Positions 1-64,000 are shown, counted from the stretch's first letter. The stretch is DNA of 64,000 nucleotides from an uncultured Flavobacteriales bacterium (GCA_913057205.1 CAJXNO010000003.1:1-64000), one strand, 5' to 3'. The notes: generated from the sequence alone by a model not told the origin. A program made the numbers and translations.

Positions 1-464
1 ATCGTGGCTTGGGAGATGTATCGGTTATGGCCTTCTTTGGTTTGCTTGGGGTGGTGGGCAGCTTTGTTTGCCAGACCAGCAGCTTGCAGGTGGATATTCT
101 GCTTCCTGCCCTCACATTAGGAGCATTCAGTACGGGGGTATTGAACGTCAACAATACCCGTGATCTGGAGGCAGACAAAGCAGCTGGAAAGATCACGCTT
201 GCGGTGCGGATGGGGCCGGAGAAGGCTCGGATCTATCATATAGTGCTCCTGGTGACCGGAATGCTTTCGATGGCGGTGTATGCATTCATCCACTTTGAAT
301 GGGGGGGCGATTGGCTTTTTGCGTTGAGCTACCCCTTGTTCATCCTTAATGCGGTCAAGGTTTGGCAGCATCGAGACCCCAAGAAACTGGATCGGATGTT
401 GAAGCAGTTGGCGCTTTCTACCTTCGTCTTTACTCTATTAGTGGGCATAGGCCTATCGCTCTAA
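1..464 (+). CDS. menA: 1,4-dihydroxy-2-naphthoate polyprenyltransferase, C-terminal part (start outside window)
   Basis: This is the 3' part of an integral membrane prenyltransferase of the UbiA superfamily that makes demethylmenaquinone. The frame is open to the left edge, so the true start lies outside the window. Visible are the sequence RGLGDVSVMAFFG, typical of the MenA loop, and the second Asp-rich motif NNTRDLEADKAAGK, which binds Mg-diphosphate. Several hydrophobic helices follow. MenG/UbiE, the next enzyme of menaquinone synthesis, lies at the other end of the window. Family assignment is secure; only the length is unknown. Confidence 0.9.
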   Translation, partial: RGLGDVSVMAFFGLLGVVGSFVCQTSSLQVDILLPALTLGAFSTGVLNVNNTRDLEADKAAGKITLAVRMGPEKARIYHIVLLVTGMLSMAVYAFIHFEWGGDWLFALSYPLFILNAVKVWQHRDPKKLDRMLKQLALSTFVFTLLVGIGLSL

Positions 465-529
465 GCGTCCGAACAATCATCCATTGCATCCGTTCCATCA
501 TTAGCAGTCTCCGCTTTCAGATAAGCGGG

Positions 530-537
530 TAAATTTG
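530..537 (+). promoter_or_regulatory. -7 box TAAATTTG directly before the lipoprotein start
   Basis: TAAATTTG matches the Bacteroidota -7 consensus TAnnTTTG. It ends 5 bases before the ATG at 543, so a transcript would have almost no leader. No TTG was found at the usual 19-21 base spacing. Confidence 0.4.
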
Positions 538-542
538 ATGTT

Positions 543-1262
543 ATGAGGTACGTAATTCCACTTTTTACAGCATTGGTGCTTACAATTTCGGCGTGTACAC
601 CGGAATCGGAGCCGTTTGACTATCCAGAGGAGAACATCACAGAGCCAACAACGGTCACCCACATGATCCGAAGTATTTCGAACGACGAGGTTTGGGAGGG
701 AGAGAACACGGAGAGTGGATGCATCGGCAGTGGGAATACAATAGACTTTGCGCTCTATGACGTTACTCCAAGTAGAGGTTTTGCCACCTTGCACTTGAAG
801 CCAGACTCCAGCATCTGTGATCTTTATGCGGCCTTGTCGAATTCCTTCGATCAAGATGAGATTGCTTCAGACTATTGGAAGAACTGGAAAATGGAGTTCA
901 CCTTCAGTGAATTGCGTGTAGCACAAGAAGCCGAAATCCGCATGAACCTCCGATACCGAAATGTTGCTCTTGACCTTGACATTGCGCCACACCTCAGGCA
1001 AATCTTGGAGCTGGATACCAGCACGGTGGATGCAGAAGGAACCCTGACCTTGAACATCGATGAAGACTTCAGTGAGTTTCAATTGAACGGCATCACCTTC
1101 GATCCGGATTTCTCTGATGGCAGCGGAAATTCCTTCGAACGCAATGAGCTTCAGATGGAACCTGGATTCAAGATCGGTCTTCGCGCTTCAGGCATTGAAG
1201 ATCAAACTTTGATGGTGTTCAACTTTCTCCGGATCACCAGTTTTGGAATTCCAGAAGAGTAA
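543..1262 (+). CDS. Predicted lipoprotein of unknown function
   Basis: A 239-residue protein with a signal peptide ending in a lipobox (LTISAC, Cys18), so it is probably anchored in the inner or outer membrane facing the periplasm. The rest is acidic and beta-rich, with two further cysteines in the first half (GCIGSG and SSICDL) that could form a disulfide. I do not recognise the family. The gene stands alone between menA and rarA and has a -7 box abutting its start codon. Its 3' end lies 49 bases before the rarA start. Being a lipoprotein is well supported; its function is not known. Confidence 0.75.
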   Translation: MRYVIPLFTALVLTISACTPESEPFDYPEENITEPTTVTHMIRSISNDEVWEGENTESGCIGSGNTIDFALYDVTPSRGFATLHLKPDSSICDLYAALSNSFDQDEIASDYWKNWKMEFTFSELRVAQEAEIRMNLRYRNVALDLDIAPHLRQILELDTSTVDAEGTLTLNIDEDFSEFQLNGITFDPDFSDGSGNSFERNELQMEPGFKIGLRASGIEDQTLMVFNFLRITSFGIPEE

Positions 1263-1295
1263 GCCTGCAGCAAAAGAATCCAAGCGTGTTCTGTG

Positions 1296-1303
1296 TAGCT
1301 TTG
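1296..1303 (+). promoter_or_regulatory. -7 box TAGCTTTG before rarA
   Basis: A TAnnTTTG match 8 bases before the ATG at 1312. It favours that start over the upstream in-frame ATG at 1243, which overlaps the lipoprotein gene. No clear -33 element. Confidence 0.35.
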
Positions 1304-1311
1304 CGCAGTAC

Positions 1312-2595
1312 ATGCAGACCCCAGACACACCGTTGGCGGAGCGCTTGCGCCCGAAGAACCTCGATGAATACATCGGCCAGGATGCCATTGTAGGCAAGGA
1401 CGGTCCGATCCGCTTATCGATTAGGGCAGGTTCCATGCCCTCGATCATCTTTTGGGGACCTCCGGGAGTGGGTAAGACCACCCTTGCGCAGATCCTTGCA
1501 GATGAATTGGAGCGACCCATGTTCTCCCTGAGTGCGATCAACAGTGGCGTTAAAGACGTGCGAGAGGTCATTGAGCGAGCCTCTCGAAAGGACCTCATGA
1601 GCACCACAAAGCCCATCCTTTTCATTGACGAGATCCACCGCTTCAGCAAGAGTCAACAAGACAGCCTGTTGGGTGCCGTAGAGAAAGGCGTGGTGACCCT
1701 CATCGGCGCCACTACGGAGAATCCCTCGTTTGAAGTCATCCCAGCGCTGCTCTCCCGTTGTCAAGTGTATGTTCTGGAAGCTTTCGGCAAGGAAGAGTTG
1801 GACCTGCTGTTAGACCGTGCATTGGCCCAAGATGAGTGGTTGCAAGGTTTGGGACTCGAGATCAAAGAGCGAACGACCTTATTTCAATTGAGCGGCGGTG
1901 ATGGACGTAAGATGTTGAATACATTGGAGTTGGTGGCGCAGTCAGCCACGGCCGATGGAAAGCCGATTACCGACGACTTCGTAAAGCGCGTGGTGAAACA
2001 GAAGCTCTCTCGCTATGACAAGACCGGAGAACAACACTACGACATTGTTTCTGCCTTCATTAAAAGCATTCGAGGCAGCGATCCCAACGGGGCGGTATAT
2101 TGGTTAGCACGTATGATCGAGGGGGGAGAAGACCCTTTATTTATCGCGCGTAGGTTACTGATCTCAGCGAGTGAAGACATCGGTTTGGCGAATCCAACCG
2201 CCTTGGTCATTGCCAACAACTGCTACCAAGCAGTGCATTCAATAGGCTATCCAGAATGCAGCATTGTGCTTTCACAAGCTACCGTCTATTTGGCTACTTC
2301 CCCTAAGAGTAGCGCGAGCTATGAGGCCATCAATAAGGCCATGGAGGAAGTGCGCAACAGTGGTGACCTCAGCGTACCGCTTCACCTTAGAAATGCGCCC
2401 ACCAAGTTGATGAAGTCCCTGGGATATGGCGCTGACTATAAGTATTCGCATGCCTATAATGGCAACTTTGTGGATCAAGACTTCCTACCAGAAGAACTGA
2501 AAGACGTTAAGTTCTATGAGCCGTCCAAGAACCAACGCGAAGAAAGCATTCGATCCTTCCTGCAATCCAAGTGGAAGGACCGATACAAGTACTAG
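1312..2595 (+). CDS. rarA: Replication-associated recombination protein A (AAA+ ATPase)
   Basis: A 427-residue AAA+ clamp-loader-like ATPase of the RarA/MgsA/WRNIP1 family, which acts at stalled replication forks with SSB and RecA. Visible are the N-terminal PLAERLRPKNLDEYIGQ, Walker A GPPGVGKTT, Walker B LFIDEIHRF, sensor 1 IGATTENPSF, the arginine-finger region LLSRC, and the C-terminal tetramerisation domain (DPNGAVYWLARMIEGGEDP). The reading frame extends upstream to an ATG at 1243 inside the lipoprotein gene. I chose the ATG at 1312 because family members begin shortly before PLAERLRP and a -7 box lies just upstream. Confidence 0.95.
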   Translation: MQTPDTPLAERLRPKNLDEYIGQDAIVGKDGPIRLSIRAGSMPSIIFWGPPGVGKTTLAQILADELERPMFSLSAINSGVKDVREVIERASRKDLMSTTKPILFIDEIHRFSKSQQDSLLGAVEKGVVTLIGATTENPSFEVIPALLSRCQVYVLEAFGKEELDLLLDRALAQDEWLQGLGLEIKERTTLFQLSGGDGRKMLNTLELVAQSATADGKPITDDFVKRVVKQKLSRYDKTGEQHYDIVSAFIKSIRGSDPNGAVYWLARMIEGGEDPLFIARRLLISASEDIGLANPTALVIANNCYQAVHSIGYPECSIVLSQATVYLATSPKSSASYEAINKAMEEVRNSGDLSVPLHLRNAPTKLMKSLGYGADYKYSHAYNGNFVDQDFLPEELKDVKFYEPSKNQREESIRSFLQSKWKDRYKY

Positions 2596-2659
2596 CCTTC
2601 ATCCACGCTTTCCCGTTTATCCCATTTCAGTAACCGCTGGTCATTTTTTGTCTCTTATG

Positions 2660-2678
2660 TGATATTAAAATAATATCA
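2660..2678. promoter_or_regulatory. Perfect inverted repeat, candidate operator of the SPFH/Arc operon
   Basis: TGATATTA-AAA-TAATATCA is a perfect 8-base inverted repeat with a 3-base centre, 27 bases before the first ATG of the operon. The third gene of the operon encodes an Arc-type ribbon-helix-helix protein, a family that commonly binds such AT-rich palindromes and represses its own operon. The pairing is inference from position. Confidence 0.5.
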
Positions 2679-2705
2679 TCGTAGTGTAATAATAAATCAT
2701 TGACT

Positions 2706-3563
2706 ATGAAAGAAGAACACACCGTAAAGACAGCGAATGGCTACTTGATGCTGCTCCTTCTTTTCGCGCTGCTTGCCGCGACCGTTGCAGGCTTTGTATT
2801 GAAACTCTTGCCTGTAGGAATCGGGTTGGTCTTGGTATCACTTCTCCTATTGCCCGGATTTTTCTTTATCAATCCAAACGGCTCCATGGTGCTTACCTTG
2901 TTTGGCGACTACAAGGGCACGGTTAAGGCCAATGGTTTCTTTTGGGCGAATCCTTTTTATACGAAGAAGCGCATCTCCCTTCGTGCTAGAAACTTTGATA
3001 GTGAGCGTGTGAAGGTGAACGACAAGCTCGGTAACCCGATTATGATCTCTGTGATCTTGGTATGGCGGGTAAAGAACACGTTCAAGGCTGCTTTTGAGGT
3101 AGACAACTTTGAGAACTTCGTACGAGTGCAGACCGATGCGGCAGTGCGCAAAATGGCTGGGTCTTACCCTTATGATGACTGGGAAGACAGCGAAGACTAC
3201 AAGATCACCTTACGTTCGGGGGTGAACGAGGTGAACGATGCACTGGAGAACGAATTAGCAGAGCGACTGGAGATTGCTGGGATCGAGGTACTGGAAGCGC
3301 GCATCGGCTACTTGGCGTATGCAGAAGAGATCGCCAGTGCGATGTTGAAACGCCAGCAGGCCACAGCCATCATCGCAGCGCGAGAGAAGATCGTTGAAGG
3401 AGCCGTTGGTATGGTAGACAATGCCTTGAAATCACTGAAAGATGGTAACATCGTTGAGTTTGATGATGACAAGAAGGCGACCATGGTCAGCAACCTGATG
3501 GTGGTGCTTTGCTCAGATAAAGAAGTAACCCCGATCGTGAACACGGGATCATTGTACCAATAA
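2706..3563 (+). CDS. SPFH/Band 7 domain membrane protein
   Basis: A 285-residue protein of the stomatin/prohibitin/flotillin (SPFH) superfamily. Two adjacent hydrophobic segments lie at about residues 10-55 (YLMLLLLFALLAATVAGFVL and the following GIGLVLVSLLLLPGFFF). The SPFH domain then covers about 65-240, with a typical coiled region AMLKRQQATAIIAAREKIVEGA. Such proteins form membrane-attached rings or scaffolds. The ATG at 2706 is preferred over an in-frame TTG at 2700. It is the first of three closely spaced genes ending with an Arc-type regulator, so the operon is probably autoregulated. The physiological role is unknown. Confidence 0.88.
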   Translation: MKEEHTVKTANGYLMLLLLFALLAATVAGFVLKLLPVGIGLVLVSLLLLPGFFFINPNGSMVLTLFGDYKGTVKANGFFWANPFYTKKRISLRARNFDSERVKVNDKLGNPIMISVILVWRVKNTFKAAFEVDNFENFVRVQTDAAVRKMAGSYPYDDWEDSEDYKITLRSGVNEVNDALENELAERLEIAGIEVLEARIGYLAYAEEIASAMLKRQQATAIIAAREKIVEGAVGMVDNALKSLKDGNIVEFDDDKKATMVSNLMVVLCSDKEVTPIVNTGSLYQ

Positions 3564-3579
3564 GGAAAATAGAAGAGAG

Positions 3580-3732
3580 ATGGGACGATATAAGATAGTA
3601 TCCAAAGGGGTGTTCGAACGCACCTCGAAGTTTGAAGAGAGGTTGAATCAGATGGCAGCAGAAGGATGGAGGGTAGTATCCTCCAGCACCGAAAGCGGTG
3701 TGATCTACGTCATCATGGAGCGAGACCGGTAG
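3580..3732 (+). CDS. Small DUF4177-like protein (50 residues)
   Basis: A 50-residue protein beginning MGRYKIVSKGVFE. The pattern of a strand, a helix (FEERLNQMAAEGWRVV) and a final strand (SGVIYVIMERD) resembles the DUF4177 fold, in which a short alpha/beta unit carries the motif LNxxxxxGWxvv. It lies 16 bases after the SPFH gene and 4 bases before the Arc-type gene. Read by eye from the nucleotide sequence. Function unknown. Confidence 0.7.
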   Translation: MGRYKIVSKGVFERTSKFEERLNQMAAEGWRVVSSSTESGVIYVIMERDR

Positions 3733-3736
3733 GCCT

Positions 3737-3898
3737 ATGGCGAAGAAAAAGGCATTTGCGCTTCGTGTAGACGAAGCAACAATGAAGGCGATCGAGCGCT
3801 GGGCGAACGATGAGTTCAGGTCAGTGAATGGGCAGATCGAGTGGATGCTCCACCAGCAACTCAAGGCATCAAAGCGACTACCCAAGAAGGATGAGTAG
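3737..3898 (+). CDS. Arc-type ribbon-helix-helix DNA-binding protein (53 residues)
   Basis: A 53-residue basic protein. KKKAFALRVDEATMKAIERW gives the beta-strand (FALRV) and first helix of an Arc/MetJ ribbon-helix-helix fold. FRSVNGQIEWMLHQQL gives the second helix with the conserved 'SxNgqIexmL' pattern. Such proteins bind palindromic operators as dimers of dimers. It closes the SPFH operon and is followed by a strong terminator. It is a candidate repressor of its own operon through the inverted repeat at 2660-2678. No toxin gene is adjacent, so I do not call a toxin-antitoxin pair. Confidence 0.75.
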   Translation: MAKKKAFALRVDEATMKAIERWANDEFRSVNGQIEWMLHQQLKASKRLPKKDE

Positions 3899-3901
3899 GG
3901 C

Positions 3902-3934
3902 AAAAAAAAAGCGACCCCTCGAGGTCGCTTTTTA
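3902..3934. terminator. Bidirectional intrinsic terminator
   Basis: A run of nine A, the stem GCGACC/GGTCGC with loop CCTCGA, then five T. It serves both the SPFH operon (plus) and rpmH (minus), which converge here. Confidence 0.85.
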
Positions 3935-3949
3935 TATTGTTGATAGCAC

Positions 3950-4108
3950 TTATTTCTTGAACGGCATTTCGTCAGAGACCGTTAAGCGCTTTCTGCCTTT
4001 TGCACGGCGACGCGCCAATACTTTGCGTCCGTTCTTCGAGCTCATGCGCTCGCGGAAACCATGCTTATTCTTTCTCTTGCGTACCGAAGGTTGAAATGTG
4101 CGTTTCAT
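3950..4108 (-). CDS. rpmH: 50S ribosomal protein L34
   Basis: A 52-residue, very basic protein starting [19 protein letters not shown], with the signature RTFQPSxRKRxxxHGFRxRM and the end [18 protein letters not shown]. It is a large-subunit ribosomal protein located near the base of the ribosome. The gene has its own strong promoter (4132-4161) and shares an initial leader sequence with rpsO at 54.6 kb. It does not sit beside rnpA or dnaA here. Confidence 0.95.
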
Positions 4109-4131
4109 TGTTTTTACTTCTAAAAGGGGCG

Positions 4132-4161
4132 CAAAGGTAATGTTCTCTTTTTAAGATTCAA
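4132..4161 (-). promoter_or_regulatory. rpmH promoter, TTG-N19-TACCTTTG
   Basis: On the minus strand, TTG (4161-4159), a 19-base spacer and TACCTTTG (4139-4132) form an excellent Bacteroidota sigma-A promoter. It is followed by GCGCCCCTTTTAGAA, which also follows the rpsO promoter. Confidence 0.8.
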
Positions 4162-4166
4162 CCTTT

Positions 4167-7100
4167 TTACCTGATTTCTTTAATAAATGAAATACCGATG
4201 CGTTCATCGCCTCGCTGCACACTCAGGTGGTACACTCCGGCGCTCAAGTGCGCAATGTTCAAGCTGAGTTCAGTTTGGTTACCGATGAAGTGTTCCTCCA
4301 TCAGCAACTGCTTGCCTTGCATATCATATACCGTGAAGGTTGCATCGCCGCTTACCGGTACGTTCGTCATCCTGAGGTTGAGCACATCGCGCGCTGGAGA
4401 AGGATAGGCGCGCATGGTGAAATAGGCTTCTCCTTCCAGACCTGCAATGATGAACGGATCCGACCAATCGCTCCAGCATCCACCCTCGAAGATTCGAACG
4501 CGGTAATTGCCATCTCCTTGTTTCGGGAAACGGTTATTCGCTATGATGGCAGTGGTGTCGTCATGGTACCATCGATACAGATCAGCGGGGAACATGCATT
4601 GCAAGCTATCCATGATCAATTGAATCGTTGGTGTTGGCGGCAAGGGAAGCACAGTCATGGTAAGTCCGTTTGAGTAGCTTTCGCAACCGTTCTCATCCAC
4701 GATCTCTACCACAATGGAATCGCCATCGATCAATTGATCGGTGGTCCATGTGTTCACGCTGTCTTCTTGTTGTAATACTCCTTGGAGCAGGAATCCATGC
4801 TGAACGATGAGGTTTCCATTGTTGGTGAAGACCACGGTATCGCCATCACAGATCTCTAGGTCACTTTCTGATGAAGTAAGTACAGAGGTCGGTGAATCAT
4901 GAAGGTGAAGGGTGAGTGTGTCTGTAGACATGCATCCTTGGCTATCGGTAACGGTTACTTCGATCAGGTCTCCATCTTGCGGTGCAACAATCATAGCCGT
5001 GTCTTCATATCCTTGTTGGAAGAGGATGTTGTTTCTTTTAAAGTGATAGAAATCCATCCCCGCTGGGGCGTAAACAAAAGCTGTATCCTCAGGGCAATAG
5101 GTGTTGTTCAAAGCGGTAGACGCAAGGGTAGCATCTGGATTATCCACCACGATGTAGCTCGTTTTGGTGGTGTTGTCGTTTCCATAGGCATTTCCCGCTT
5201 GTAAGGTCACGGTGTACACACCATTGGCATTGAAGGCAACTTGAGGGTTCTGACTGCCCGCATTGCTACCAGCTACGTAGTTGAAGGTATTTGGTGTGAT
5301 GGTCCAAGTCCACGAAGTAGGGGATTGAGTTGAAGCATCCATGAGTCCAACGCTTTGACCGATGCATGGGGTGGTGTCATTTGCGGTGAAATCAGCTTCA
5401 GGCGCGGCCGTAAGGGATATACCGTCAATCGCCATATCAGCTTGCCACTCTGCTCCAGTGGTGCCGATGAAGCGAAGCTTTACGTTCTCACCAACGTAGG
5501 CGCTGAGATCAATAGAGTCAAGCTGCCAGGCACTGCCCTGCACACCTGTGATCGTATTGATGTTGGTCCAGGTTCCGTTGGATAATATCTCAAGTTCTAA
5601 GCTCTGCATCCATGCTGCCCAGCCTTCTCTGTGGTAGGCGAACTTGATCTCTGGAGCATTGAGCTGATCCAGTGAGATGCATGGACTCTCTAAATACGCT
5701 TCTTGAAGCAGGCACCACGACGATTCGATGTACATATAGTTCCCCGTGCTCGTGCCAGGGTCGAAGTCTACCGAAGGTCCGGTACCACCTGATGGCGTGC
5801 CACCAAAGTCAGTTCGCCAATCCGTATCGTCAATGGTGTTGCTGATATTCACCCAATCATAGCTGTTGCAGAAGGTTTCGCAACCACCTGTACTGCACGG
5901 ATTGTTGTCTTCAAAGTCTTCATAAAACGGGAGGCTGATACCACCCGAAACTTCGATGGCATCCAAAATGGTGACTGAATCCGACCCATTCACATTCTCT
6001 ACGTATAGACTCACATCGTAACTGCCAATGTCATTCATCACCACTTGTGCAATGCTTGAATTGGCATTCGTTCCGTTCACGAAACTGACGTTTGCAGCTG
6101 GTGTGATGGTCCAGTGTAAAGAATCAACCCCATAAGCACTGTTGTTGGAGAGGGTGATGGTATCTGGCGTACAGATGTCTGTGCTATCCATGCTGATATC
6201 CATGAATGCTAAGGGTTGGTTGGTTCCAGGGTCATAAAGATCACTTTCCCAAAGTCCACGACCGTACGTAGCTGCTCGCAACCTACTGCCTGTCCAGTTG
6301 CCGGCTTCATGGTAGATTTCAAGTTCTGTTACTTCAGCGCTGCTAGGGAAACCATCATTGAACGGGATCCAGTTACTCAGGCTATCGTCGGTGTAATAGA
6401 TGCCCACGTCCGTACCGATGTACAAGCCACCGGCGCTGTAAGGGTCAGCCACCATGCAGTTCTTGCTCACGCCCGGTAGGTTGCCTGTGATGTTTGTCCA
6501 GCTGGTTCCGTTGTTCGCAGAAGCATAGACTTGATTGCTTCGGATGATCCATACGGTATTGCTGTCAAAAGGAGAGGTCTCGACATCTGCGATATGAGCA
6601 CCGCCTGGAAGAAAGCCAGTCAGATCGGTCCAAGTAGGGGTTGCCGCCTGAACGTTATCGGAACGAAACAAACGGTTATCCGATCGCACCGCATAGAGTT
6701 GGTTTGCGTTGAGTTTAGCCAAACGAAGTTGACGCATGTTGGTATTGTTGGAACCGGCTAAGCTGTTACTGATCGCCTCAAAAGTGGGTGAGCCAGCATA
6801 GGCATCCGTAGTTCGCCAAACATTCTTGTATCCGATGTACATGGTCTGCGGATTGCTGGGATCTACAATATATGGGGTAACCCATGCACCACTTTCCGAG
6901 ATCACATTCGTGTTTGCGAATCCTCCAAAGCTCACACCATTGTCAAAGGAGCGTGCGATGTTTCCAAAGTACACAGAGGCGTACATGATGTCATCGTTTG
7001 AAGGGTCGATGATGCATTCCATTCCATCCCCGCCACGTTCGGTACGGAAGATGTTTGCATCCCAAAGTGCGGAACCGTTGTCTTGGTAACCGTTGAATAC

Positions 7101-8555
7101 CAATTCATTGGTATTCGCGCTTACACCAATGCGGTAGATCTGAGCGATGCCCAAGCTGTCAGAAATCTCTGGCCAGGTAGTGCCACCATCTTCCGTGTAG
7201 TAGAGTCCACCATCGTTGCAATTGTACAGTCGACCATCCAATGGAGAATACTCAAACCAGTGGTGATCGGCATGCACAGATGCTGCTGTTGCGCTACCTA
7301 CCCAGTGTGCGGCACAATCCCATGTAACCCCACCATCGGTGGATTTATGGATGTTCACTCCACCGACATAAACCACGTTCTCATCGTTCGGGTCTGCGGC
7401 GATGCACAGGTCATACCACCCTTGTCCGCCGCCACCTGTAGCAGGTGGATTTTCATTCCAGGTCAACAGGTTAGGAGTTGTTGACTGTGTCGTAAAACTG
7501 GTGCCGCCATTGGTCGACTTGAACACTCCTCCATATGCGGAACTGATGGATCGTAGCAGGTAAACGACCTCCGGGTTGTCTTCGGTAACCGCAATCGCGT
7601 AGCGCTGAGCTGAAGATGGCAATCCAGCAGTGATCATGGTCCAGCTGTCGCCACCATCGGTGCTTCTCCAAAAATTAGCGCCACTGGAAGTTTCTGTAGC
7701 GTACACGGTATCTGCGCTTCCTGGCTTGTAGCGCATGTCTTTGAAGTTGGCATTTGGACTTTCTTGTGTCCAAGAGCTACCACCATTGGTAGATCGATAA
7801 ACACCACCAGAAGTTGCTGCAAGAATGTGATCAGGGTTGGTCGGATGCATGAGCATTTGTCCGACCGAACGGTTACCCATGCCCGTATTGGAAACGAACC
7901 ACGTCTCACCACCATCCAATGATTTGTACACGCCAAGTCCAGGAGCATCATTGGCGTCCCGGTCACCCGTTCCTATGTAGATGATGTCTGGGTTGTTGTA
8001 GTTCACCAAAATGCTAGAAACACCAAGGGTCGGCAGTCCGTCGGTGGTGGTTTGCCAAGAGCTGCCGTAGTTATCGGTTTTCCAGAAGCCACCGGATGGA
8101 GAACCCACGTACATCACGTTCGTATCTGTGGGGTGGAAGGCGATGTAATTCAATCGTCCATTTCCATTGGGTTGGCCTGTGCCGTTTTGTGGCTTGAACC
8201 GCGGACCTACTTCTTCCCAATCGCCGTTGACACTCTCTGTGCCTTGCATACTTTGGTTGTAGGCGATCTCCCATTCGGTGTAGGCGTTAATGGTAGCGTC
8301 AGGAGCGGGTAGGTTGCCGTTCTCATCGATGCGTTGTCCCCAGAACCATTCCCATCGCTTAAATATCTTCCATCCGTCGCCTCGGCTGCGTTCACGGTCT
8401 TCCCAATAGCGCTCAAAGGCACGCTGTGTTTCATAGAAGTTGGCATCGGGATCTTGCATCATGTCGATCCATACCGGAACCTGAGCGGTATCTACGGATT
8501 GACTGTTAGCAAGAAACGGAAGTATCAGTAATAGTGAGAGTAGGGAGTATTTCAT
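4167..8555 (-). CDS. Very large secreted BNR/VPS10-like beta-propeller protein with T9SS type A sorting domain
   Basis: A 1462-residue secreted protein. A signal peptide (about 1-18, ending FLANSQ) is followed by a sialidase/VPS10-like propeller region (about 110-770). This has at least eight Asp-box-like repeats such as KSLDGGETW, RSTNGGSSW, RSTDGGDSW, KSTDGGVTW and YTEDGGTTW. Next come a PKD-like segment (about 785-880), a jelly-roll adhesin-type domain starting PFYEDFED (about 885-1045), another PKD/Ig-like region, and a C-terminal sorting domain (YPSPARDVLNLRM to the end). It is exported by Sec and then by the type IX system. Substrate is unknown; adhesion or glycan or peptide binding is likely. 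A -7 box lies 4 bases before the start codon. Confidence 0.88.
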   Translation of the reverse strand: MKYSLLSLLLILPFLANSQSVDTAQVPVWIDMMQDPDANFYETQRAFERYWEDRERSRGDGWKIFKRWEWFWGQRIDENGNLPAPDATINAYTEWEIAYNQSMQGTESVNGDWEEVGPRFKPQNGTGQPNGNGRLNYIAFHPTDTNVMYVGSPSGGFWKTDNYGSSWQTTTDGLPTLGVSSILVNYNNPDIIYIGTGDRDANDAPGLGVYKSLDGGETWFVSNTGMGNRSVGQMLMHPTNPDHILAATSGGVYRSTNGGSSWTQESPNANFKDMRYKPGSADTVYATETSSGANFWRSTDGGDSWTMITAGLPSSAQRYAIAVTEDNPEVVYLLRSISSAYGGVFKSTNGGTSFTTQSTTPNLLTWNENPPATGGGGQGWYDLCIAADPNDENVVYVGGVNIHKSTDGGVTWDCAAHWVGSATAASVHADHHWFEYSPLDGRLYNCNDGGLYYTEDGGTTWPEISDSLGIAQIYRIGVSANTNELVFNGYQDNGSALWDANIFRTERGGDGMECIIDPSNDDIMYASVYFGNIARSFDNGVSFGGFANTNVISESGAWVTPYIVDPSNPQTMYIGYKNVWRTTDAYAGSPTFEAISNSLAGSNNTNMRQLRLAKLNANQLYAVRSDNRLFRSDNVQAATPTWTDLTGFLPGGAHIADVETSPFDSNTVWIIRSNQVYASANNGTSWTNITGNLPGVSKNCMVADPYSAGGLYIGTDVGIYYTDDSLSNWIPFNDGFPSSAEVTELEIYHEAGNWTGSRLRAATYGRGLWESDLYDPGTNQPLAFMDISMDSTDICTPDTITLSNNSAYGVDSLHWTITPAANVSFVNGTNANSSIAQVVMNDIGSYDVSLYVENVNGSDSVTILDAIEVSGGISLPFYEDFEDNNPCSTGGCETFCNSYDWVNISNTIDDTDWRTDFGGTPSGGTGPSVDFDPGTSTGNYMYIESSWCLLQEAYLESPCISLDQLNAPEIKFAYHREGWAAWMQSLELEILSNGTWTNINTITGVQGSAWQLDSIDLSAYVGENVKLRFIGTTGAEWQADMAIDGISLTAAPEADFTANDTTPCIGQSVGLMDASTQSPTSWTWTITPNTFNYVAGSNAGSQNPQVAFNANGVYTVTLQAGNAYGNDNTTKTSYIVVDNPDATLASTALNNTYCPEDTAFVYAPAGMDFYHFKRNNILFQQGYEDTAMIVAPQDGDLIEVTVTDSQGCMSTDTLTLHLHDSPTSVLTSSESDLEICDGDTVVFTNNGNLIVQHGFLLQGVLQQEDSVNTWTTDQLIDGDSIVVEIVDENGCESYSNGLTMTVLPLPPTPTIQLIMDSLQCMFPADLYRWYHDDTTAIIANNRFPKQGDGNYRVRIFEGGCWSDWSDPFIIAGLEGEAYFTMRAYPSPARDVLNLRMTNVPVSGDATFTVYDMQGKQLLMEEHFIGNQTELSLNIAHLSAGVYHLSVQRGDERIGISFIKEIR

Positions 8556-8559
8556 AGTT

Positions 8560-8567
8560 CAAAAATA
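8560..8567 (-). promoter_or_regulatory. -7 box TATTTTTG before the giant propeller gene
   Basis: A TAnnTTTG match on the minus strand, separated by 4 bases from the ATG at 8555, just downstream of the terminator of the preceding gene. No good -33 was seen. Confidence 0.35.
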
Positions 8568-8591
8568 GGGACACACCACAGTTCACCACAT

Positions 8592-8619
8592 AAAAAAAGG
8601 CCCTCACAAGAGGACCTTT
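8592..8619 (-). terminator. Intrinsic terminator of the HNH gene
   Basis: On the minus strand AAAGGTCCTC-TTGT-GAGGGCCTTT followed by a T run. It separates the HNH gene from the large secreted protein gene. Confidence 0.75.
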
Positions 8620-8643
8620 GACTTAACTATTATATGGCTTCAC

Positions 8644-9240
8644 CTATTCGTCTACCGAGACGTGGGCCCAGTTCTTACCAGATTTGATCCGGTACAGCTG
8701 CATTTCTGAGATACCAAACTCCTTTGCGATGATCTTCAAGCGGGTCTTTCGATTTGGGTCGAAAATTTTCTTCTTCAGTCGTTTTACTTGTGTTGCTGTG
8801 AGTTTATGTCCTTTGTAAGGCTTGGATTCCTTTCGCTTCTCACGAGCCGCAAGCACATTCGGATTTTTTTGCTGGTGAGCCTCCATTTTCTCCTTTGAAG
8901 ACCATGCAAGGTTGTCGATGTGATTGTTTAGTTTGTTGTAATCCAAATGAATCACGTAACGCTCTGCATCGTTCTTCGGCTCGCTGAAATAAGATGCTAC
9001 CAATTTGTGCACGAACATCTGCTTGTTCTTGATTTTCGTGCCTTTCTCCGTTTTGTAAAATTGCTTGTAGCGAAATACTGGGTATCCATCCACCATGCTA
9101 CCTTTTAACAGCCTGCCATTTCTCAGATCATCCTTGTAACTCACGATTCTACCATAGTTCGATACCGCGTAGTTATTCCTCAGTTGATCTTCACCTAAAT
9201 TAATCTCCTTCCATTCTTCGTCCCAATACGATGTGATCAT
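8644..9240 (-). CDS. NUMOD4/HNH endonuclease-like protein
   Basis: A 198-residue protein with the layout of small homing-type endonucleases. An N-terminal NUMOD4-like motif (EEWKEI ... YAVSNYGRIVSYK) is followed by an HNH_3-like core (VHKLVASYF ... VIHLDYNKLNNHIDNLAW). The C-terminal region resembles a helix-turn-helix (KIIAKEFGISEMQLYRIKSG). In the core, the usual VNHxDGxKxNN is VIHLDYNKLNN, so the histidine is present. It is a single gene, not inside an intron or intein visible here. Nuclease activity is inferred from the family. It could be a domesticated DNA-binding protein. Confidence 0.8.
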   Translation of the reverse strand: MITSYWDEEWKEINLGEDQLRNNYAVSNYGRIVSYKDDLRNGRLLKGSMVDGYPVFRYKQFYKTEKGTKIKNKQMFVHKLVASYFSEPKNDAERYVIHLDYNKLNNHIDNLAWSSKEKMEAHQQKNPNVLAAREKRKESKPYKGHKLTATQVKRLKKKIFDPNRKTRLKIIAKEFGISEMQLYRIKSGKNWAHVSVDE

Positions 9241-9411
9241 TCTTTGTGTGATTGTAGATTCGATAACAACAATACTAAAGTCGACGCAAAGATGCGCCTT
9301 GTGGCGGTGAATTCGTTATCTAACGCGCCGTTTTATAGGCGATGAACAAGCTGTTTGGATTCCTGTTCGTCCCATCGTTCAGATGGAAATAAATCCAACC
9401 TTTGTCGCTTC
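9241..9411. other. Divergent intergenic region between HNH gene and ABC exporter
   Basis: 171 bases with no gene. Weak -7-like sequences are present on both sides: CATCTTTG on the minus strand and AACCTTTG 7 bases before the ABC start. Each has one mismatch to TAnnTTTG. Nothing else recognised. Confidence 0.4.
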
Positions 9412-11256
9412 ATGAGCAGGAATACGTCAACTACAGAGAGCAGTCGTCCAAAGCGGGTATCTAAAGCTGCCTTCAAAAGATCACTTCGCATATTCAGATA
9501 TGTTTGGCCTTACCGCGTGAAGTTCAGCGTTGGTATGTTGTTTCTTTTCTTGAGCGCATTCACGTTCATGACCTTTCCCGGACTGCTTGGCAGATTGATT
9601 GGTGGTGAGGAGGTGACAGACAGTCCGATCGATCAGTTCTTTCAATTGGAGAACATCGACCAAGTAGCCTTGCTTTTGGTTGCGGCCTTTGCCCTGCAAG
9701 CGTTTTTTTCTTTCATGCGGATCTACTTGTTCGCTGATGTAACGGAGCGCGCCATAGCGCAGTTGAGGATGGATACCTATAACCATTTGATCCAGCTTCC
9801 GATGGCGTTCTTTCACAAAGAGCGAGTGGGTGAATTAAACTCCCGCATCAGCAATGACATCAGTCAACTGCAAGACACCTTCATGACCACGTTAGCGGAG
9901 TTGGTGCGACAGGTGGTGATCATCATATTTGGTGTTGCGTTGCTCTTTTTCTACAGCGTTAAGCTCACCTTGGTGATGCTGGTTTCTTTACCGGTGATGA
10001 TGATCGCGGCCTTCTTCTTTGGTAAGTTCATTCGAGGCTTAAGTAAAGAAACACAGGCCGAGCTTGCAGCAAGTCAATCCGTTGTGGAAGAGACCTTGAT
10101 CGGTATTCAAACGGTGAAGGCCTATGCGAATGAATGGTTAGAGCGAAAGCGATATGGTGATCGTACCGAGCGGGTGCGCGAGGTAGCGATGCGTGGTGCA
10201 AAGTGGCGTGGGGCGTTTGCATCATTCATCATTTTTGGCTTGTTCGGAGCGATTGTGCTGGTGATCTGGTATGGGGTGCGCTTGAAGAATGAAGGCGAGA
10301 TCGGTTTGGATGTGTTGACTTCGTTTATACTTTATTCGGCCTTTGTAGGAGGGTCTATCGGTGGTGTAGCCGACGTCTTCGGTCGGGTGCAGAAAGCGAT
10401 CGGTGCTACCGAGAACCTCTTCGATCTGCTGGAACAACAACCGGAGCAGGTGTCGATCAGCAAAGCCGGTACAGAGCGAGCTGCGGGTACACTACGAGGA
10501 GATGTGAGCTTCGATAAGGTAGGATTCGCTTATCCGAGCAGGCCAGACAAACAGGTGATTGATGCCTTGAGCTTTCACGTGCCAGCGGGGCAGCGGGTGG
10601 CGGTGGTTGGACCGAGTGGTGCGGGGAAATCAACGATCACTTCGTTATTGCTTCGTTTCTATGATCCGAATACGGGAAGTGTCCTCATCGACGGTAAGCC
10701 TGTTCAGGACTATGACCTTACCGAATTGCGATCGGAGATGGCCTTGGTTCCGCAGGATGTGATCCTGTTCGGTGGAAGCATCGAGGAGAACATTCGTTAT
10801 GGAAAGCCTAATGCAACGCACGAAGAGGTAATTGCGGCTGCTCAAAAGGCGAACGCCTTGGAGTTCATAGAGAGCTTTCCTGAAGGCTTTGAGACCCTTG
10901 TTGGTGAACGGGGTGTTCAATTAAGTGGTGGCCAAAGACAGCGCATCGCCATTGCGAGGGCCATCCTCAATGACCCAAGGATTCTGATTTTGGATGAGGC
11001 TACCAGTTCGCTGGATGCTGAAAGCGAACAAGCTGTTCAGAAAGCATTGGACAATCTCATGGTGGGGAGAACAAGCTTGATCATCGCACATCGACTGAGT
11101 ACCATTCGAAAAGCCAATAAGATATTGGTCATTGAACATGGAAGTCTGGTGGAGGAAGGTAGTCATGAAAGCCTGATGGCGCTACCGAATGGGGTTTACA
11201 GAAATCTGAGTGAGCTTCAAATGCTGGACTTGGCGGATGATGCTTCCCTTAGCTGA
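9412..11256 (+). CDS. ABC exporter, MsbA-like (fused permease and ATPase)
   Basis: A 614-residue half-transporter. The type IV exporter membrane domain covers about residues 30-330, with six helices and the coupling-helix region ERVGELNSRISNDI. The nucleotide-binding domain (about 365-600) has Walker A GPSGAGKST, the Q-loop VPQDVILFGGSI, signature LSGGQRQRIAIARA, Walker B ILILDEATSSLD and the H-loop IIAHRLST. It probably flips lipid A-core or another lipid as a homodimer; the substrate cannot be read from sequence. The ATG at 9412 is preferred because the 19 residues upstream in frame are not typical of the family. It overlaps the convergent membrane protein gene by 8 bases. Confidence 0.9.
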   Translation: MSRNTSTTESSRPKRVSKAAFKRSLRIFRYVWPYRVKFSVGMLFLFLSAFTFMTFPGLLGRLIGGEEVTDSPIDQFFQLENIDQVALLLVAAFALQAFFSFMRIYLFADVTERAIAQLRMDTYNHLIQLPMAFFHKERVGELNSRISNDISQLQDTFMTTLAELVRQVVIIIFGVALLFFYSVKLTLVMLVSLPVMMIAAFFFGKFIRGLSKETQAELAASQSVVEETLIGIQTVKAYANEWLERKRYGDRTERVREVAMRGAKWRGAFASFIIFGLFGAIVLVIWYGVRLKNEGEIGLDVLTSFILYSAFVGGSIGGVADVFGRVQKAIGATENLFDLLEQQPEQVSISKAGTERAAGTLRGDVSFDKVGFAYPSRPDKQVIDALSFHVPAGQRVAVVGPSGAGKSTITSLLLRFYDPNTGSVLIDGKPVQDYDLTELRSEMALVPQDVILFGGSIEENIRYGKPNATHEEVIAAAQKANALEFIESFPEGFETLVGERGVQLSGGQRQRIAIARAILNDPRILILDEATSSLDAESEQAVQKALDNLMVGRTSLIIAHRLSTIRKANKILVIEHGSLVEEGSHESLMALPNGVYRNLSELQMLDLADDASLS

Positions 11257-11686
11257 TGATGCGCTTTTCACGCGTGTACATGATGCGATAGGTCCAGCCG
11301 CACACCAAACCGCCGAAGGCTTGTTCAACGGTTTGCCAACCCAGGTCAAAAGCGATCATTTTCACATCGATCACAGCGTTGAAGCTGATGCCTAGCAAAA
11401 ATGCTACGGCATAAATGAAAATACCGGAGGCTGCGCCCACGGCGATGCCGTACTTGAAGGAGTCCTTGATCTTCTTTAACGCGTAGGTCAGCACCGTGAT
11501 CACCAATGCAATGATGAAATACACGACACCTGCTACGATGAGAAAAACATCTTTTGGATAGGAGATCTTCAGAAAGTCATTCAGCACCATACCATGCCAG
11601 AGATACGATACCCCATACATGGCTACGAAGCAGAGCAACCATGACAGGAAGAACTTTAGATCTGGTTTGGGTATTACGTTGTTCAT
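11249..11686 (-). CDS. Integral membrane protein of unknown function
   Basis: A 145-residue protein with four hydrophobic segments: FFLSWLLCFVAMYGVSYLW, VFLIVAGVVYFIIALVITVL, YGIAVGAASGIFIYAVAFLL and a weaker last one near DLGWQTVEQAFGGLVCG. The WHGMVLNDF motif after the first helix recalls DUF1761-type small membrane proteins, but the match is only by eye. It converges on the ABC exporter gene with an 8-base overlap. Confidence 0.65.
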   Translation of the reverse strand: MNNVIPKPDLKFFLSWLLCFVAMYGVSYLWHGMVLNDFLKISYPKDVFLIVAGVVYFIIALVITVLTYALKKIKDSFKYGIAVGAASGIFIYAVAFLLGISFNAVIDVKMIAFDLGWQTVEQAFGGLVCGWTYRIMYTREKRIIS

Positions 11687-11797
11687 TTCGAAGTGCAGAA
11701 GTACCGTTGTTTTTGGGCTACCGAAACCATATACGTCTCAACTTCGTCTTGGTTTTAGAGCATGACTATTTTTAACACCTTTGGTAGTACAAAGTCC

Positions 11798-13399
11798 ATG
11801 AAGTACACCCTTTACTACGTCACCTTGATCGGATTATTGCTTGTTCTAGCAAGCGTTTCATGCAGGCGAGATATTGAGATCGCCTCTTGGGACGGTGATG
11901 TTATGACGCCCTTAGCGCACGGTGAGCTGAACCTGACCGATTTAGTGGATGAAGAAGAACTAACGAGCGACGATAGCAATTTACTACGGGTGCGGCTTCG
12001 CGATACCTTGATCAACTTGGGACTCGATTCCTTGGTGTCGATTCCAGATACTACGTTGGAGGATGCATTTATCTTACCCTTTGGCAACATCACCTTAAAT
12101 CCAGGAGTTCCCTTTTACGATTCTTCAACGGTAACGCGCTATGCCTTGGGAGAAATTCAGTTGACCTACCTTGAGGTGAGGAAGTCGTTGTTTCGGGTCA
12201 ATATGGAAAACCTTACCAATACCCAGATCTTGATCCAATACCGTATTCCCTCTGCAACAGACGCGAATGGAGATACCTTTCGCTTGGATCGCTTGATTCC
12301 GGCTAAGAGCTCATTAGAAGAAACCTTCAACCTGGATGCTTACCGCTTGAACCTCCGTGGACGGAGAAATGCGAGCTTCAATACCTTGATCTCTGAGGTT
12401 ACCGTGATGGTGGATCCGGCGTTAACCGGTACCTACAATTTCACTGCGGGCGAAGGCTTTCGGGTAGAGAACACCATTGAAGAAATCATTCCGCAGTATG
12501 CGCGGGGCTACTTTGGTGCTGAGCAATCTACTTACGCCGATGCCAGTGCATTTGACCTTTTGAACGAAATACGCTACGACCGGATCGATATCACAGACTT
12601 TCGGGTGGAGATGCTGCTTGACAATGGAGTGGGCGCTGATCTTGGGCTCAACATCCGCAGCTTAGGTTCTAGGAATACCAACGATGGCGCTGAGGCGCAA
12701 CTCCAGCATGAGGTGATCAACAATGCCCAACAGCTCAGTAGAGCCATCTATTTAGGCGACGATAGCGATCCGCTCGTGAAGCACATTCAGCAACGGATCG
12801 TCTTTGATCAAACAAACTCAAATTTGGACGAGCTGATCGAACTGAATCCAACCGAACTCTTCTATGACTTGGATATCGACATCAACCCATTGGGCAACAT
12901 TTCCCTGGGTAATGACTTTGTGGTGTTCGGACACGACCTTACTGCTACCATGGACGTAGACATTCCGATAAAGCTTGGACTGGAGGGATTAGTACTGGCA
13001 GACACCTTTGCTTTTCTCTTCGAGGAGAGCAATCCTGAACAGGGAACCGGACTGATCAATCAGGGTTTTCTGCGCTTGTATGTTGAGAATGAGTATCCCT
13101 TAGACGCTGAGGTGCAGCTCACCGTGTTGGATGAGAACAATGCCCCGTTGATCGAGCTATTTGATACTCCGCAACGGATACTAGCGGCTGAGGTGGATGC
13201 GCAGGGAAAGGCGATAGGGTTCACGGCTTCAACAGTTGAGATGCCTGTGAATGGGGAAGTGATTGATGCATTGAAACAAGGACGCTCGATACGGATGGAG
13301 GCGCACATCGACAGCTATGAGCAGCAGGTGATCCAGTTGTATGACAACCATAACATCCGCTTTTCGTTGGTGGCAGATCTAAACATGAACAGGCCATGA
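11798..13399 (+). CDS. Predicted lipoprotein, first gene of a four-gene operon
   Basis: A 533-residue protein with a signal peptide and a possible lipobox (ASVSC, followed by RRD). The body is beta-rich, beginning IASWDGDVMTPLAHGELNLTDL, and has no enzyme motif I can recognise. Proteins of this type are common in Flavobacteriales next to DUF5723 membrane proteins. Its stop overlaps the next start by 4 bases (ATGA), so the two are translationally coupled. The ATG at 11798 is preferred because the signal peptide starts there; 12 extra residues are open upstream. A role with the DUF5723 partner at the cell surface is inference. Confidence 0.72.
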   Translation: MKYTLYYVTLIGLLLVLASVSCRRDIEIASWDGDVMTPLAHGELNLTDLVDEEELTSDDSNLLRVRLRDTLINLGLDSLVSIPDTTLEDAFILPFGNITLNPGVPFYDSSTVTRYALGEIQLTYLEVRKSLFRVNMENLTNTQILIQYRIPSATDANGDTFRLDRLIPAKSSLEETFNLDAYRLNLRGRRNASFNTLISEVTVMVDPALTGTYNFTAGEGFRVENTIEEIIPQYARGYFGAEQSTYADASAFDLLNEIRYDRIDITDFRVEMLLDNGVGADLGLNIRSLGSRNTNDGAEAQLQHEVINNAQQLSRAIYLGDDSDPLVKHIQQRIVFDQTNSNLDELIELNPTELFYDLDIDINPLGNISLGNDFVVFGHDLTATMDVDIPIKLGLEGLVLADTFAFLFEESNPEQGTGLINQGFLRLYVENEYPLDAEVQLTVLDENNAPLIELFDTPQRILAAEVDAQGKAIGFTASTVEMPVNGEVIDALKQGRSIRMEAHIDSYEQQVIQLYDNHNIRFSLVADLNMNRP

Positions 13400-14649
13400 A
13401 GCAGTGGTGGATGTTCATAATGTTGGTACTCGTGGGCTTAGGTGTTCAAGCTCAGCGCGTTCTATTGCCAGTTTACACCGTTCAAGACACCCTTTCCACG
13501 GTAGGCTTGTACGGATACGGAAGTGCCGCCTCAAGTGGATTGACCAACCGGTTTTTATTCAACCTAACGCAAAGTGACTTCCTTTCTCAGGATATGCGCA
13601 TGGAACAGTACAATCGACTCAATGATGAGCAGAATCGGGTTGGTGGGCACTATTCGGTTGGACTCCAAGGTCGCCTGCTCCCATTCTCGGATAAATCTTG
13701 GTCGCTGTTGTTCTCTTTTACTGACGAAGCATTTGGTGAAGCGAGTTTGAGTAAAGAGGCGTTTGGAGTTACCTTTTTTGGAAACAAACCCTACGTTGGC
13801 GATACCTTGAACATCGGTGGCAATTACCTCCGCTTTACACGCTTTCAAAAGTTTGGCTTCGGTGCAGCTAAGCGCACGGATGAAGGGGTTTCCTATGGCT
13901 TGTTGCTCTCGTTCGTGAATGGTGAAGCTGGTGGCAACATCAACATGCCTGGGGGGTGGCTCTATACCTCTGAGCGAGGAGACACTTTATCAGCGAGTGC
14001 TGGTGTAAACGCATTTGTTACGGATACAGGAAACACGGGCTTTATGCGTCACAATGGAGCAGGAGCCATGGTCGATCTTTATCTATCTCAGGAGTTTGAG
14101 TTTTTGCAACGCCGCTGGGAGGCGCGCGCCACGATCATGAACATGGGGGTCATACAATGGCGTCCGAACACGACGCATTACAGGATCGACTCTACCGCGC
14201 AATGGACGGGTATCCGTTTAGACGATATCAATAACCTAGAAGCCCAAGTAAACGCCGTAGCGTTGGAGGATAGCATTGCTGCGTTGTTGAATCAAGACCA
14301 ATGGCGGGGGCCAGAGAATCGCATTCTCCCGGGATGGATGCAGTTTGAAGTGAATCAAGTCGGAGGAACTGGCTTTACCGGTGGATTAGGCGTTACTTTT
14401 CGTCCAGAATCATTTGCTTACCCCTACGGCTATTTGTTGCCAGGCTACCGTTTCGGTGATCGATTTGCGATGGAGTTGGAGCTGGGTTATGGTGGCTACG
14501 CGGGGTTTCAATCTGGGCTTGCCGCCAGGTTTGATACCCGCCAATGGGCATTCAGGCTTCGAGCGGCGAACGTGGAGGCAGCCATCCTTCCGGGTAGTTT
14601 TGGTGGACTCACGCTAGCGGGCAGCGTACAATACAGTTTTGGCTTATGA
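13396..14649 (+). CDS. Outer-membrane beta-barrel-like protein, DUF5723 family
   Basis: A 417-residue protein with a signal peptide (to about residue 20, GVQAQ) and alternating beta strands typical of a PorV/FadL-like barrel. The N-terminal pattern SSGLTNRFLFNLTQSDFLS and DEQNRVGGHYSVGLQGRL matches DUF5723 proteins, which often begin with an NxxF..L...F pattern after a conserved glycine-rich turn. It overlaps both neighbours by 4 bases (ATGA). The product is probably an outer-membrane partner of the upstream lipoprotein. Confidence 0.7.
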   Translation: MKQWWMFIMLVLVGLGVQAQRVLLPVYTVQDTLSTVGLYGYGSAASSGLTNRFLFNLTQSDFLSQDMRMEQYNRLNDEQNRVGGHYSVGLQGRLLPFSDKSWSLLFSFTDEAFGEASLSKEAFGVTFFGNKPYVGDTLNIGGNYLRFTRFQKFGFGAAKRTDEGVSYGLLLSFVNGEAGGNINMPGGWLYTSERGDTLSASAGVNAFVTDTGNTGFMRHNGAGAMVDLYLSQEFEFLQRRWEARATIMNMGVIQWRPNTTHYRIDSTAQWTGIRLDDINNLEAQVNAVALEDSIAALLNQDQWRGPENRILPGWMQFEVNQVGGTGFTGGLGVTFRPESFAYPYGYLLPGYRFGDRFAMELELGYGGYAGFQSGLAARFDTRQWAFRLRAANVEAAILPGSFGGLTLAGSVQYSFGL

Positions 14650-16112
14650 GGATGATCTTGTGCATAGCGTTTTGCCTTGGGGCGTTTCTGGGGTTTGGGC
14701 AGGATACGCTCAGTTTCTTAAAGGTCGGAGACTTTGGTTCTGAAGAAGGTGTAGAGATCGTATCATTCAATGACTCTACCTATTACATTCTTGCAAATAC
14801 GGCCGATGAGTTCAACAATTCGGATTATCAATTGATACCCTATAACCCAGATATAGGCGTTTCTTCAGCAGTTAATTATGGAACGTTGAATTCTGACCGG
14901 GCGCTGGATCTCACATGCCGAGATCCGAAAATCTTTGTGGTTGGAATGACCAATGGCAATACAGCTAGTTATGAGGGCTTTGTTCATGGGATAGAGGGTG
15001 ATAGCCTCAGTTTTCAGTACTACTGGGGAACAGGTGTTGCAAATACTTGGTGGCAGGCGAGCCAGATAGAGGTTATTGATACCATCATCTATGTACTTTT
15101 TGAGGATGTAAATCAGAAGGAAGTACCTCAGCTTCATAAGCTGTCTTTGTCGGGCCAACCAATTGAAGCGATAGAGCTTGAGGGGCTAGTTGGTGCAAAT
15201 TTCAGTGAGCTGCATTTCGACGAACACACGCAAACACTGCGTGCTTGTGGCAAAAGACTGAATCAAGCAGCCAATCAAGATGCGTTTTTCTATGCTTTTG
15301 ATCTACAACTGGAGGAGCAGTGGTCTTATGTGTTCGAAGAAGACGGAGATGAAGTGTTTACGGACTTTGCACGCTTGAATGATACATCTGTGATCATTGT
15401 TGGTTACACGAATAGCCTTTTTGAAGAAGACGACGATATTCTTGTGATCCGTCTGAATGAGCTCAGCCTTTCTCCAGATTCTATTCTTGTGCAGGGTTAT
15501 GATTCTGGTAATGTCGTTAACCGCGATGACCGCGCATATGGGGTATTTATCGATAACGACACGATATTCATTACAGGAGAAACCCAGACCTATGGTCAGG
15601 GAGGAGTGGATGGGTATATCACACTGCTCAATCCAGACTTGATTCCAATACCAAGGGGTTCCACCTTTGGTACACCTGGGGATGACTACTCATTTACGCT
15701 ACACAAAGATGGCAATGCACTTTTCGGGGTAGGAACTACTTACGAGCGGACCAAGGGCTTATCTGATGTTCTGCTTTGGAGAAGAGATGCTTTTGACAAT
15801 ACCACCTTATTCACTTCTGTTGAGGACTTTTTTTTGGTTAGTACGGGACTGGTCTTGAATACGGAGGAGTTAGTAGGAGATGCCTCTAACGAGGAAGGTT
15901 TATTCGCAAACATTGAACAAGGCGGCTTTCGATTAAAGAGTAGTATTTGGGATCGAACGAATGAGGTTCAAGTCTACAATTCGATCGGGCAGCGGGTGAC
16001 CGACCTTAACTCCTTTAAAGAGGAGGTATATGGTTTACCTTCAGGAGTTTATTTTCTGCTGTATAAAGGCGACTTTTCTGAGGTGTCAACTACCAAGTTT
16101 TTCATTCCTTAA
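14646..16112 (+). CDS. Secreted protein with T9SS type A sorting domain
   Basis: A 488-residue protein with a signal peptide ending about GFGQ. The long middle region (about 25-395) is made of repeated strands such as DRALDLTCRDPKIFVVGMTNGN and DTIFITGETQTYGQGG, suggesting a beta-propeller. The C-terminal segment VQVYNSIGQRVTDL ... LPSGVYFLLYKGDFSEVSTTKF is a T9SS type A sorting domain. It is translationally coupled to the DUF5723 gene and abuts the glycosyltransferase gene. The propeller call is moderate; surface export is well supported. Confidence 0.78.
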   Translation: MRMILCIAFCLGAFLGFGQDTLSFLKVGDFGSEEGVEIVSFNDSTYYILANTADEFNNSDYQLIPYNPDIGVSSAVNYGTLNSDRALDLTCRDPKIFVVGMTNGNTASYEGFVHGIEGDSLSFQYYWGTGVANTWWQASQIEVIDTIIYVLFEDVNQKEVPQLHKLSLSGQPIEAIELEGLVGANFSELHFDEHTQTLRACGKRLNQAANQDAFFYAFDLQLEEQWSYVFEEDGDEVFTDFARLNDTSVIIVGYTNSLFEEDDDILVIRLNELSLSPDSILVQGYDSGNVVNRDDRAYGVFIDNDTIFITGETQTYGQGGVDGYITLLNPDLIPIPRGSTFGTPGDDYSFTLHKDGNALFGVGTTYERTKGLSDVLLWRRDAFDNTTLFTSVEDFFLVSTGLVLNTEELVGDASNEEGLFANIEQGGFRLKSSIWDRTNEVQVYNSIGQRVTDLNSFKEEVYGLPSGVYFLLYKGDFSEVSTTKFFIP

Positions 16113-17678
16113 GTGTTTACTTCAGATCGTATATACTTTACGCTTACGGCTATTGCGATTTCCATTTTCGCATTTAGCTTACTGTTCCATTCAGCTTTGC
16201 CGCACTTCTGGGATGAGGCTTGGGTATATGCACCTGCTATAAAAGCCATGGCCGAAAAGACTCCATCGATATTTCCTCATCATTTGCCAATTGATTTAAG
16301 TCGAGGACATCCCTTAGGTTACCACTTCATCGGATCGATTTGGGTTAAGGTGTTTGGTACCTCTAACATCGCAATGCACGGTTTTGCTATAGTGCTAAGC
16401 TCGGTGGCACTACTTCTCTTGTTCCTACTTGTATCTAGCGTATCCAAACCCGAAGCAGGCTTTTTCGCTGTGCTTTTGATGATGTCGCAGCCTCTTTTTG
16501 TGGCTCAAGCCTTCATGGTCTATCCAGAAATGTTGCTTTTCATTGGCTTGCTTATTTCGGTTTACGGTTATTTCAAACAGCAATCCCTGATCTTCGCAAT
16601 CGGTTTGGTTATTAGTTTCTTGGCTAAGGAGACGGGACTTGTAGTCTTCCTGGCTTTTGTTGTTTTTGACCTGCTAAAATTGGTCCTAGGTAAAGAGAGC
16701 GTTCAAGGATTACTCAAGTACATCCCCCCAACTTTCTTGATTGTTGGCTATCTGGGGGTGGTTTATTACAATTTTGGTTGGTTCTTTTATCCAGGGCATA
16801 CCGAGCTGATGTCGCTTGAGCTATCTGATATCCGTTTTAATCTGAGAAATGTATTCCGGGTGCTCATCGAAGAACAGAACCGATCGTACTGGATCTATTC
16901 GTTTCTAGGCTTAGGAATCTTAGCTTATGATCGATTAAAATGGATTTATCGCATTGTGCTCTGCGCAGTGTTCTTCTCAGCGTATAAGGTGTTTGTTTGG
17001 AAATGGGTAGTGCCTGAAGCGTTGTATTGGATCATCATGTTGTTCACCTTGATGATTCCTCTTTTCTTGTGGTTTCGGCATAGAAAACCGAAAGATTCGA
17101 TACCTAGGTTTCACTTTGCTGATCTGGCCCTTTTTATTTGGATATTGATTCCTGGCTTCTTGTTGTTCTCTGCGATGAACTTTTTTACTCCGAGATACCT
17201 TTTGGTAATGTTGGTTCCCTTGATCCTTGCAGGCGTTCTTTTTGTTTGGTCATCATCCCTATTTAGGCCATGGATGAAAGTATCATTGTCTATACTGCTT
17301 CTGCTTCCTGGATTCATCAGTATGATTTCAACCCGGAATTCTGGAGAAGTGAACTTGGGGCTTTTTGATGATTTGAAGGTCCAACAGCGCATGGTCCATT
17401 GGTTTATGTCCACTCAATCGCAAGATGCGTCGGTATGCGCCAACTTCATAACACAGACCTATTTAAAAGTCAAGGAAGCTGGGTATGTGGAAACCGTTCC
17501 AGAGGAACTTGATTTCACGGATAATTGCGATGATAGTTGTGAAGGGGATTACTTGATGCTTACAAAAACATCAAGCGATTGTCGAGCGACGGCTAAAAAA
17601 GGTGTGATGGGCTTTGAGCTGATCTACACCGATACCCTAGTGAACTCATATGCTTCCGTTTACAGAAGGTTAAACTGA
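16113..17678 (+). CDS. GT-C fold integral membrane glycosyltransferase (ArnT/PMT-like)
   Basis: A 521-residue protein with about 10-12 membrane helices. Directly after the first helix comes FWDEAWVYAPAI, the acidic DE motif of the first periplasmic loop of GT39/GT83-type enzymes. These move sugars from polyprenyl-phosphate carriers. The last 90 residues are periplasmic-like and carry six cysteines (CANF, DNCDDSC, DCR and nearby). GTG starts exactly after the TAA of the T9SS cargo gene, so it closes the operon. The acceptor may be a secreted protein or lipid; this is inference. Confidence 0.8.
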   Translation: MFTSDRIYFTLTAIAISIFAFSLLFHSALPHFWDEAWVYAPAIKAMAEKTPSIFPHHLPIDLSRGHPLGYHFIGSIWVKVFGTSNIAMHGFAIVLSSVALLLLFLLVSSVSKPEAGFFAVLLMMSQPLFVAQAFMVYPEMLLFIGLLISVYGYFKQQSLIFAIGLVISFLAKETGLVVFLAFVVFDLLKLVLGKESVQGLLKYIPPTFLIVGYLGVVYYNFGWFFYPGHTELMSLELSDIRFNLRNVFRVLIEEQNRSYWIYSFLGLGILAYDRLKWIYRIVLCAVFFSAYKVFVWKWVVPEALYWIIMLFTLMIPLFLWFRHRKPKDSIPRFHFADLALFIWILIPGFLLFSAMNFFTPRYLLVMLVPLILAGVLFVWSSSLFRPWMKVSLSILLLLPGFISMISTRNSGEVNLGLFDDLKVQQRMVHWFMSTQSQDASVCANFITQTYLKVKEAGYVETVPEELDFTDNCDDSCEGDYLMLTKTSSDCRATAKKGVMGFELIYTDTLVNSYASVYRRLN

Positions 17679-17686
17679 TTGGCTGA

Positions 17687-19636
17687 TCACTCCACCACCA
17701 TAAACTCCGTTCTTCGGTTCTCCGCCCTACCTGCTTCCGTTTCATTGCTGGCGATGGGTTTGGTTTGACCATAGCCTTTATACTGCAGCCTGCTGGCGTC
17801 AACTCCGCGTTGAACGAGGTAATCATACACGGCCTTGGCTCTGTTTTCCGATAATACTTGATTGCTTTCTGCACTGCCTTGGTTGTCGGTGTGTCCGCCG
17901 ATCTCGATCTTCATCTTGGGGTATGACTTAAGCAATCGCACCAATTTGTTCAACTCTGTTTCAGATACTGGCTTGAGATCGAACTTGTCGGTATCGAAAA
18001 ACACGTTCTTCAAGACCACCGCCTTTCCGGCGGCTATCGGTTGTAAGTCGATGTTCTTGGTGTAGGTATTGCGTTCGGTTGAAAGATCGAGTACGAAGTT
18101 CTCCGAGAAGTAGAGGTAGCCGTCCTTCTCTGCGATAAGTGCATAGTTCTCACTAGACGGAAGTACCACCAAGTAACCGCCATCCTTCTCATCACTAAAG
18201 GCTTGAACTACGGTGTCTTTCGCATTCAAGCCGATCAACTTGAACGCGGCTTGAAGCGGCTTTTTGGTATCTGCATCACGGATCACTCCAGAGAGGTAGG
18301 TGACCGGGTTCGGACGAAGCGCTTCAGGTAATTCAAACTTGTACAGATCCAATTCACCGTATCCACCCTCCCGATCGCTTGCGATCAATGCATAGCTTCC
18401 ATCTGCACTTACGAAGAAACTGTTCTCATGCCCGCTTGTATTGATCGGATAACCCACATTCACCGGGTCTTCCCAGCCACCGTCGGACTTTCGTCGGCTC
18501 ATGAAAATGTCCATGCTTCCCATGCCGACGTGTCCTTCCGAAGAGAAATACAAGGTCTTGTTATCGGGGTGGATGAACACCGATTCTTCATTTTGATCTG
18601 AATTGATGTTATTGGGCATTGGCATCGCTTTTGACCACTTTCCATTGATCAATTCGGTGTAGTAGATGTCAGAAGACTTCTCTCGGTACTCATCATATAC
18701 CCCACGTATGAAATAGAGCGTCTTGCCGTCAGAGGCAAAACATGGCTGCGTTTCCCAGTGCTTGCTATTGATGGTTCTGCCCATGTTCACCGGTTTCGAC
18801 CATTCGCGTCCGCGACGAACCGAAACAAAGAGGTCGCAACTGCCATAGCCTTCTTTGTCTTGTCCATAAACGCCATACAGCTCGCAGATCGTAAAGACCA
18901 CGTATTGTCCGTCAGGGGAGATGGTTGGTGCACCTTCTCGCCACGGACTGTTGATCGGCGGACCGGGGTTGTAGGCCTTGCCCCATTCATTGTTCTCATC
19001 CTTCTCGCAGAAGAAGAACTCTTCATCAATGCCTTTTGGGGCGTAAGGGTTGTCAGGGTTGTAGATCTCACGGGTGAAAATCAGCATTTGTTCATCCGCG
19101 GTCATGGCCGGGAAGTACTCGTTCCATTTAGAGTTGACCTTTTCTCCAAGGTTGATCGGATTGTACTCCACAGGATGTTCCAAGGCCCATAGGGCAAAGT
19201 CGCAGCTTGCCGCACCGCGCTGCGCAGCTTTGTAGTTATTAGACTGCGGCGGGGCGATGCCCATGTATTGTTCGTAGTAGCCCCTGGCAGTGGTGTAGTC
19301 CTCTTTTTGCTTCGAAAGCTCAGCGAGGTTGATCAGGAGATCCGGGACGTAGCGAGGGTCTTGTTCAACGATCCGTTCCATGTAGTCGACCGATTCTTCC
19401 ATGCGTCCCATTCGCATGTACAATTCACCAAGATCGAACATTGCATCGAGGTATTGCGGATCACGTTCCAAGGCCTTGTTTAGCATGATTTCCGCCTGAT
19501 CGAATCGGTTGAAGCGTTTGTGCTGACGGGCTTCTTGGTAGAATTTTAGCGCTCGATTGTCTTCCGTGCCTCCGCGCTGTGCCATGAGGTTTGATGCGAA
19601 ACAGAGGATCAAGAAGAGGGGAAGGAGCTGTCTCAT
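17687..19636 (-). CDS. porE: PorE-like T9SS envelope protein: TPR, PD40 propeller, carboxypeptidase-regulatory-like and OmpA domains
   Basis: A 649-residue periplasmic/outer-membrane protein. Signal peptide about 1-20; TPR repeats about 25-130 (AEIMLNKALERDPQYLDAMF); WD40-like PD40 beta-propeller about 165-435 (EGAPTISPDGQYVVFT, NKTLYFSSEGHVGMGSMDIF); carboxypeptidase-regulatory-like domain about 445-530 (LSGVIRDADTKKPLQAAF); peptidoglycan-binding OmpA domain about 540-649 (IEIGGHTDNQGSAESNQVLS, RAENRRTEF). This order is that of PorE (PG1058) of the Porphyromonas T9SS. Related paralogues exist, so PorE itself is likely, not certain. It overlaps queE by 4 bases. Confidence 0.78.
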   Translation of the reverse strand: MRQLLPLFLILCFASNLMAQRGGTEDNRALKFYQEARQHKRFNRFDQAEIMLNKALERDPQYLDAMFDLGELYMRMGRMEESVDYMERIVEQDPRYVPDLLINLAELSKQKEDYTTARGYYEQYMGIAPPQSNNYKAAQRGAASCDFALWALEHPVEYNPINLGEKVNSKWNEYFPAMTADEQMLIFTREIYNPDNPYAPKGIDEEFFFCEKDENNEWGKAYNPGPPINSPWREGAPTISPDGQYVVFTICELYGVYGQDKEGYGSCDLFVSVRRGREWSKPVNMGRTINSKHWETQPCFASDGKTLYFIRGVYDEYREKSSDIYYTELINGKWSKAMPMPNNINSDQNEESVFIHPDNKTLYFSSEGHVGMGSMDIFMSRRKSDGGWEDPVNVGYPINTSGHENSFFVSADGSYALIASDREGGYGELDLYKFELPEALRPNPVTYLSGVIRDADTKKPLQAAFKLIGLNAKDTVVQAFSDEKDGGYLVVLPSSENYALIAEKDGYLYFSENFVLDLSTERNTYTKNIDLQPIAAGKAVVLKNVFFDTDKFDLKPVSETELNKLVRLLKSYPKMKIEIGGHTDNQGSAESNQVLSENRAKAVYDYLVQRGVDASRLQYKGYGQTKPIASNETEAGRAENRRTEFMVVE

Positions 19637-20247
19637 GGAATCTCGAGGTATTTATGGGTTTGCAGGCTCACCCGCCATTCTGGGTGGGCTGCAATATAGG
19701 AAACGATCAACTCCATGGATGCATTGCGTTTGCTCCACTCCGGTTGAAGGTACAGCAATGCTTCCTCACGAAGTTGTTCGCGGTGCTCTTCGGCAAAAGC
19801 AAAGTCGCTCTTATGGTAAACCACCACTTTGAGTTCGTTTGCCTGAGCATAGATATCGGGCAGTGGGGCCTTAAACTTCTTTGGGGAAAAAGTTACCCAA
19901 TCCCAATCGCCGGTCAATGGATGGGCTCCTGAGGTCTCGATGTGGGTGGCAATACCTGCAGCATGCATGGCGTCGGTAAGCGGTTGAAGGTCATGCATGG
20001 CTGGCTCACCTCCTGTGATCACAGCAAGCTTTAATCCAGAAGACCGCACAAACGCGATCAAGCTATCCAGCTCAACCTGTGGATGCACATCCAAGGGCCA
20101 GCTCTCTTTTACATCGCACCAATGGCAGCCTACGTCGCACCCACCTAAACGGATGAAATAGGCCGCTCTACCACTATGGAAGCCTTCGCCTTGGATGGTT
20201 GGGAAGTGCTCCATTACCGGGTACCTAATGTTTGATCTTTCGTTCAC
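19633..20247 (-). CDS. queE: 7-carboxy-7-deazaguanine synthase (radical SAM)
   Basis: A 204-residue radical SAM enzyme of queuosine/7-deazapurine biosynthesis that converts 6-carboxytetrahydropterin to CDG. The motif GGCDVGCHWCDVKESW carries the three cluster-binding cysteines. EHFPTIQGEGFHSGRAA is the usual N-terminal substrate loop, and AVITGGEPAMHDL is the SAM-binding GGE motif. An in-frame TTG at 20265 lies inside the -7 box, so I chose GTG at 20247; ATG at 20214 is also possible. It is co-transcribed with, and overlaps, the PorE-like gene, an unusual pairing by function. Confidence 0.92.
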   Translation of the reverse strand: MNERSNIRYPVMEHFPTIQGEGFHSGRAAYFIRLGGCDVGCHWCDVKESWPLDVHPQVELDSLIAFVRSSGLKLAVITGGEPAMHDLQPLTDAMHAAGIATHIETSGAHPLTGDWDWVTFSPKKFKAPLPDIYAQANELKVVVYHKSDFAFAEEHREQLREEALLYLQPEWSKRNASMELIVSYIAAHPEWRVSLQTHKYLEIP

Positions 20248-20262
20248 GTTAAGAATCGGCTG

Positions 20263-20270
20263 CAAAAGTA
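20263..20270 (-). promoter_or_regulatory. queE -7 box TACTTTTG
   Basis: A TAnnTTTG match on the minus strand, 15 bases before the GTG start at 20247. It argues against the longer queE frame starting at 20265. Confidence 0.5.
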
Positions 20271-20289
20271 CATTCTGCAGTCGCTTCGA

Positions 20290-20320
20290 TTGACCTGCTC
20301 GAAGTTGTCTGTTAAATTTG
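20290..20320 (+). promoter_or_regulatory. DUF4301 gene promoter, TTG-N20-TAAATTTG
   Basis: TTG (20290-20292), a 20-base spacer and TAAATTTG (20313-20320) match the Bacteroidota promoter. The -7 box ends 5 bases before the ATG at 20326, implying a leaderless mRNA, or use of the ATG at 20338. It is back to back with the queE promoter. Confidence 0.6.
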
Positions 20321-20325
20321 TGGAT

Positions 20326-21777
20326 ATGACCGAGACTATGCTCCAGTATAAAACGCCGGAAACCGTTTCAATAGCTTACCAGCAATCCCTCATTCAGCAG
20401 GGAGGCTCCTACATCAAGCTGCTTCGTCCGGCAACCATCGGAGGAGGCATCTATCGCTTCGATGAGCAGCGAAGGGACGCACTCATCCGTCGTTTCAATG
20501 ATGCCGCGAATCGGCTCGACATGATCAAGTTTGTTCCAGCATCGGGCGCAGCTACCCGCATGTTCAAGCGAATCTACATGTGGATAGCGGATGCTGAAAC
20601 CCATAAAGAGGACATCGAGGCCTTCTTCACCAAGGTAGAAGCGTTTGCTTTTTTTGAAGAGTGGGTAACGGCAGCTGATCAAGCAGACCTCGAAACCTTT
20701 GAGGCAGGCTTGCAGTCAAAGGTGTCTTGGCTCAAGCTTTTGGTTGACCCTTCCTACCTCGGCCTCGCCCAGCGTCCAAAAGGTTTGATTCCTTTCCATC
20801 AATACGGCGAGATCGTCCACACGCCAGTGGTAGAGCACTTGAAAGAGGGGATGGCCTACGCTGCACAGCATAAACTTGCACGCATCACCTTTACGGTATC
20901 TCCGGAACATGAGGAAGGTTTCAAAGAGGAGGTGCAGCATTGGATCCAACAAGAGCCATTCAAGCAGGTGAAATGGGACATCGCTTTTACCCATCAAGAT
21001 CCGTCAACCGATACCATTGCGCTTGATGAAGCAGGAAAAGTGGTAGAAGCAGAGGACGGAAAGCCGCTTCGTCGTCCCGGTGGACATGGAGCCTTGATCC
21101 ACAACCTGAATGATTTGGATGCCGACATGGTCTTCATCAAGAACATAGACAACGTAGCGCATGACCGCTTACTCGCTACTACCGCAGCGCACAAGAAAGT
21201 GATCGCTGGGCTGCTCTTGGAATTTCGTGCCGATTTGAAGTCGTTGCATGCAGATTTACATAAAGGCTTGGTGGATGAGCAGTTGATCAATGACCTTCGA
21301 GACAAGTGGGGGTTACGGATCCCGAGGGATTACAAAAAGCTGAAGGCGTATATCAATCGACCAATTCGAGTTTGTGGCATGGTGAAGAATGAAGGCGAGC
21401 CCGGCGGTGGGCCTTTTTGGACGATCGATCAGCATACGGGAGAGAGCCTTCAGATTGTTGAGAAAGCGCAGATAGATCCGGCTGACTCTAGGCAACAACG
21501 CATCGCCGAAGGAGCCACCCACTTCAATCCAGTAGATCTGGTATGCTACCTGAAGAACATGGATGAAGACCCCATCGATCTATTGGATTACGTGAACGGA
21601 GAGCAGTACTTTACGGTGGAGAAAACACAGGAGGGAAGGGTAATCAAAGGGCTGGAGTGGCCTGGCTTATGGAATGGGACGATGGCACACTGGATCACTT
21701 TGTTTGTTGAAGTTCCCATGGAGACCTTCAACCCGGTGAAAGAACTTCAAGATCTCTTCCGGGAGAACCATCGTTAA
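20326..21777 (+). CDS. DUF4301 family protein
   Basis: A 483-residue cytoplasmic protein. The segments LRPATIGGGIYRF, KFVPASGAATRMFKRIY, FHQYGEIVHTPVVEHLKEG, RRPGGHGALIHNLND, RVCGMVKNEGEPGGGPFW and LWNGTMAHWITLFVEVP are the conserved blocks of DUF4301, found in Bacteroidota. The PASGAATRMF block resembles the phosphate loop of nucleotidyltransferase-like folds, but no activity is established to my knowledge. It is divergent from queE and stands alone. The start at 20326 or 20338 depends on where transcription begins. Confidence 0.85.
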   Translation: MTETMLQYKTPETVSIAYQQSLIQQGGSYIKLLRPATIGGGIYRFDEQRRDALIRRFNDAANRLDMIKFVPASGAATRMFKRIYMWIADAETHKEDIEAFFTKVEAFAFFEEWVTAADQADLETFEAGLQSKVSWLKLLVDPSYLGLAQRPKGLIPFHQYGEIVHTPVVEHLKEGMAYAAQHKLARITFTVSPEHEEGFKEEVQHWIQQEPFKQVKWDIAFTHQDPSTDTIALDEAGKVVEAEDGKPLRRPGGHGALIHNLNDLDADMVFIKNIDNVAHDRLLATTAAHKKVIAGLLLEFRADLKSLHADLHKGLVDEQLINDLRDKWGLRIPRDYKKLKAYINRPIRVCGMVKNEGEPGGGPFWTIDQHTGESLQIVEKAQIDPADSRQQRIAEGATHFNPVDLVCYLKNMDEDPIDLLDYVNGEQYFTVEKTQEGRVIKGLEWPGLWNGTMAHWITLFVEVPMETFNPVKELQDLFRENHR

Positions 21778-21906
21778 AGTGAGATGGGTGAAGCAACCCT
21801 TAGCTACGGATTGCGACTACGAAGTAGATGAATTTTAGGACGAATCCGTATTTTTACCGGATATTCTGAACTTTCTTGATAACGAACTAGTTAGAAAACC
21901 TTGAGT

Positions 21907-22239
21907 ATGAGCATGAAAACGTTTCTTCTTGCGGCAGGATTAGCAATATGTTGCCATTTCGGTGTTCAGGCACAGGCTACAGATGCGCCTGGTCTGCCTT
22001 ACCACGTGCCCACGATAATGGAGATCATTCAGGATGCGGTAGAACAGCCTACCGATACCAATGCGTTTGTTCAGATGCTCTTTGATCATGAAGAGTTCCC
22101 TGCAATCGAGCTGGGTTCGCCGCTTTCCGAGCAACAAAAGGAGGATATCCAAACTTGGGTAGAAACACATGTGCCGGAAATGCAGGAATTTCAGTGGCAA
22201 CGCAAGGTCAATTACGATAAATTTTACCTCAACCAGTAA
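21907..22239 (+). CDS. Small secreted protein heading the adhesin operon
   Basis: A 110-residue protein with a signal peptide (ICCHFGVQAQA, cleavage near residue 25 after AQA). The mature part is acidic and contains the segment QPTDTNAFVQMLFDHEEFP followed by TWVETHVPEM. A similar set of positions (PTQENAFIAGFMEQYDVP ... TWYWWASHHP) occurs in the small secreted protein that closes the operon at 29.1 kb. It is followed after 11 bases by the first giant adhesin. Function unknown. A start at the ATG at 21913 is equally possible. Confidence 0.72.
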   Translation: MSMKTFLLAAGLAICCHFGVQAQATDAPGLPYHVPTIMEIIQDAVEQPTDTNAFVQMLFDHEEFPAIELGSPLSEQQKEDIQTWVETHVPEMQEFQWQRKVNYDKFYLNQ

Positions 22240-22250
22240 AGGAAGATTAT

Positions 22251-25200
22251 ATGAAGGCGGTTTTTACTAAAGCTACCATCGCGCTCGGTTTTATGGTATT
22301 CGCGATGTTTGGATGGACTCCAAACGCGAGTGCTCAAACACCGATCACCATTGGGCCTCAGTCGAATACGTTCACCAGCATGGTGCGAGGATACTATTTT
22401 ACCTCCCCGGTGAACTTTACGATTTGTGGACTATACATTCCAACGGATGCCTCCACGGGTGATCAGAACGTTGAGATCGTTCGTTTTACCAGTGCAGCGC
22501 CACCCGCATGGCCAGCCACCACCAATGCATTTACTTCATTGTTCTATCAGAATAACTATGCGGTCAATGCGATGATTCCATGTAACGTTTCTGTGAGCAA
22601 CGGAGACATCATGGGTATCTATGGTGCACGGGGTGCTAACATGGTCAACAGCTATGATGGCGTAAATTATGTAACGCAGATATCAGGTCAGAACGCGACG
22701 CTTTCACGTTCAGGAATGCAGGCGAATTTGAGTACAGGTCAAATGGCCAATATTTGGGCAGAGACGTGGTACAACATCGGTCGTATCATCATGTATTACA
22801 ATTGTTGTCCAGCGCCACCTGCTCCATCCGGACCGTTTACTGGTCCGATGACTGTTTGTCAAGGGGATACCGTAACCTACTCTATTCCGTGGGACCCACT
22901 CGCGGTAGAGTATGAGTGGACTGTTCCTGCTGGTGATTCTATTCTTTCTGGACAAGGTGATTCCTTAATTACTGTGGCGATTGGACCTAACTCTACAGGA
23001 GGTCAGATATGCGTTGCAATGGAGGATACGTGTACTACTGGACCGGATACGTGCTTTACCTACATGATCGATATGCCGGCTACACCTGTTTCGATTTCAG
23101 GTCCTACAACGCTTTGTCAGAATAACTCAGCTAACTATACTACGATTCCTGTTTCAGGGGCGAGTTCATATAATTGGACGGTTGATAATGGAGCAACCAT
23201 CACATCAGGTCAGGGCGGAACGAACGTGAATATCAGTTTCCCCAATGTTGGTACAACGAATGTTTGTGTTTCTGCCGTTGATGCTTGTGCAGAAGGTGAT
23301 AGCATATGTTTTACAGTCGATGTGAGTCCAGGGCCAAGTCCTGCTGTTGGAGGTCCAGACCGAATCGTATGTCAAGGATTACAGGTAGGTCTCTTAGCTA
23401 CGAACCCGACAACGGGAACGGGGCATTGGCAAATTGCGAACGCACCATTAGGTAATGGTGGTACGTTCTCGGATACCCTTGATAACTTGTCTACCTATAC
23501 TACCCTTCAACAAGGTGTTCACACGTTAGAATGGGTAGTGTCTACACCAGGATGTCCGCCCAATGTAGATGAAGTCGAAGTAGAAGTACTCGTTGAACCA
23601 ACCGCTGACTTCAGCTTTGAGCCAGGTTGCGAAGGCGCTCCAATTGACTTCCAAGATGAGTCGGACGGTAATGGAACAACCATCGGGTCCTACTACTGGG
23701 ACATGAATAGTGACGGCATTTTTGATCATTACGGAACCAGCTTCCAACACAACTTTGTTGGGTCAGGAACCTTTATGGTTCAGTTGATTACTACGAACCT
23801 TGGTTGTGCCGATACTATTGTTAAACCTGTGCAAGTGTGGCCAAAACCTTATGTTGGATTTGATATGGATGATGACTGCCAAGGTGCAGCCATAGCATTC
23901 AACAACACTACCTCGCTCGCAGGAGGTACGTTGGATTCATTGACTTGGAACTTCGGTGATGGTACGGGACCACAGATAACCACCGCACCGAATCTGAACA
24001 TGTATCCAAACTACCTCTATGATGATCCAGGAGATTATAACGTGAGTTTGCGCGCAGTATCTGACCAAGGTTGTGTTGGTACTTACTCGGATTCCGTGCG
24101 AATCTTCGATAATCCAGAGGCGAGCTTCTCTGTTGATAATGCTTGTCAATTCCAAACCACATCATTCAATGACTTGAGTACGGTGAATGATGCGAATATC
24201 GCTGTTTGGGCATGGGACCTTGACGCTACAACATCTAACCAACAGAACCCAACCTATGACTACAACGTAGGAGGAATGGTGCCGGTAACCCTGTGGGTAG
24301 AGAGTAGCCAAGGATGTCAAGATGATACCACAATGCAAATCGAGGTCTTCCCTTCTCCAACGGCAGATTTCAACTTCACCAATCGGGTGTGTGAAGGAGA
24401 GGTAACCACCTTGGAACAGGTTGCAACCATTGCCTACGGCGGCTTTGATAGCTTTGATTGGTTGGTGATTGATGACTCCGTGACCGCTTCAGGACCGCAG
24501 TTCCAATATGCCTTTGATTCGTATGGAACGGCAAAGGTGCGGTTGACGGTAACGTCAGATGAAGGCTGCGTTGATGACATTACGAAGGATGTACCTGTTT
24601 ATGAGACGCCCATCGCAGATTTTAAGTTCAACAATGCTTGTGAAGACGTTGCGATCAATTTCCGCGACAGTTCAGATTTCAGTGGTGCTATCGATCGCTT
24701 CACGTGGAAGTTTGATGATGGAACGTCATGGGTTTCTGAACAGTACCCTACACATACATTTGACACCTTCGGAACCTATGATGTTACATTGATCGTGGAG
24801 TCGCATAAAGGATGCTTGGATTCGATCACGTATCCAATTGACATTTATGAGCGTGTTAATCCTCGTTTTGTTGCGGTTGAAGATTCGGGTTGTTCGCCAT
24901 TCATGGCTGAGCTGGTAGATAATACCCTCAATCAAACCGGTACGGAGCTGACCTATACTTGGACCTTCATGGATGGTGTTTCAAGGGTAGATACCTCTTA
25001 CTTTACTTATGTGAATGAAAGCGGCAAGGCTAAGTCCTACGATGTGCGCTTAGACATTCTTTCTGATAGAGGATGTTTCAGTACATATACGATTGAAGAC
25101 TACTTGACTGTATTACCACAGCCTTTGGCATACTTCGAAACAGATCAAGATCTCAATACGATCTTGACAACCAACCCAGTGGTACAATTCATGAATAAGT

Positions 25201-25658
25201 CGCAGCAGGAGAATCGCGTTCGCTGGTATTTCGGAGATGGTACGACTTCAACGCTTCAGAATCCAAGTCATCAGTATGACTATGAAGGACAGTATGAAAT
25301 CACGCTGGAGGCCAAGAATTATTTGAATTGTGTTGATTCCTTCCAAATGACGGCAAATGTGGTTCATGAAAACCGTCCATTCATTCCATCCGGCTTTACA
25401 CCAAATGGTGACGGCCTCAATGACTTCTTCTATGTTGAGGGGCTTCAGGAAGTGACGAATGTGACGATGGATGTATTCGACCGTTGGGGAAACCAAATCT
25501 TCCATGCGGTTGGGAAGGACGCCCGTTGGGATGGTAAGGACATGCAGTCCCGAATCGTTCAACAAGGTGTTTATGCCTACAGGGTGGTCTACGAAGATGC
25601 CAACGGCAAGGAATACGAATACCAAGGAAACGTAACCGTTTTAGGAGTTAACCGATAA
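22251..25658 (+). CDS. Giant secreted PKD-repeat adhesin with T9SS type B (gliding-associated) sorting domain
   Basis: A 1135-residue protein. Signal peptide about 1-28 (NASAQ); an N-terminal domain of about 160 residues; Ig/PKD-like region from about 200; then seven PKD or PKD-like repeats between about 450 and 1040 (LTWNFGDGTGP, FTWKFDDGTSW, VRWYFGDGTTS). The C-terminal 95 residues (PFIPSGFTPNGDGLNDFFY ... FDRWGNQIF ... WDGKD) are the CHU_C/type B sorting domain. The protein is exported by T9SS and held at the surface, often by a PorP/SprF-type partner, none of which lies nearby. It is followed after 5 bases by a second adhesin of similar design. Confidence 0.9.
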   Translation: MKAVFTKATIALGFMVFAMFGWTPNASAQTPITIGPQSNTFTSMVRGYYFTSPVNFTICGLYIPTDASTGDQNVEIVRFTSAAPPAWPATTNAFTSLFYQNNYAVNAMIPCNVSVSNGDIMGIYGARGANMVNSYDGVNYVTQISGQNATLSRSGMQANLSTGQMANIWAETWYNIGRIIMYYNCCPAPPAPSGPFTGPMTVCQGDTVTYSIPWDPLAVEYEWTVPAGDSILSGQGDSLITVAIGPNSTGGQICVAMEDTCTTGPDTCFTYMIDMPATPVSISGPTTLCQNNSANYTTIPVSGASSYNWTVDNGATITSGQGGTNVNISFPNVGTTNVCVSAVDACAEGDSICFTVDVSPGPSPAVGGPDRIVCQGLQVGLLATNPTTGTGHWQIANAPLGNGGTFSDTLDNLSTYTTLQQGVHTLEWVVSTPGCPPNVDEVEVEVLVEPTADFSFEPGCEGAPIDFQDESDGNGTTIGSYYWDMNSDGIFDHYGTSFQHNFVGSGTFMVQLITTNLGCADTIVKPVQVWPKPYVGFDMDDDCQGAAIAFNNTTSLAGGTLDSLTWNFGDGTGPQITTAPNLNMYPNYLYDDPGDYNVSLRAVSDQGCVGTYSDSVRIFDNPEASFSVDNACQFQTTSFNDLSTVNDANIAVWAWDLDATTSNQQNPTYDYNVGGMVPVTLWVESSQGCQDDTTMQIEVFPSPTADFNFTNRVCEGEVTTLEQVATIAYGGFDSFDWLVIDDSVTASGPQFQYAFDSYGTAKVRLTVTSDEGCVDDITKDVPVYETPIADFKFNNACEDVAINFRDSSDFSGAIDRFTWKFDDGTSWVSEQYPTHTFDTFGTYDVTLIVESHKGCLDSITYPIDIYERVNPRFVAVEDSGCSPFMAELVDNTLNQTGTELTYTWTFMDGVSRVDTSYFTYVNESGKAKSYDVRLDILSDRGCFSTYTIEDYLTVLPQPLAYFETDQDLNTILTTNPVVQFMNKSQQENRVRWYFGDGTTSTLQNPSHQYDYEGQYEITLEAKNYLNCVDSFQMTANVVHENRPFIPSGFTPNGDGLNDFFYVEGLQEVTNVTMDVFDRWGNQIFHAVGKDARWDGKDMQSRIVQQGVYAYRVVYEDANGKEYEYQGNVTVLGVNR

Positions 25659-25663
25659 GATCC

Positions 25664-28600
25664 ATGATAGCAGCGACAAAACTTCGATTCGTGGCGTTGA
25701 TTGCAGCGCTCCTTTCCATCGGAAGCTACGATGTAATGGGGCAGTGTAATAACCCTAGCGGTACGCCTTACGCTACCAATAATGGCCAAGATGGTATCAT
25801 GTTTACCATTACGGCCAAAGAAAACATCGTGATTGATTCGTTTGCGAATAATCATGGACCAGGCACCATTCCAGAATATAGGATCTACTATAAGTGTGGT
25901 GATGCCACATCAGCAACTACGAATGCAGCAGCATGGACTTTGATCGGTTCTGCGTTTAATGTGGTTTCTGCAGGAACCAACCTTCCTACCATAATTCCCA
26001 TCAACGTTAATATTCCGATGTCGGAGTATCAAACGGTTGCATTTTATCTCACTACTGCTGGAAGTGGTCCGATTTGTCGATATACCAATGGAACGCAGGT
26101 GTGTGATTCGTTAGGAGGTAACCCAGAGTTGGTGATTCATGAAGGCTATGGTAAGGATTATCCTTTTGGAGCTACTTTTAATCCCCGTGAATTCAACGGA
26201 ACCGTATACTATCACTGTACAGGAAGCTCTCAGCTGAGCATCAACGGAAATTTTACATTTTGCAACGTTACGGTAGGACAACAAGAAACCTATACCCTGA
26301 CCAACGGTAATAATCCAACCGCTTGTGCCAACAACGCTGGTATCGCTTGGGTTGTGCCACCTGGTATGAGCATAGTGAGTGGTGGTAATAGCGATACGGT
26401 TACCGTGCAGTTCAATAGCTCGAACGTCACAGGAGATATCTGTGCAGCAATGCTGGGTTGTGATGGTACCGATACGGTTGGTTATGTATGCGAGCCTTTG
26501 TTGAGTCAGCCTGCAGCGGCCAATGCTGGTCCAGATACCACGATTTGTAGCTCTTCATATCAACTTCAAGGAAACCAAGGAAGTGGTTTTTGGGAAGTAG
26601 TAAGCGGCTCTGGAGTTTTGACGGATCCCTATGAATACAACACCGTTGTGTCTGGATTGAGTGTAGGTGCGAATGTTTTCCGCTGGAATTTGGGCGGAGG
26701 CGGCTGCCCATTCAGCTCAGACGAGGTAACCATAACGGTGAATCCAATCCCAATTGCCCAGTTTAACCCTTACAATGTTTGTGACGGTGAGGCGGTGAAC
26801 CTTCAAGATAGTTCTTATGCTTTAAGTGGAAACATCATTGGTTGGAGTTGGGATGTGGACGACGACGGGACCAACGATTACACTACAAGTAATTTCAACC
26901 ATGTCTATCCTGGGCCTGGAACGTATCAATGTCGACTGGCAGTTACGGCGAATCAAGGGTGTACGGATACGGTGATTCATGTTATCGAAGTGCATCCTAA
27001 TCCAGAAGCTGAATTCACCTATTCTCCTGATTGCGAAGGGGTGCCTGTTGCCTTTAATGACACAAGTGAAATCCTAAGTGGAATGATAACCGATTGGGAA
27101 TGGGACTTTGGTGACGGTACTGCTCCGAGTTTTGCGCAGGACCCCGGTCATGTCTATCAGTCAGATGGATTGTACTTGGTGTCGCTTACGGTAACAAGCG
27201 CCCTCGGCTGTTCTGATACCTATACGGATACCGTAGAAGTCTACAGTATTCCGAATGTTGATTTCGGTTCCGAAGAGGTGTGTCAGCATGATACGGTATT
27301 CTTCCGCGACAGCTCAACTTCTGTTCAGGGAGTGATCAATTACTGGGACTGGGATTTTGGCGATGGAGCACCTACCGTGCAGCAACAGGATACTGCGCAC
27401 TTTTATGTGAATCACGGTACCTACTTTGTTCGTTTGACGGTTGCTACAGATCGAGGTTGTACCAACACCGTGGTGAAGCCTCACCGATCATTCCCGGTAC
27501 CTGTACCTAATTATTCTCAGGAAGGTGTCTGCGAAGAGCAAGAAGTCTTCTTCAATGATGAATCTACCGTAGACCCTATGTTTGGGTCTACCTTGGTTGG
27601 CTACGATTGGGCCTTTGGAGATGGTGATTCTGCCTCCAATGAGCGAGTCGGACACTACTACCAAGATCCTGGTGAGTACATTCTCGGTCATACACCGATC
27701 ACCAACTATGGTTGTACCACCACCTATGAATACGATATTCTGATTCGTCCACGTCCTCGTCCAAATGCCATCGTTTTGGATGATAAGGTGTGTGCGGGTA
27801 ATGTGATTCGCTATACCGATCAAACCTTCTTCGATCCAACCTATGACTCTACTGGGGTCGTGAGTTGGCAGTGGTATTTCGGTGACGGAAAGTCTTCCGT
27901 AGAGAAAAACCCTAAGAATATCTTCGCAGAAGGTGGCGACTACCGTACCGTGTTGATCGTGGAAACGGGATACGGCTGTATTGACTCTTCTGTGATCACA
28001 ACGCAGGTCTACCACAACCCAGTGGCTGACTTTAGACCGGATACGTTGGAAGGTTGTTCTCCGCATTGCGTAACCTTCATAAATAACTCAACCATCGCTA
28101 CCGGCGAAGACCTGGCCTATGCGTGGTCGTTTGGAGATGGAGCAGGTAACGTTTTGGATGTCAACCCAACCCACTGCTATGAGGTAGAAGATGGAACAGG
28201 AATCTCTAATTTCCCTGTAGACCTTGAAGTGACTTCGGCAAAAGGTTGTTCAGACTCATTGCGAATGGAGAACAGGGTGCGCATTCATGCGCGTCCGATC
28301 GCAGATTTTGACTTGAGTGCGGGGGCGATCAGTTTGTTGGATTCAGTTGTGTTCATCGATGACTACTCTGTTGGAGCGGATTATTGGATGTGGGACTTCG
28401 GCGACTCAACTACTTCCATCTCTAGCTCTCCGATCAAGCACGTTTATCAAGAGCCAGGCTTGTATGAGATCAAGCTGATCGTGGAAGATAACTTCGGTTG
28501 CGATGATTCTACCATGCGCAAACTCCTCGTGGAACGTCACCAAACCCTGTTTGTTCCATCAGGTTTTACACCAAATGGCGATGGTCTGAATGATGTGTTT

Positions 28601-28822
28601 GAGATCAAAGGCGAGGACTTCGAATTCCTTCGTTTATGGGTATTCAACCGTTGGGGTGATCAAATCTTCTATGGCGAGAATGACAACGCTAAGTGGGATG
28701 GAAAGGTGAATGGTCGTGTGCTTGGTTTGGGTAGCTACCCGTACATCATCGAGTACAAGCCCACCGGACAAATCACTCAGAAACTAAATGGAAACATCAT
28801 CATCTCTAAATCTCAGAACTGA
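25664..28822 (+). CDS. Second giant secreted PKD-repeat adhesin with T9SS type B sorting domain
   Basis: A 1052-residue protein. Signal peptide about 1-26 (SYDVMGQ); an N-terminal domain of about 190 residues; an Ig-like segment with the phrase NAGPDTTICSSSYQLQG; seven PKD repeats from about 360 to 960 (WEWDFGDGTAP, WDWDFGDGAPT, YDWAFGDGDSA, WQWYFGDGKSS, WMWDFGDSTTS). The type B sorting domain at the end reads LFVPSGFTPNGDGLNDVFE ... FNRWGDQIF. It shares domain order with the preceding adhesin, so the two probably arose by duplication and diverged. Its TGA overlaps the ATG of the following small gene by one base. Confidence 0.9.
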   Translation: MIAATKLRFVALIAALLSIGSYDVMGQCNNPSGTPYATNNGQDGIMFTITAKENIVIDSFANNHGPGTIPEYRIYYKCGDATSATTNAAAWTLIGSAFNVVSAGTNLPTIIPINVNIPMSEYQTVAFYLTTAGSGPICRYTNGTQVCDSLGGNPELVIHEGYGKDYPFGATFNPREFNGTVYYHCTGSSQLSINGNFTFCNVTVGQQETYTLTNGNNPTACANNAGIAWVVPPGMSIVSGGNSDTVTVQFNSSNVTGDICAAMLGCDGTDTVGYVCEPLLSQPAAANAGPDTTICSSSYQLQGNQGSGFWEVVSGSGVLTDPYEYNTVVSGLSVGANVFRWNLGGGGCPFSSDEVTITVNPIPIAQFNPYNVCDGEAVNLQDSSYALSGNIIGWSWDVDDDGTNDYTTSNFNHVYPGPGTYQCRLAVTANQGCTDTVIHVIEVHPNPEAEFTYSPDCEGVPVAFNDTSEILSGMITDWEWDFGDGTAPSFAQDPGHVYQSDGLYLVSLTVTSALGCSDTYTDTVEVYSIPNVDFGSEEVCQHDTVFFRDSSTSVQGVINYWDWDFGDGAPTVQQQDTAHFYVNHGTYFVRLTVATDRGCTNTVVKPHRSFPVPVPNYSQEGVCEEQEVFFNDESTVDPMFGSTLVGYDWAFGDGDSASNERVGHYYQDPGEYILGHTPITNYGCTTTYEYDILIRPRPRPNAIVLDDKVCAGNVIRYTDQTFFDPTYDSTGVVSWQWYFGDGKSSVEKNPKNIFAEGGDYRTVLIVETGYGCIDSSVITTQVYHNPVADFRPDTLEGCSPHCVTFINNSTIATGEDLAYAWSFGDGAGNVLDVNPTHCYEVEDGTGISNFPVDLEVTSAKGCSDSLRMENRVRIHARPIADFDLSAGAISLLDSVVFIDDYSVGADYWMWDFGDSTTSISSSPIKHVYQEPGLYEIKLIVEDNFGCDDSTMRKLLVERHQTLFVPSGFTPNGDGLNDVFEIKGEDFEFLRLWVFNRWGDQIFYGENDNAKWDGKVNGRVLGLGSYPYIIEYKPTGQITQKLNGNIIISKSQN

Positions 28823-29157
28823 TGGCTAAACTGAAGCATATCTCACAAATCCTGTTTGTTACGTTGTTGCTCAGCGCGGCTGCATTGGGAGTTCAGGCGC
28901 AGTCAAACCAGCCACCTGCAGCCGACTTAGACCTCGGTTTAGGCTATGAGCCACAAGAGATCGTTGATGAATGGGATGAGTGGTACACCAATCCTACGCA
29001 GGAGAACGCGTTCATCGCAGGCTTTATGGAGCAATACGATGTGCCTCAAACGGGGTTACATGGACTCACTCGCCTCGAAACATGGTACTGGTGGGCATCA
29101 CACCATCCATATCAGGTGTTTGCATACATCAACCTGCGCGACCAGCAAAACAACTGA
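28822..29157 (+). CDS. Small secreted protein closing the adhesin operon
   Basis: A 111-residue protein with a signal peptide (LLLSAAALGVQAQS, cleavage near residue 27). The mature part is rich in Trp, Tyr and acidic residues (EIVDEWDEWYTNPTQENAF, ETWYWWASHHPYQVF). The blocks NPTQENAFIAGFMEQYDVP and TWxxxxxHxP resemble those in the first gene of the operon. Translation is coupled to the second adhesin by a one-base stop/start overlap. Perhaps a chaperone or attachment partner for the adhesins, but this is inference only. Confidence 0.72.
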   Translation: MAKLKHISQILFVTLLLSAAALGVQAQSNQPPAADLDLGLGYEPQEIVDEWDEWYTNPTQENAFIAGFMEQYDVPQTGLHGLTRLETWYWWASHHPYQVFAYINLRDQQNN

Positions 29158-29188
29158 TCACTCAACACTTCTTCTTTTAGATTTTTGG

Positions 29189-30886
29189 CTAAAGCCCTAA
29201 GTCCTTCTTTATCGCTTCGATTTGGTCGAATAGCTCAGCTTGTTGGGTAGCTAGGTCTTTGTGTGATTGCCATTCTGCCCGAACACTAAAGTAAAACTTG
29301 ATCTTGGGCTCCGTTCCCGATGGACGGGCAGAGATCTTACTACCGGATGCCGTGAAGAATTGGAGTACGTTGGAAGCAGGTAAGTCGATCTCTTCTGTTT
29401 GGTTACTTCGAAGATGTTTGAGGACACCGCTCTGAATATCTGCAATCGCCACGATCTCGTCTCCACCGAGTGCTCTTGGTGGTTGCTCACGCAGCGTTTC
29501 CATCATTTTAGCGATCTCTTCACTGCCCGATCTGCCCTTCTTTGTAATGCTGATGAGGTCTTCTTGGTACAAACCATGCTTCGCGTACAGCTGAGCTAAA
29601 TAGTCCTCGGCTGAACCTCCGTTAGTAAGTGTATCCCCTAACCAGTCACAAAAGATCAGGGCAGAGGTGAGCGCATCCTTGTCGCGCACGAAATCACCGA
29701 TCATATATCCGTAGCTCTCTTCACCGCCTCCAATGAACGTCTTGTTTCCCTCATGTTCGCGGATGAGCGCTGCGATGTGCTTGAATCCGGTTAGACAAAC
29801 CTCTGCATCTACCCCGTGAGCATTTGCTACGTCTTTGAAAAGCTCGCTGCTAACGATGGTGTAGGCAATGAATTCATCTCCTTTCAAGGCCGCATGCTGG
29901 AGCAAGTATTCCGTTAGGATTACTCCGGTTTGGTTTCCATTCAACAGGATTAATTCACCGGCATTGTTCCGCACAGCAACGCCAATACGGTCGCTGTCTG
30001 GATCGGTTCCGATCACACAATCAGCTTCGGTCTTTTCTGCAAGTTCGAGCGCCATATCAAGCGCCGCACGTTCCTCAGGATTCGGACTCTTAACGGTAGG
30101 GAAGTTACCGTTGGGCTCTGCTTGCGCCTCTACAATATGCACATTGGAGTATCCAGCGCGCTTCAACAATTCAGGTAACAAAGTGATGGAAGTCCCATGC
30201 AGGGAAGTGAAAACGATTTTCAGCTCCTTGTTGGTAGAGCTAGTCAAGCGCTGTGCTAAGCTCGCCTCAAGGAACGCCTCGTCCATATCGGCGCCGAGCA
30301 TGTAGATGTGTTCTGCATTTGCCTCGAATCTGATCTCGGCCGGATTGGTCAAGGCATTCACTTCCTCGATGATGGCCTTATCATGCGGTGCCACGATTTG
30401 TGCACCATCATTCCAATAGACCTTGTAGCCGTTGTACTCCGGTGGATTGTGCGATGCCGTGATCACGATTCCACTGTGGCAACCCAAATGCCGCACGGCA
30501 AAGGAGAGCTGAGGCGTTGGTCTCAGTGCGCTAAATAGGTAAACATCAATTCCGTTGGCCGAGAAGATTTCTGCCACCAAGCGAGAGAGCTGATCGCTGT
30601 TGTTGCGGCAGTCATACGCAATGGCGACTTTGATCTGCTCATTTGGAAACTGTTTCTTCAAGTAGTTAGCCAATCCTTGGGTAGCCTTGCCGAAGGTGTA
30701 TTTGTTCACTCGGTTAGTACCTACGCCCATTACACCACGCATTCCCCCAGTTCCAAAAGCGAGACCTTTATAAAAGGCATCCTCTAGGGCATCTTCGGGA
30801 CCTTGAAGTAAGGCTTCTATCCCTGCTTTGTAGTCATTATCTATGGGGTAGTTCAACCACTGTTCGGCTTGTTCTCTTGCAGTCAT
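29189..30886 (-). CDS. Phosphoglucomutase/phosphomannomutase family enzyme
   Basis: A 565-residue alpha-D-phosphohexomutase of the long PgcA-like type. Visible are FGTGGMRGVMGVG, the catalytic serine loop TASHNPPEYNGYKVYW, the metal-binding loop GTDPDSDRIGVAV, the sugar-binding loop GGGEESYGYMIGDF and the phosphate-binding SARPSGTEPKIKFY. It interconverts hexose 1- and 6-phosphates for glycan and storage metabolism. I chose the ATG at 30886, where family homology begins (MTAREQAEQWL). It is convergent with the adhesin operon and has a -7 box 15 bases upstream. Confidence 0.93.
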   Translation of the reverse strand: MTAREQAEQWLNYPIDNDYKAGIEALLQGPEDALEDAFYKGLAFGTGGMRGVMGVGTNRVNKYTFGKATQGLANYLKKQFPNEQIKVAIAYDCRNNSDQLSRLVAEIFSANGIDVYLFSALRPTPQLSFAVRHLGCHSGIVITASHNPPEYNGYKVYWNDGAQIVAPHDKAIIEEVNALTNPAEIRFEANAEHIYMLGADMDEAFLEASLAQRLTSSTNKELKIVFTSLHGTSITLLPELLKRAGYSNVHIVEAQAEPNGNFPTVKSPNPEERAALDMALELAEKTEADCVIGTDPDSDRIGVAVRNNAGELILLNGNQTGVILTEYLLQHAALKGDEFIAYTIVSSELFKDVANAHGVDAEVCLTGFKHIAALIREHEGNKTFIGGGEESYGYMIGDFVRDKDALTSALIFCDWLGDTLTNGGSAEDYLAQLYAKHGLYQEDLISITKKGRSGSEEIAKMMETLREQPPRALGGDEIVAIADIQSGVLKHLRSNQTEEIDLPASNVLQFFTASGSKISARPSGTEPKIKFYFSVRAEWQSHKDLATQQAELFDQIEAIKKDLGL

Positions 30887-30901
30887 CGCTTGGATTTGCC
30901 G

Positions 30902-30909
30902 CAAAAATA
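30902..30909 (-). promoter_or_regulatory. -7 box TATTTTTG for the phosphohexomutase gene
   Basis: A TAnnTTTG match on the minus strand, 15 bases before the ATG at 30886. No TTG at proper spacing was seen. Confidence 0.4.
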
Positions 30910-31309
30910 AGCACCTGATTTGCTCTCCTCCTGATTGTTCAGGAGTTATCCACCCTTAGGTATGGAAAGCAAGGTTTGTGTTGGTTTTAAAGCTTAGTAA
31001 ATCAGTTGATTAAGCGTGTTCTTGGTGCGGGGCTACTTAACGCAAACTTAGCGTTGAGTTCCATTACTGAGCAATGTGAAGAAGCGATTTCTCATTGACT
31101 TAAAGCAAGTTTAAGGTGGTCGTAAATCCACCTAAGCGAAGCCTGTTGTCCTTTGTATTCCGTAAACAAAGTAACACTCCTTAAGATGAAAGTTATACGG
31201 ACACTGATCAGGGATATACAATTGAAGATCGTGGAGTTGCTTGCATTTAAACTAAAGAGCCTACACCAGGCCTTGCATCATCATCATACGCTTCAAATCC
31301 CAAACGAAT
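30910..31309. other. 400-base intergenic region
   Basis: No recognised RNA gene and no strong promoter. A small hairpin (AGGTGG/CCACCT, 31114-31133) is present. A possible 47-codon frame (31186-31329) runs into the following gene and is listed separately. Confidence 0.5.
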
Positions 31310-31329
31310 ATGAAAACGCAAAAGCGTAA
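31186..31329 (+). CDS. Possible small protein upstream of the LpxH-like gene
   Basis: A 47-codon frame starting MKVIRTLIRDIQLKIVELLA, amphipathic at first, then with a run of four histidines (LHHHHTLQIP). It overlaps the start of the phosphatase gene by 20 bases, which could couple translation. I recognise no homologue and the evidence is only an open frame in a 400-base gap, so it may be chance. Confidence 0.22.
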   Translation: MKVIRTLIRDIQLKIVELLAFKLKSLHQALHHHHTLQIPNEYENAKA

Positions 31330-32170
31330 AGTAGAGCTGCTGGTACTCTCAGATATCCACCTGGGTACCTACGGTTGCCATGCAAAAGAACTCTTGCACT
31401 ACCTCAAGAGCATCGACCCTGAGAAGGTCATCCTCAACGGCGATATCATTGACATCTGGCAATTCAACAAGCGCTACTGGCCCAAATCACACATGCGCGT
31501 CATCAAGCACATGATGGGGTGGATTGCCTCCGGAAAGGAGGTTACCTACATCACCGGCAACCACGATGAGATGCTCCGCAAGTTTGTTGGTTTTGAGATG
31601 GGTAGTTTGTCGATTGTGAACAAGGTGGTGATGCCATTGGATGGCAAAAAAGCATGGTTCTTTCACGGCGATGTGTTCGATGTAACCATGCAGCACTCGA
31701 AGTGGCTCGCGAAGCTTGGGGCGATCGGATACGACACCCTGATCCTCATCAACCGTATGGTGAATGGCATATCTGAGCGCTTGGGACGTGGTCGTATTTC
31801 CCTCTCTAAGAAGGTCAAGAACGGTGTGAAGAGCGCGGTAAGCTTCATCAATAATTTTGAGCAGACCGCTGCAGACATCGCCATTGACAAAGGCTATGGT
31901 TATGTGGTATGTGGACACATCCACCAACCAACGCAAAGAGAAGTGAAGAACGATTCAGGAAGTACAACCTACTTGAATTCCGGTGACTGGATAGAGAACC
32001 TAACCGCACTTGAATACCACAATAAAGCCTGGCGCATCTACCATTACGAAGAGGATGCGATCGCGAAGAGCATACCCTTGGAACCGGTGTTGGACAGAAA
32101 TAATGATGTAAAAGACAACAGTGAACTCTTTCAAGTGCTGGTGAAAGAGTTTCAACTCCTTGCCTCGTGA
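31310..32170 (+). CDS. UDP-2,3-diacylglucosamine diphosphatase-like metallophosphoesterase
   Basis: A 286-residue calcineurin-type phosphoesterase related to LpxH. The metal-binding motifs are all present: SDIHLG, NGDIIDIWQ, ITGNHDEML, FFHGDVFD and VCGHIHQPT. LpxH hydrolyses UDP-2,3-diacylglucosamine to lipid X in lipid A synthesis. This branch (FNKRYWPKSHMRVI, LGRGRISLS) is the Bacteroidota version, often beside an MJ1255-type glycosyltransferase as here. Translation is coupled to the next gene by a 4-base overlap (GTGA). Exact substrate is inferred. Confidence 0.85.
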   Translation: MKTQKRKVELLVLSDIHLGTYGCHAKELLHYLKSIDPEKVILNGDIIDIWQFNKRYWPKSHMRVIKHMMGWIASGKEVTYITGNHDEMLRKFVGFEMGSLSIVNKVVMPLDGKKAWFFHGDVFDVTMQHSKWLAKLGAIGYDTLILINRMVNGISERLGRGRISLSKKVKNGVKSAVSFINNFEQTAADIAIDKGYGYVVCGHIHQPTQREVKNDSGSTTYLNSGDWIENLTALEYHNKAWRIYHYEEDAIAKSIPLEPVLDRNNDVKDNSELFQVLVKEFQLLAS

Positions 32171-33213
32171 AGATCCTCTATGGCATACAAGGAACAGGAA
32201 ACGGTCACCTCACCCGGGCGATGGAGCTTCTGCCTGCGCTCGAGAAACGCGGAAAGGTGGACGTCTTGGTGAGCGGTATGCACAGTGAACTTGCACTACC
32301 TGTAGAACCGAAGTACAAGCTGCACGGACTTGGTTTTGTCTTCGGTAAACAGGGGGGTGTTGACTTGGTGGAGACCTATCGAAAGAGCAAGCTCAAGAAA
32401 TTCTATCGGGAGGTGAAAGACTTCGATCTCAGTAGTTATGACCTCATTTTGTCTGACTTTGAACCCATCACAGCGTGGGCTGCAATGCGTCAGGAGCGAA
32501 TCGCCATCGGTATCAGTAACCAAGCTACGTTGTTGCATCCCAGTGTTCCTAAGGCCTCATCTGAAGATTGGGTCGGACGCTTCATCATTCGAAACTATGC
32601 ACCTACACCTTGCTATGTTGGACTCAGTTACCATGCCTACGCTGATCACATCTACACACCGATCATCCGATCCTCATTGAGGACTGCCGAGCTGAGCAAC
32701 GATGGACACTACGTGGTTTATCTACCTTCCTATGCGGACGAGAAGATCCTCAAGGTCTTGAAGCATCTACCGGGGCATGACTTCCATGTTTTTTCAAAGC
32801 ATACAACAACCGCGTATCGGCATGAGCACATCCACGTGCAGCCTTTAAATAAAGAGCGCTTCGAGGCTTCCGTTACCTCGTGCGCTGGGGTGATCACAGC
32901 GGCAGGCTTCGGCAGCACAACCGAGGCGCTCTACATGGGGAAGAAGTTGTTGGTAGTACCCCAAAAGAATCAATTTGAGCAAGCTTGTAACGCAGATGCG
33001 CTACGCGGATTGGGGGTGACCGTAATGCGCTCTTTCAAAGCTAAGCGCCTTGAGCAGCTATCGGCCTGGCTTAACGATGCTGCCGCTGTGCAGGTAGCGT
33101 ATCCAGATCAAGTGGAAGAAATGCTGGATGACGCTTGGATGCAGTTGCACACGGCGGATGATCCTTATTCCAACTACCTCGAACGGGAACAGTACCTCTT
33201 GAAATCTGCATGA
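32167..33213 (+). CDS. MJ1255/VC2487-type glycosyltransferase
   Basis: A 348-residue GT-B fold enzyme similar to MurG/MGT-type transferases. The N-terminal glycine-rich loop YGIQGTGNGHLTRAMELLPA and the C-terminal nucleotide-sugar site VITAAGFGSTTEALYMGKKL with VPQKNQFEQACNA are conserved in the family. The start is GTG overlapping the TGA of the phosphatase gene. Together with the LpxH-like gene and the GH1 gene downstream it suggests a glycolipid pathway; acceptor and donor are unknown. Confidence 0.82.
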   Translation: MKILYGIQGTGNGHLTRAMELLPALEKRGKVDVLVSGMHSELALPVEPKYKLHGLGFVFGKQGGVDLVETYRKSKLKKFYREVKDFDLSSYDLILSDFEPITAWAAMRQERIAIGISNQATLLHPSVPKASSEDWVGRFIIRNYAPTPCYVGLSYHAYADHIYTPIIRSSLRTAELSNDGHYVVYLPSYADEKILKVLKHLPGHDFHVFSKHTTTAYRHEHIHVQPLNKERFEASVTSCAGVITAAGFGSTTEALYMGKKLLVVPQKNQFEQACNADALRGLGVTVMRSFKAKRLEQLSAWLNDAAAVQVAYPDQVEEMLDDAWMQLHTADDPYSNYLEREQYLLKSA

Positions 33214-33214
33214 T

Positions 33215-34597
33215 ATGAGCAGATGGATCGTAGGCAAAGAAGCTGAAATGCTTCATGATTTTGATTTGAATAGACCATCGTCAGAAGAAACTTTCTTCTG
33301 GGGTGTGTCCAGTTCGGCCTATCAAACCGAAGGTGCGCATGACGTAGATGGAAAGGGACCATCCATTTGGGACGAATTCAGCAACACGCCTGGCAAGATC
33401 AGGAACAATGAAAACGGCAATGATGCCTGCCTCTTTTACTACAAGTTTGAAGAAGACCTGCGCATGGTAAAGGAGCTTGGGATTAAGCATTTCCGATTCA
33501 GCTTGAGCTGGCCCCGCATCCTTCCAGAGGGTACAGGAAAAGTAAATCCAAAAGGACTGGCCTATTATGACCGGGTGATCGATACCTGCTTGGAAATGGG
33601 CATTGAGCCTTGGCTGACACTCTATCATTGGGATCTGCCATTGGCGCTGGAACGGAAAGGCGGTTGGGCAAACCGACGCATGCTCGATTGGTTTGAGCAA
33701 TACGTATCTGTTTGCGCACGGCACTTCGGTGATCGGGTGAAAAAGTGGATGGTATTGAACGAGCCATTGGTCTTTACCGGTGCAGGCTACTTTTTCGGCG
33801 TTCATGCACCTGGACGAAAAAGCATGTCTGATTTCTTGGCGGCAGTGCATCACGCCACCTTATGTCAAGCATTGGGTGGACGCGTGCTCCGCCAATTGGT
33901 GCCCGACGCCTACATCGGAACCACGGTATCGTGCTCACATGTTGCTCCTAAGCACAAGCACTATTTTGACCGCGGCGCGGTGCGTCGCGTAGATGCTTTG
34001 TTGAACCGACTCTTCGTTGAGCCCATGCTGGGAATGGGTTATCCAACGGAAGACCTTCCGGGACTTCGATTAATGGAGAAGTTCATTCAACCTGGAGACG
34101 AGGATCGGATGCCATTCGACTTCGACTTTCTTGGTGTGCAGAGCTATACGCGTGAGGTTGTGCGTTATTCTTTGTTTACCCCCATCGTACACGCCAAGAT
34201 CATCCCACCCAAGAAGCGTCCTGGATTAATCACTGAAATGAATTGGGAGGTGTATCCGCAAGGGATGTATGAATTGCTCAAGAAGTACTCCGCATATGCT
34301 GGCATCAAAGACATCATCATCACAGAAAACGGAGCAGCCTTCCGCGATGAACCGAACGGTAGACTGGTAAAGGATCCGTTGCGCATGAGCTACTTGGACC
34401 AACACCTCCAAGAAGTGATGCGTGCCAAGCGAGAAGGAGCCAAGGTCAAGGGCTATTTCGTTTGGACCCTCCTTGACAATTTTGAATGGGCGGAAGGTTA
34501 TCACCCACGGTTCGGACTGATTTACGTGGATTTCAAAACGCAAAAGCGTCTCCCTAAACAGTCGGCGCTTTGGTATGCGGAGTATGTTAATGCCTGA
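33215..34597 (+). CDS. Glycoside hydrolase family 1 beta-glycosidase
   Basis: A 460-residue GH1 (beta/alpha)8 enzyme. The N-terminal signature FFWGVSSSAYQTEGAHDVDG, the acid/base in VLNEPLVF (about Glu183), the nucleophile in IIITENGAAF (about Glu371) and the late WTLLDNFEWAEGY block are intact. No signal peptide is seen, so it acts in the cytoplasm on beta-glucosides, galactosides or glycolipids. It starts one base after the stop of the glycosyltransferase gene, implying one transcript. ATG at 33248 is an alternative start. The gene ends immediately at the stop of the broken universal stress gene. Confidence 0.93.
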   Translation: MSRWIVGKEAEMLHDFDLNRPSSEETFFWGVSSSAYQTEGAHDVDGKGPSIWDEFSNTPGKIRNNENGNDACLFYYKFEEDLRMVKELGIKHFRFSLSWPRILPEGTGKVNPKGLAYYDRVIDTCLEMGIEPWLTLYHWDLPLALERKGGWANRRMLDWFEQYVSVCARHFGDRVKKWMVLNEPLVFTGAGYFFGVHAPGRKSMSDFLAAVHHATLCQALGGRVLRQLVPDAYIGTTVSCSHVAPKHKHYFDRGAVRRVDALLNRLFVEPMLGMGYPTEDLPGLRLMEKFIQPGDEDRMPFDFDFLGVQSYTREVVRYSLFTPIVHAKIIPPKKRPGLITEMNWEVYPQGMYELLKKYSAYAGIKDIIITENGAAFRDEPNGRLVKDPLRMSYLDQHLQEVMRAKREGAKVKGYFVWTLLDNFEWAEGYHPRFGLIYVDFKTQKRLPKQSALWYAEYVNA

Positions 34598-35438
34598 TTA
34601 GGCTACGTTGAGTAGCATGATCGGCTGTTTCGTTTGATTCACCAAATGTTCTACGGTTTGGTCGCCAAAGAAGCGTCCGAGTCCACCGATGTGATGCGCA
34701 TTTACCGTGAGTAGATTGGCGCGTTGCTTCTCCAAGTACAATTGGATCGCGTCTTCTACTTCTTCAGACCGCACAACTTCTGCTTTCGCATTGGCTTCGT
34801 TGAATTGTAGGCTGTGAGCCACCGCATTCAATCGGTCTAAGAACCCTTCTTCGAGTGGTTCGTCGCCAGTCACCTTCACCAAATCAAGGTTGGCGTCCAT
34901 GTCGTTGAGGAATTGTGCGAACTGCCGCATCTCGTCGGTGTGTGTTTCATCAAAATGCGATGCATAGACCACGTGGCTGTAGTCGCTGTATGGCGTGTCT
35001 TTTTTACCACAATGAGTGGCACTTGACAAGCGTCTGCAACCCGCTGCGTGGTGGAGGAAATGATGAGTTCTTTACTTCCTTCAAAGCCTTCGGTTCCCAT
35101 CACGATCAGATCAGATTTTGCTTCACGATAACATCTACCGTGGTCGAATCAAACTGAGCGGATTTCACCTCTGCTTCACCGAGGAACTTCATATTGATCA
35201 AGGTTGGAATCTCCACGTTCAAACGTTCCTTCAACTTTTTCACCATGCGAACTACGGCCACTTCAAAAGCGGGATCTTGGGGTGCATAGCCTTGTGTGCT
35301 GAAACTGCTGTTAGCGCCGGTCTCAACCACGTGAATGACGTGAACCTTAGCGTTCTTTTTCGCCGCGATCACTCCGGCGTGTTGCAATGCCTTTTTTGAC
35401 GCATCGCTAAAATCATAGGGTACTAAAATCGTCTACAT
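34598..35438 (-). pseudogene. Universal stress protein, two tandem UspA domains, broken
   Basis: The translated pieces rebuild a 280-residue tandem universal stress protein: (M*)TILVPYDFSDASKKALQHAG, then DVIVKQ, DLIVMGTEGFEGSKELI and VVKKDTPYSDYSHVV, ending LLNVA. Three lesions interrupt it. The second codon is TAG (35433-35435). One base is missing in a T4 tract at 35116-35119 (A5 expected on the coding strand). One base is missing in a T6 tract at 35000-35005 (A7 expected). With these repaired the frame is continuous. Either a pseudogene or several base-call errors; no full-length product can be made as written. It converges on the GH1 gene. Confidence 0.8.
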
Positions 35439-35531
35439 ATGCTCTTTTCTTTTTTGCCCAAGAGAGCACAGGAATCATTCCGTTCATTGAATGTCCCATG
35501 AAGAAAGGATTCCCGGTGCTGGATTCCGGTT

Positions 35532-35555
35532 TTATGTAGAAAAATGTCTACATAA
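35532..35555. repeat. Perfect 9-base inverted repeat TTATGTAGA/TCTACATAA
   Basis: Arms at 35532-35540 and 35547-35555 with loop AAAATG. The half-site TATGTAGA also occurs across the start codon of the broken stress gene (35433-35440), so this could be a regulator site rather than a terminator; no T run follows. Confidence 0.5.
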
Positions 35556-35647
35556 CTGTACAATTATTTCCGCACACCATTAAACTTCCATGACACATCA
35601 ACCACCATTCGTGCTATTCGTATAGAAGTAGACCGGGTAGTGAATAC

Positions 35648-35664
35648 CTTGCATGACGTGCAAG
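35648..35664. promoter_or_regulatory. Inverted repeat CTTGCA-N5-TGCAAG
   Basis: A perfect 6-base inverted repeat about 50 bases before the -7 box of the lipoprotein gene; a candidate operator. Confidence 0.3.
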
Positions 35665-35713
35665 ACGAGTACGCAAGCACTTGAGGTGCACCATGAGGTA
35701 TTGCAATAGCCGT

Positions 35714-35721
35714 TACATTTG
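35714..35721 (+). promoter_or_regulatory. -7 box TACATTTG of the coiled-coil lipoprotein gene
   Basis: A TAnnTTTG match, 19 bases before the ATG at 35741. No TTG at 19-21 bases. Confidence 0.4.
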
Positions 35722-35740
35722 AAGAATAAAAAGCATCACC

Positions 35741-36610
35741 ATGAAAACGCACATCAGTTCGTTCACCCTTATGACCCTGCTAATGATCGTTGTGCTGGCC
35801 GGTTGCGGCAATTCAGAAGCAGAGAAGGCTCGGCAGAAGGCCCAGCAAGATAGCCTGCTTCAGGTTCAGCAAGATTCCTTGTTGGATGTATTCCGCGGCG
35901 AATTGGAAGATATTTCCAAGACCATTGAAGACGTGGGCGTACGCAACGGCTTATTGACCGTAGATTCATCTGAAGGACAAGTGCTTTCCAAGGAAAGCAT
36001 CTTGGCCAAGGTAAGCGTAATCGATGACCTCTTGAAAAAGAACCAGAGCGAGCTCAAGCAAGTTTATGACCGCATGCGCAAGAGCAAGGTCAAGAACGAT
36101 GAGTTAGAGAAACTGGTCCAGAGCATGCAGTCGCGCATGGCAGAGCGGGAGAAGGAAATCGATGACCTGATGAAGCTCTTGGTAGACAAAGACTTGATGA
36201 TCGAAGACATCAAGGCACGTATGGATACCATGCGTCGAAACAACATTTCATTAACGGAAGACATGATCGCTATGGACGAGGAGATGCACCTGGTTTACTA
36301 CATCATAGGCGAGCAAAAGGAATTGAAAGAAAAAGGTGTAGTGACCAAGGAAGGCGGCATTTTGGGTATTGGAGGAAGCAAGCGTTTAGACGTAGGCAAG
36401 CTAGATACCAGTTTGTTCACCGAAGTAGATCAACGTGAATTGAAAGTCATTCCCCTCTACGCGAAGAAAGCGAAGTTGATTACCAACCACCCTGAGGGTA
36501 GCTACTCATTTGAAGAGGACGCCAATGGGGGTGTTGAATCTCTTGTCATCAAAGACCGGAAGCAGTTCTGGAAAGCCTCTGATTACCTCGTGGTAGAGGT
36601 GGAAATTTGA
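35741..36610 (+). CDS. Coiled-coil lipoprotein of unknown function
   Basis: A 289-residue protein with a clear lipobox (VVLAGCGN, Cys22). Long charged helices follow (about 27-60 and 90-185; KNDELEKLVQSMQSRMAEREKEIDDL), predicted to form a coiled coil. A C-terminal beta-rich domain (about 200-289) contains HPEGSYSFEEDANGG and VIKDRKQFWKASDYLVVEV. This layout is common in Bacteroidota lipoproteins of unknown role. Envelope location is well supported. Confidence 0.78.
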   Translation: MKTHISSFTLMTLLMIVVLAGCGNSEAEKARQKAQQDSLLQVQQDSLLDVFRGELEDISKTIEDVGVRNGLLTVDSSEGQVLSKESILAKVSVIDDLLKKNQSELKQVYDRMRKSKVKNDELEKLVQSMQSRMAEREKEIDDLMKLLVDKDLMIEDIKARMDTMRRNNISLTEDMIAMDEEMHLVYYIIGEQKELKEKGVVTKEGGILGIGGSKRLDVGKLDTSLFTEVDQRELKVIPLYAKKAKLITNHPEGSYSFEEDANGGVESLVIKDRKQFWKASDYLVVEVEI

Positions 36611-36762
36611 GCGACCAGAGATTGACTACGGTCACCTTTTCAGCGGCTTCTTTAGCCCGCTCATCTGGCGGAATATGATTTTCGTCAAATAGGCATAAAA
36701 TTTCAGAACCTTTCCAAACTTTTGCTCGTTATAAACGTCTAGAAAACAGACGATAGAAGAAC

Positions 36763-37182
36763 ATGAGCATATTTAGATACATCCGTTACCGCCGTTTATT
36801 GAGCAACCGAAAGCGCCAATACGCTTCATTGGCCATGTCATTGGCTTTGGCCCATGCCTCTTTTGGACAAGTGAAGTACAAATCCTTGGGAAATGGTATG
36901 GCAGATATTGAGCTTTCTCTGGACGATGACCAAGAATTCAAGCTGCACTTCAATCGTTTAGATGAGGCAAAGGAGTACATCATGAAGGGCAAGTGGACCG
37001 TTGAAGACGACCGCTACGTTTTGAAGTTCCGCAGAACCCGCTTGGATGTGCCGTCGCTCTTTTCCAGCAACGGAGGTTTACGCAACCCGGTGGTCATTGA
37101 AGACAAGCGTACTGTGAGATTTCCATCCGACATGAACGGCATCACCATTTGGGGGATTTATTGTCCGGCGTATCAGGCTTAA
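36763..37182 (+). CDS. Hypothetical protein, probably exported
   Basis: A 139-residue protein with a basic N-terminus (FRYIRYRRLLSNRKRQY) followed by a hydrophobic stretch (ASLAMSLALAHASFGQ) that looks like a signal peptide with an unusually long charged region. The mature part is a small beta-rich domain (KYKSLGNGMADIELSLDDDQ) ending IWGIYCPAYQA. No family recognised. It is followed by a good terminator. Confidence 0.6.
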   Translation: MSIFRYIRYRRLLSNRKRQYASLAMSLALAHASFGQVKYKSLGNGMADIELSLDDDQEFKLHFNRLDEAKEYIMKGKWTVEDDRYVLKFRRTRLDVPSLFSSNGGLRNPVVIEDKRTVRFPSDMNGITIWGIYCPAYQA

Positions 37183-37211
37183 GTTCCAGACTCAGCCCTT
37201 TGAATTTGATC

Positions 37212-37237
37212 AGGCGTCTTCGTTAGGCGCCTTTTTT
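37212..37237 (+). terminator. Intrinsic terminator
   Basis: AGGCGTC-TTCGTTA-GGCGCCT followed by T residues, 30 bases after the hypothetical gene. It overlaps the end of the convergent DUF983 gene. Confidence 0.7.
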
Positions 37238-37627
37238 ATTGCCTGGTTTTTTGAGGGCATCTGGATCATACTTGATGAAAAAGTTGATCCAAATAGCCCG
37301 TCCCAAGCGGAAGGTGAGGGGCGCAAGGATGAAGATTCCCAAGATGATCCCGATCAAGTAGTGATGTAGTTCCCAGCCTGAACCCAAAACGATCATCGCA
37401 ACAAAAACGGCCACCGCAATAGCCACCGTAAGTCCATAGTTTACATACATCGCTCCATAAAAGAAGGATGGCTCTAATTGGTAGAGCTGATTGCACTTCT
37501 CACAACGTTCAGGCATGTCGAAGATCTTCTTGAGCTTGTATGGATTGCGTTCGTCAAACAACTCGCCTTCGTGGCAACGCGGACACTTTTGATAGAGGAT
37601 GGAGTACAATTTGGTTCCCTTGAGCAT
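37223..37627 (-). CDS. DUF983 family membrane protein
   Basis: A 134-residue protein. Four cysteines in two CxxC knuckles (QKCPRCHEGELF and ERCEKCNQLYQL), likely a zinc ribbon, precede two membrane helices (VNYGLTVAIAVAVFVAMIVL and YLIGIILGIFILAPLTF). This is the DUF983 pattern; function unknown, though relatives lie near respiratory genes elsewhere. ATG at 37627 (MLKGTKLYSILYQKCPRC) matches family starts. An upstream in-frame start at 37681 would place promoter-like sequence inside the gene. Confidence 0.85.
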   Translation of the reverse strand: MLKGTKLYSILYQKCPRCHEGELFDERNPYKLKKIFDMPERCEKCNQLYQLEPSFFYGAMYVNYGLTVAIAVAVFVAMIVLGSGWELHHYLIGIILGIFILAPLTFRLGRAIWINFFIKYDPDALKKPGNKKGA

Positions 37628-37663
37628 AGCCTTGAATTGGTAATGCAAAGGTCTTAAGAATTC

Positions 37664-37682
37664 ATTGACAAAATGTGTCAAT
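37664..37682. promoter_or_regulatory. Inverted repeat ATTGACA-N5-TGTCAAT upstream of the DUF983 gene
   Basis: A perfect 7-base inverted repeat resembling Crp/Fnr-type sites (TTGAC...GTCAA), 36 bases before the chosen start codon and near a -7-like CCTTTG. Candidate operator for a redox- or ligand-sensing regulator. Confidence 0.4.
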
Positions 37683-37704
37683 GGTCACCAAGCCATGGAG
37701 TGTG

Positions 37705-37739
37705 TTCCAAAAAATGGAATAATCTTCCAAAAACTGGAA
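37705..37739. promoter_or_regulatory. Tandem palindromes TTCCA-N5-TGGAA, 20 bases apart
   Basis: Two perfect copies of TTCCA-N5-TGGAA (37705-37719 and 37725-37739) with centres exactly 20 bases apart, on nearly the same face of the helix. They lie in the gap between the DUF983 gene and the AT-rich signalling block. They look like paired binding sites of a dimeric activator, possibly the now-broken NtrC-type regulator; this link is inference. Confidence 0.5.
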
Positions 37740-37889
37740 TTACCTAAGTGGTCTCCGACTTTAAATCATCAGAAAATCAAGTGTCTAGCAAATATTTTAC
37801 CGTTTGGTATGTGATTTTACCGATCAAATTAAAGAACTCCTGTGACGTGTGCCTTAGTCGAAAACGACCCTTTTTTCATTGAGTTGTAA

Positions 37890-38201
37890 GTGAAAGTATT
37901 ATCAGGTACCGATATAAAAGAAGTTATGGTTTTCTCATGTCTAGATGAAATTCATCATTTCGGCCTCGACATATTTAAATGGATGTTGCTTGATAGCAAA
38001 GCTTTCGACCATGTTGGGCTTGATTGGATTCATGAAATAAAAAAGAAGCGTCCAGACTGTCGACTCATAGTGACTTCATTGAAATTTGATCTCAAACTTG
38101 GTTCGCTGTTCATCATGAAAGGCGTTGATGACTTCTTGATTAAAGCGTATGCTAAGGGAGAGCATTTCGAGCTACTACTAAGTAAGTTTTTAATCGCCTG
38201 A
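37890..38201 (+). CDS. Truncated response-regulator receiver-like protein
   Basis: A 103-residue product from a GTG start. The part WMLLDSKAFDHVGLDWIHEIKKKRPDCRLIVTS aligns with the phosphoacceptor-aspartate strand and following helix of receiver domains. GVDDFLIKA matches the late 'GAxdylxKp' block with Pro missing. The N-terminal strand and acidic pair of a normal receiver are absent, and stops upstream prevent extension. It is either a 5'-truncated remnant or a non-phosphorylated receiver-like protein. It heads the AT-rich signalling block. Confidence 0.45.
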   Translation: MKVLSGTDIKEVMVFSCLDEIHHFGLDIFKWMLLDSKAFDHVGLDWIHEIKKKRPDCRLIVTSLKFDLKLGSLFIMKGVDDFLIKAYAKGEHFELLLSKFLIA

Positions 38202-38225
38202 TAGGAACATTGATGAATTAGAGAT

Positions 38226-39543
38226 ATGCGAACGTTTCAGACAAGGAGAATACTGTTGACGCATGAATGGATGCAATTGAATCCAAGTGAAATTTTGGAG
38301 CTGGCGTCCTACGCTCGAGAACTATCCAGGGTTCATACTGTCGTAATAGCTACGGAACTTGGCAATGTTTCTGCCTTGAAGGAAGAATTAGCGAGGAGAG
38401 ATACTGTTGAGATCAATCAGATAGAAGTGATTGGATTTAGGACGGGATGGGCAATCAGATTGTTCAAGCATGTGTTTAGTAATTGGTACGCCTTGCTTTC
38501 TAATTTGTGGTTGGTTATTCAGCTCAGGAGTAACAGATTAGATTTTGATTTAATAGAGTTCCGCTCGATGTCAAGAACACCACTTCCTCACTTCCTTTGG
38601 AGGCTAGATATGCCGGTTATGTGGACTAAGTTCCATGGTTTGGATCGGGGCAGGACAAATGGCTTGGAGGTATTTTTTGAGGGGGCTACTTATTGGAGGT
38701 ATAGGTTGTCAAAAGCTGTGTGGTCTCTTCGGTTTCTTATTGACCCTTTTTTGTTGTATGCACTGCATCAAACTGATCACGTGGTGTTTAGACAAGGTAC
38801 TTCGCTGCATCCGCTCATTGTTGATGCGAATTCTTGTTCTGAAGCTACAGATTATCAGTGGACATCTAAGAGTCACAGCATTTCAAATTGTGATCCATCA
38901 AAAAGTCTTGATTTTGTTTGTTCTATAGATTACGATGTGCCTAGCGGTGTTTCTATTGTGCTCAAGGCATTTTCTCAAATGGTGAAAAGTTCGAGTCCAT
39001 CTAGGCGGTCTTTATTGAACTTGATACTGATCAACAGAGCCGCTCGAGAGCCAAGGGTTACTTCATTAATTGATGTGTTAGGTTAAAAGAACATGTGAAA
39101 TGGTTGGATTACCCAAGTGATGGAGAGCTTCATAACGTCATGTAATCGGCGTTTACCTACGTCCGCTTATATGGGTCGTGCCTACTTACTGGAATAAGAG
39201 ATGCTTTATCATATGGTATACCCATCATTGTTGGGAACGGTAGTGTTTCCAGCGAGATGGTTGGTGGAGCAGGGTTTGGAGTTGAGTTAGAAAGAACTTC
39301 AACTGGTATAGAGAATCTTAAATTGGCATTGCATAATTTAATAGTTGACCCAGACCAACGTCAGAAATATTCGCTTCTATCTCGTGCTCGGTATACTGCT
39401 TATTTTCAACGCAGCAATACTTAAGGAAAAGAATGGTGCTAATAGAGGAGGTTTATAGACGTTCCCATTATTCTTTCTTAATTGCAGACGGCGGAGCTAA
39501 GGTTTTCAGAATGAAATCTTTAGTCTTCGATAAGATGGTCTAA
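38226..39543 (+). pseudogene. GT4-type glycosyltransferase, broken
   Basis: An intact N-terminal part (286 codons, to 39086; HTVVIATELGNVSALKEEL ... MWTKFHGLDRG) is followed in other frames by the typical C-terminal domain: EHVKWLDYPSDGELHNVM, AFTYVRLYGSCLLTGIRDAL, SYGIPIIVGNGSVSSEMVGG. Lesions by eye: one base lost near 39083, where GGTTTA is expected in place of GGTTA; TAA at 39143-39145; TAA at 39422-39424; one base lost near 39435 (GGG expected). Repaired, it would be about 440 residues. As written only the donor-site-lacking N-terminal half can be made. Confidence 0.75.
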
Positions 39544-39563
39544 ACTCATATCTTTTTAGGCGT

Positions 39564-39600
39564 GCGGGTCGGTCTAGTGTAAACCCGCTCTCCGTTTTTC
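39564..39600 (+). terminator. Weak hairpin and T run after the glycosyltransferase remnant
   Basis: GCGGGT (39564-39569) pairs with ACCCGC (39583-39588) over a 13-base loop and is followed by TCTCCGTTTTT. A possible terminator before the regulator gene. Confidence 0.35.
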
Positions 39601-39626
39601 GTATAAGAGAAACATAAAAGAAGAAA

Positions 39627-40968
39627 ATGACGTTATTTATAGTTGAAGACAATCCTTGGTACGCACAACTATTGTCACATCACCTTTCAATGAATCCTGA
39701 GTTTGATGTACATGTGTTCAGTACAGGCAAATAAGGCACTTAGACTTGAATCCAGATTTAATATGTCTTGACTATGGCCTAGAGGATATCTCAGGGCTTG
39801 AGCTATTGCAAAAGGTCAAGGAGTGGGATCTTGAGATCCCCGTGATTGTTGTTAGTGGACAAGAGAACATGGCCGTAGCAGTAGAGCTCTTAAAGCAAGG
39901 GGCTGTTGACTATATTTTGAAGGATTATAATACTACAGACCTATTGTTGAGAGCACTGACTCGTTTGAGAGATCAACTTGAAATGCGGAGTACAATCAGC
40001 AGGTTGAAGGCTGAACTCGACGCGAAATATGATTTCAAGAAAACAATAATAAGTGGTAGCGATTCAATGCTGAGCGTCTACGGCTCATGGAAAAAGCGGC
40101 TGAATCTAGTGTTAATGTTAGCATTAGCGGTGAAACGGGAACAGGAAAAGATATAGTTGCTCAGGCAATTCACTATAATTCTGTTCGCCAAACTAAACCT
40201 TTTGTAGCAGTCAATATGCCTGCAATTCCATTAGAATTGATCGAAAGCGAGTTGTTTGGTTATGAAAGAGGTGCTTTTACGGGAGCGGTTAGGCGCAGAA
40301 AGGGTAAATTCGAGGAAGCGAATGGAGGAATCTTGTTTTTGGATGAAATAGGGGACTTGACTTTATCGGTCCAGAGTACCCTTCTACGGGTACTTCAGGA
40401 AAGAGAATTAGTGCGAGTTTGTGGTAGCGAGGTTATCAAGCTGAATGTTTGACTGATAGTTGCTACGAACAAAAGCCTTGCTCGAGAAGTAGACGCAGGA
40501 AATTTTCGTGATGATTTGTATTTCAGGATAATGAGTTTGCCTATAAACCTTCCACCTTTGCAAGAAAGAAAAGGAGATATCCTGTTATTGATTAATCATT
40601 TCTTGGCTGAGATAAGCAAATTGAATGGGTCAAATCAGAAGTGTTTGAGCAAAGACGCGGAAAGAAAATTGTTGAGTTATTCTTATCCGGGTAACGTTCG
40701 TGAATTACGCTCTATCATTGAAGTTGGTGAAGCAGTTGCAGAAAGCATTGAGATTCAGCCGAATGATCTGCATTTTAGGTCGAACGAAATCAGCTTGAGT
40801 GCTATCAAAGAGCAAAAGACCCTGAGGGAGTATACGTGTGAGATCATAAAGTATTATTTGGAGGAGAATGACTATAGCGTTGCCAAAGTAGCTGAAAGCT
40901 TAGACGTAGGGAAGTCTACCATTTACAAGATGATTCAGGATAAAAAAATTATCTTTAATCAGGTATGA
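39627..40968 (+). pseudogene. NtrC-family sigma-54 response regulator, broken
   Basis: Pieces in successive frames rebuild a receiver-AAA+-Fis protein of about 445 residues: MTLFIVEDNPWYAQLL; then DLICLDYGLEDISGLELLQ and KQGAVDYILKDY; then ISGETGTGKD (Walker A), YERGAFTGAV (sigma-54 contact loop), ILFLDEIGD (Walker B), LYFRIMSLPINLPPLQER and the Fis helix-turn-helix YSVAKVAESLDVGKSTIYKM. Lesions: one base lost near 39732, one base lost near 40081, and TGA at 40450-40452 where related proteins have Arg in the (V)RLIAATN motif (CGA to TGA fits). It sits just before an intact hybrid kinase, probably its former partner. Confidence 0.82.
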
Positions 40969-40990
40969 GAACGAACCGTATGAAGCTATT

Positions 40991-43978
40991 ATGAATCGTA
41001 ACGAGGAAAACCGGAGAGCTAAGAATAAAGAATCAGATCAAGTTCGTGACATGTCGGTTGAGCCCCTTTCTAAGTTTTCATTATCAATGAGTTCGGATGA
41101 AGGTATGAAGGAGTTGATAGGTAGTCTCGATAAACAAACCGTTCATAGAGCTTCTGACCAAAAACAAACTCACATATCCTTTCGCACGCTGGTGGAGTCT
41201 GCTGAGGACTTGATTTTTCGGGCTAATGCGCAAGGCGATTTGATCTACGCTAATCCTGTAACATGTGATGTGCTTGGCTATTCTCCCGAGGAGCTAATGA
41301 CCAAGAATTATCTTGAACTAGTTGAAGATGAATATGGTGAGCGTTTGAAACAGGTTTGCCGAGGAATACTAGAGCGTAGGGAGGACAGGTTTTACATCGA
41401 GACCCTTTTACGCACAAATGAAGATAGACTGCTGTGGGTTGGAGTGAATGCGACAATAAAGTACGATACCGCAAATAAGCCTCTCTATGTTAGTGGGGTG
41501 GCTAGGGACATAACTGATCTCAAACTGGCGGACTCTAGATTATCTAATCTAATAGTAAGTCTACAGTCGGCAGTTCTTGTTGAAGATTCATCTAGGAAAC
41601 TTGTTGTGGTGAATGATGAGTTTATGTCGCTTTTCAATATCCCAGGCTCACCTGATCAAGTGGTCGGATTAGATTGCTCATTAGCTGCAGAGTTTAGCAA
41701 GGATTTGATTCTGGATGGCGAAGCTTTTGTTAATCGGATAAATATGATTTTAGAAGATGGGAGACCGGTTCAAAACGAAGTTGTTCTTATGAAGAGTGGT
41801 TTGGTGTTAGAGCGAGATTACGTTCCCATTTTTACAGATGGTCATTTCACAGGGCATCTCTGGAACTATCGTGATATCACGGCTCGAGAAGAAGATAAGA
41901 GAAAGCTGGAGCTGAGCAATAAGATGCTCGATAAAAACCTTCAACAACAACAGTTGTTGGCAGATATTTCCATGGATTTGCTGAATGATGATTTTTCATT
42001 TGATCATAAAGTTAATAAGATACTTAAGCGTATAGGTGAATTCTTGGATGTTAGTCGAGTCTATATTTTCGAAGATGATGCGAAAGGTTTGTGTACATCT
42101 AATACCTATGAGTGGTGTAATCGAGGTATTCAACCACAAATAGATGAGCTCCAAGAAGTGCCGTATGATTCTATACCTTATTGGCCGAAGACACTCTCCT
42201 CAGAGGGTATGATCTTCAGCGAGGATATATCTAAGCTACCTGAGGAAGTTCAAGATATTTTGGGTCCTCAAGGTATTAAGTCCATATTGGTCTTTCCACT
42301 CCTGATCAGAGGTTCAATTATGGGATTTATCGGATTTGATGAGTGTGTCTACATTAGAAGATGGGATCAATCCAACGTACAACTGCTTCGGACGATTTCC
42401 AATTTAATCGCACGAGAATATGAACGTAGGGCAGATCACCGGGCTCTTACTTTGAGCGAAGAGCGATACAGGGGCATCATCGCTAACATGAACTTAGGGC
42501 TTGTGGAGGTCGATCTAAATGATCGAATCAGATATGTGAATCACGCGTTTGAAGTAATGTCAGGGTATCAGAATGATGAGCTGGCAGGACAACAGGCAGC
42601 AGAGTTGTTTTTAAAGGGGCACTCTCGTGATATTATCGCGAATAAGCATGAAGCCCGGCGAGGTGGCATATCAGATACTTATGAGTTAGAGGTAATGCAC
42701 AAATCAGGCGATAAGCGATGGTGGTTGATCAGCGGAGGGCCGCTACGGGATATGGCAGGAGAGATTGTCGGGTCTATTGGTATTCACCTAGATATCACTG
42801 ACCGCAAGCGTTTAGAGTCGGAGTTAAAAGAGGCACGGATCGATGCTGAATTGTCTTCTAAACATAAAGAACAATTCCTGGCCAACATGAGTCATGAGAT
42901 CCGTACACCTCTGAATGGGGTGGTTGGTATGATCCGTGAGCTCAGACGTACTGGTTTGCGTAAGGAGCAAAGCCTTTATCTAGACTTAATGAAGAAGGCT
43001 GCCGATAATCTTTTGGTCATCATTAATGATATTCTTGATATCTCAAAAGTCCAAGCAGGAAAGCTTGAACTGGAGAGTAAGCCCTTTGAGTTCCGTGCGG
43101 TACTGAATCAGGCCGTTGAAGTGCTCAGACCAAAGTGTGAGGAGAAGGGCTTAAGCTTGACTATGGAGGTTGCGGATGACATAGCGCAGTGCTTTGTTGG
43201 AGATGAATACAGAATCAACCAAATATTGCTCAACCTCATAGGCAATGCAATCAAATTTACAGATAAAGGAGGGGTTGACATATCTGTTATAAGACGTCAG
43301 AATCAGGTTGATCAAGAGCTACTGGAGATTTGCATTCGAGATACGGGAATCGGTATCAGTAATGAGTTTAAGGCTCGCTTGTTTGAACAGTTTAGTCAAG
43401 AGGATCGGGGAGACGAACGTCGTTATGGAGGCACAGGTCTAGGCTTGAGTATAACCAAGCAACTCGTCGAGCTAATGGATGGAAGTATTCACCTAGAAAG
43501 CGAAGAAGGAAAGGGTAGTGTGTTTACGATCAAACTGCCCCTAGTTGTTGATCAAAATGGGCTAACTCAAACGCAAGAATCAATAGATCATTTACATCTC
43601 GAACACCTCAAAGACAAACGGGTTCTTTTGGCAGAAGACAACGAGATGAACCAAGCTGTTATACAGATCCTGTTATCAAACTTCGGTGTGGAAGTTGTTT
43701 GTGTGGGAAATGGTCAAGAGGCCGTTGATGCACTCAAAAGTGAAATGTTTGATGTGGTGCTTATGGACATTCAAATGCCGGTTATGGATGGTGTGTCTGC
43801 AACCAAAAAAATTAGAAACGATTTGAGCCTAAATGTGCCGATCATAGCCTTGACGGCAAAGGCACTCAAAGGAGATGATATTCGCTTAAAAAAAGCTGGA
43901 TTAAACGCTTATGTACCAAAGCCATTTGAGGAGTATGAATTGTTAAGTGAAATGATAAGAGCTCTAGAGGAAGCTTAG
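40991..43978 (+). CDS. Cytoplasmic hybrid sensor histidine kinase (PAS-PAS-GAF-PAS-HisKA-HATPase-REC)
   Basis: A 995-residue protein without membrane helices. PAS domains lie at about 58-180 (LIFRANAQGDLIYANP), 185-300 and 490-610 (GLVEVDLNDRIRYVNHAFE), and a GAF-like domain at about 325-480 (GEFLDVSRVYIFEDD). The phosphorylated His is in FLANMSHEIRTPLNGV (about 635). N, G1 and G2 boxes are LLNLIGNAIKFTD, DTGIGIS and GGTGLGLSITK. The receiver at about 870-990 has AEDNEMNQ, the acceptor in VVLMDIQMPVMDG (about Asp926) and KPFEEY. The frame is intact although the regulator upstream is broken. An HPt protein follows, completing a phosphorelay. Confidence 0.93.
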   Translation: MNRNEENRRAKNKESDQVRDMSVEPLSKFSLSMSSDEGMKELIGSLDKQTVHRASDQKQTHISFRTLVESAEDLIFRANAQGDLIYANPVTCDVLGYSPEELMTKNYLELVEDEYGERLKQVCRGILERREDRFYIETLLRTNEDRLLWVGVNATIKYDTANKPLYVSGVARDITDLKLADSRLSNLIVSLQSAVLVEDSSRKLVVVNDEFMSLFNIPGSPDQVVGLDCSLAAEFSKDLILDGEAFVNRINMILEDGRPVQNEVVLMKSGLVLERDYVPIFTDGHFTGHLWNYRDITAREEDKRKLELSNKMLDKNLQQQQLLADISMDLLNDDFSFDHKVNKILKRIGEFLDVSRVYIFEDDAKGLCTSNTYEWCNRGIQPQIDELQEVPYDSIPYWPKTLSSEGMIFSEDISKLPEEVQDILGPQGIKSILVFPLLIRGSIMGFIGFDECVYIRRWDQSNVQLLRTISNLIAREYERRADHRALTLSEERYRGIIANMNLGLVEVDLNDRIRYVNHAFEVMSGYQNDELAGQQAAELFLKGHSRDIIANKHEARRGGISDTYELEVMHKSGDKRWWLISGGPLRDMAGEIVGSIGIHLDITDRKRLESELKEARIDAELSSKHKEQFLANMSHEIRTPLNGVVGMIRELRRTGLRKEQSLYLDLMKKAADNLLVIINDILDISKVQAGKLELESKPFEFRAVLNQAVEVLRPKCEEKGLSLTMEVADDIAQCFVGDEYRINQILLNLIGNAIKFTDKGGVDISVIRRQNQVDQELLEICIRDTGIGISNEFKARLFEQFSQEDRGDERRYGGTGLGLSITKQLVELMDGSIHLESEEGKGSVFTIKLPLVVDQNGLTQTQESIDHLHLEHLKDKRVLLAEDNEMNQAVIQILLSNFGVEVVCVGNGQEAVDALKSEMFDVVLMDIQMPVMDGVSATKKIRNDLSLNVPIIALTAKALKGDDIRLKKAGLNAYVPKPFEEYELLSEMIRALEEA

Positions 43979-44027
43979 CATCAAAGCACGATAAGTCTTG
44001 TACGTTTAATTCTAAAGTATCTAAAAA

Positions 44028-44360
44028 TTGGGGGAAACGCTGTACAGTTTGGATGATTTGGTTAGAATCAGCCGGGGTAATAAGGTATTTGTGAATCGCA
44101 TGAAGCTGGTCTTCATCGATGAGGCGCAACGCGGACTAAACGAGATGGAAACGGCCTTAAAAGCAAATGACCTTCAGACGGTGAGCAAAGTGGCGCATCG
44201 CATGAAGCCAAGTCTAGGTAATCTAAAGATCGATAAACTCTTCGATCCAATCAGAAGGCTAGAAAAGGTGCCTGACGCCTATGAAGGCATGCAAGAAGAT
44301 CTTGACCTACTCCGCGATGTATTGGGTCAAGTGATCGCGGACCTCAAACGAGAGCACTAA
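44028..44360 (+). CDS. HPt (histidine phosphotransfer) domain protein
   Basis: A 110-residue, single-domain protein. SLDDLVRISRGNKVFVNRMKLVFIDEA is the first helical pair, and VAHRMKPSLGNLKIDKL carries the phosphorylatable His in the usual 'aHrlKgsa' setting, here HRMKPSL. It should take phosphate from the receiver of the hybrid kinase 49 bases upstream and pass it to another receiver. The start is TTG at 44028; no ATG fits as well. Its natural target may have been the broken NtrC-type regulator or the truncated receiver nearby. Confidence 0.8.
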   Translation: MGETLYSLDDLVRISRGNKVFVNRMKLVFIDEAQRGLNEMETALKANDLQTVSKVAHRMKPSLGNLKIDKLFDPIRRLEKVPDAYEGMQEDLDLLRDVLGQVIADLKREH

Positions 44361-44404
44361 GCATTTTTCACGCCCTAGTCGACGTCTGGTCAAGGGCAAA
44401 CGTC

Positions 44405-44412
44405 TAGTTTTG
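44405..44412 (+). promoter_or_regulatory. -7 box TAGTTTTG of the tmRNA gene
   Basis: A TAnnTTTG match ending 12 bases before the mature 5' end of tmRNA. No clear -33. Confidence 0.45.
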
Positions 44413-44424
44413 CAGCAGTTCTTT

Positions 44425-44817
44425 GGGGTTGACTGGTTTTGACAGCGAGATGAACGGTACTGTAAGCAAGCCGGGGGCGGAATGGCACCTCGTCAAAAAG
44501 TCGTTCAACATTTATCTGGCGAGACATCTTACGCTCTTGCAGCTTAATCATCCGATAGGAGGTTAGCTTAATTCCGGTATCAGATATCGGAACAAGACGT
44601 CTTCGAATGGAGTTTGTCTGTTTCTCCATTCAATGAAGGCGCGGTCGATAACAGAATAGGGCAAACAGCGCATCGATGTTTGCTCGAAAGTTAAGATGAT
44701 AAGCCAGGCATAGCCTGCCATTGGGCAGTTCCTGGTCGAAAAATCAAACAAAGGCTAAGTTTGTAGAAAGCACTATCTTTCCTCGTTTGGACGTGGGTTC
44801 GAATCCCACCAACTCCA
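44425..44817 (+). ncRNA. ssrA: Transfer-messenger RNA (tmRNA), tag GETSYALAA
   Basis: A one-piece tmRNA that rescues stalled ribosomes with SmpB. The acceptor stem pairs GGGGTTG (44425-44431) with CAACTCC (44810-44816), followed by A. The T-arm contains GTGGGTTCGAATCCCAC. The tag frame reads GGC GAG ACA TCT TAC GCT CTT GCA GCT TAA (44518-44547), giving GETSYALAA after the tRNA-borne alanine; the YALAA end is the usual Bacteroidota degradation signal. CCA is not encoded (CTT follows). A terminator follows directly. Confidence 0.95.
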
Positions 44818-44826
44818 CTTGATGAC

Positions 44827-44864
44827 AAAACCCTGCACCGCGAAAAGCGGTGCGGGGTTTTTTT
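44827..44864 (+). terminator. Terminator of ssrA
   Basis: AAAACCCTGCACCGC-GAAAA-GCGGTGCGGGGTTTTTTT: a long GC-rich stem with a GAAAA loop and a T tract 10 bases after tmRNA. Confidence 0.9.
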
Positions 44865-44893
44865 GTATCGCCGAATGGAGCTCGCTCCAATTC

Positions 44894-44931
44894 GAGCGAT
44901 CAAAAAAACACCAAGCAGTGCGCAGAGCGCA
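44894..44931 (+). repeat. Direct repeat, copy 1 (38 bases)
   Basis: Begins GAGCGATCAAAAAAACACCA and ends GCGCAGAGCGCA. A second copy at 45030-45066 differs by loss of one base in the A/C tract. Confidence 0.75.
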
Positions 44932-44974
44932 ATGCAGGGTTTTACCGTCCACTTCACGGGAATGGTGTGATCAT

Positions 44975-44991
44975 CCACGCCTCCGGCGTGG
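44975..44991. repeat. Palindrome CCACGCC-TCC-GGCGTGG
   Basis: A perfect 7-base inverted repeat between the two direct repeats. Not followed by a T run, so it is not an intrinsic terminator. Confidence 0.6.
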
Positions 44992-45029
44992 GTACTCCCA
45001 AATGAGAATGAGTCCCGATAGCTAAGGGA

Positions 45030-45066
45030 GAGCGATCAAAAAAACCCAAGCAGTGCGCAGAGCGCA
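45030..45066 (+). repeat. Direct repeat, copy 2 (37 bases)
   Basis: Second copy of the repeat at 44894-44931, starting 136 bases later. The sequence between does not look like a CRISPR spacer. Confidence 0.75.
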
Positions 45067-45076
45067 TGAGGAGGAG

Positions 45077-45206
45077 GTATTAGGTACAAGGTACAAGGAG
45101 CTAGGAGCCAGAAGCCAGAAGCTAGTAGCCAGTCAATGCTGTTTAGGCATACTCATCCCTACTAAGTACTAACTACTGAATACTAAGTTCTAAGTACTAA
45201 GTACTC
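45077..45206 (+). repeat. Short-period degenerate repeats (GTACAAG, AGCCAGAA, TACTAAG units)
   Basis: Successive runs of near-repeats of 7-10 bases such as GGTACAAGGTACAAGG, AGCCAGAAGCCAGAAGC and CTAAGTACTAAGTACT. A 16-base segment AAGGAGCTAGGAGCCA (45095-45110) recurs with one change at 47563-47578. Confidence 0.75.
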
Positions 45207-45229
45207 CCAAAAGCTATCCAATCATTTCC

Positions 45230-45237
45230 TAACTTTG
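45230..45237 (+). promoter_or_regulatory. -7 box TAACTTTG before the 68-residue gene
   Basis: A TAnnTTTG match that ends 5 bases before the ATG at 45243, the same geometry as at 530-537 and 20313-20320. Confidence 0.45.
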
Positions 45238-45242
45238 AATAC

Positions 45243-45449
45243 ATGATTACAGTCAAACTACAAGTGAGTGAACGGATCCATGAGCGAATCATGTGGTTCC
45301 TTGGTCATTTTAGTGCAGATGAGCTGAAGCGCTTGTTGGTAGAAGAGTACGGCATCAATGCCGGGCGCATCACCCCTGTTGGAAAGGGTGAGGATGCAAC
45401 CATGAGCGAAGTAGAAGCACGTCGAGCGCGTGTCATCATCATCGAATGA
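45243..45449 (+). CDS. Small protein of unknown function (68 residues)
   Basis: The N-terminal half (MITVKLQVSERIHERIMWFL, then GHFSADEL) has the pattern of short beta-alpha proteins of the VapB/RelB-like 'addiction' type. The C-terminal half (YGINAGRITPVGKGED ... ARRARVIII) looks like the end of an OmpA peptidoglycan-binding domain (GI.a.RI...GkGe ... rRaxv.I). Neither match is strong. It has its own -7 box and is followed by a terminator, so it is probably a real single gene. No toxin gene is adjacent. Confidence 0.65.
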   Translation: MITVKLQVSERIHERIMWFLGHFSADELKRLLVEEYGINAGRITPVGKGEDATMSEVEARRARVIIIE

Positions 45450-45472
45450 TCTACCAAAAATTGAAATGAATC

Positions 45473-45502
45473 AAAAAGCCCTGCATCTTTGTAGGGCTTT
45501 TT
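45473..45502 (+). terminator. Intrinsic terminator
   Basis: AAAAAGCCCT-N10-AGGGCTTTTT, 23 bases after the 68-residue gene. It ends 8 bases before the next start codon and so may also attenuate it. Confidence 0.8.
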
Positions 45503-45510
45503 ACATACCC

Positions 45511-46311
45511 ATGCATAAGCTGATCTACATATTGTCTGTGTGCTTGTTCCTATCAGGTACGGTGAACGCCCAGGGATACTTCTGGGAGAGTGGCTCCAAA
45601 GAGAAACGCCATAAGTACATGACCGTGGATGGCGGTATCGGCATGCGCATGTTCAGTGGCGATATTCAGTCGCGCGGTTCGCTCTTCAATCCCATGAAGT
45701 TTGCCTACGGCATTGGCGCCCGATACCAATGGAGTCCACATGCTGCATTGGCGTTGCAGGTGAACGGACGTCGCTATGCCGGCAAGCGTGAGTTTGGAGG
45801 CTTTCCAGATGCCATTGCGGAGATGAATGGCAGCCTATGGGAAGGTGATCTAATGTTTCAGTACAGTATTCTGCGATGGGAAGATTTTACCAAGCGCATG
45901 TTTACGGATCGGGATCCCGTGCGGAAGGGAAATGTGTTTGTTGGTGTAGGTGCAGGTGGTGCCTTGTTCAATTCTTCGTACAACCAACGCACCTACAACA
46001 CCCAAACGATAACCGATTCATTAGGAAACGATACCACCTTATCTACACCGGTGGATGTATCTGGTGGAGGAAGCGGCTTTGCGTTCCGAGTGCCCATCGT
46101 GTTTGGTATTCGCTATCGTTTCACACCATCAATCAGCTTAGGCTTTGAAGGCCAGTACCACTTGTATTTCAACGATAACCTCGATGGGGTCCAGCGCAAG
46201 AGCAACGACGGCATGACCCTCTTCATGGTGAAGCTGGGCTATTCATTCGGCCAAGACAAAACGGCCGCGAAAATGGGTAAGACGCCCCGGCAACTCAGGA
46301 AAAGAAGATGA
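45511..46311 (+). CDS. Outer-membrane beta-barrel protein, DUF6089-like
   Basis: A 266-residue protein with a signal peptide (LIYILSVCLFLSGTVNAQ). Barrel-type alternating strands follow (YMTVDGGIGMRMFSGDI, GYSFGQ at the end), as in DUF6089/OmpW-like proteins of Bacteroidota, which often start with a glycine-rich Y..GD pattern. The tail is short and basic (KMGKTPRQLRKRR). The frame is open 27 codons upstream, through the terminator, but the signal peptide fixes the start at 45511. Its stop overlaps the next start by 4 bases. Confidence 0.75.
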   Translation: MHKLIYILSVCLFLSGTVNAQGYFWESGSKEKRHKYMTVDGGIGMRMFSGDIQSRGSLFNPMKFAYGIGARYQWSPHAALALQVNGRRYAGKREFGGFPDAIAEMNGSLWEGDLMFQYSILRWEDFTKRMFTDRDPVRKGNVFVGVGAGGALFNSSYNQRTYNTQTITDSLGNDTTLSTPVDVSGGGSGFAFRVPIVFGIRYRFTPSISLGFEGQYHLYFNDNLDGVQRKSNDGMTLFMVKLGYSFGQDKTAAKMGKTPRQLRKRR

Positions 46312-47513
46312 TGCATTTTACAGTGATCAAGGAGGGGAAGCGCCCGGTAGACGAGCGGGTAGTGCTTACCCCAAAGCAAGTAGCTGAACTCAACGAAGAA
46401 TACGGCCACAAGCTGAAGGTCACAGTGCAATCATCAGAGGTACGTCGCATCAAGGATGCGGAATACAACAAAGCTGGGGTAACGCTGGTGGAGGATCCCG
46501 CACAGGCGGACATCCTCTTAGGTGTAAAGGAAGTGCCTAAGGAAGACCTCATTCCAAACAAAACCTACCTTTTCTTCTCGCATACCATCAAGAAACAGCC
46601 CTACAACAAGGCACTGCTGCAAACCATACTGGAACGCAAGATCCGCCTCATCGATTGGGAAACCCTCCGCGACGGACGCGGCAGGCGATTGATCGGCTTT
46701 GGTCGCTACGCGGGCATCGTGGGTACCTACAATGGCTTCCGGGCCATGGGGTTGCGGGATGGCTTATTTCACCTCAAGAAGGCGCAGGCCTGTGAAGATG
46801 GCAAGGAATTGTTGCAAGAGCTCCAGAAAGTAAAGCTGCCCGCCATGAAGATCCTGTTGACCGGAAGGGGCAAGGTAGCGAAAGGTTCCATTGAGGTGTT
46901 GGAGGCGTTGAAGATCAAGAAGGTAGGCATACGCGATTATTTGAGTCGAAGCTTTGATGAGCCGGTCTATTGCCAGATCACATTCCAAGATTACTTCAGG
47001 GCAAAGGATGGTAAGGAGCACAACACCCAGCACTTTTTTGATCACCCAGATCAGTATGAAAGCGACTTCATGCGTTTCGCCCAACACACGGATTTCTTCA
47101 TCGCAGGTCATTATTGGGATTCCAAGGCGCCTTTTCTCTTCACCAGAGAAGATGCACGTTCCCAAGACTTTAAGATTAACCTCGTAGCAGACATCAGCTG
47201 CGACATTGACGGACCCGTAGCATCAACCTTGCGTCCGAGCACCATTGACGATCCCTTTTATGGCTACGATCCGCAAGCAGAACAGGAAGTAGCTTTTGAT
47301 CAAAAGGGCGCCATAACGGTAATGGCCGTAGACAACCTCCCCTGCGAACTCCCCAGAGACGCCAGCCACGATTTCGGAGAGATGTTCATCCACGCCGTGC
47401 TACCCAGCTTCCTTAACGGGGATAAACACGGCATCTTAAAAAGAGCCACCATTGCAGAGAACGGCAAGATTACGGAGGAGTATGCCTATTTGAGGGAGTG
47501 GGTGAAGGGGTAG
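46308..47513 (+). CDS. Saccharopine dehydrogenase-like / alanine dehydrogenase-fold NAD(P) enzyme
   Basis: A 401-residue protein. The N-terminal domain KEGKRPVDERVVLTPKQVAEL is the AlaDh/PNT-type substrate domain (K.P.DeRv.ltP). Typical of lysine-forming saccharopine dehydrogenases are FFSHTIKKQPYNKALLQ, LIDWETLRDGRGRRLIGFGRYAGIVG and INLVADISCDIDGPVASTLR. The dinucleotide-binding stretch reads KILLTGRGKVAKGSIEVL. It likely acts in lysine or a related amino acid pathway; the exact substrate is inferred. It overlaps the barrel gene by 4 bases, though a functional link is not obvious. Confidence 0.85.
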   Translation: MMHFTVIKEGKRPVDERVVLTPKQVAELNEEYGHKLKVTVQSSEVRRIKDAEYNKAGVTLVEDPAQADILLGVKEVPKEDLIPNKTYLFFSHTIKKQPYNKALLQTILERKIRLIDWETLRDGRGRRLIGFGRYAGIVGTYNGFRAMGLRDGLFHLKKAQACEDGKELLQELQKVKLPAMKILLTGRGKVAKGSIEVLEALKIKKVGIRDYLSRSFDEPVYCQITFQDYFRAKDGKEHNTQHFFDHPDQYESDFMRFAQHTDFFIAGHYWDSKAPFLFTREDARSQDFKINLVADISCDIDGPVASTLRPSTIDDPFYGYDPQAEQEVAFDQKGAITVMAVDNLPCELPRDASHDFGEMFIHAVLPSFLNGDKHGILKRATIAENGKITEEYAYLREWVKG

Positions 47514-47523
47514 TTTTGGTTGG

Positions 47524-47622
47524 CTATCAGCTGTCAGCTGTCAGCTATCAGCTATTAGCGATAAGGAGCTAGGGGCCAACCACCATCCTCACCTAATACC
47601 TAATTCCTAATACCTAATTCCT
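47524..47622. repeat. Short-period repeats (AGCTGTC/AGCTATC, then CCTAATACCTAATT)
   Basis: Runs of a 7-base unit (CTATCAG, CTGTCAG) at 47524-47556 and two copies of a 14-base unit at 47591-47621 are joined by AAGGAGCTAGGGGCCA (47563-47578). The latter unit supplies the last codon and stop of rpe. Confidence 0.75.
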
Positions 47623-48264
47623 CTTCAAAGCCCGTATCGTCTCCTTAGGGTCATCACTCTTATACACCGTGCTTCCTGCAACGAGGGCGTTTGCGCCTGC
47701 TTCTACCAGGAGTGGCGCATTTTCAAGGTTTACACCTCCGTCCACCTCGATAAGGACGTCCTGATCCAGTTTATTGATCATCGCCTTCAACGCGCGGATC
47801 TTCGCATAAGTCTGTGGGATGAATTTTTGTCCGCCGAAGCCAGGATTTACACTCATGATCAGTACCATGTCCAGGTCAGCAAGGATGTCTTGCAAGAGGT
47901 GAACCGGTGTGTGCGGATTCAGCGCCACGCCTGCTTTCATCCCTTCTATTTTAATGGCATCTACCGTACGGTGAAGGTGGGTGCACGCTTCGTAGTGAAC
48001 CGTTAAAATGTCGGTGCCAGCTGCTTTGAAATCAGCGATGTACGGATCTGGATTTGTGATCATGGCATGGACATCCAATGGCTTGGTCGCATGCTCATTG
48101 AACGCGGCTATGATAGGCAGTCCAAAGGAAATGTTGGGCACAAAAACACCGTCCATCACGTCCAAATGGAACCAATCGGCATCGCTTTCATTGAGGTAGA
48201 TGGATTCTTCCTTAATGCGTGAGAAGTCGGAAGAAAGGAGGGAGGGGGCAACGATGGTATTCAT
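47614..48264 (-). CDS. rpe: Ribulose-phosphate 3-epimerase
   Basis: A 216-residue TIM-barrel epimerase of the pentose phosphate pathway. IVAPSLLSSDFSRIKEE, WFHLDVMDGVFVPNISFG, LTVHYEA, MSVNPGFGGQKFIPQTYAKI and VLIEVDGGVNLENAP contain the metal-binding His and Asp residues and the phosphate loop. ATG at 48264 is the standard start; an upstream extension to 48312 lacks homology. It overlaps the end of the broken histidine kinase gene by 4 bases and has a -7 box inside that gene. Its last codons and stop fall in a tandem repeat unit. Confidence 0.95.
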   Translation of the reverse strand: MNTIVAPSLLSSDFSRIKEESIYLNESDADWFHLDVMDGVFVPNISFGLPIIAAFNEHATKPLDVHAMITNPDPYIADFKAAGTDILTVHYEACTHLHRTVDAIKIEGMKAGVALNPHTPVHLLQDILADLDMVLIMSVNPGFGGQKFIPQTYAKIRALKAMINKLDQDVLIEVDGGVNLENAPLLVEAGANALVAGSTVYKSDDPKETIRALKRN

Positions 48265-49932
48265 GCCGCAAATGTAGGTTGTGCCGATTGACTGGGGAAG
48301 CTGATCTCGCAATGAAATCCATGCTTGTTCTTCATGGTAATGCTACTCTGCAACCGATGGGTCAACAGCTCGATCAATTTCATGCCAATGGTGCTACTAT
48401 CTCGTCCTTCGATGTCATCATGCGACAAACCTGAACCATTATCAGCGTACGCTAGGTAGATCATCGTCTTTCCCTCTACTTGAACCTCTTCAAAAGCGAT
48501 GTGGATACTGCCAGAGTTATCCAAGTTGAACGCATGCTTTACCGAATTCGTAACCAATTGATGAAGGATTAGGCTCAAAGGAATGGTTTGGTCCACCGGC
48601 AGTTGTTTGATCTTGATGCGGTGGGTGAACGTGATGGCCTTCTCCTCGCCAACGTACGAATTGATGATCCCTTCTACCAAGTCTTTCACGTAGTGTTCAA
48701 AGAGGAGTTCCTCCCCCTGGGATTGGTGACGCATGTAAAGCTTTTGGTGGATGTTAGACATGGTGCGGATGCGCTCCTGTACATCCCGAAGTACTTGTTT
48801 GATACTGGCGTCGGTTAGTTTACGCTGCTCTAAAAAGAGCATGCTGGAGATCACTTGAAGGTTGTTCTTCACCCGGTGATTCACTTCACGAAGCAATACT
48901 TCTTGCTCGTTGAGTGCCTGTTCTGACTGGGACTTCTGCTGCTGGTTCTGTTGGTTCTTTACCTCCAGTTCTTTTTGCCGGGCTTTGTTTTGGCGATACA
49001 ACACCGTGAAGTAAGTGCTGGTAAACAACGCCAAGGCGATTAATCCCATGAACACCCAATTGAAGCGGCGTTGTTGTGCTGCAAGCTCGCCTAGGCGTGC
49101 AACTTCTTCTGACCGTTCCATGATCTCACGATCCAAGCTGTAGCGATAGGTCTGCAACAGCTTGTTGGCACGGTCTTTCTTGCTGGCGAGCAGCGCTGAG
49201 TCTTCCGCTTCCTCCGCCCGTTCCAGTGCTTCAAATGCTTGTTCGTGTTTGCCTTGTGCCCGCAGCAGACGGGCCTTGGTTTGCAGCCAAGCAATTCGGT
49301 TCTCTGCGGGATCATCTTTTTGCTCTAGGTCCTTTGCTTCTGCCAAGCGATCTTCAGCGAGCTTCAATTGACCAGTGGCTAAATAACTCTTGCTCAGGTG
49401 GATCAAGCTTTTTATGCCATTGTCTCGATACGGGTAAGGGGCTGCACCGTACAAGCTTGCGGCAATGTCGGCCTTGAGCAATGGGATGGCTTCATAATGT
49501 TTACCCTGTTGCGCAAGTACCTGTGCAATATTGCCTTTGATCAAGCCTTGAAAGAAACGGTGGCTACCTGCGTCCATCCCCTTTCCATCTGGGAAGTAGC
49601 GATCCAAACGTTGAGCTGCCGTTTGAAAGGTTGAAAGTGCAGAATCCAGGTATCCAGCCTGCAGAAAGAAGATGCCAAGGCTGTTTGTGTAAGACACTTC
49701 ATATTATCGCAGTTCAGCGGCTTCAAGTTCTTTGATGGACCGCTTAATGCTTGATATGGCTTGATTATGGATGCCAAGCTTCGCATAGGTGAAGGCGATG
49801 AACGAACTAGGGGTCGTAGACTCATGTAACTGAGGAAGGTCTTCCCAATAGATCATCTCATGGAATTGGATGGCCTCATCATAGGCTTCCAACTCGTCGT
49901 GCAGATCCCGAAGCGTGAGTAAGGTGTGTACT
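48261..49932 (-). pseudogene. TPR-linked histidine kinase (HisKA_2 type), interrupted and 5'-truncated
   Basis: The main frame (49697 to 48261, 478 codons) has TPR-like helices (AGYLDSALSTFQTAAQRLD, HEQAFEALERAEEA), one membrane helix (WVFMGLIALALFTSTYFTV), a coiled coil, the HisKA_2 box LLREVNHRVKNNLQVISS and an HATPase domain (HQLVTNSVKHAF, YADNGSGLS). Directly upstream in the same frame, after a TAA at 49704-49706, is more TPR sequence (LRDLHDELEAYDEAIQFH). This suggests a nonsense change (CAA to TAA would fit). Homology stops near 49932, where the OmpA gene begins on the other strand, so the 5' end is missing. Confidence 0.75.
48269..48276 (-). promoter_or_regulatory. -7 box TACATTTG before rpe
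   Basis: A TAnnTTTG match on the minus strand, 4 bases before the ATG at 48264 and inside the 3' end of the kinase gene. Could be chance, but rpe needs a promoter of its own if the kinase gene is dead. Confidence 0.35.
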
Positions 49933-51144
49933 GGAGGACGCTTCAGCGTTCCGAAGCTCAAGAAGCAAAAGACCTACACGATCAAGGTGGGCGATGCATC
50001 TTTCGACTCTGCTGCAGCCGACCTGTATTCCCTCATCCAGCAGCAACGCAGGAAGTTGTGGAAGCTACCATCATCATATTCCTACCGTCCGATTACGATC
50101 GAAGCGGAGGATGATACCGAACTGGACTTCGATCGCATCCTGCTCGAGATCTCCGAACCCATTGCAGCCGGTAGTAAGGTTTACCTTTATGAGAAAGAGG
50201 TGGCTAACTCGGTAGACTCATCTGAAATCGCAGAAGACGAGAGTTTCCAGTTTGGTCGACTTGACCGAAATAAGGAATACAGCATGAAATTCGATGATGC
50301 GATCGATATGACGGCTGCAGCTGTGTATGGGGTGAACGAGCAGGGTGAACAAGAAGCGCTGCCGGAAGGCGAAGACGGATTCAGTGTGCAGCCAAAACAA
50401 GCGTTGGCTGATCAGGTGAAAGAACCTATAGAAGAAGTGCTAGAAGAATCGGAAGAGCTCATTGCTGAAGCACCTACGGAGGAACCGGATGAGGAAGAGA
50501 ACATTACGCTCACCTTGGGTTCCGTCAAATACGATGGTGAGATCACGATGAAACCTCTAGAGACAGCTGTCGCAGAAACCGATGAAGAAGAGGCCTTTGA
50601 ACTGACGCCACCGGTGGATGAGAAGAAAGAGCCGGTTCCTGTTCCAAAGACCGTTGTGAATGAGACCGTTTTCGAACCCGTGAAAGTGGAGGAGGAAGAA
50701 GTGAAGCCTAAGCAAGCGGCAGCTGTTCTTGAAGATAGCGATTGGAAGCAATACCTCGGAAGGGGAGAGGCTTATGAAACCAAGAAAGGCTAGAACCTGC
50801 AATTCGGCTTTAACGAGTTCTTGTTGAGTGAGAACCAGATCGACTATTTGATCCACGTGGTGATTTTCATGCTGAAGAAGAATCCGAACATGATCTTGAC
50901 CATTGAGGGTCACACAGACAATGTAGGCTCAGACGAGGTGAACCAACGCATGGCCGTACTTCGTGCATCCAATGTGCTGTATCACTTAGAGATGGCAGGT
51001 ATCGAAGATACCCGCTTGAACATCCTAGCGAAAGGTGAAAGCCAGCCGATTGCACCGAATGACACGCCTGAAGGACGTGCCATAAACAGAAGGGTTGAAT
51101 TGATCAAGGACCAATCCAACCCTTCAGAAAGATTGAAGCTTTAA
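49933..51144 (+). pseudogene. OmpA-family gene, 5'-truncated and interrupted by TAG
   Basis: The frame begins without a signal peptide (GRFSVPKLKKQKTYTIKVGD) and runs through two similar beta modules (EISEPIAAGSKVYLYEK) and a long acidic linker (about 50410-50720). It then continues across a TAG at 50791-50793 into a complete OmpA domain (NLQFGFNEFLLSENQIDYLI, ILTIEGHTDNVGSDEVNQ, EGRAINRRVEL). A CAG to TAG change would explain the stop. The missing signal peptide and start lie beyond the junction with the kinase gene. An open frame can begin at GTG 49915, but that part belongs to the other strand's gene. Confidence 0.75.
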
Positions 51145-51151
51145 TGGAAAC

Positions 51152-52021
51152 TTATCCGAGGTAAGCCTTCAGCAGCTTACTGCGAGAGGTGTGGCGTAAA
51201 CGTCGAATGGCCTTCTCTTTGATTTGGCGAACGCGCTCGCGTGTGAGGTCGAATTCTTCACCGATCTCTTCTAATGTCATAGGATGCTTCCCAGTCAACC
51301 CGAAATACAAACGGATCACATCGGATTCACGCTCAGATAGGGTGGCCAAAGAACGTTCGATTTCCCTGCGAAGCGACTCGTTGAGTAAGGTTGATTCAGG
51401 ATTGTGTTCTTGTTCACCTTCCATCAAGTCGTACATGTTCCTGTCATCATCTTCAGCGCCTGGCACAGGAGCATCCATAGATACGTGTCGACGATTGTTC
51501 TTAATGTTCTGGCTTACATCGCCTTCTGGCAATTCCAGTACATGGGCGATCTCATCCACCGTTGGTTCACGCTCATGCACCTGTTCAAGATGCGCGTAGG
51601 CGCGATTGATCTTGTTGATGTTACCGATCTTGTTCAATGGCAAGCGAACAATGCGTGCCTGCTCAGCTAAAGCTTGTAGAATGGACTGACGAATCCACCA
51701 AACGGCATAGGAAATGAATTTGAATCCGCGGGTTTCATCAAAGCGTTTAGCTGCTTTGATCAGACCAAGGTTACCCTCGTTGATCAAGTCAGGAAGACTC
51801 AATCCTTGGTTCTGGTACTGCTTAGAAACGGAAACCACAAAGCGGAGATTAGCACGTACAAGCTTGGCAAGTGCTACTTGATCGCCCTCTTTGATTCGGC
51901 GGGCGAGTTCAACCTCTTCTTCAGCAGTAATAAGGTCTTCACGACCGATCTCGGTCAAGTACTTATCGAGAGAGGCGGTCTCCCGATTGGTAATCTGTTG
52001 GGTAATTTTCAGTTGGCGCAT
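51152..52021 (-). CDS. rpoD: Primary RNA polymerase sigma factor (short Bacteroidota type)
   Basis: A 289-residue sigma-70 group 1 protein without region 1.1, as usual in Bacteroidota. [20 protein letters not shown] is region 1.2; [20 protein letters not shown] and [21 protein letters not shown], then [15 protein letters not shown], are regions 2.1-2.4; [14 protein letters not shown] is region 3; [18 protein letters not shown] is the region 4.2 helix-turn-helix. It recognises TTG/TAnnTTTG promoters such as those listed here. ATG at 52021 ([12 protein letters not shown]) is the family start. It lies downstream of pnp, separated by a terminator. Confidence 0.95.
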
Positions 52022-52061
52022 GGGATGGATTTTTCGCTGGTATAAAGAAAGACCATCACTA

Positions 52062-52105
52062 GGGGCCAAAAAGAAGCCGGTATTTAGACTTTTAAATACC
52101 GGCTT
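52062..52105 (-). terminator. Terminator of pnp
   Basis: A perfect 12-base stem AAGCCGGTATTT/AAATACCGGCTT with 8-base loop, followed on the minus strand by CTTTTTGG. It lies 28 bases after pnp. Confidence 0.8.
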
Positions 52106-52132
52106 GTTGAAAGTGCTATGTAAATCAGTGAC

Positions 52133-54268
52133 TTACTCGGCTGGCTTGCGCTCTGGCTTTGGCAAAAGCGCCTTGCGGCTCAAGCGAAGTTTACCGGTCT
52201 TTTGATCGATTTCAATCAATTTAACCTCTACTTCGTCACCAACTTTCAGTACGTCTTCTACATTTTCAATGCGTCGCCACTCGATCTCAGAGATGTGGAG
52301 TAGGCCTTCTTTACCTGGGATGATCTCAACGAACGCTCCAAACGCAACAACGTTCTTCACCTTTCCCTTGTAAACTTCACCAACTTCTGGCTTGGCAGTG
52401 ATGCCTTTGATCCAGTTCATGGCTTTTTGCATGCCTTCTTTATTGTCACAAGCGATCTGGATCACACCCTTATCTCCTTCCTCTGTGATGGAGATTGTTG
52501 TTTCCGTTTGCGCTTGGATCTCTTGAATGATCTTACCACCAGGTCCAATTACAGCTCCGATGAATTCTTTGTCGATGAACATGGTCTCGATACGTGGCAC
52601 ATGCGGCTTGTAATCCTCACGTGGGGTATCCATGGTCTTCAACATCTCATTCAAGATGTGGCTACGTCCATCCTTAGCTTGGTTCAATGCCTTCTCAAGT
52701 ACCTCGTAAGAAAGGCCATCAACTTTGATGTCCATCTGACAAGCGGTGATTCCATTGGTAGTACCGGTTACTTTGAAGTCCATATCGCCCAAGTGATCCT
52801 CATCGCCTAGGATATCAGAAAGGATTTGATACTTACCATCTTCTCCCATGATCAATCCCATCGCGATACCGCTCACTGGACGCTTGATCTTCACACCAGC
52901 ATCCATCAATGCAAGCGTACCTGCACAAACGGTTGCCATAGAAGATGAACCGTTTGATTCAAGGATGTCACTCACAACGCGAATCGTGTAAGGATTGATC
53001 TCCGCATCTGGAATCATGCGCTTAAGTGCACGCAACGCAAGGTTACCGTGTCCAACCTCACGACGGGATACGCCACGAATAGGACGTGCTTCACCGGTTG
53101 AGAATGGAGGGAAGTTGTAGTGCAACAAGAAATTCTCGGTGCCTTCTACCAACGCGCCATCAATGGTCTGCTCGTCAAGCTTCGTACCCAAGGTAACCGT
53201 AGTCAACGATTGTGTTTCACCGCGGGTAAAGATCGCTGAACCGTGTGTTCCTGGTAGGTAGTCAACCTCACACCAGATCGGACGGATCTCGTCAGTCTTA
53301 CGACCATCCAAACGCTGACCTTCATCCAAGATCATCTTACGCATGGCCTTCTTTTCTACATCGTGGAAGTACTTTCCTACCAATCCAGCTTTTTCTTCTT
53401 GCTCCTCTTCTGGAAGGGATGCTAAGAATTCTTCGGCCAAGGCTTTGAATGCCTCAGAACGCTCCTGCTTCGCACTCGCTGATGTAGCGATGGTGTAGCA
53501 CTTATCAAAGCAGTATGCATGAACGCGTGCCTCCAATTCCTCGTCGTTCGTCTCATGAGAGTACTCGCGCTTTGGACTTGATTTTTCGATTTTGCTCGCT
53601 AGGTCGAGCTGAGCTCGGCAATGAAGCTTGATCTCTTCGTGCGCAAACTTGATGGCGTCGAGCATCTCCTTTTCGCTCACTTCGTTCATCTCGCCTTCCA
53701 CCATCATGATATTATCCATGGTAGCAGCTACCATGATGTCTATATCGCAGTCCGCCATTTGATCCATCTTCGGATTGATCACGAACTCACCTTTGATACG
53801 TCCAACACGTACTTCAGATACGGGACCTGCAAATGGAATATCAGAAACAGCCAAAGCAGCTGACGCGGCCAAACATGCCAAGGCATCGGGCTGGGTATTC
53901 TTGTCAGAAGAGATCAAGCTCACCATAACTTGCGTGTCCGCATGGTAATCACCAGGGAACAATGGTCGCAATGCACGGTCGATCAAACGCATGGTCAATA
54001 CCTCGCTGTCAGACGGACGCGCTTCGCGCTTGAAGAATCCACCAGGAAACTTTCCAGTAGAAGCATATTTTTCTCGGTAGTCTACCGTCAACGGTAGAAA
54101 GTCAACGCCTTCTTTGGCGTCTTTATTCGATACAACAGCAGCAAGCAACATGGTGTCGCCTTGCTTAACAACAACAGAACCGTCTGCCTGCTTGGCAAGC
54201 TTTCCGGTCTCAATTACGATTTCATCACCATTACGTCCGGTGATGGTTTGATTGGTTCCAATTAACAT
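52133..54268 (-). CDS. pnp: Polyribonucleotide nucleotidyltransferase (PNPase)
   Basis: A 711-residue phosphorolytic 3'-5' exonuclease of RNA decay. The two RNase PH domains cover about 10-230 and 320-550 ([40 protein letters not shown]). A helical linker lies between them. The C-terminal KH ([17 protein letters not shown]) and S1 ([20 protein letters not shown]) domains are complete. ATG at 54268 ([11 protein letters not shown]) fits family starts; the frame is open 16 codons further upstream. It lies downstream of rpsO, the classical rpsO-pnp order, with a terminator between them. Confidence 0.97.
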
Positions 54269-54297
54269 AACAACAATAAACGATAAGTATGAATACG

Positions 54298-54325
54298 AAA
54301 AAAGGCAATGTAGCATTGCCTTTTC
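54298..54325 (-). terminator. Terminator between rpsO and pnp
   Basis: AAAAGGCAATG-CTA-CATTGCCTTTTTT on the minus strand, 19 bases after rpsO. Read-through could still supply pnp. Confidence 0.75.
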
Positions 54326-54343
54326 CCATTTTTTGATGAGGTT

Positions 54344-54613
54344 TTACTTCCTCAAATTAAGTTCTTTAATGATGCTTCGGTAGCGCTCGATGTCCTTGTT
54401 CTTCAAATAGTTCAACAGGCTTCTGCGCTTACCTACCAAGCGAATCAACGCTTGCTGGGTGTTGAAGTCTTTCTTGTTCGCCTTCAAATGGTCGGTCAAG
54501 TGTGCAATTCGGTAGGTGAACAGTGCGATCTGGCCTTCTGCAGATCCTGAGTCTGAAGCGCCGCTACCGTGCTTCTTGAATATCTCTTGTTTCTTTTCGC
54601 TTGTCAAATACAT
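54344..54613 (-). CDS. rpsO: 30S ribosomal protein S15
   Basis: An 89-residue S15 with HGSGASDSGSAEGQIALFTY, RIAHLTDHLKANKKDFNTQQ and RLVGKRRSLLNYLKNKD, the full 16S rRNA-binding helices. Its leader is preceded by a very good promoter and shares its first bases with rpmH. The order rpsO-pnp is conserved in bacteria. Confidence 0.97.
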   Translation of the reverse strand: MYLTSEKKQEIFKKHGSGASDSGSAEGQIALFTYRIAHLTDHLKANKKDFNTQQALIRLVGKRRSLLNYLKNKDIERYRSIIKELNLRK

Positions 54614-54647
54614 GCTTCAGCTTTTCTTTATCTTTCTAAAAGGGGCG

Positions 54648-54677
54648 CAAAGATACGAATAAATTATCCTGCAGCAA
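54648..54677 (-). promoter_or_regulatory. rpsO promoter, TTG-N19-TATCTTTG
   Basis: On the minus strand TTG (54677-54675), 19-base spacer, TATCTTTG (54655-54648), followed by GCGCCCCTTTTAGAA as at rpmH. Confidence 0.8.
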
Positions 54678-54685
54678 TCACTTAA

Positions 54686-55531
54686 TTAATTTTTAATCAG
54701 TGTGATGAACTGGCTCAATTTGTCTTTGAGGTCTTTCCGTTCTACGATGAAATCCAAGAAGCCATGTTCTAAGACGAATTCCGCTGTTTGAAAGCCTTCT
54801 GGTAGGTCTTTACCGATGGTCTCTTTCACCACGCGTGGACCTGCAAATCCGATCAAGGCTTCGGGCTCTGAGATGTTGATGTCACCCAACATCGCAAACG
54901 ACGCGGTCACACCACCCGTAGTTGGGTCGGTGAGGATGGAGATGTACGGAAGCTTGTGCTCTGCCAATTGCGTCAACTTTGCACTGGTCTTGGCCATCTG
55001 CATCAATGAGAAAGCGGCTTCCATCATACGTGCACCACCACTCTTGCTGATCATGATAAAGGGTGAATTGTTCTCGATCGCATGATCGATAGCACGTGCA
55101 ATCTTCTCACCTACAACGGAACCCATGCTACCACCGATGAATTGGAAATCCATTGCCGCGATCACCACTTTTTTGCGGTTCATGTTTCCCGCAGCCGTGC
55201 GAACGGCATCGTGAAGCCCAGTCTTCTTGATCGTCGACTTCAGTCGATGCGCATATTTTTTGGTGTCTTCAAACGACAAAGGGTCGCCTGAAATGATGTG
55301 TGGATTGATCTCGGTGTACCGGTTGTTGTCAAAAAGGATCTGGAAATACTGCTGAGAGCTGATGCGCTCGTGGTACTTACACTTTTCGCATACCCAGTAG
55401 TTGTGTGCGTGTTCATCAGAACTCACCACGTGGTTGCACTTGCGGCACTTGTACCACAGTCCCTCCGGGGTCTCCTTCTTCTCCTTGGTTGGGGTGCGGA
55501 TACCCTCTGTCATTCGTTTAAACCATCCCAT
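54686..55531 (-). CDS. accD: Acetyl-CoA carboxylase carboxyltransferase subunit beta
   Basis: A 281-residue subunit of acetyl-CoA carboxylase (fatty acid synthesis) that works with AccA. An N-terminal zinc finger reads [12 protein letters not shown] ... VCEKCKYHE (four Cys). The crotonase-like core has [55 protein letters not shown] and [13 protein letters not shown] promoter (TTG-N18-TAGCTTTG) lies just upstream. The gene stands alone between rpsO and tamL. Confidence 0.97.
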
Positions 55532-55553
55532 ACGAGGTGCTTTGGATAAGGTG

Positions 55554-55582
55554 CAAAGCTATACCAATATTTCTGACTGCAA
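55554..55582 (-). promoter_or_regulatory. accD promoter, TTG-N18-TAGCTTTG
   Basis: Minus strand: TTG (55582-55580), 18-base spacer, TAGCTTTG (55561-55554), 22 bases before the ATG at 55531. Confidence 0.6.
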
Positions 55583-55586
55583 ATCC

Positions 55587-58016
55587 TTAGAAAGGATAGC
55601 CAATACCAAGGTTGAGGGTGATGTCTGGTAGGTAGCTTGAACTCCACTCTGGCACAGGTGCCAAGCCCCTATTGATCCGCGTTTGATTCGCCTCTGCCCG
55701 GATGGCGTTGGTCTGTGTCTTCGGTTGAAACAGCCATCGCTCGCCAACCGGAAGCGCAGGATCCTTCAACTGAATCCCTGCATCAAAGCGAAGTACGAAA
55801 AAGCTGAAGTCTAATCGGATCCCCGCCCCCGGCGCAATGGCCAACTCACGGTAGAATCGATCGACCGCGAAATTCGCTCCGCGACGCTGCGGATCGAAAC
55901 CATTGATCCAGATGTTTCCGATGTCCATGAACAAGGCTCCCTCGATCTGCTTGATGAGGTCGAAGCGGTATTCAAAATTGAATTCAAGTTGGCTTTCTCC
56001 TACCTGATCGATGGCATACGTGGCCGTATCTGAAAGCGAGCCCGGACCCAGCGCCCGCGCACGCCATGCCCGAACGCCGTTAGAACCTCCGCCGAAGAAG
56101 CTGCGCTCAAAAGGCAGGGTGTTCAGATTGGCTAAAGACAGTCCCAAGCCACCAAAGAAGCGATAGATAAATTGTGTACCTTCTGTCAAATTCAAGTAGC
56201 GCACGAACTCAAGGTCCCACTTCAAGTATTGAGCAAAGGCAATGTTGTCAATCAAGTAGGAGTTGCGTTCGGCATCGTAGTCCAAGCCGATCACACTGCT
56301 GGCGAGGCGGGTGAGGTTTCCTGCCGACTCAAAATTCACGCGGTAGTAGTAGAAGTTCTTGAACTTGTTTACATCTTGTGTCGTGTAGCTGTAGGATACC
56401 CTTCCTGCCGGGATGATGTGGTCATTGTAGCTGTTGATCAAAAGGCTGTTGTTCGTCGCTTGCAGCTGTTGCTCAAACAAGGGTGTTTTGATAAGCTCGA
56501 TCACACTGAGATCGATCGGTGCAATGGTCAACTGGTCTTGCGGACGGGTCCGCATGGTGTATTGGTAATTGGTGTTGATCAAGTCGCGCTGAAACTGTGG
56601 TCTTGCTTGTCGGTCTAACGATATCGATATGTTCGTCTTTGGCTCCTTCACCCGTGGCATCTCTCGCCGTGTACTGCGCAGCAGAAAATCAGGAATGGTC
56701 AAGCTCACCTGCGTACCAAATTCGTAGGTGTTGAACAGTCCAACATTCTCTAAGACCTGAATATTCTCTTGATTATCTGTACTGTTCGTTCGCTGCGCCT
56801 CTAGTCCGCCGTAGATGTCCCAACTCAACTGCTCCGCTCCCCGAAACAGGTTGCTGTTCTTGTAATTCAATCCTGCATGAACCCCAAGGTTACCAGATCG
56901 GTTTGTGCCCGTTGTCTCAATACTGAACGCTTGTTTCGGTGCCTTGGTGAGCTGAATGTTCAGGTCCAACAAGGCGATGTTCGAATCCACCTCACTGGGC
57001 ACATACTGCATATCGATGAACCGAAAGTTCCCGAGCGCGTTCAGGCGCTGGTAGGTGTAGTTCGTCTTTGACTTGGAATACATGTCTCCTGGATCGATGA
57101 ACAAACTGCGATCAATGCGCAACGGACGAATGAAGGGCTTGTCGAGGTATAAGAAGGTCAGCGATCGAAAAGCCAAGGTGTCTAATTCTCGTTTACCGGT
57201 GCTTCGAGTACTGAAGTTTTCATTGATCACAATGTTGTTGATGTAATGCCTTCTATGCGAACGTTCGATCACGGTGTCTTCACCATTCACCTGATCCACT
57301 ACCCGAAGGTTGCGCACGCGGATCGCAACATCCAGTCTGTTCCCATCCAGGTTCGTGTCCACATCAAAAACCACATGGATCTTATCGAAGGTGTAGTATC
57401 CGCGTTCTTTCATCGACTTCGTTAGGCGCTCTCGCTCTTTCTCGAATAGACTCGCCTGAAAACGGGTGCCCGGACGTAGATCCGACCGGATTCCACTCGT
57501 AAATTCCTTGATCAAGGCAGTGTCTTCAAAGGCGTAGCTGATCTTTCTGATCAAATAGGGCTCTCCCGTGTAAACGTAGAAATCGAGTTCCGCGCTCTTT
57601 TTACCCAGCAAGGCCTGCGCTTCCACCCGCGCATCGAAGTAGCCTTCGTTTTGCAAGACCTTGGTCATCTGCTCCACACTGCGCTCCAAAAGGATGGGTT
57701 CGTAGATCGAAGGCTCTTCGCCCACGTTGTTTTTGAGGTACGACCAAAGTTTTCTATCTTGAATGCGACGGGAAGCCCAGTTGTAGACGCTGATGTGAAA
57801 GGGAATGATTCCCGCGATCTTTCGGTACGGCTTCTGCTTGGTGACCGCTTCCAGATCTTCCACACTGCCTTCAAACTCGATGTCTGAGTTCTCATTGATG
57901 CGGATGTTCCGATCCACCACCATGTGCTCACCCTCCTGAATGTTTCGCGTAGGCTTACACGCCTGAACCAACACGCTGAACAAAACAAGAAGAAGAATGG
58001 AGTGGGTAGACCTCAT
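55587..58016 (-). CDS. tamL: TamL-type lipoprotein, Omp85/BamA superfamily outer-membrane protein
   Basis: An 809-residue outer-membrane assembly protein. The signal peptide ends in a lipobox (VLVQACKPTRN), which separates TamL of Bacteroidota from TamA. POTRA-type domains cover about 25-430 (RSVEQMTKVLQNEGYFDARV, LTKSMKERGYYTFDKIHV). The C-terminal Omp85 barrel (about 440-809) has the characteristic GGSNGVRAWRARALGPGS (VRGF-like loop) and ends LNLGIGYPF with a final aromatic residue. It is thought to insert or transport outer-membrane proteins or lipids. ATG at 58016 puts the start next to the signal peptide. It shares an overlapping divergent promoter region with trmH. Confidence 0.88.
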   Translation of the reverse strand: MRSTHSILLLVLFSVLVQACKPTRNIQEGEHMVVDRNIRINENSDIEFEGSVEDLEAVTKQKPYRKIAGIIPFHISVYNWASRRIQDRKLWSYLKNNVGEEPSIYEPILLERSVEQMTKVLQNEGYFDARVEAQALLGKKSAELDFYVYTGEPYLIRKISYAFEDTALIKEFTSGIRSDLRPGTRFQASLFEKERERLTKSMKERGYYTFDKIHVVFDVDTNLDGNRLDVAIRVRNLRVVDQVNGEDTVIERSHRRHYINNIVINENFSTRSTGKRELDTLAFRSLTFLYLDKPFIRPLRIDRSLFIDPGDMYSKSKTNYTYQRLNALGNFRFIDMQYVPSEVDSNIALLDLNIQLTKAPKQAFSIETTGTNRSGNLGVHAGLNYKNSNLFRGAEQLSWDIYGGLEAQRTNSTDNQENIQVLENVGLFNTYEFGTQVSLTIPDFLLRSTRREMPRVKEPKTNISISLDRQARPQFQRDLINTNYQYTMRTRPQDQLTIAPIDLSVIELIKTPLFEQQLQATNNSLLINSYNDHIIPAGRVSYSYTTQDVNKFKNFYYYRVNFESAGNLTRLASSVIGLDYDAERNSYLIDNIAFAQYLKWDLEFVRYLNLTEGTQFIYRFFGGLGLSLANLNTLPFERSFFGGGSNGVRAWRARALGPGSLSDTATYAIDQVGESQLEFNFEYRFDLIKQIEGALFMDIGNIWINGFDPQRRGANFAVDRFYRELAIAPGAGIRLDFSFFVLRFDAGIQLKDPALPVGERWLFQPKTQTNAIRAEANQTRINRGLAPVPEWSSSYLPDITLNLGIGYPF

Positions 58017-58026
58017 GCAGGGCAAC

Positions 58027-58046
58027 TATCTTTGATCCCAAAGCTA
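58027..58046. promoter_or_regulatory. Face-to-face -7 boxes for trmH (+) and tamL (-)
   Basis: TATCTTTG (58027-58034, plus) and TAGCTTTG (58046-58039, minus) lie 4 bases apart as an imperfect inverted repeat between two divergent genes. Their transcripts would start past each other, so the two promoters should compete. Confidence 0.55.
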
Positions 58047-58060
58047 AGGACATTTCAAGC

Positions 58061-58801
58061 ATGGGGTCATTGAGCAAGGCTGAAATAAAGTTGATCCGCT
58101 CCCTTCAGCGGAAGAAGGAGCGCAAGCAGCACGGACTTTTCATCATCGAAGGGGAGAAGCTCCTCAGCGAGGCCCTGCAAGCGAATGTGCCACTCGAACA
58201 CATCCTGCTTCAATCCCATTCGGCCTTTGTTGATCAACTCCCCGAAGCAACGGTGGTGTCTAACAAACAAATGGAACAGGTAAGCGCCTTGCATTCCGCA
58301 TCTCCTGCGCTGGCCGTCGTTAACATGAGTCCGAATGGCTGGCGATCCGCAACCGAGAAACCTTCACGTATCTTGGCCCTCGATGGCATCGCTGACCAGG
58401 GCAACATTGGTACCATCCTACGTAGTGCAGACTGGTTTGGGATCACGCATGTGCTGATGTCGGATGACTGTGTGGATGTCTTTAATCCCAAAACCGTTCA
58501 AGCCACCATGGGGAGCCTCTTTCATCTCAGCTGGGAGCAAGGTGATCTGCCTGACCTACTTATGCGCCACAAGAAAGGGGGCTACAAGATCTGGATCACT
58601 GATCTCCAAGGCGAATCCTTGAAAGCCTTATCTGCGGAAAAAGATCCAGCCATTTTGGTCATTGGAAGTGAGTCGCATGGGGTTCGACCAGAAGTTGAAG
58701 CGTGCGCTGATGCCCGATTGAAAATACCCGGCAGGGGAGAGGCAGAGAGCTTGAATGCCAGCATCGCTACCTCCATTGCTCTCTATGAGTGGAGCCGCTA
58801 G
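58061..58801 (+). CDS. TrmH/SpoU family RNA 2'-O-methyltransferase
   Basis: A 246-residue SPOUT-class methyltransferase. The substrate-binding domain (LIRSLQRKKERKQHGLFIIE) is at the N-terminus. The knotted SAM-binding motifs are GIADQGNIGTILRSADWFG, then AILVIGSESHGVRPEVEA and IPGRGEAESLNASIATSIAL. It methylates ribose in rRNA or tRNA; which site is unknown. It is divergent from tamL and overlaps porT by 4 bases at the convergent end. Confidence 0.93.
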   Translation: MGSLSKAEIKLIRSLQRKKERKQHGLFIIEGEKLLSEALQANVPLEHILLQSHSAFVDQLPEATVVSNKQMEQVSALHSASPALAVVNMSPNGWRSATEKPSRILALDGIADQGNIGTILRSADWFGITHVLMSDDCVDVFNPKTVQATMGSLFHLSWEQGDLPDLLMRHKKGGYKIWITDLQGESLKALSAEKDPAILVIGSESHGVRPEVEACADARLKIPGRGEAESLNASIATSIALYEWSR

Positions 58802-59508
58802 CCTTCGAAGTTGAAAGACAGCACAAAAATGCGGGAATTCAATGCCTCCACTGGGTTGGAGTAGATGGTGTTGTCTTTCACAATGATGTTGTTCAAGCCA
58901 TAGCTGAAGCGGAGTTCCGGACTGAACTTGAAGTACTCCAAAAAGAAGTCGAAGCCCACTCCGATCTCGGCCATGTAGTTCTCTCGACTCAGTTTCACCA
59001 AGAATTCACCCCGCTCATCGAGCTGGTTGTCTACGAACTCCTGTGATGCCAGGTCAATGCTGTAATTGAATCCGGCAAAGATGTACTGCGCGAAATTGTT
59101 GACGCGCGCTGAGCGGTACTTCAAGTAGAGCGGGATGTCTAAAAAGGTGGATTCAATGGTCCTAATCTTCGGATTTGGATCATTCACATAGCCATAGGTC
59201 AGGTCTCGTGCTGCAAAGGCAATACCCGGCGTAAAACGCAATCCGAAGTAGGGACCCATGTGCAGCTCCGAGACCACATGGATGATAAAGCCAGGTTGCC
59301 GGCCCACACCAATGCTGATCAAAGAATCGTCCTGGGCAAGGTCGGGTTCAATGGCGAAACCGTTGCTGCTCAATCCCAGTTGAAAACCAAAATGCACCAG
59401 CTTCTGATCGAACTTTGGGAGGTTCTGGGGAATCTCTTTTTGTCCAAACAACTCCGTAACGGAAGCAAGGCAAACGGTGATGATCAGTATGTAGTGGTGC
59501 CAGCGCAT
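58798..59508 (-). CDS. porT: Type IX secretion outer-membrane protein PorT
   Basis: A 236-residue outer-membrane beta-barrel protein essential for T9SS export in Porphyromonas and Flavobacterium (SprT). A signal peptide (IITVCLASVTELFGQ) is followed by LPKFDQKLVHFGFQLGLSSN, the characteristic PorT opening, and barrel strands ending RIFVLSFNFEG. ATG at 59508 is preferred over the long upstream extension. It is the last gene of the minus-strand operon, 31 bases after ubiE/menG, a neighbourhood found in many Bacteroidota. Confidence 0.9.
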   Translation of the reverse strand: MRWHHYILIITVCLASVTELFGQKEIPQNLPKFDQKLVHFGFQLGLSSNGFAIEPDLAQDDSLISIGVGRQPGFIIHVVSELHMGPYFGLRFTPGIAFAARDLTYGYVNDPNPKIRTIESTFLDIPLYLKYRSARVNNFAQYIFAGFNYSIDLASQEFVDNQLDERGEFLVKLSRENYMAEIGVGFDFFLEYFKFSPELRFSYGLNNIIVKDNTIYSNPVEALNSRIFVLSFNFEG

Positions 59509-59539
59509 CAACAGCAAAGGAACGAAAGCTAGGCTAGAA

Positions 59540-60277
59540 TTATTTTTCAGCGAGGTAGATGCTCGCGATTCCAAAGGTCAATCGGTGCTCTTGGATGTTC
59601 TGGTATCCGATGTCTTCTAGAATGCGCACAAAATCCTTTCCTTCCGGAAATGCATTCACCGATTCCGGTAGGTAGGTGTACGCCCTGCTGTCTTTCGAGA
59701 TCGTCTTACCGATCAAAGGAAGAATAGACTTGAAGTAAAAGTTGTACAACTGCTTCATCGGGAAGGCCTTTGGCTTGGAGAATTCCAAGATTGCCACGGC
59801 ATAACCGGGCTTTAAGACCCGTTTCATTTCCTTCAATCCTGCCCGCAGGTTTTCAAAATTCCGAACGCCGAAAGCCACGGTGATGCCTTCAAAATGATCA
59901 TTTGGGTATTCGATGTTTTCCGCATCGCCCAGCTGCAGCTCGATGGTGTTGTGCAATTGCTTGCGGATCATCTTGGTCTTGCCCACTTCCAGCATGCCAG
60001 AAGAGATATCGATCCCCTTGATCTGCTCCGGCTTCAAGGCCATCAGCTCTACCGCAAAATCACCGGTGCCGGTGGCCACATCCAACAAAACCTTTGGTTT
60101 ATGCGGTGCAAGCAAGCGCACCGCCTTCTTCCGCCAGAGCTTATCGATGTTCAAACTGAGCAAGTGGTTCAGTCGATCGTAGTTGCCTGAGATGTTGTTG
60201 AACATCTCTGCCACTTGCTCTTTCTTCGCTTTCGACGGGTCGTAAGGTTTTACTTCTTCTGCGGGATTCTCGCTCAT
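59540..60277 (-). CDS. ubiE: Demethylmenaquinone C-methyltransferase
   Basis: A 245-residue class I SAM methyltransferase (UbiE/MenG) that completes menaquinone synthesis. The motifs AEMFNNISGNYDRLNHLLS, VLLDVATGTGDFAVELM (SAM site), GIDISSGMLEVGKTKM, GITVAFGVRNFENLRAGL and YTYLPESVNAFPEG are characteristic. In this organism, which also has MenA, the product is best called MenG. Its start codon overlaps the stop of trkH by one base. Confidence 0.95.
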   Translation of the reverse strand: MSENPAEEVKPYDPSKAKKEQVAEMFNNISGNYDRLNHLLSLNIDKLWRKKAVRLLAPHKPKVLLDVATGTGDFAVELMALKPEQIKGIDISSGMLEVGKTKMIRKQLHNTIELQLGDAENIEYPNDHFEGITVAFGVRNFENLRAGLKEMKRVLKPGYAVAILEFSKPKAFPMKQLYNFYFKSILPLIGKTISKDSRAYTYLPESVNAFPEGKDFVRILEDIGYQNIQEHRLTFGIASIYLAEK

Positions 60278-62106
60278 TAACCAACCATTAAGTGTTCTTC
60301 CGGATAGGAGTAATTCGTTGTGATGATCTTTCTAGAGAACGCGAAGATGATGGATAATGTTCCCAATCGGCCGATAAACATCGACACGATCATGATCATC
60401 TTTCCACTGTCGCTCAACATGCCCGTAATACCGGTACTCAGACCACAGGTAGAGAAGGCAGAGACCTCCTCGAAGATCAGGTCGATCAATCCACGGTCTT
60501 CCATCTCCAGGATATGGGTCTCGGTGACGCACAAAGCATAGATACAGATCAGCATTCCGCCACCGAAGGTCATCAACACCGTGAAGGCTTTCAACATGTC
60601 GTCGTTGGGAATGGTTCGTCCCAATACCTCCACTTTCTTCTTACCCCGGATGATTGACCACGTATTGATGCAGATCAAGGCGAAGGTGGAGGTCTTGATG
60701 CCCCCGGCAGTGGAGAAGGTATTGCCACCTACAAACATCATGAAGATCAACATGAACAAGGTAGCAGTGGAGAGGCTAAAGATGTCTGCCGTATTCAATC
60801 CAGCCGAGCGCACTGAAACGCTCTGGAATACGGCCACCACCGACTTTTCTACGAAGTTGAGGTCCTGCAGGGTGGTCTTCCACTCGGCCGCCATGTACAG
60901 CACCACACCCACACCGATCAGGATCAAGTGCGTGCGAACGGCTAGTATGGTGCTCATTTGAGGCTTCTTCCACGGATGCTTCAGTCGGTCGCGCATCAGG
61001 CTCGGTGTGAAGAGGTCGAACATCACCGTAAACCCAAAGGCACCCAAGAGGATGAGCAGTGCTACCACCAAGTGCATCAAGTAGGCTTCTCGGATGAAGG
61101 GGGCATACATGCCATCGGTGACGGTGGAAAATCCTCCGTTGTTAAATGCAGAGATGGAATGGAACATCCCGAAGAACAGCTTATCGCCTTCGCTCTCAAA
61201 GGGCATGTCTGGTGTGATGAGGAAGTAGATCAAAAGTCCGCCAACCACCTCGATCACCACACTTAGGGTGAATACCTTGATGAGCATTCCTTTCGCGTTG
61301 AAGAAGGCTTCTTTGGTGATGAAGTCCTCAATGATATCGTCTTGTTTCAAACCAAAGCCCACTCGGTTCAAGAAGGCGGCTAAGTAGGCGAAGGAAACGA
61401 TGTTCAGTCCGCCGAGCTTCATCAGCAACATGATCACAAACCAGCCTTTCTCCGTAAAGTAGGTGGCGGTATCTACCACGATCAATCCGGTTACACACGT
61501 GGCGCTCACCGAGGTGAAAAGTGCATCGAGCCAAGGCATGCTGCCTTCCATCACGGTCATCTCTGGCATCATCAACAAGGCCGTACCTAAGGTGATGATC
61601 ACCAAAAAGGATGCGATGAAGATGGTTGAAGGGTGGAGTTTGATGTTGGAGATGAGGTTCGTATTATCACTCAACTCAAAGAAGACCACGATGAAGAGGT
61701 AGAACTGTAAGAACACCACCGAGAGCGCTCCCATGTTCTCCAATCCTAAGGTATTGAAGAAGGTTTGCACCAACAACACGTCAAAGAGGTTGAAGCTGAT
61801 CCCCTCTAAGATCAGCAGCAAAACCATGATGCCCTCGAACCAATTCTGCCGCAGGAAGGTGCGGGGCGAAAAGTCGTAAATCACCTTCACGAGGTAGTGC
61901 ACCACATAGAAGGCGAAAGAAAGCTCAACGATGTCTTGCAGCAGGTTGGCTGTTTCCTCATCGTGACTGAATCCGTGGTAATAGAACAAGCTTCCAATCG
62001 CTATCAGCGAAACGATGATGCTTGTTAGCTTTAGCCTACGAAGGTTCTTCGTCTTACTGTTGTAGATGATGAGGTTGATCTTTTCCCTCCAAGACCTAAT
62101 GTCCAT
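60277..62106 (-). CDS. TrkH/KtrB family potassium uptake channel subunit
   Basis: A 609-residue membrane protein. The selectivity-filter repeats are seen in SVSATCVTGLIVVDTATYF, SISAFNNGGFSTVTDGM, SVSVRSAGLNTADIFSL and EVSAFSTCGLSTGITGML, each with the conserved glycine. At least ten membrane helices are present, with an extra N-terminal membrane region of about 150 residues before the channel core. It needs a cytosolic TrkA/KtrA partner, not found here. It overlaps the kinase gene by 11 bases. Confidence 0.93.
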   Translation of the reverse strand: MDIRSWREKINLIIYNSKTKNLRRLKLTSIIVSLIAIGSLFYYHGFSHDEETANLLQDIVELSFAFYVVHYLVKVIYDFSPRTFLRQNWFEGIMVLLLILEGISFNLFDVLLVQTFFNTLGLENMGALSVVFLQFYLFIVVFFELSDNTNLISNIKLHPSTIFIASFLVIITLGTALLMMPEMTVMEGSMPWLDALFTSVSATCVTGLIVVDTATYFTEKGWFVIMLLMKLGGLNIVSFAYLAAFLNRVGFGLKQDDIIEDFITKEAFFNAKGMLIKVFTLSVVIEVVGGLLIYFLITPDMPFESEGDKLFFGMFHSISAFNNGGFSTVTDGMYAPFIREAYLMHLVVALLILLGAFGFTVMFDLFTPSLMRDRLKHPWKKPQMSTILAVRTHLILIGVGVVLYMAAEWKTTLQDLNFVEKSVVAVFQSVSVRSAGLNTADIFSLSTATLFMLIFMMFVGGNTFSTAGGIKTSTFALICINTWSIIRGKKKVEVLGRTIPNDDMLKAFTVLMTFGGGMLICIYALCVTETHILEMEDRGLIDLIFEEVSAFSTCGLSTGITGMLSDSGKMIMIVSMFIGRLGTLSIIFAFSRKIITTNYSYPEEHLMVG

Positions 62107-63100
62107 TGCTCAACACCTTTGAAGTTTCTGCCAGAAGATCGTCTTGCTTGATGGAAACCACACCGGGGAATTGACAAACCCACCCGCCGGCCAAATTAGA
62201 CAGGTAGGCGATTTCCGCTTGGTCTAGGCCGCTTGCCAACGCGCAGGTTGCGGTTGCAATAACGGTATCGCCAGCACCCGATACATCCGCGATCATACGT
62301 TTCACCGCCGGAATGTGATCAGATTTATCTCCGTCTGTGATGAACACACCGTGCTCTGAAAGGGTGAACATGGCAGCATCTATCGGCATGCGCTCATTCA
62401 ACTGCTTGAACGCATCGATCAAGCTTTTGCGATCAGTCTTCAGCTGCGGCAAGTTCAAGCCTTCGCGCAGCTCCTTTAAATTCGGTTTGAACAGGCTCAC
62501 ACCCGCATACGCAAAGAAGTTCCGACGCTTTGGATCCACGGTTACAGGTATCCCTGCTTGCTTGGCCTGTTTGATCACCTCAGCGATGAGCTCCGGGGTG
62601 ATGCATCCCTTGTCGTAGTCCTCAAAGATGATGGCATCCGGCGACGCTCGCTCGATTAATGCTGCAATACGTGTGATCAATGCCTTCGCCTCCTGCTCAT
62701 CCAGTGAACGCGTAACTTCTTCGTCCATCCGCAACAATTGACTGAATCCGCTCACCAAACGGGTCTTCACGGTGGTTGGACGATCACTTGTCTCTTCCAG
62801 GCCTTGGAGCGAGAGCTGCTCAGTCTGCATCAAATCCTTTAAGCGCTCACCGGCTTCGTCCTTCCCGATCACCGAGCAAACGATGCATTGCGCACCGAGG
62901 TCTTTCACGTTCAAGGCAACGTTGGCAGCCCCACCCAGGCGGTATTCCTTGGATTGGATATCAAGCACAGGCACGGGAGCTTCAGGAGAGACGCGCTCCA
63001 CTTTTCCCTTGTAGTAGGCGTCAAGGATCACGTCTCCGATGACCAACACCTTGAGCTTGGAGAATGCCTTTATGGCCGACTTGATCCTGCTTTCATTCAT
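62096..63100 (-). CDS. D-glycero-beta-D-manno-heptose-7-phosphate kinase-like PfkB kinase
   Basis: A 334-residue ribokinase-fold sugar kinase, the RfaE domain I/HldA type. VLVIGDVILDAYYKGKVERV, SPEAPVPVLDIQSKEYRLGG (substrate-binding GGAANVA motif next), IIFEDYDKGCITPELI, VTVDPKRRNFFAYAGV and DVSGAGDTVIATATCAL (catalytic Asp) are conserved. It makes heptose 1,7-bisphosphate for LPS core; the adenylyltransferase domain is absent, so a separate HldC-type enzyme is expected elsewhere. It overlaps the aminotransferase by 4 bases and trkH by 11. Confidence 0.88.
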   Translation of the reverse strand: MNESRIKSAIKAFSKLKVLVIGDVILDAYYKGKVERVSPEAPVPVLDIQSKEYRLGGAANVALNVKDLGAQCIVCSVIGKDEAGERLKDLMQTEQLSLQGLEETSDRPTTVKTRLVSGFSQLLRMDEEVTRSLDEQEAKALITRIAALIERASPDAIIFEDYDKGCITPELIAEVIKQAKQAGIPVTVDPKRRNFFAYAGVSLFKPNLKELREGLNLPQLKTDRKSLIDAFKQLNERMPIDAAMFTLSEHGVFITDGDKSDHIPAVKRMIADVSGAGDTVIATATCALASGLDQAEIAYLSNLAGGWVCQFPGVVSIKQDDLLAETSKVLSNGH

Positions 63101-64000
63101 GATGTGAGCGCTTCGATGGCCGACTTGATGCGTCGCAGTGCTTCTTTTAATTCGGCTTCTGAGGCCGCATAACTCAAACGAATGTAGTTAGGTGCGCCAA
63201 ATGCCGTTCCTGGAACAGTTGCTACATGGGCTTCGTTCAACAGGTACATGCACAAGGCACTGGCGTCTTCAATCGGCTGGCTGTTGGACTTCTTGCCAAA
63301 CAATGCACTCACCTTAGGAAAGAGGTAGAATGCACCTTCTGGACGATTGCAGATCATGCCCTCGATCTGCTCGAGGCCTTCGATCATCACCTCACGTCGT
63401 TTGGCGAAGGCGTTGACCATTTCCTTCAATTCGTCGGCACTGGTCTCCATGGCTTTCAAGGTGGCCATCTGGCTGATGCCGGAGGGCGCGCTGGTGAACT
63501 GACCTTGCATCTTCGTGCACGCCTTTGCAATGGGCAACGATGCGGCGATGTAGCCGATCCGCCATCCGGTCATGGCAAAGGATTTTGATACCCCGTTCAC
63601 GGTAATCACACGATCATACAGTTCTGGGATCGCCGCTAAGCTGAAGTGCTCGCCTTCGAAGCGGATGTGCTCATAGATCTCGTCGGAGATGATGTGAACC
63701 TTGGGGTATTTCTTGAACACCTCGCCTAAAGCACGAAGCTCAGATTCTGAATATGCTGCTCCTGTGGGATTGGAGGGGGAGGAGAACATGAACAGCTTCG
63801 ACTTATCGGTCAATGCCGCATCCAACTGCTCAGGCGAAAGCTTGAAGTCTTGCTCAACATCCGCATGAACTTCCTTGAAGTTTCCCTCTGCAAAGTCTAC
63901 CATGGCCTTGTAGCTTACCCAATAGGGCGTTGCTACTAGCACCTCATCTCCCGGGTTGATCAGGCACAGCACCACATTCATCAAGCTCTGCTTGGCACCG
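63097..64000 (-). CDS. PLP-dependent class I aminotransferase (aspartate type), 5' end outside window
   Basis: The C-terminal 300 residues of a fold-type I aminotransferase related to AspC (aspartate to oxaloacetate). The frame is open to the right edge (GAKQSLMNVVLCLINPGDEV). The PLP-lysine site is VNGVSKSFAMTGWRIGYIAA, with the Asn/Asp contacts in FSSPSNPTGAAYSE and HIISDEIYEHI, and the carboxylate-binding Arg near YIRLSYAASEAEL. It begins the visible part of the minus-strand operon leading to porT. Confidence 0.92.
   Translation of the reverse strand, partial: GAKQSLMNVVLCLINPGDEVLVATPYWVSYKAMVDFAEGNFKEVHADVEQDFKLSPEQLDAALTDKSKLFMFSSPSNPTGAAYSESELRALGEVFKKYPKVHIISDEIYEHIRFEGEHFSLAAIPELYDRVITVNGVSKSFAMTGWRIGYIAASLPIAKACTKMQGQFTSAPSGISQMATLKAMETSADELKEMVNAFAKRREVMIEGLEQIEGMICNRPEGAFYLFPKVSALFGKKSNSQPIEDASALCMYLLNEAHVATVPGTAFGAPNYIRLSYAASEAELKEALRRIKSAIEALTS

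Follow-up and report, generated by a model that had tools for sequence, protein, structure and literature searches.

To our knowledge, it is little understood by what means T9SS adhesins, about a thousand residues long, remain export competent and nonsticky in the periplasm. A locus in which two such adhesin genes are bracketed by two genes for small secreted proteins, found in a 64,000-nucleotide stretch of DNA from an uncultured Flavobacteriales bacterium (GCA_913057205.1, CAJXNO010000003.1:1-64000; the whole stretch is called the window here), raises the question of whether the small proteins are partners of the adhesins and, if so, of which part of them. The genes and domains concerned are as follows, in window coordinates.

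21907..22239, + strand: gene A, an open reading frame for a 110-residue secreted protein from the undescribed family of small proteins that pairs with NTD-alpha, the mature part predicted as four helices
22251..25658, + strand: adhesin 1, 1135 residues, with NTD-alpha, a PKD-like array and a type B T9SS sorting domain (Pfam content: seven PKD_4, two PKD_6 and CHU_C)
22335..22808, + strand: NTD-alpha, residues 29-186 of adhesin 1, a predicted beta-sandwich, the domain that A tracks
25383..25637, + strand: CHU_C type B sorting domain, residues 1045-1129 of adhesin 1 (Pfam, TIGR04131)
25664..28822, + strand: adhesin 2, 1052 residues, with NTD-beta, a PKD array and a type B T9SS sorting domain (Pfam content: seven PKD_4 and CHU_C)
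25742..26218, + strand: NTD-beta, residues 27-185 of adhesin 2, a common domain
28553..28780, + strand: CHU_C type B sorting domain, residues 964-1039 of adhesin 2 (Pfam, TIGR04131)
28822..29157, + strand: gene B, an open reading frame with orthologues for a 111-residue secreted protein, paralogue of A

The order A-adhesin 1-adhesin 2-B, the sizes of the small proteins (110 and 111 residues) and the intergenic gaps of 11, 5 and -1 bp agree with a preliminary description of this DNA, and the spacing suggests that the four genes form one operon; a scan for promoters and terminators gave nothing better than shuffled sequences. A DUF4301 gene lies on one side and a convergent phosphoglucomutase gene on the other. 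Both adhesins are type B T9SS substrates with PKD arrays, as had been proposed, scoring 51.4 (adhesin 1) and 50.8 bits (adhesin 2) with TIGR04131, for which the curated cutoff is 35, and 70.1 and 62.7 bits with Pfam CHU_C. A and B start with signal-peptide-like segments ending in VQAQ (read by eye), and neither has a type A or type B T9SS sorting domain recognizable by Pfam or NCBIfam models. About 2.3 kb upstream of A, a 649-residue protein encoded on the minus strand (window positions 17687-19636) has the domain architecture of the T9SS component PorE (TPR, PD40 propeller and OmpA domains), and the position of this gene is kept in other genomes of the genus.

The preliminary description knew of no family for the small proteins, and we found none either: A and B matched nothing in Pfam or NCBIfam, and no relatives of the small proteins or of NTD-alpha were found by sequence in Pfam, NCBIfam or the PDB. 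Judged from its sequence, A is a member of an undescribed family of predicted helical proteins of about 90 residues. The suggestion that A and B are paralogues was borne out. The direct BLASTP match is weak (E value of 3e-5) and includes the signal peptides, but when orthologues from the same genus were added to each (9 A rows against 11 B rows), hhalign gave a probability of 97.8% (E value of 1e-12), and the mature regions on their own gave 95.3% with a score of 46.6, compared to 17.3 for the best of 60 column shuffles. A protein from another genus (G015, locus L051, 11300-11620) matches both A and B, with E values of 1.3e-10 and 6.7e-12, respectively. At the sequence level, A and B are thus remote paralogues. 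They are not equivalent. In the tree, B forms a single clade (support of 100/99) with the G015 protein as its sister, while A clusters with more distant homologues; B lacks the C-terminal R/K...F/Y tail that is kept in the partners of NTD-alpha, and a class-wide profile search over 395 genomes detected B in one genus only. The G015 protein has retained the A-type tail; with the alpha-partner profile it reaches 41 bits, compared to 2 to 20 bits for B proteins. A belongs to a widespread lineage paired with NTD-alpha, and B is a genus-restricted derivative.

The arrangement of QueE, DUF4301, the cassette and phosphoglucomutase is conserved in the genus, although the gene order inside the cassette differs: most genomes have A-adhesin 1-adhesin 2-B, while two (G006 and G011) have adhesin 1-A-adhesin 2-B. 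After the signal peptide, each adhesin carries a head of about 160 residues that belongs to one of two mutually exclusive types, alpha and beta, which are unrelated by profile comparison; in the window, the alpha head is on adhesin 1 and the beta head on adhesin 2. In G006 and G011 (loci L049 and L046), the heads of the two adhesins have been reciprocally exchanged, with the junction where the first PKD-like domain begins, and despite the exchange A lies directly before the gene that carries NTD-alpha. In G001, both heads are of the beta type and share 75% identity, the genome has no A, and only 111 bp separate adhesin 1 from DUF4301. G015 has the order adhesin 1-adhesin 2 followed by one small gene; both of its heads are alpha, and the small gene, at the far end of the array, is contiguous with neither. 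These arrangements indicate that A follows NTD-alpha rather than the adhesin body or the gene position, and G001 together with G006 and G011 rules out that A is tied to the body of adhesin 1 or to its place in the array. Two further genomes of the genus (G003 and G010, 82 to 86% complete) show neither small gene nor a close adhesin 1. The adhesin 1 gene of G009 (L041, 4237-7673), a metagenome-derived genome, is broken into two frames where a stop or frameshift interrupts it, possibly through an assembly error.

The pairing extends well beyond this genus. Profile searches with the small proteins and with NTD-alpha, run independently over 395 genomes of the class, converged on the same loci. Each of the 11 genomes that encode an A-type protein is among the 18 that have NTD-alpha at an E value of ≤1e-50; by simple arithmetic, the chance of such an overlap in random draws is about 4e-17, a figure that is only indicative given the relatedness of the genomes. 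The small gene lay directly upstream of the NTD-alpha gene in 30/30 pairs from three families of the class, always first, at a gap of -20 to +21 bp, with several different genes further upstream. The small proteins of these pairs diverge to about 20% sequence identity and stand in different genomic neighborhoods. In family f43, 19 of 19 strong small-protein matches (17 genomes, three genera) were directly upstream of an NTD-alpha gene, and neither in the 395 class genomes nor in the f43 loci was a strong A-type match found away from NTD-alpha. The commonest relatives consist of a lone small gene upstream of a lone adhesin. G019, in an unrelated genomic place, has an A-like gene that abuts a single NTD-alpha adhesin (0 bp) with no B and no NTD-beta. 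The paired adhesins that could be read to the end carry type B CTDs, while most others run off the fetched loci.

Sequence distances point to the same domain. In the seven genomes whose cassette is complete, the distances of A correlated with those of NTD-alpha (r = 0.81, P = 0.0016 after regression on four neighboring genes) but not with those of either adhesin body, of B or of NTD-beta. B correlated modestly with the body of adhesin 2 (0.55, P = 0.045) but not with NTD-beta (0.17) in the same seven genomes. Over all 30 pairs, A-type and NTD-alpha distances correlated with an r of 0.71, a value that includes species relatedness. Since A and NTD-alpha are contiguous, shared recombination could add to the correlation, and it might even be that no physical partnership exists and that A and the 5' end of the adhesin gene have simply spread as one recombining block of DNA; the similarity of these sequences to G006 and G011 is indeed raised over A and NTD-alpha and drops past the head domain. 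However, the linkage holds in three families, in different neighborhoods and between small proteins as little as about 20% identical; the small gene of G015 sits at the far end of its array without touching either head, and G001 lost A exactly where the head changed. We therefore regard a mere recombining block as improbable. As the same pairing turns up again in distant bacteria and is preserved through natural exchanges of domains, the small protein is probably a dedicated partner of NTD-alpha.

The dependence does not run both ways. NTD-alpha was found with no adjacent small gene in six f21 genomes, in G165, in locus L128 and in the second copy of G329, and within f21 and G165 no match to the small protein appeared anywhere in the genomes at an E value of 0.05. 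The unpartnered proteins are type B in f21 and L128 and type A in G165 and one G329 copy, and NTD-alpha is carried by many proteins that have no A-like gene close by, short type A proteins among them. The presence of the domain without the small gene in several genomes indicates that the partner is not obligatory for it. This weighs against NTD-alpha being a toxic domain with A as its periplasmic immunity protein, an idea suggested by a small periplasmic-type protein encoded next to a single variable domain within a giant secreted protein. Bacteroidetes polymorphic toxin-immunity modules (PMC7073777) likewise have a small gene next to a giant secreted protein and tracking one of its domains, but no toxin domain was detected here. 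Moreover, the NTD-alpha model is weakly similar to jelly-roll binding domains and not to an enzyme, and the genus has just two head types, both conserved rather than polymorphic, so that an immunity function seems very unlikely. In f21 (L145 to L148), where a small partner was not detected at the loci, the NTD-alpha type B genes follow immediately on one or two genes for giant adhesins and lie beside other conserved genes. Outside Bacteroidota, a scan of genome contigs with the NTD-alpha alignment found NTD-alpha-like domains, also with no small partner, in records labeled Phycisphaeraceae, Nitrospiraceae and Corallococcus (L139, L141, L143 and L144).

The preliminary description had tied the small proteins to type B adhesins as such. 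Every strong homologue checked does adjoin an adhesin gene, but the tie is to NTD-alpha and not to type B proteins in general: no family member was present in the regions read around the 26 other TIGR04131 matches of the same genome, which rules out a general partnership with type B adhesins. A strict bond between B and NTD-beta is doubtful, as NTD-beta is common (105/395 class genomes), B was found in one genus only, and the coevolution analysis favored the body of adhesin 2; the link of B to NTD-beta is weaker than that of A to NTD-alpha.

Structure prediction (AF2) gave four helices for mature A (pLDDT of 84.6) and an all-beta sandwich for NTD-alpha (best of five models with pLDDT of 82.4 and pTM of 0.84; the others with pLDDT of 71 to 74). 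The fold of A resembled nothing in the PDB or in viral libraries. That of NTD-alpha had a weak jelly-roll likeness in the PDB (best E value of 0.002), to PHR domains, phage baseplate proteins and carbohydrate-binding modules, from which we would guess that the modeled head binds a ligand.

These features also bear on whether A and B might be T9SS accessory parts, a plug or a shuttle, for the C-terminal signal of the adhesins. Type B substrates need cognate SprF/PorP-like shuttles (PMC12618676), and no SprF-like gene was found in the array by open reading frame and Pfam analysis. Nevertheless, A tracks the N-terminal domain and not the CTD-bearing body, it is short, helical in the model and without a match to known T9SS parts (SprF/PorP-like models of Pfam and NCBIfam failed to match A, B or 12 family members), and the type B genes elsewhere in the genome manage without it. 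An accessory role is hardly credible, and nothing supports the plug put forward in the preliminary description.

What a partner of the head might do can be considered from the route of export. T9SS substrates pass the inner membrane through Sec by means of an N-terminal signal peptide, while the T9SS signal is C-terminal (PMC9143113). From these positions, we infer that the head of a protein of 870 to 1350 residues would be exposed in the periplasm: the adhesin would enter N terminus first, so that NTD-alpha lies exposed for as long as several hundred further residues and the C-terminal T9SS signal have yet to follow. A would be produced shortly ahead of its adhesin, would be exported through Sec and, as it has no T9SS signal of its own, would stay in the periplasm as a small helical bundle. 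There it may bind NTD-alpha, preventing it from misfolding or from sticking to envelope ligands or to other copies, and release it at T9SS export. We give an even chance to A being such a dedicated, domain-specific partner of NTD-alpha, acting as a periplasmic chaperone or cap. Adjacency to an adhesin and specificity for one of its domains, by which a dedicated adhesin chaperone may be recognized, are seen in the 30/30 pairs, the swaps and the coevolution. The linkage, swap and coevolution data would fit equally well if A were a structural subunit that binds NTD-alpha, rides with it through the T9SS pore and forms a two-protein adhesive tip at the surface; lacking an export signal, A would need just such a carrier. 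NTD-alpha also occurs without a partner, though, so that A would be dispensable for some forms of the tip, and this coexport is, in our judgment, rather unlikely. The gene order and the absence of an export signal in A lead us to prefer the periplasmic chaperone or cap. In either case, the natural swaps predict which pairs of small protein and head should and should not bind, and the conserved two-gene module of small protein and NTD-alpha offers a direct handle on the export competence of adhesins. If the proposed role is true, two unannotated protein families would gain a testable function.

Fimbrial chaperones of chaperone-usher systems are small, periplasmic and subunit specific, are encoded beside the adhesive subunit and consist of two Ig-like beta domains. 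With a predicted all-helical protein of about 90 residues in the case of A, the likeness to them is one of analogy only. Within the T9SS, the pairs of type B CTD and SprF (PorP-like) likewise join one part of a substrate to a cognate, often gene-adjacent envelope partner (PMC12618676, PMC9143113). However, SprF/PorP-like proteins are outer membrane beta-barrels that act on the C-terminal signal, whereas the A family is short, modeled as four helices, tracks an N-terminal domain and has no sequence relation to them. SkpA, a Skp homologue in the extended translocon (PMC10994853), resembles the role proposed for A in being a helical protein of the periplasm with a link to T9SS export, but it is a general part of the translocon and forms a jellyfish trimer, while each A-family gene goes with an individual adhesin and no Pfam model matches the family; neither the Skp family model nor a solved Skp structure matched A by sequence or fold in Pfam or the PDB. 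The partners described in these papers work on the C-terminal signal or within the translocon (PMC12618676, PMC10994853), and our search of the open-access literature found these CTD-SprF pairs and the Skp-type translocon chaperone but no partner of an N-terminal domain of T9SS adhesins. Cognate partners of secreted adhesins are already known; what would be new is a T9SS N-terminal-domain partner from a family with no described relative.

B, derived from the same family, would in this genus probably serve adhesin 2, whose head is now NTD-beta. A broader reading, possible but on the doubtful side, is that cognate pairing in T9SS adhesins has a second layer, at the N terminus, in which small helical proteins guard or complete the heads, with A for alpha, B for beta and possibly a protein of G239 for a third head, and in which heads and partners are exchanged together as cassettes. 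The G239 protein (L216, 6981-7316) is a 111-residue secreted open reading frame immediately upstream of the gene for a type B adhesin whose N terminus is unrelated; its match to the family profile is very weak (13.2 bits, compared to 8.5 for the best of 200 shuffles), too weak to claim membership. This adhesin gene is followed by SprF-like and OmpA-like genes. Finally, two genomes contain two separate pairs of small gene and NTD-alpha each, G444 at L240 and L254 and G488 at L247 and L255.
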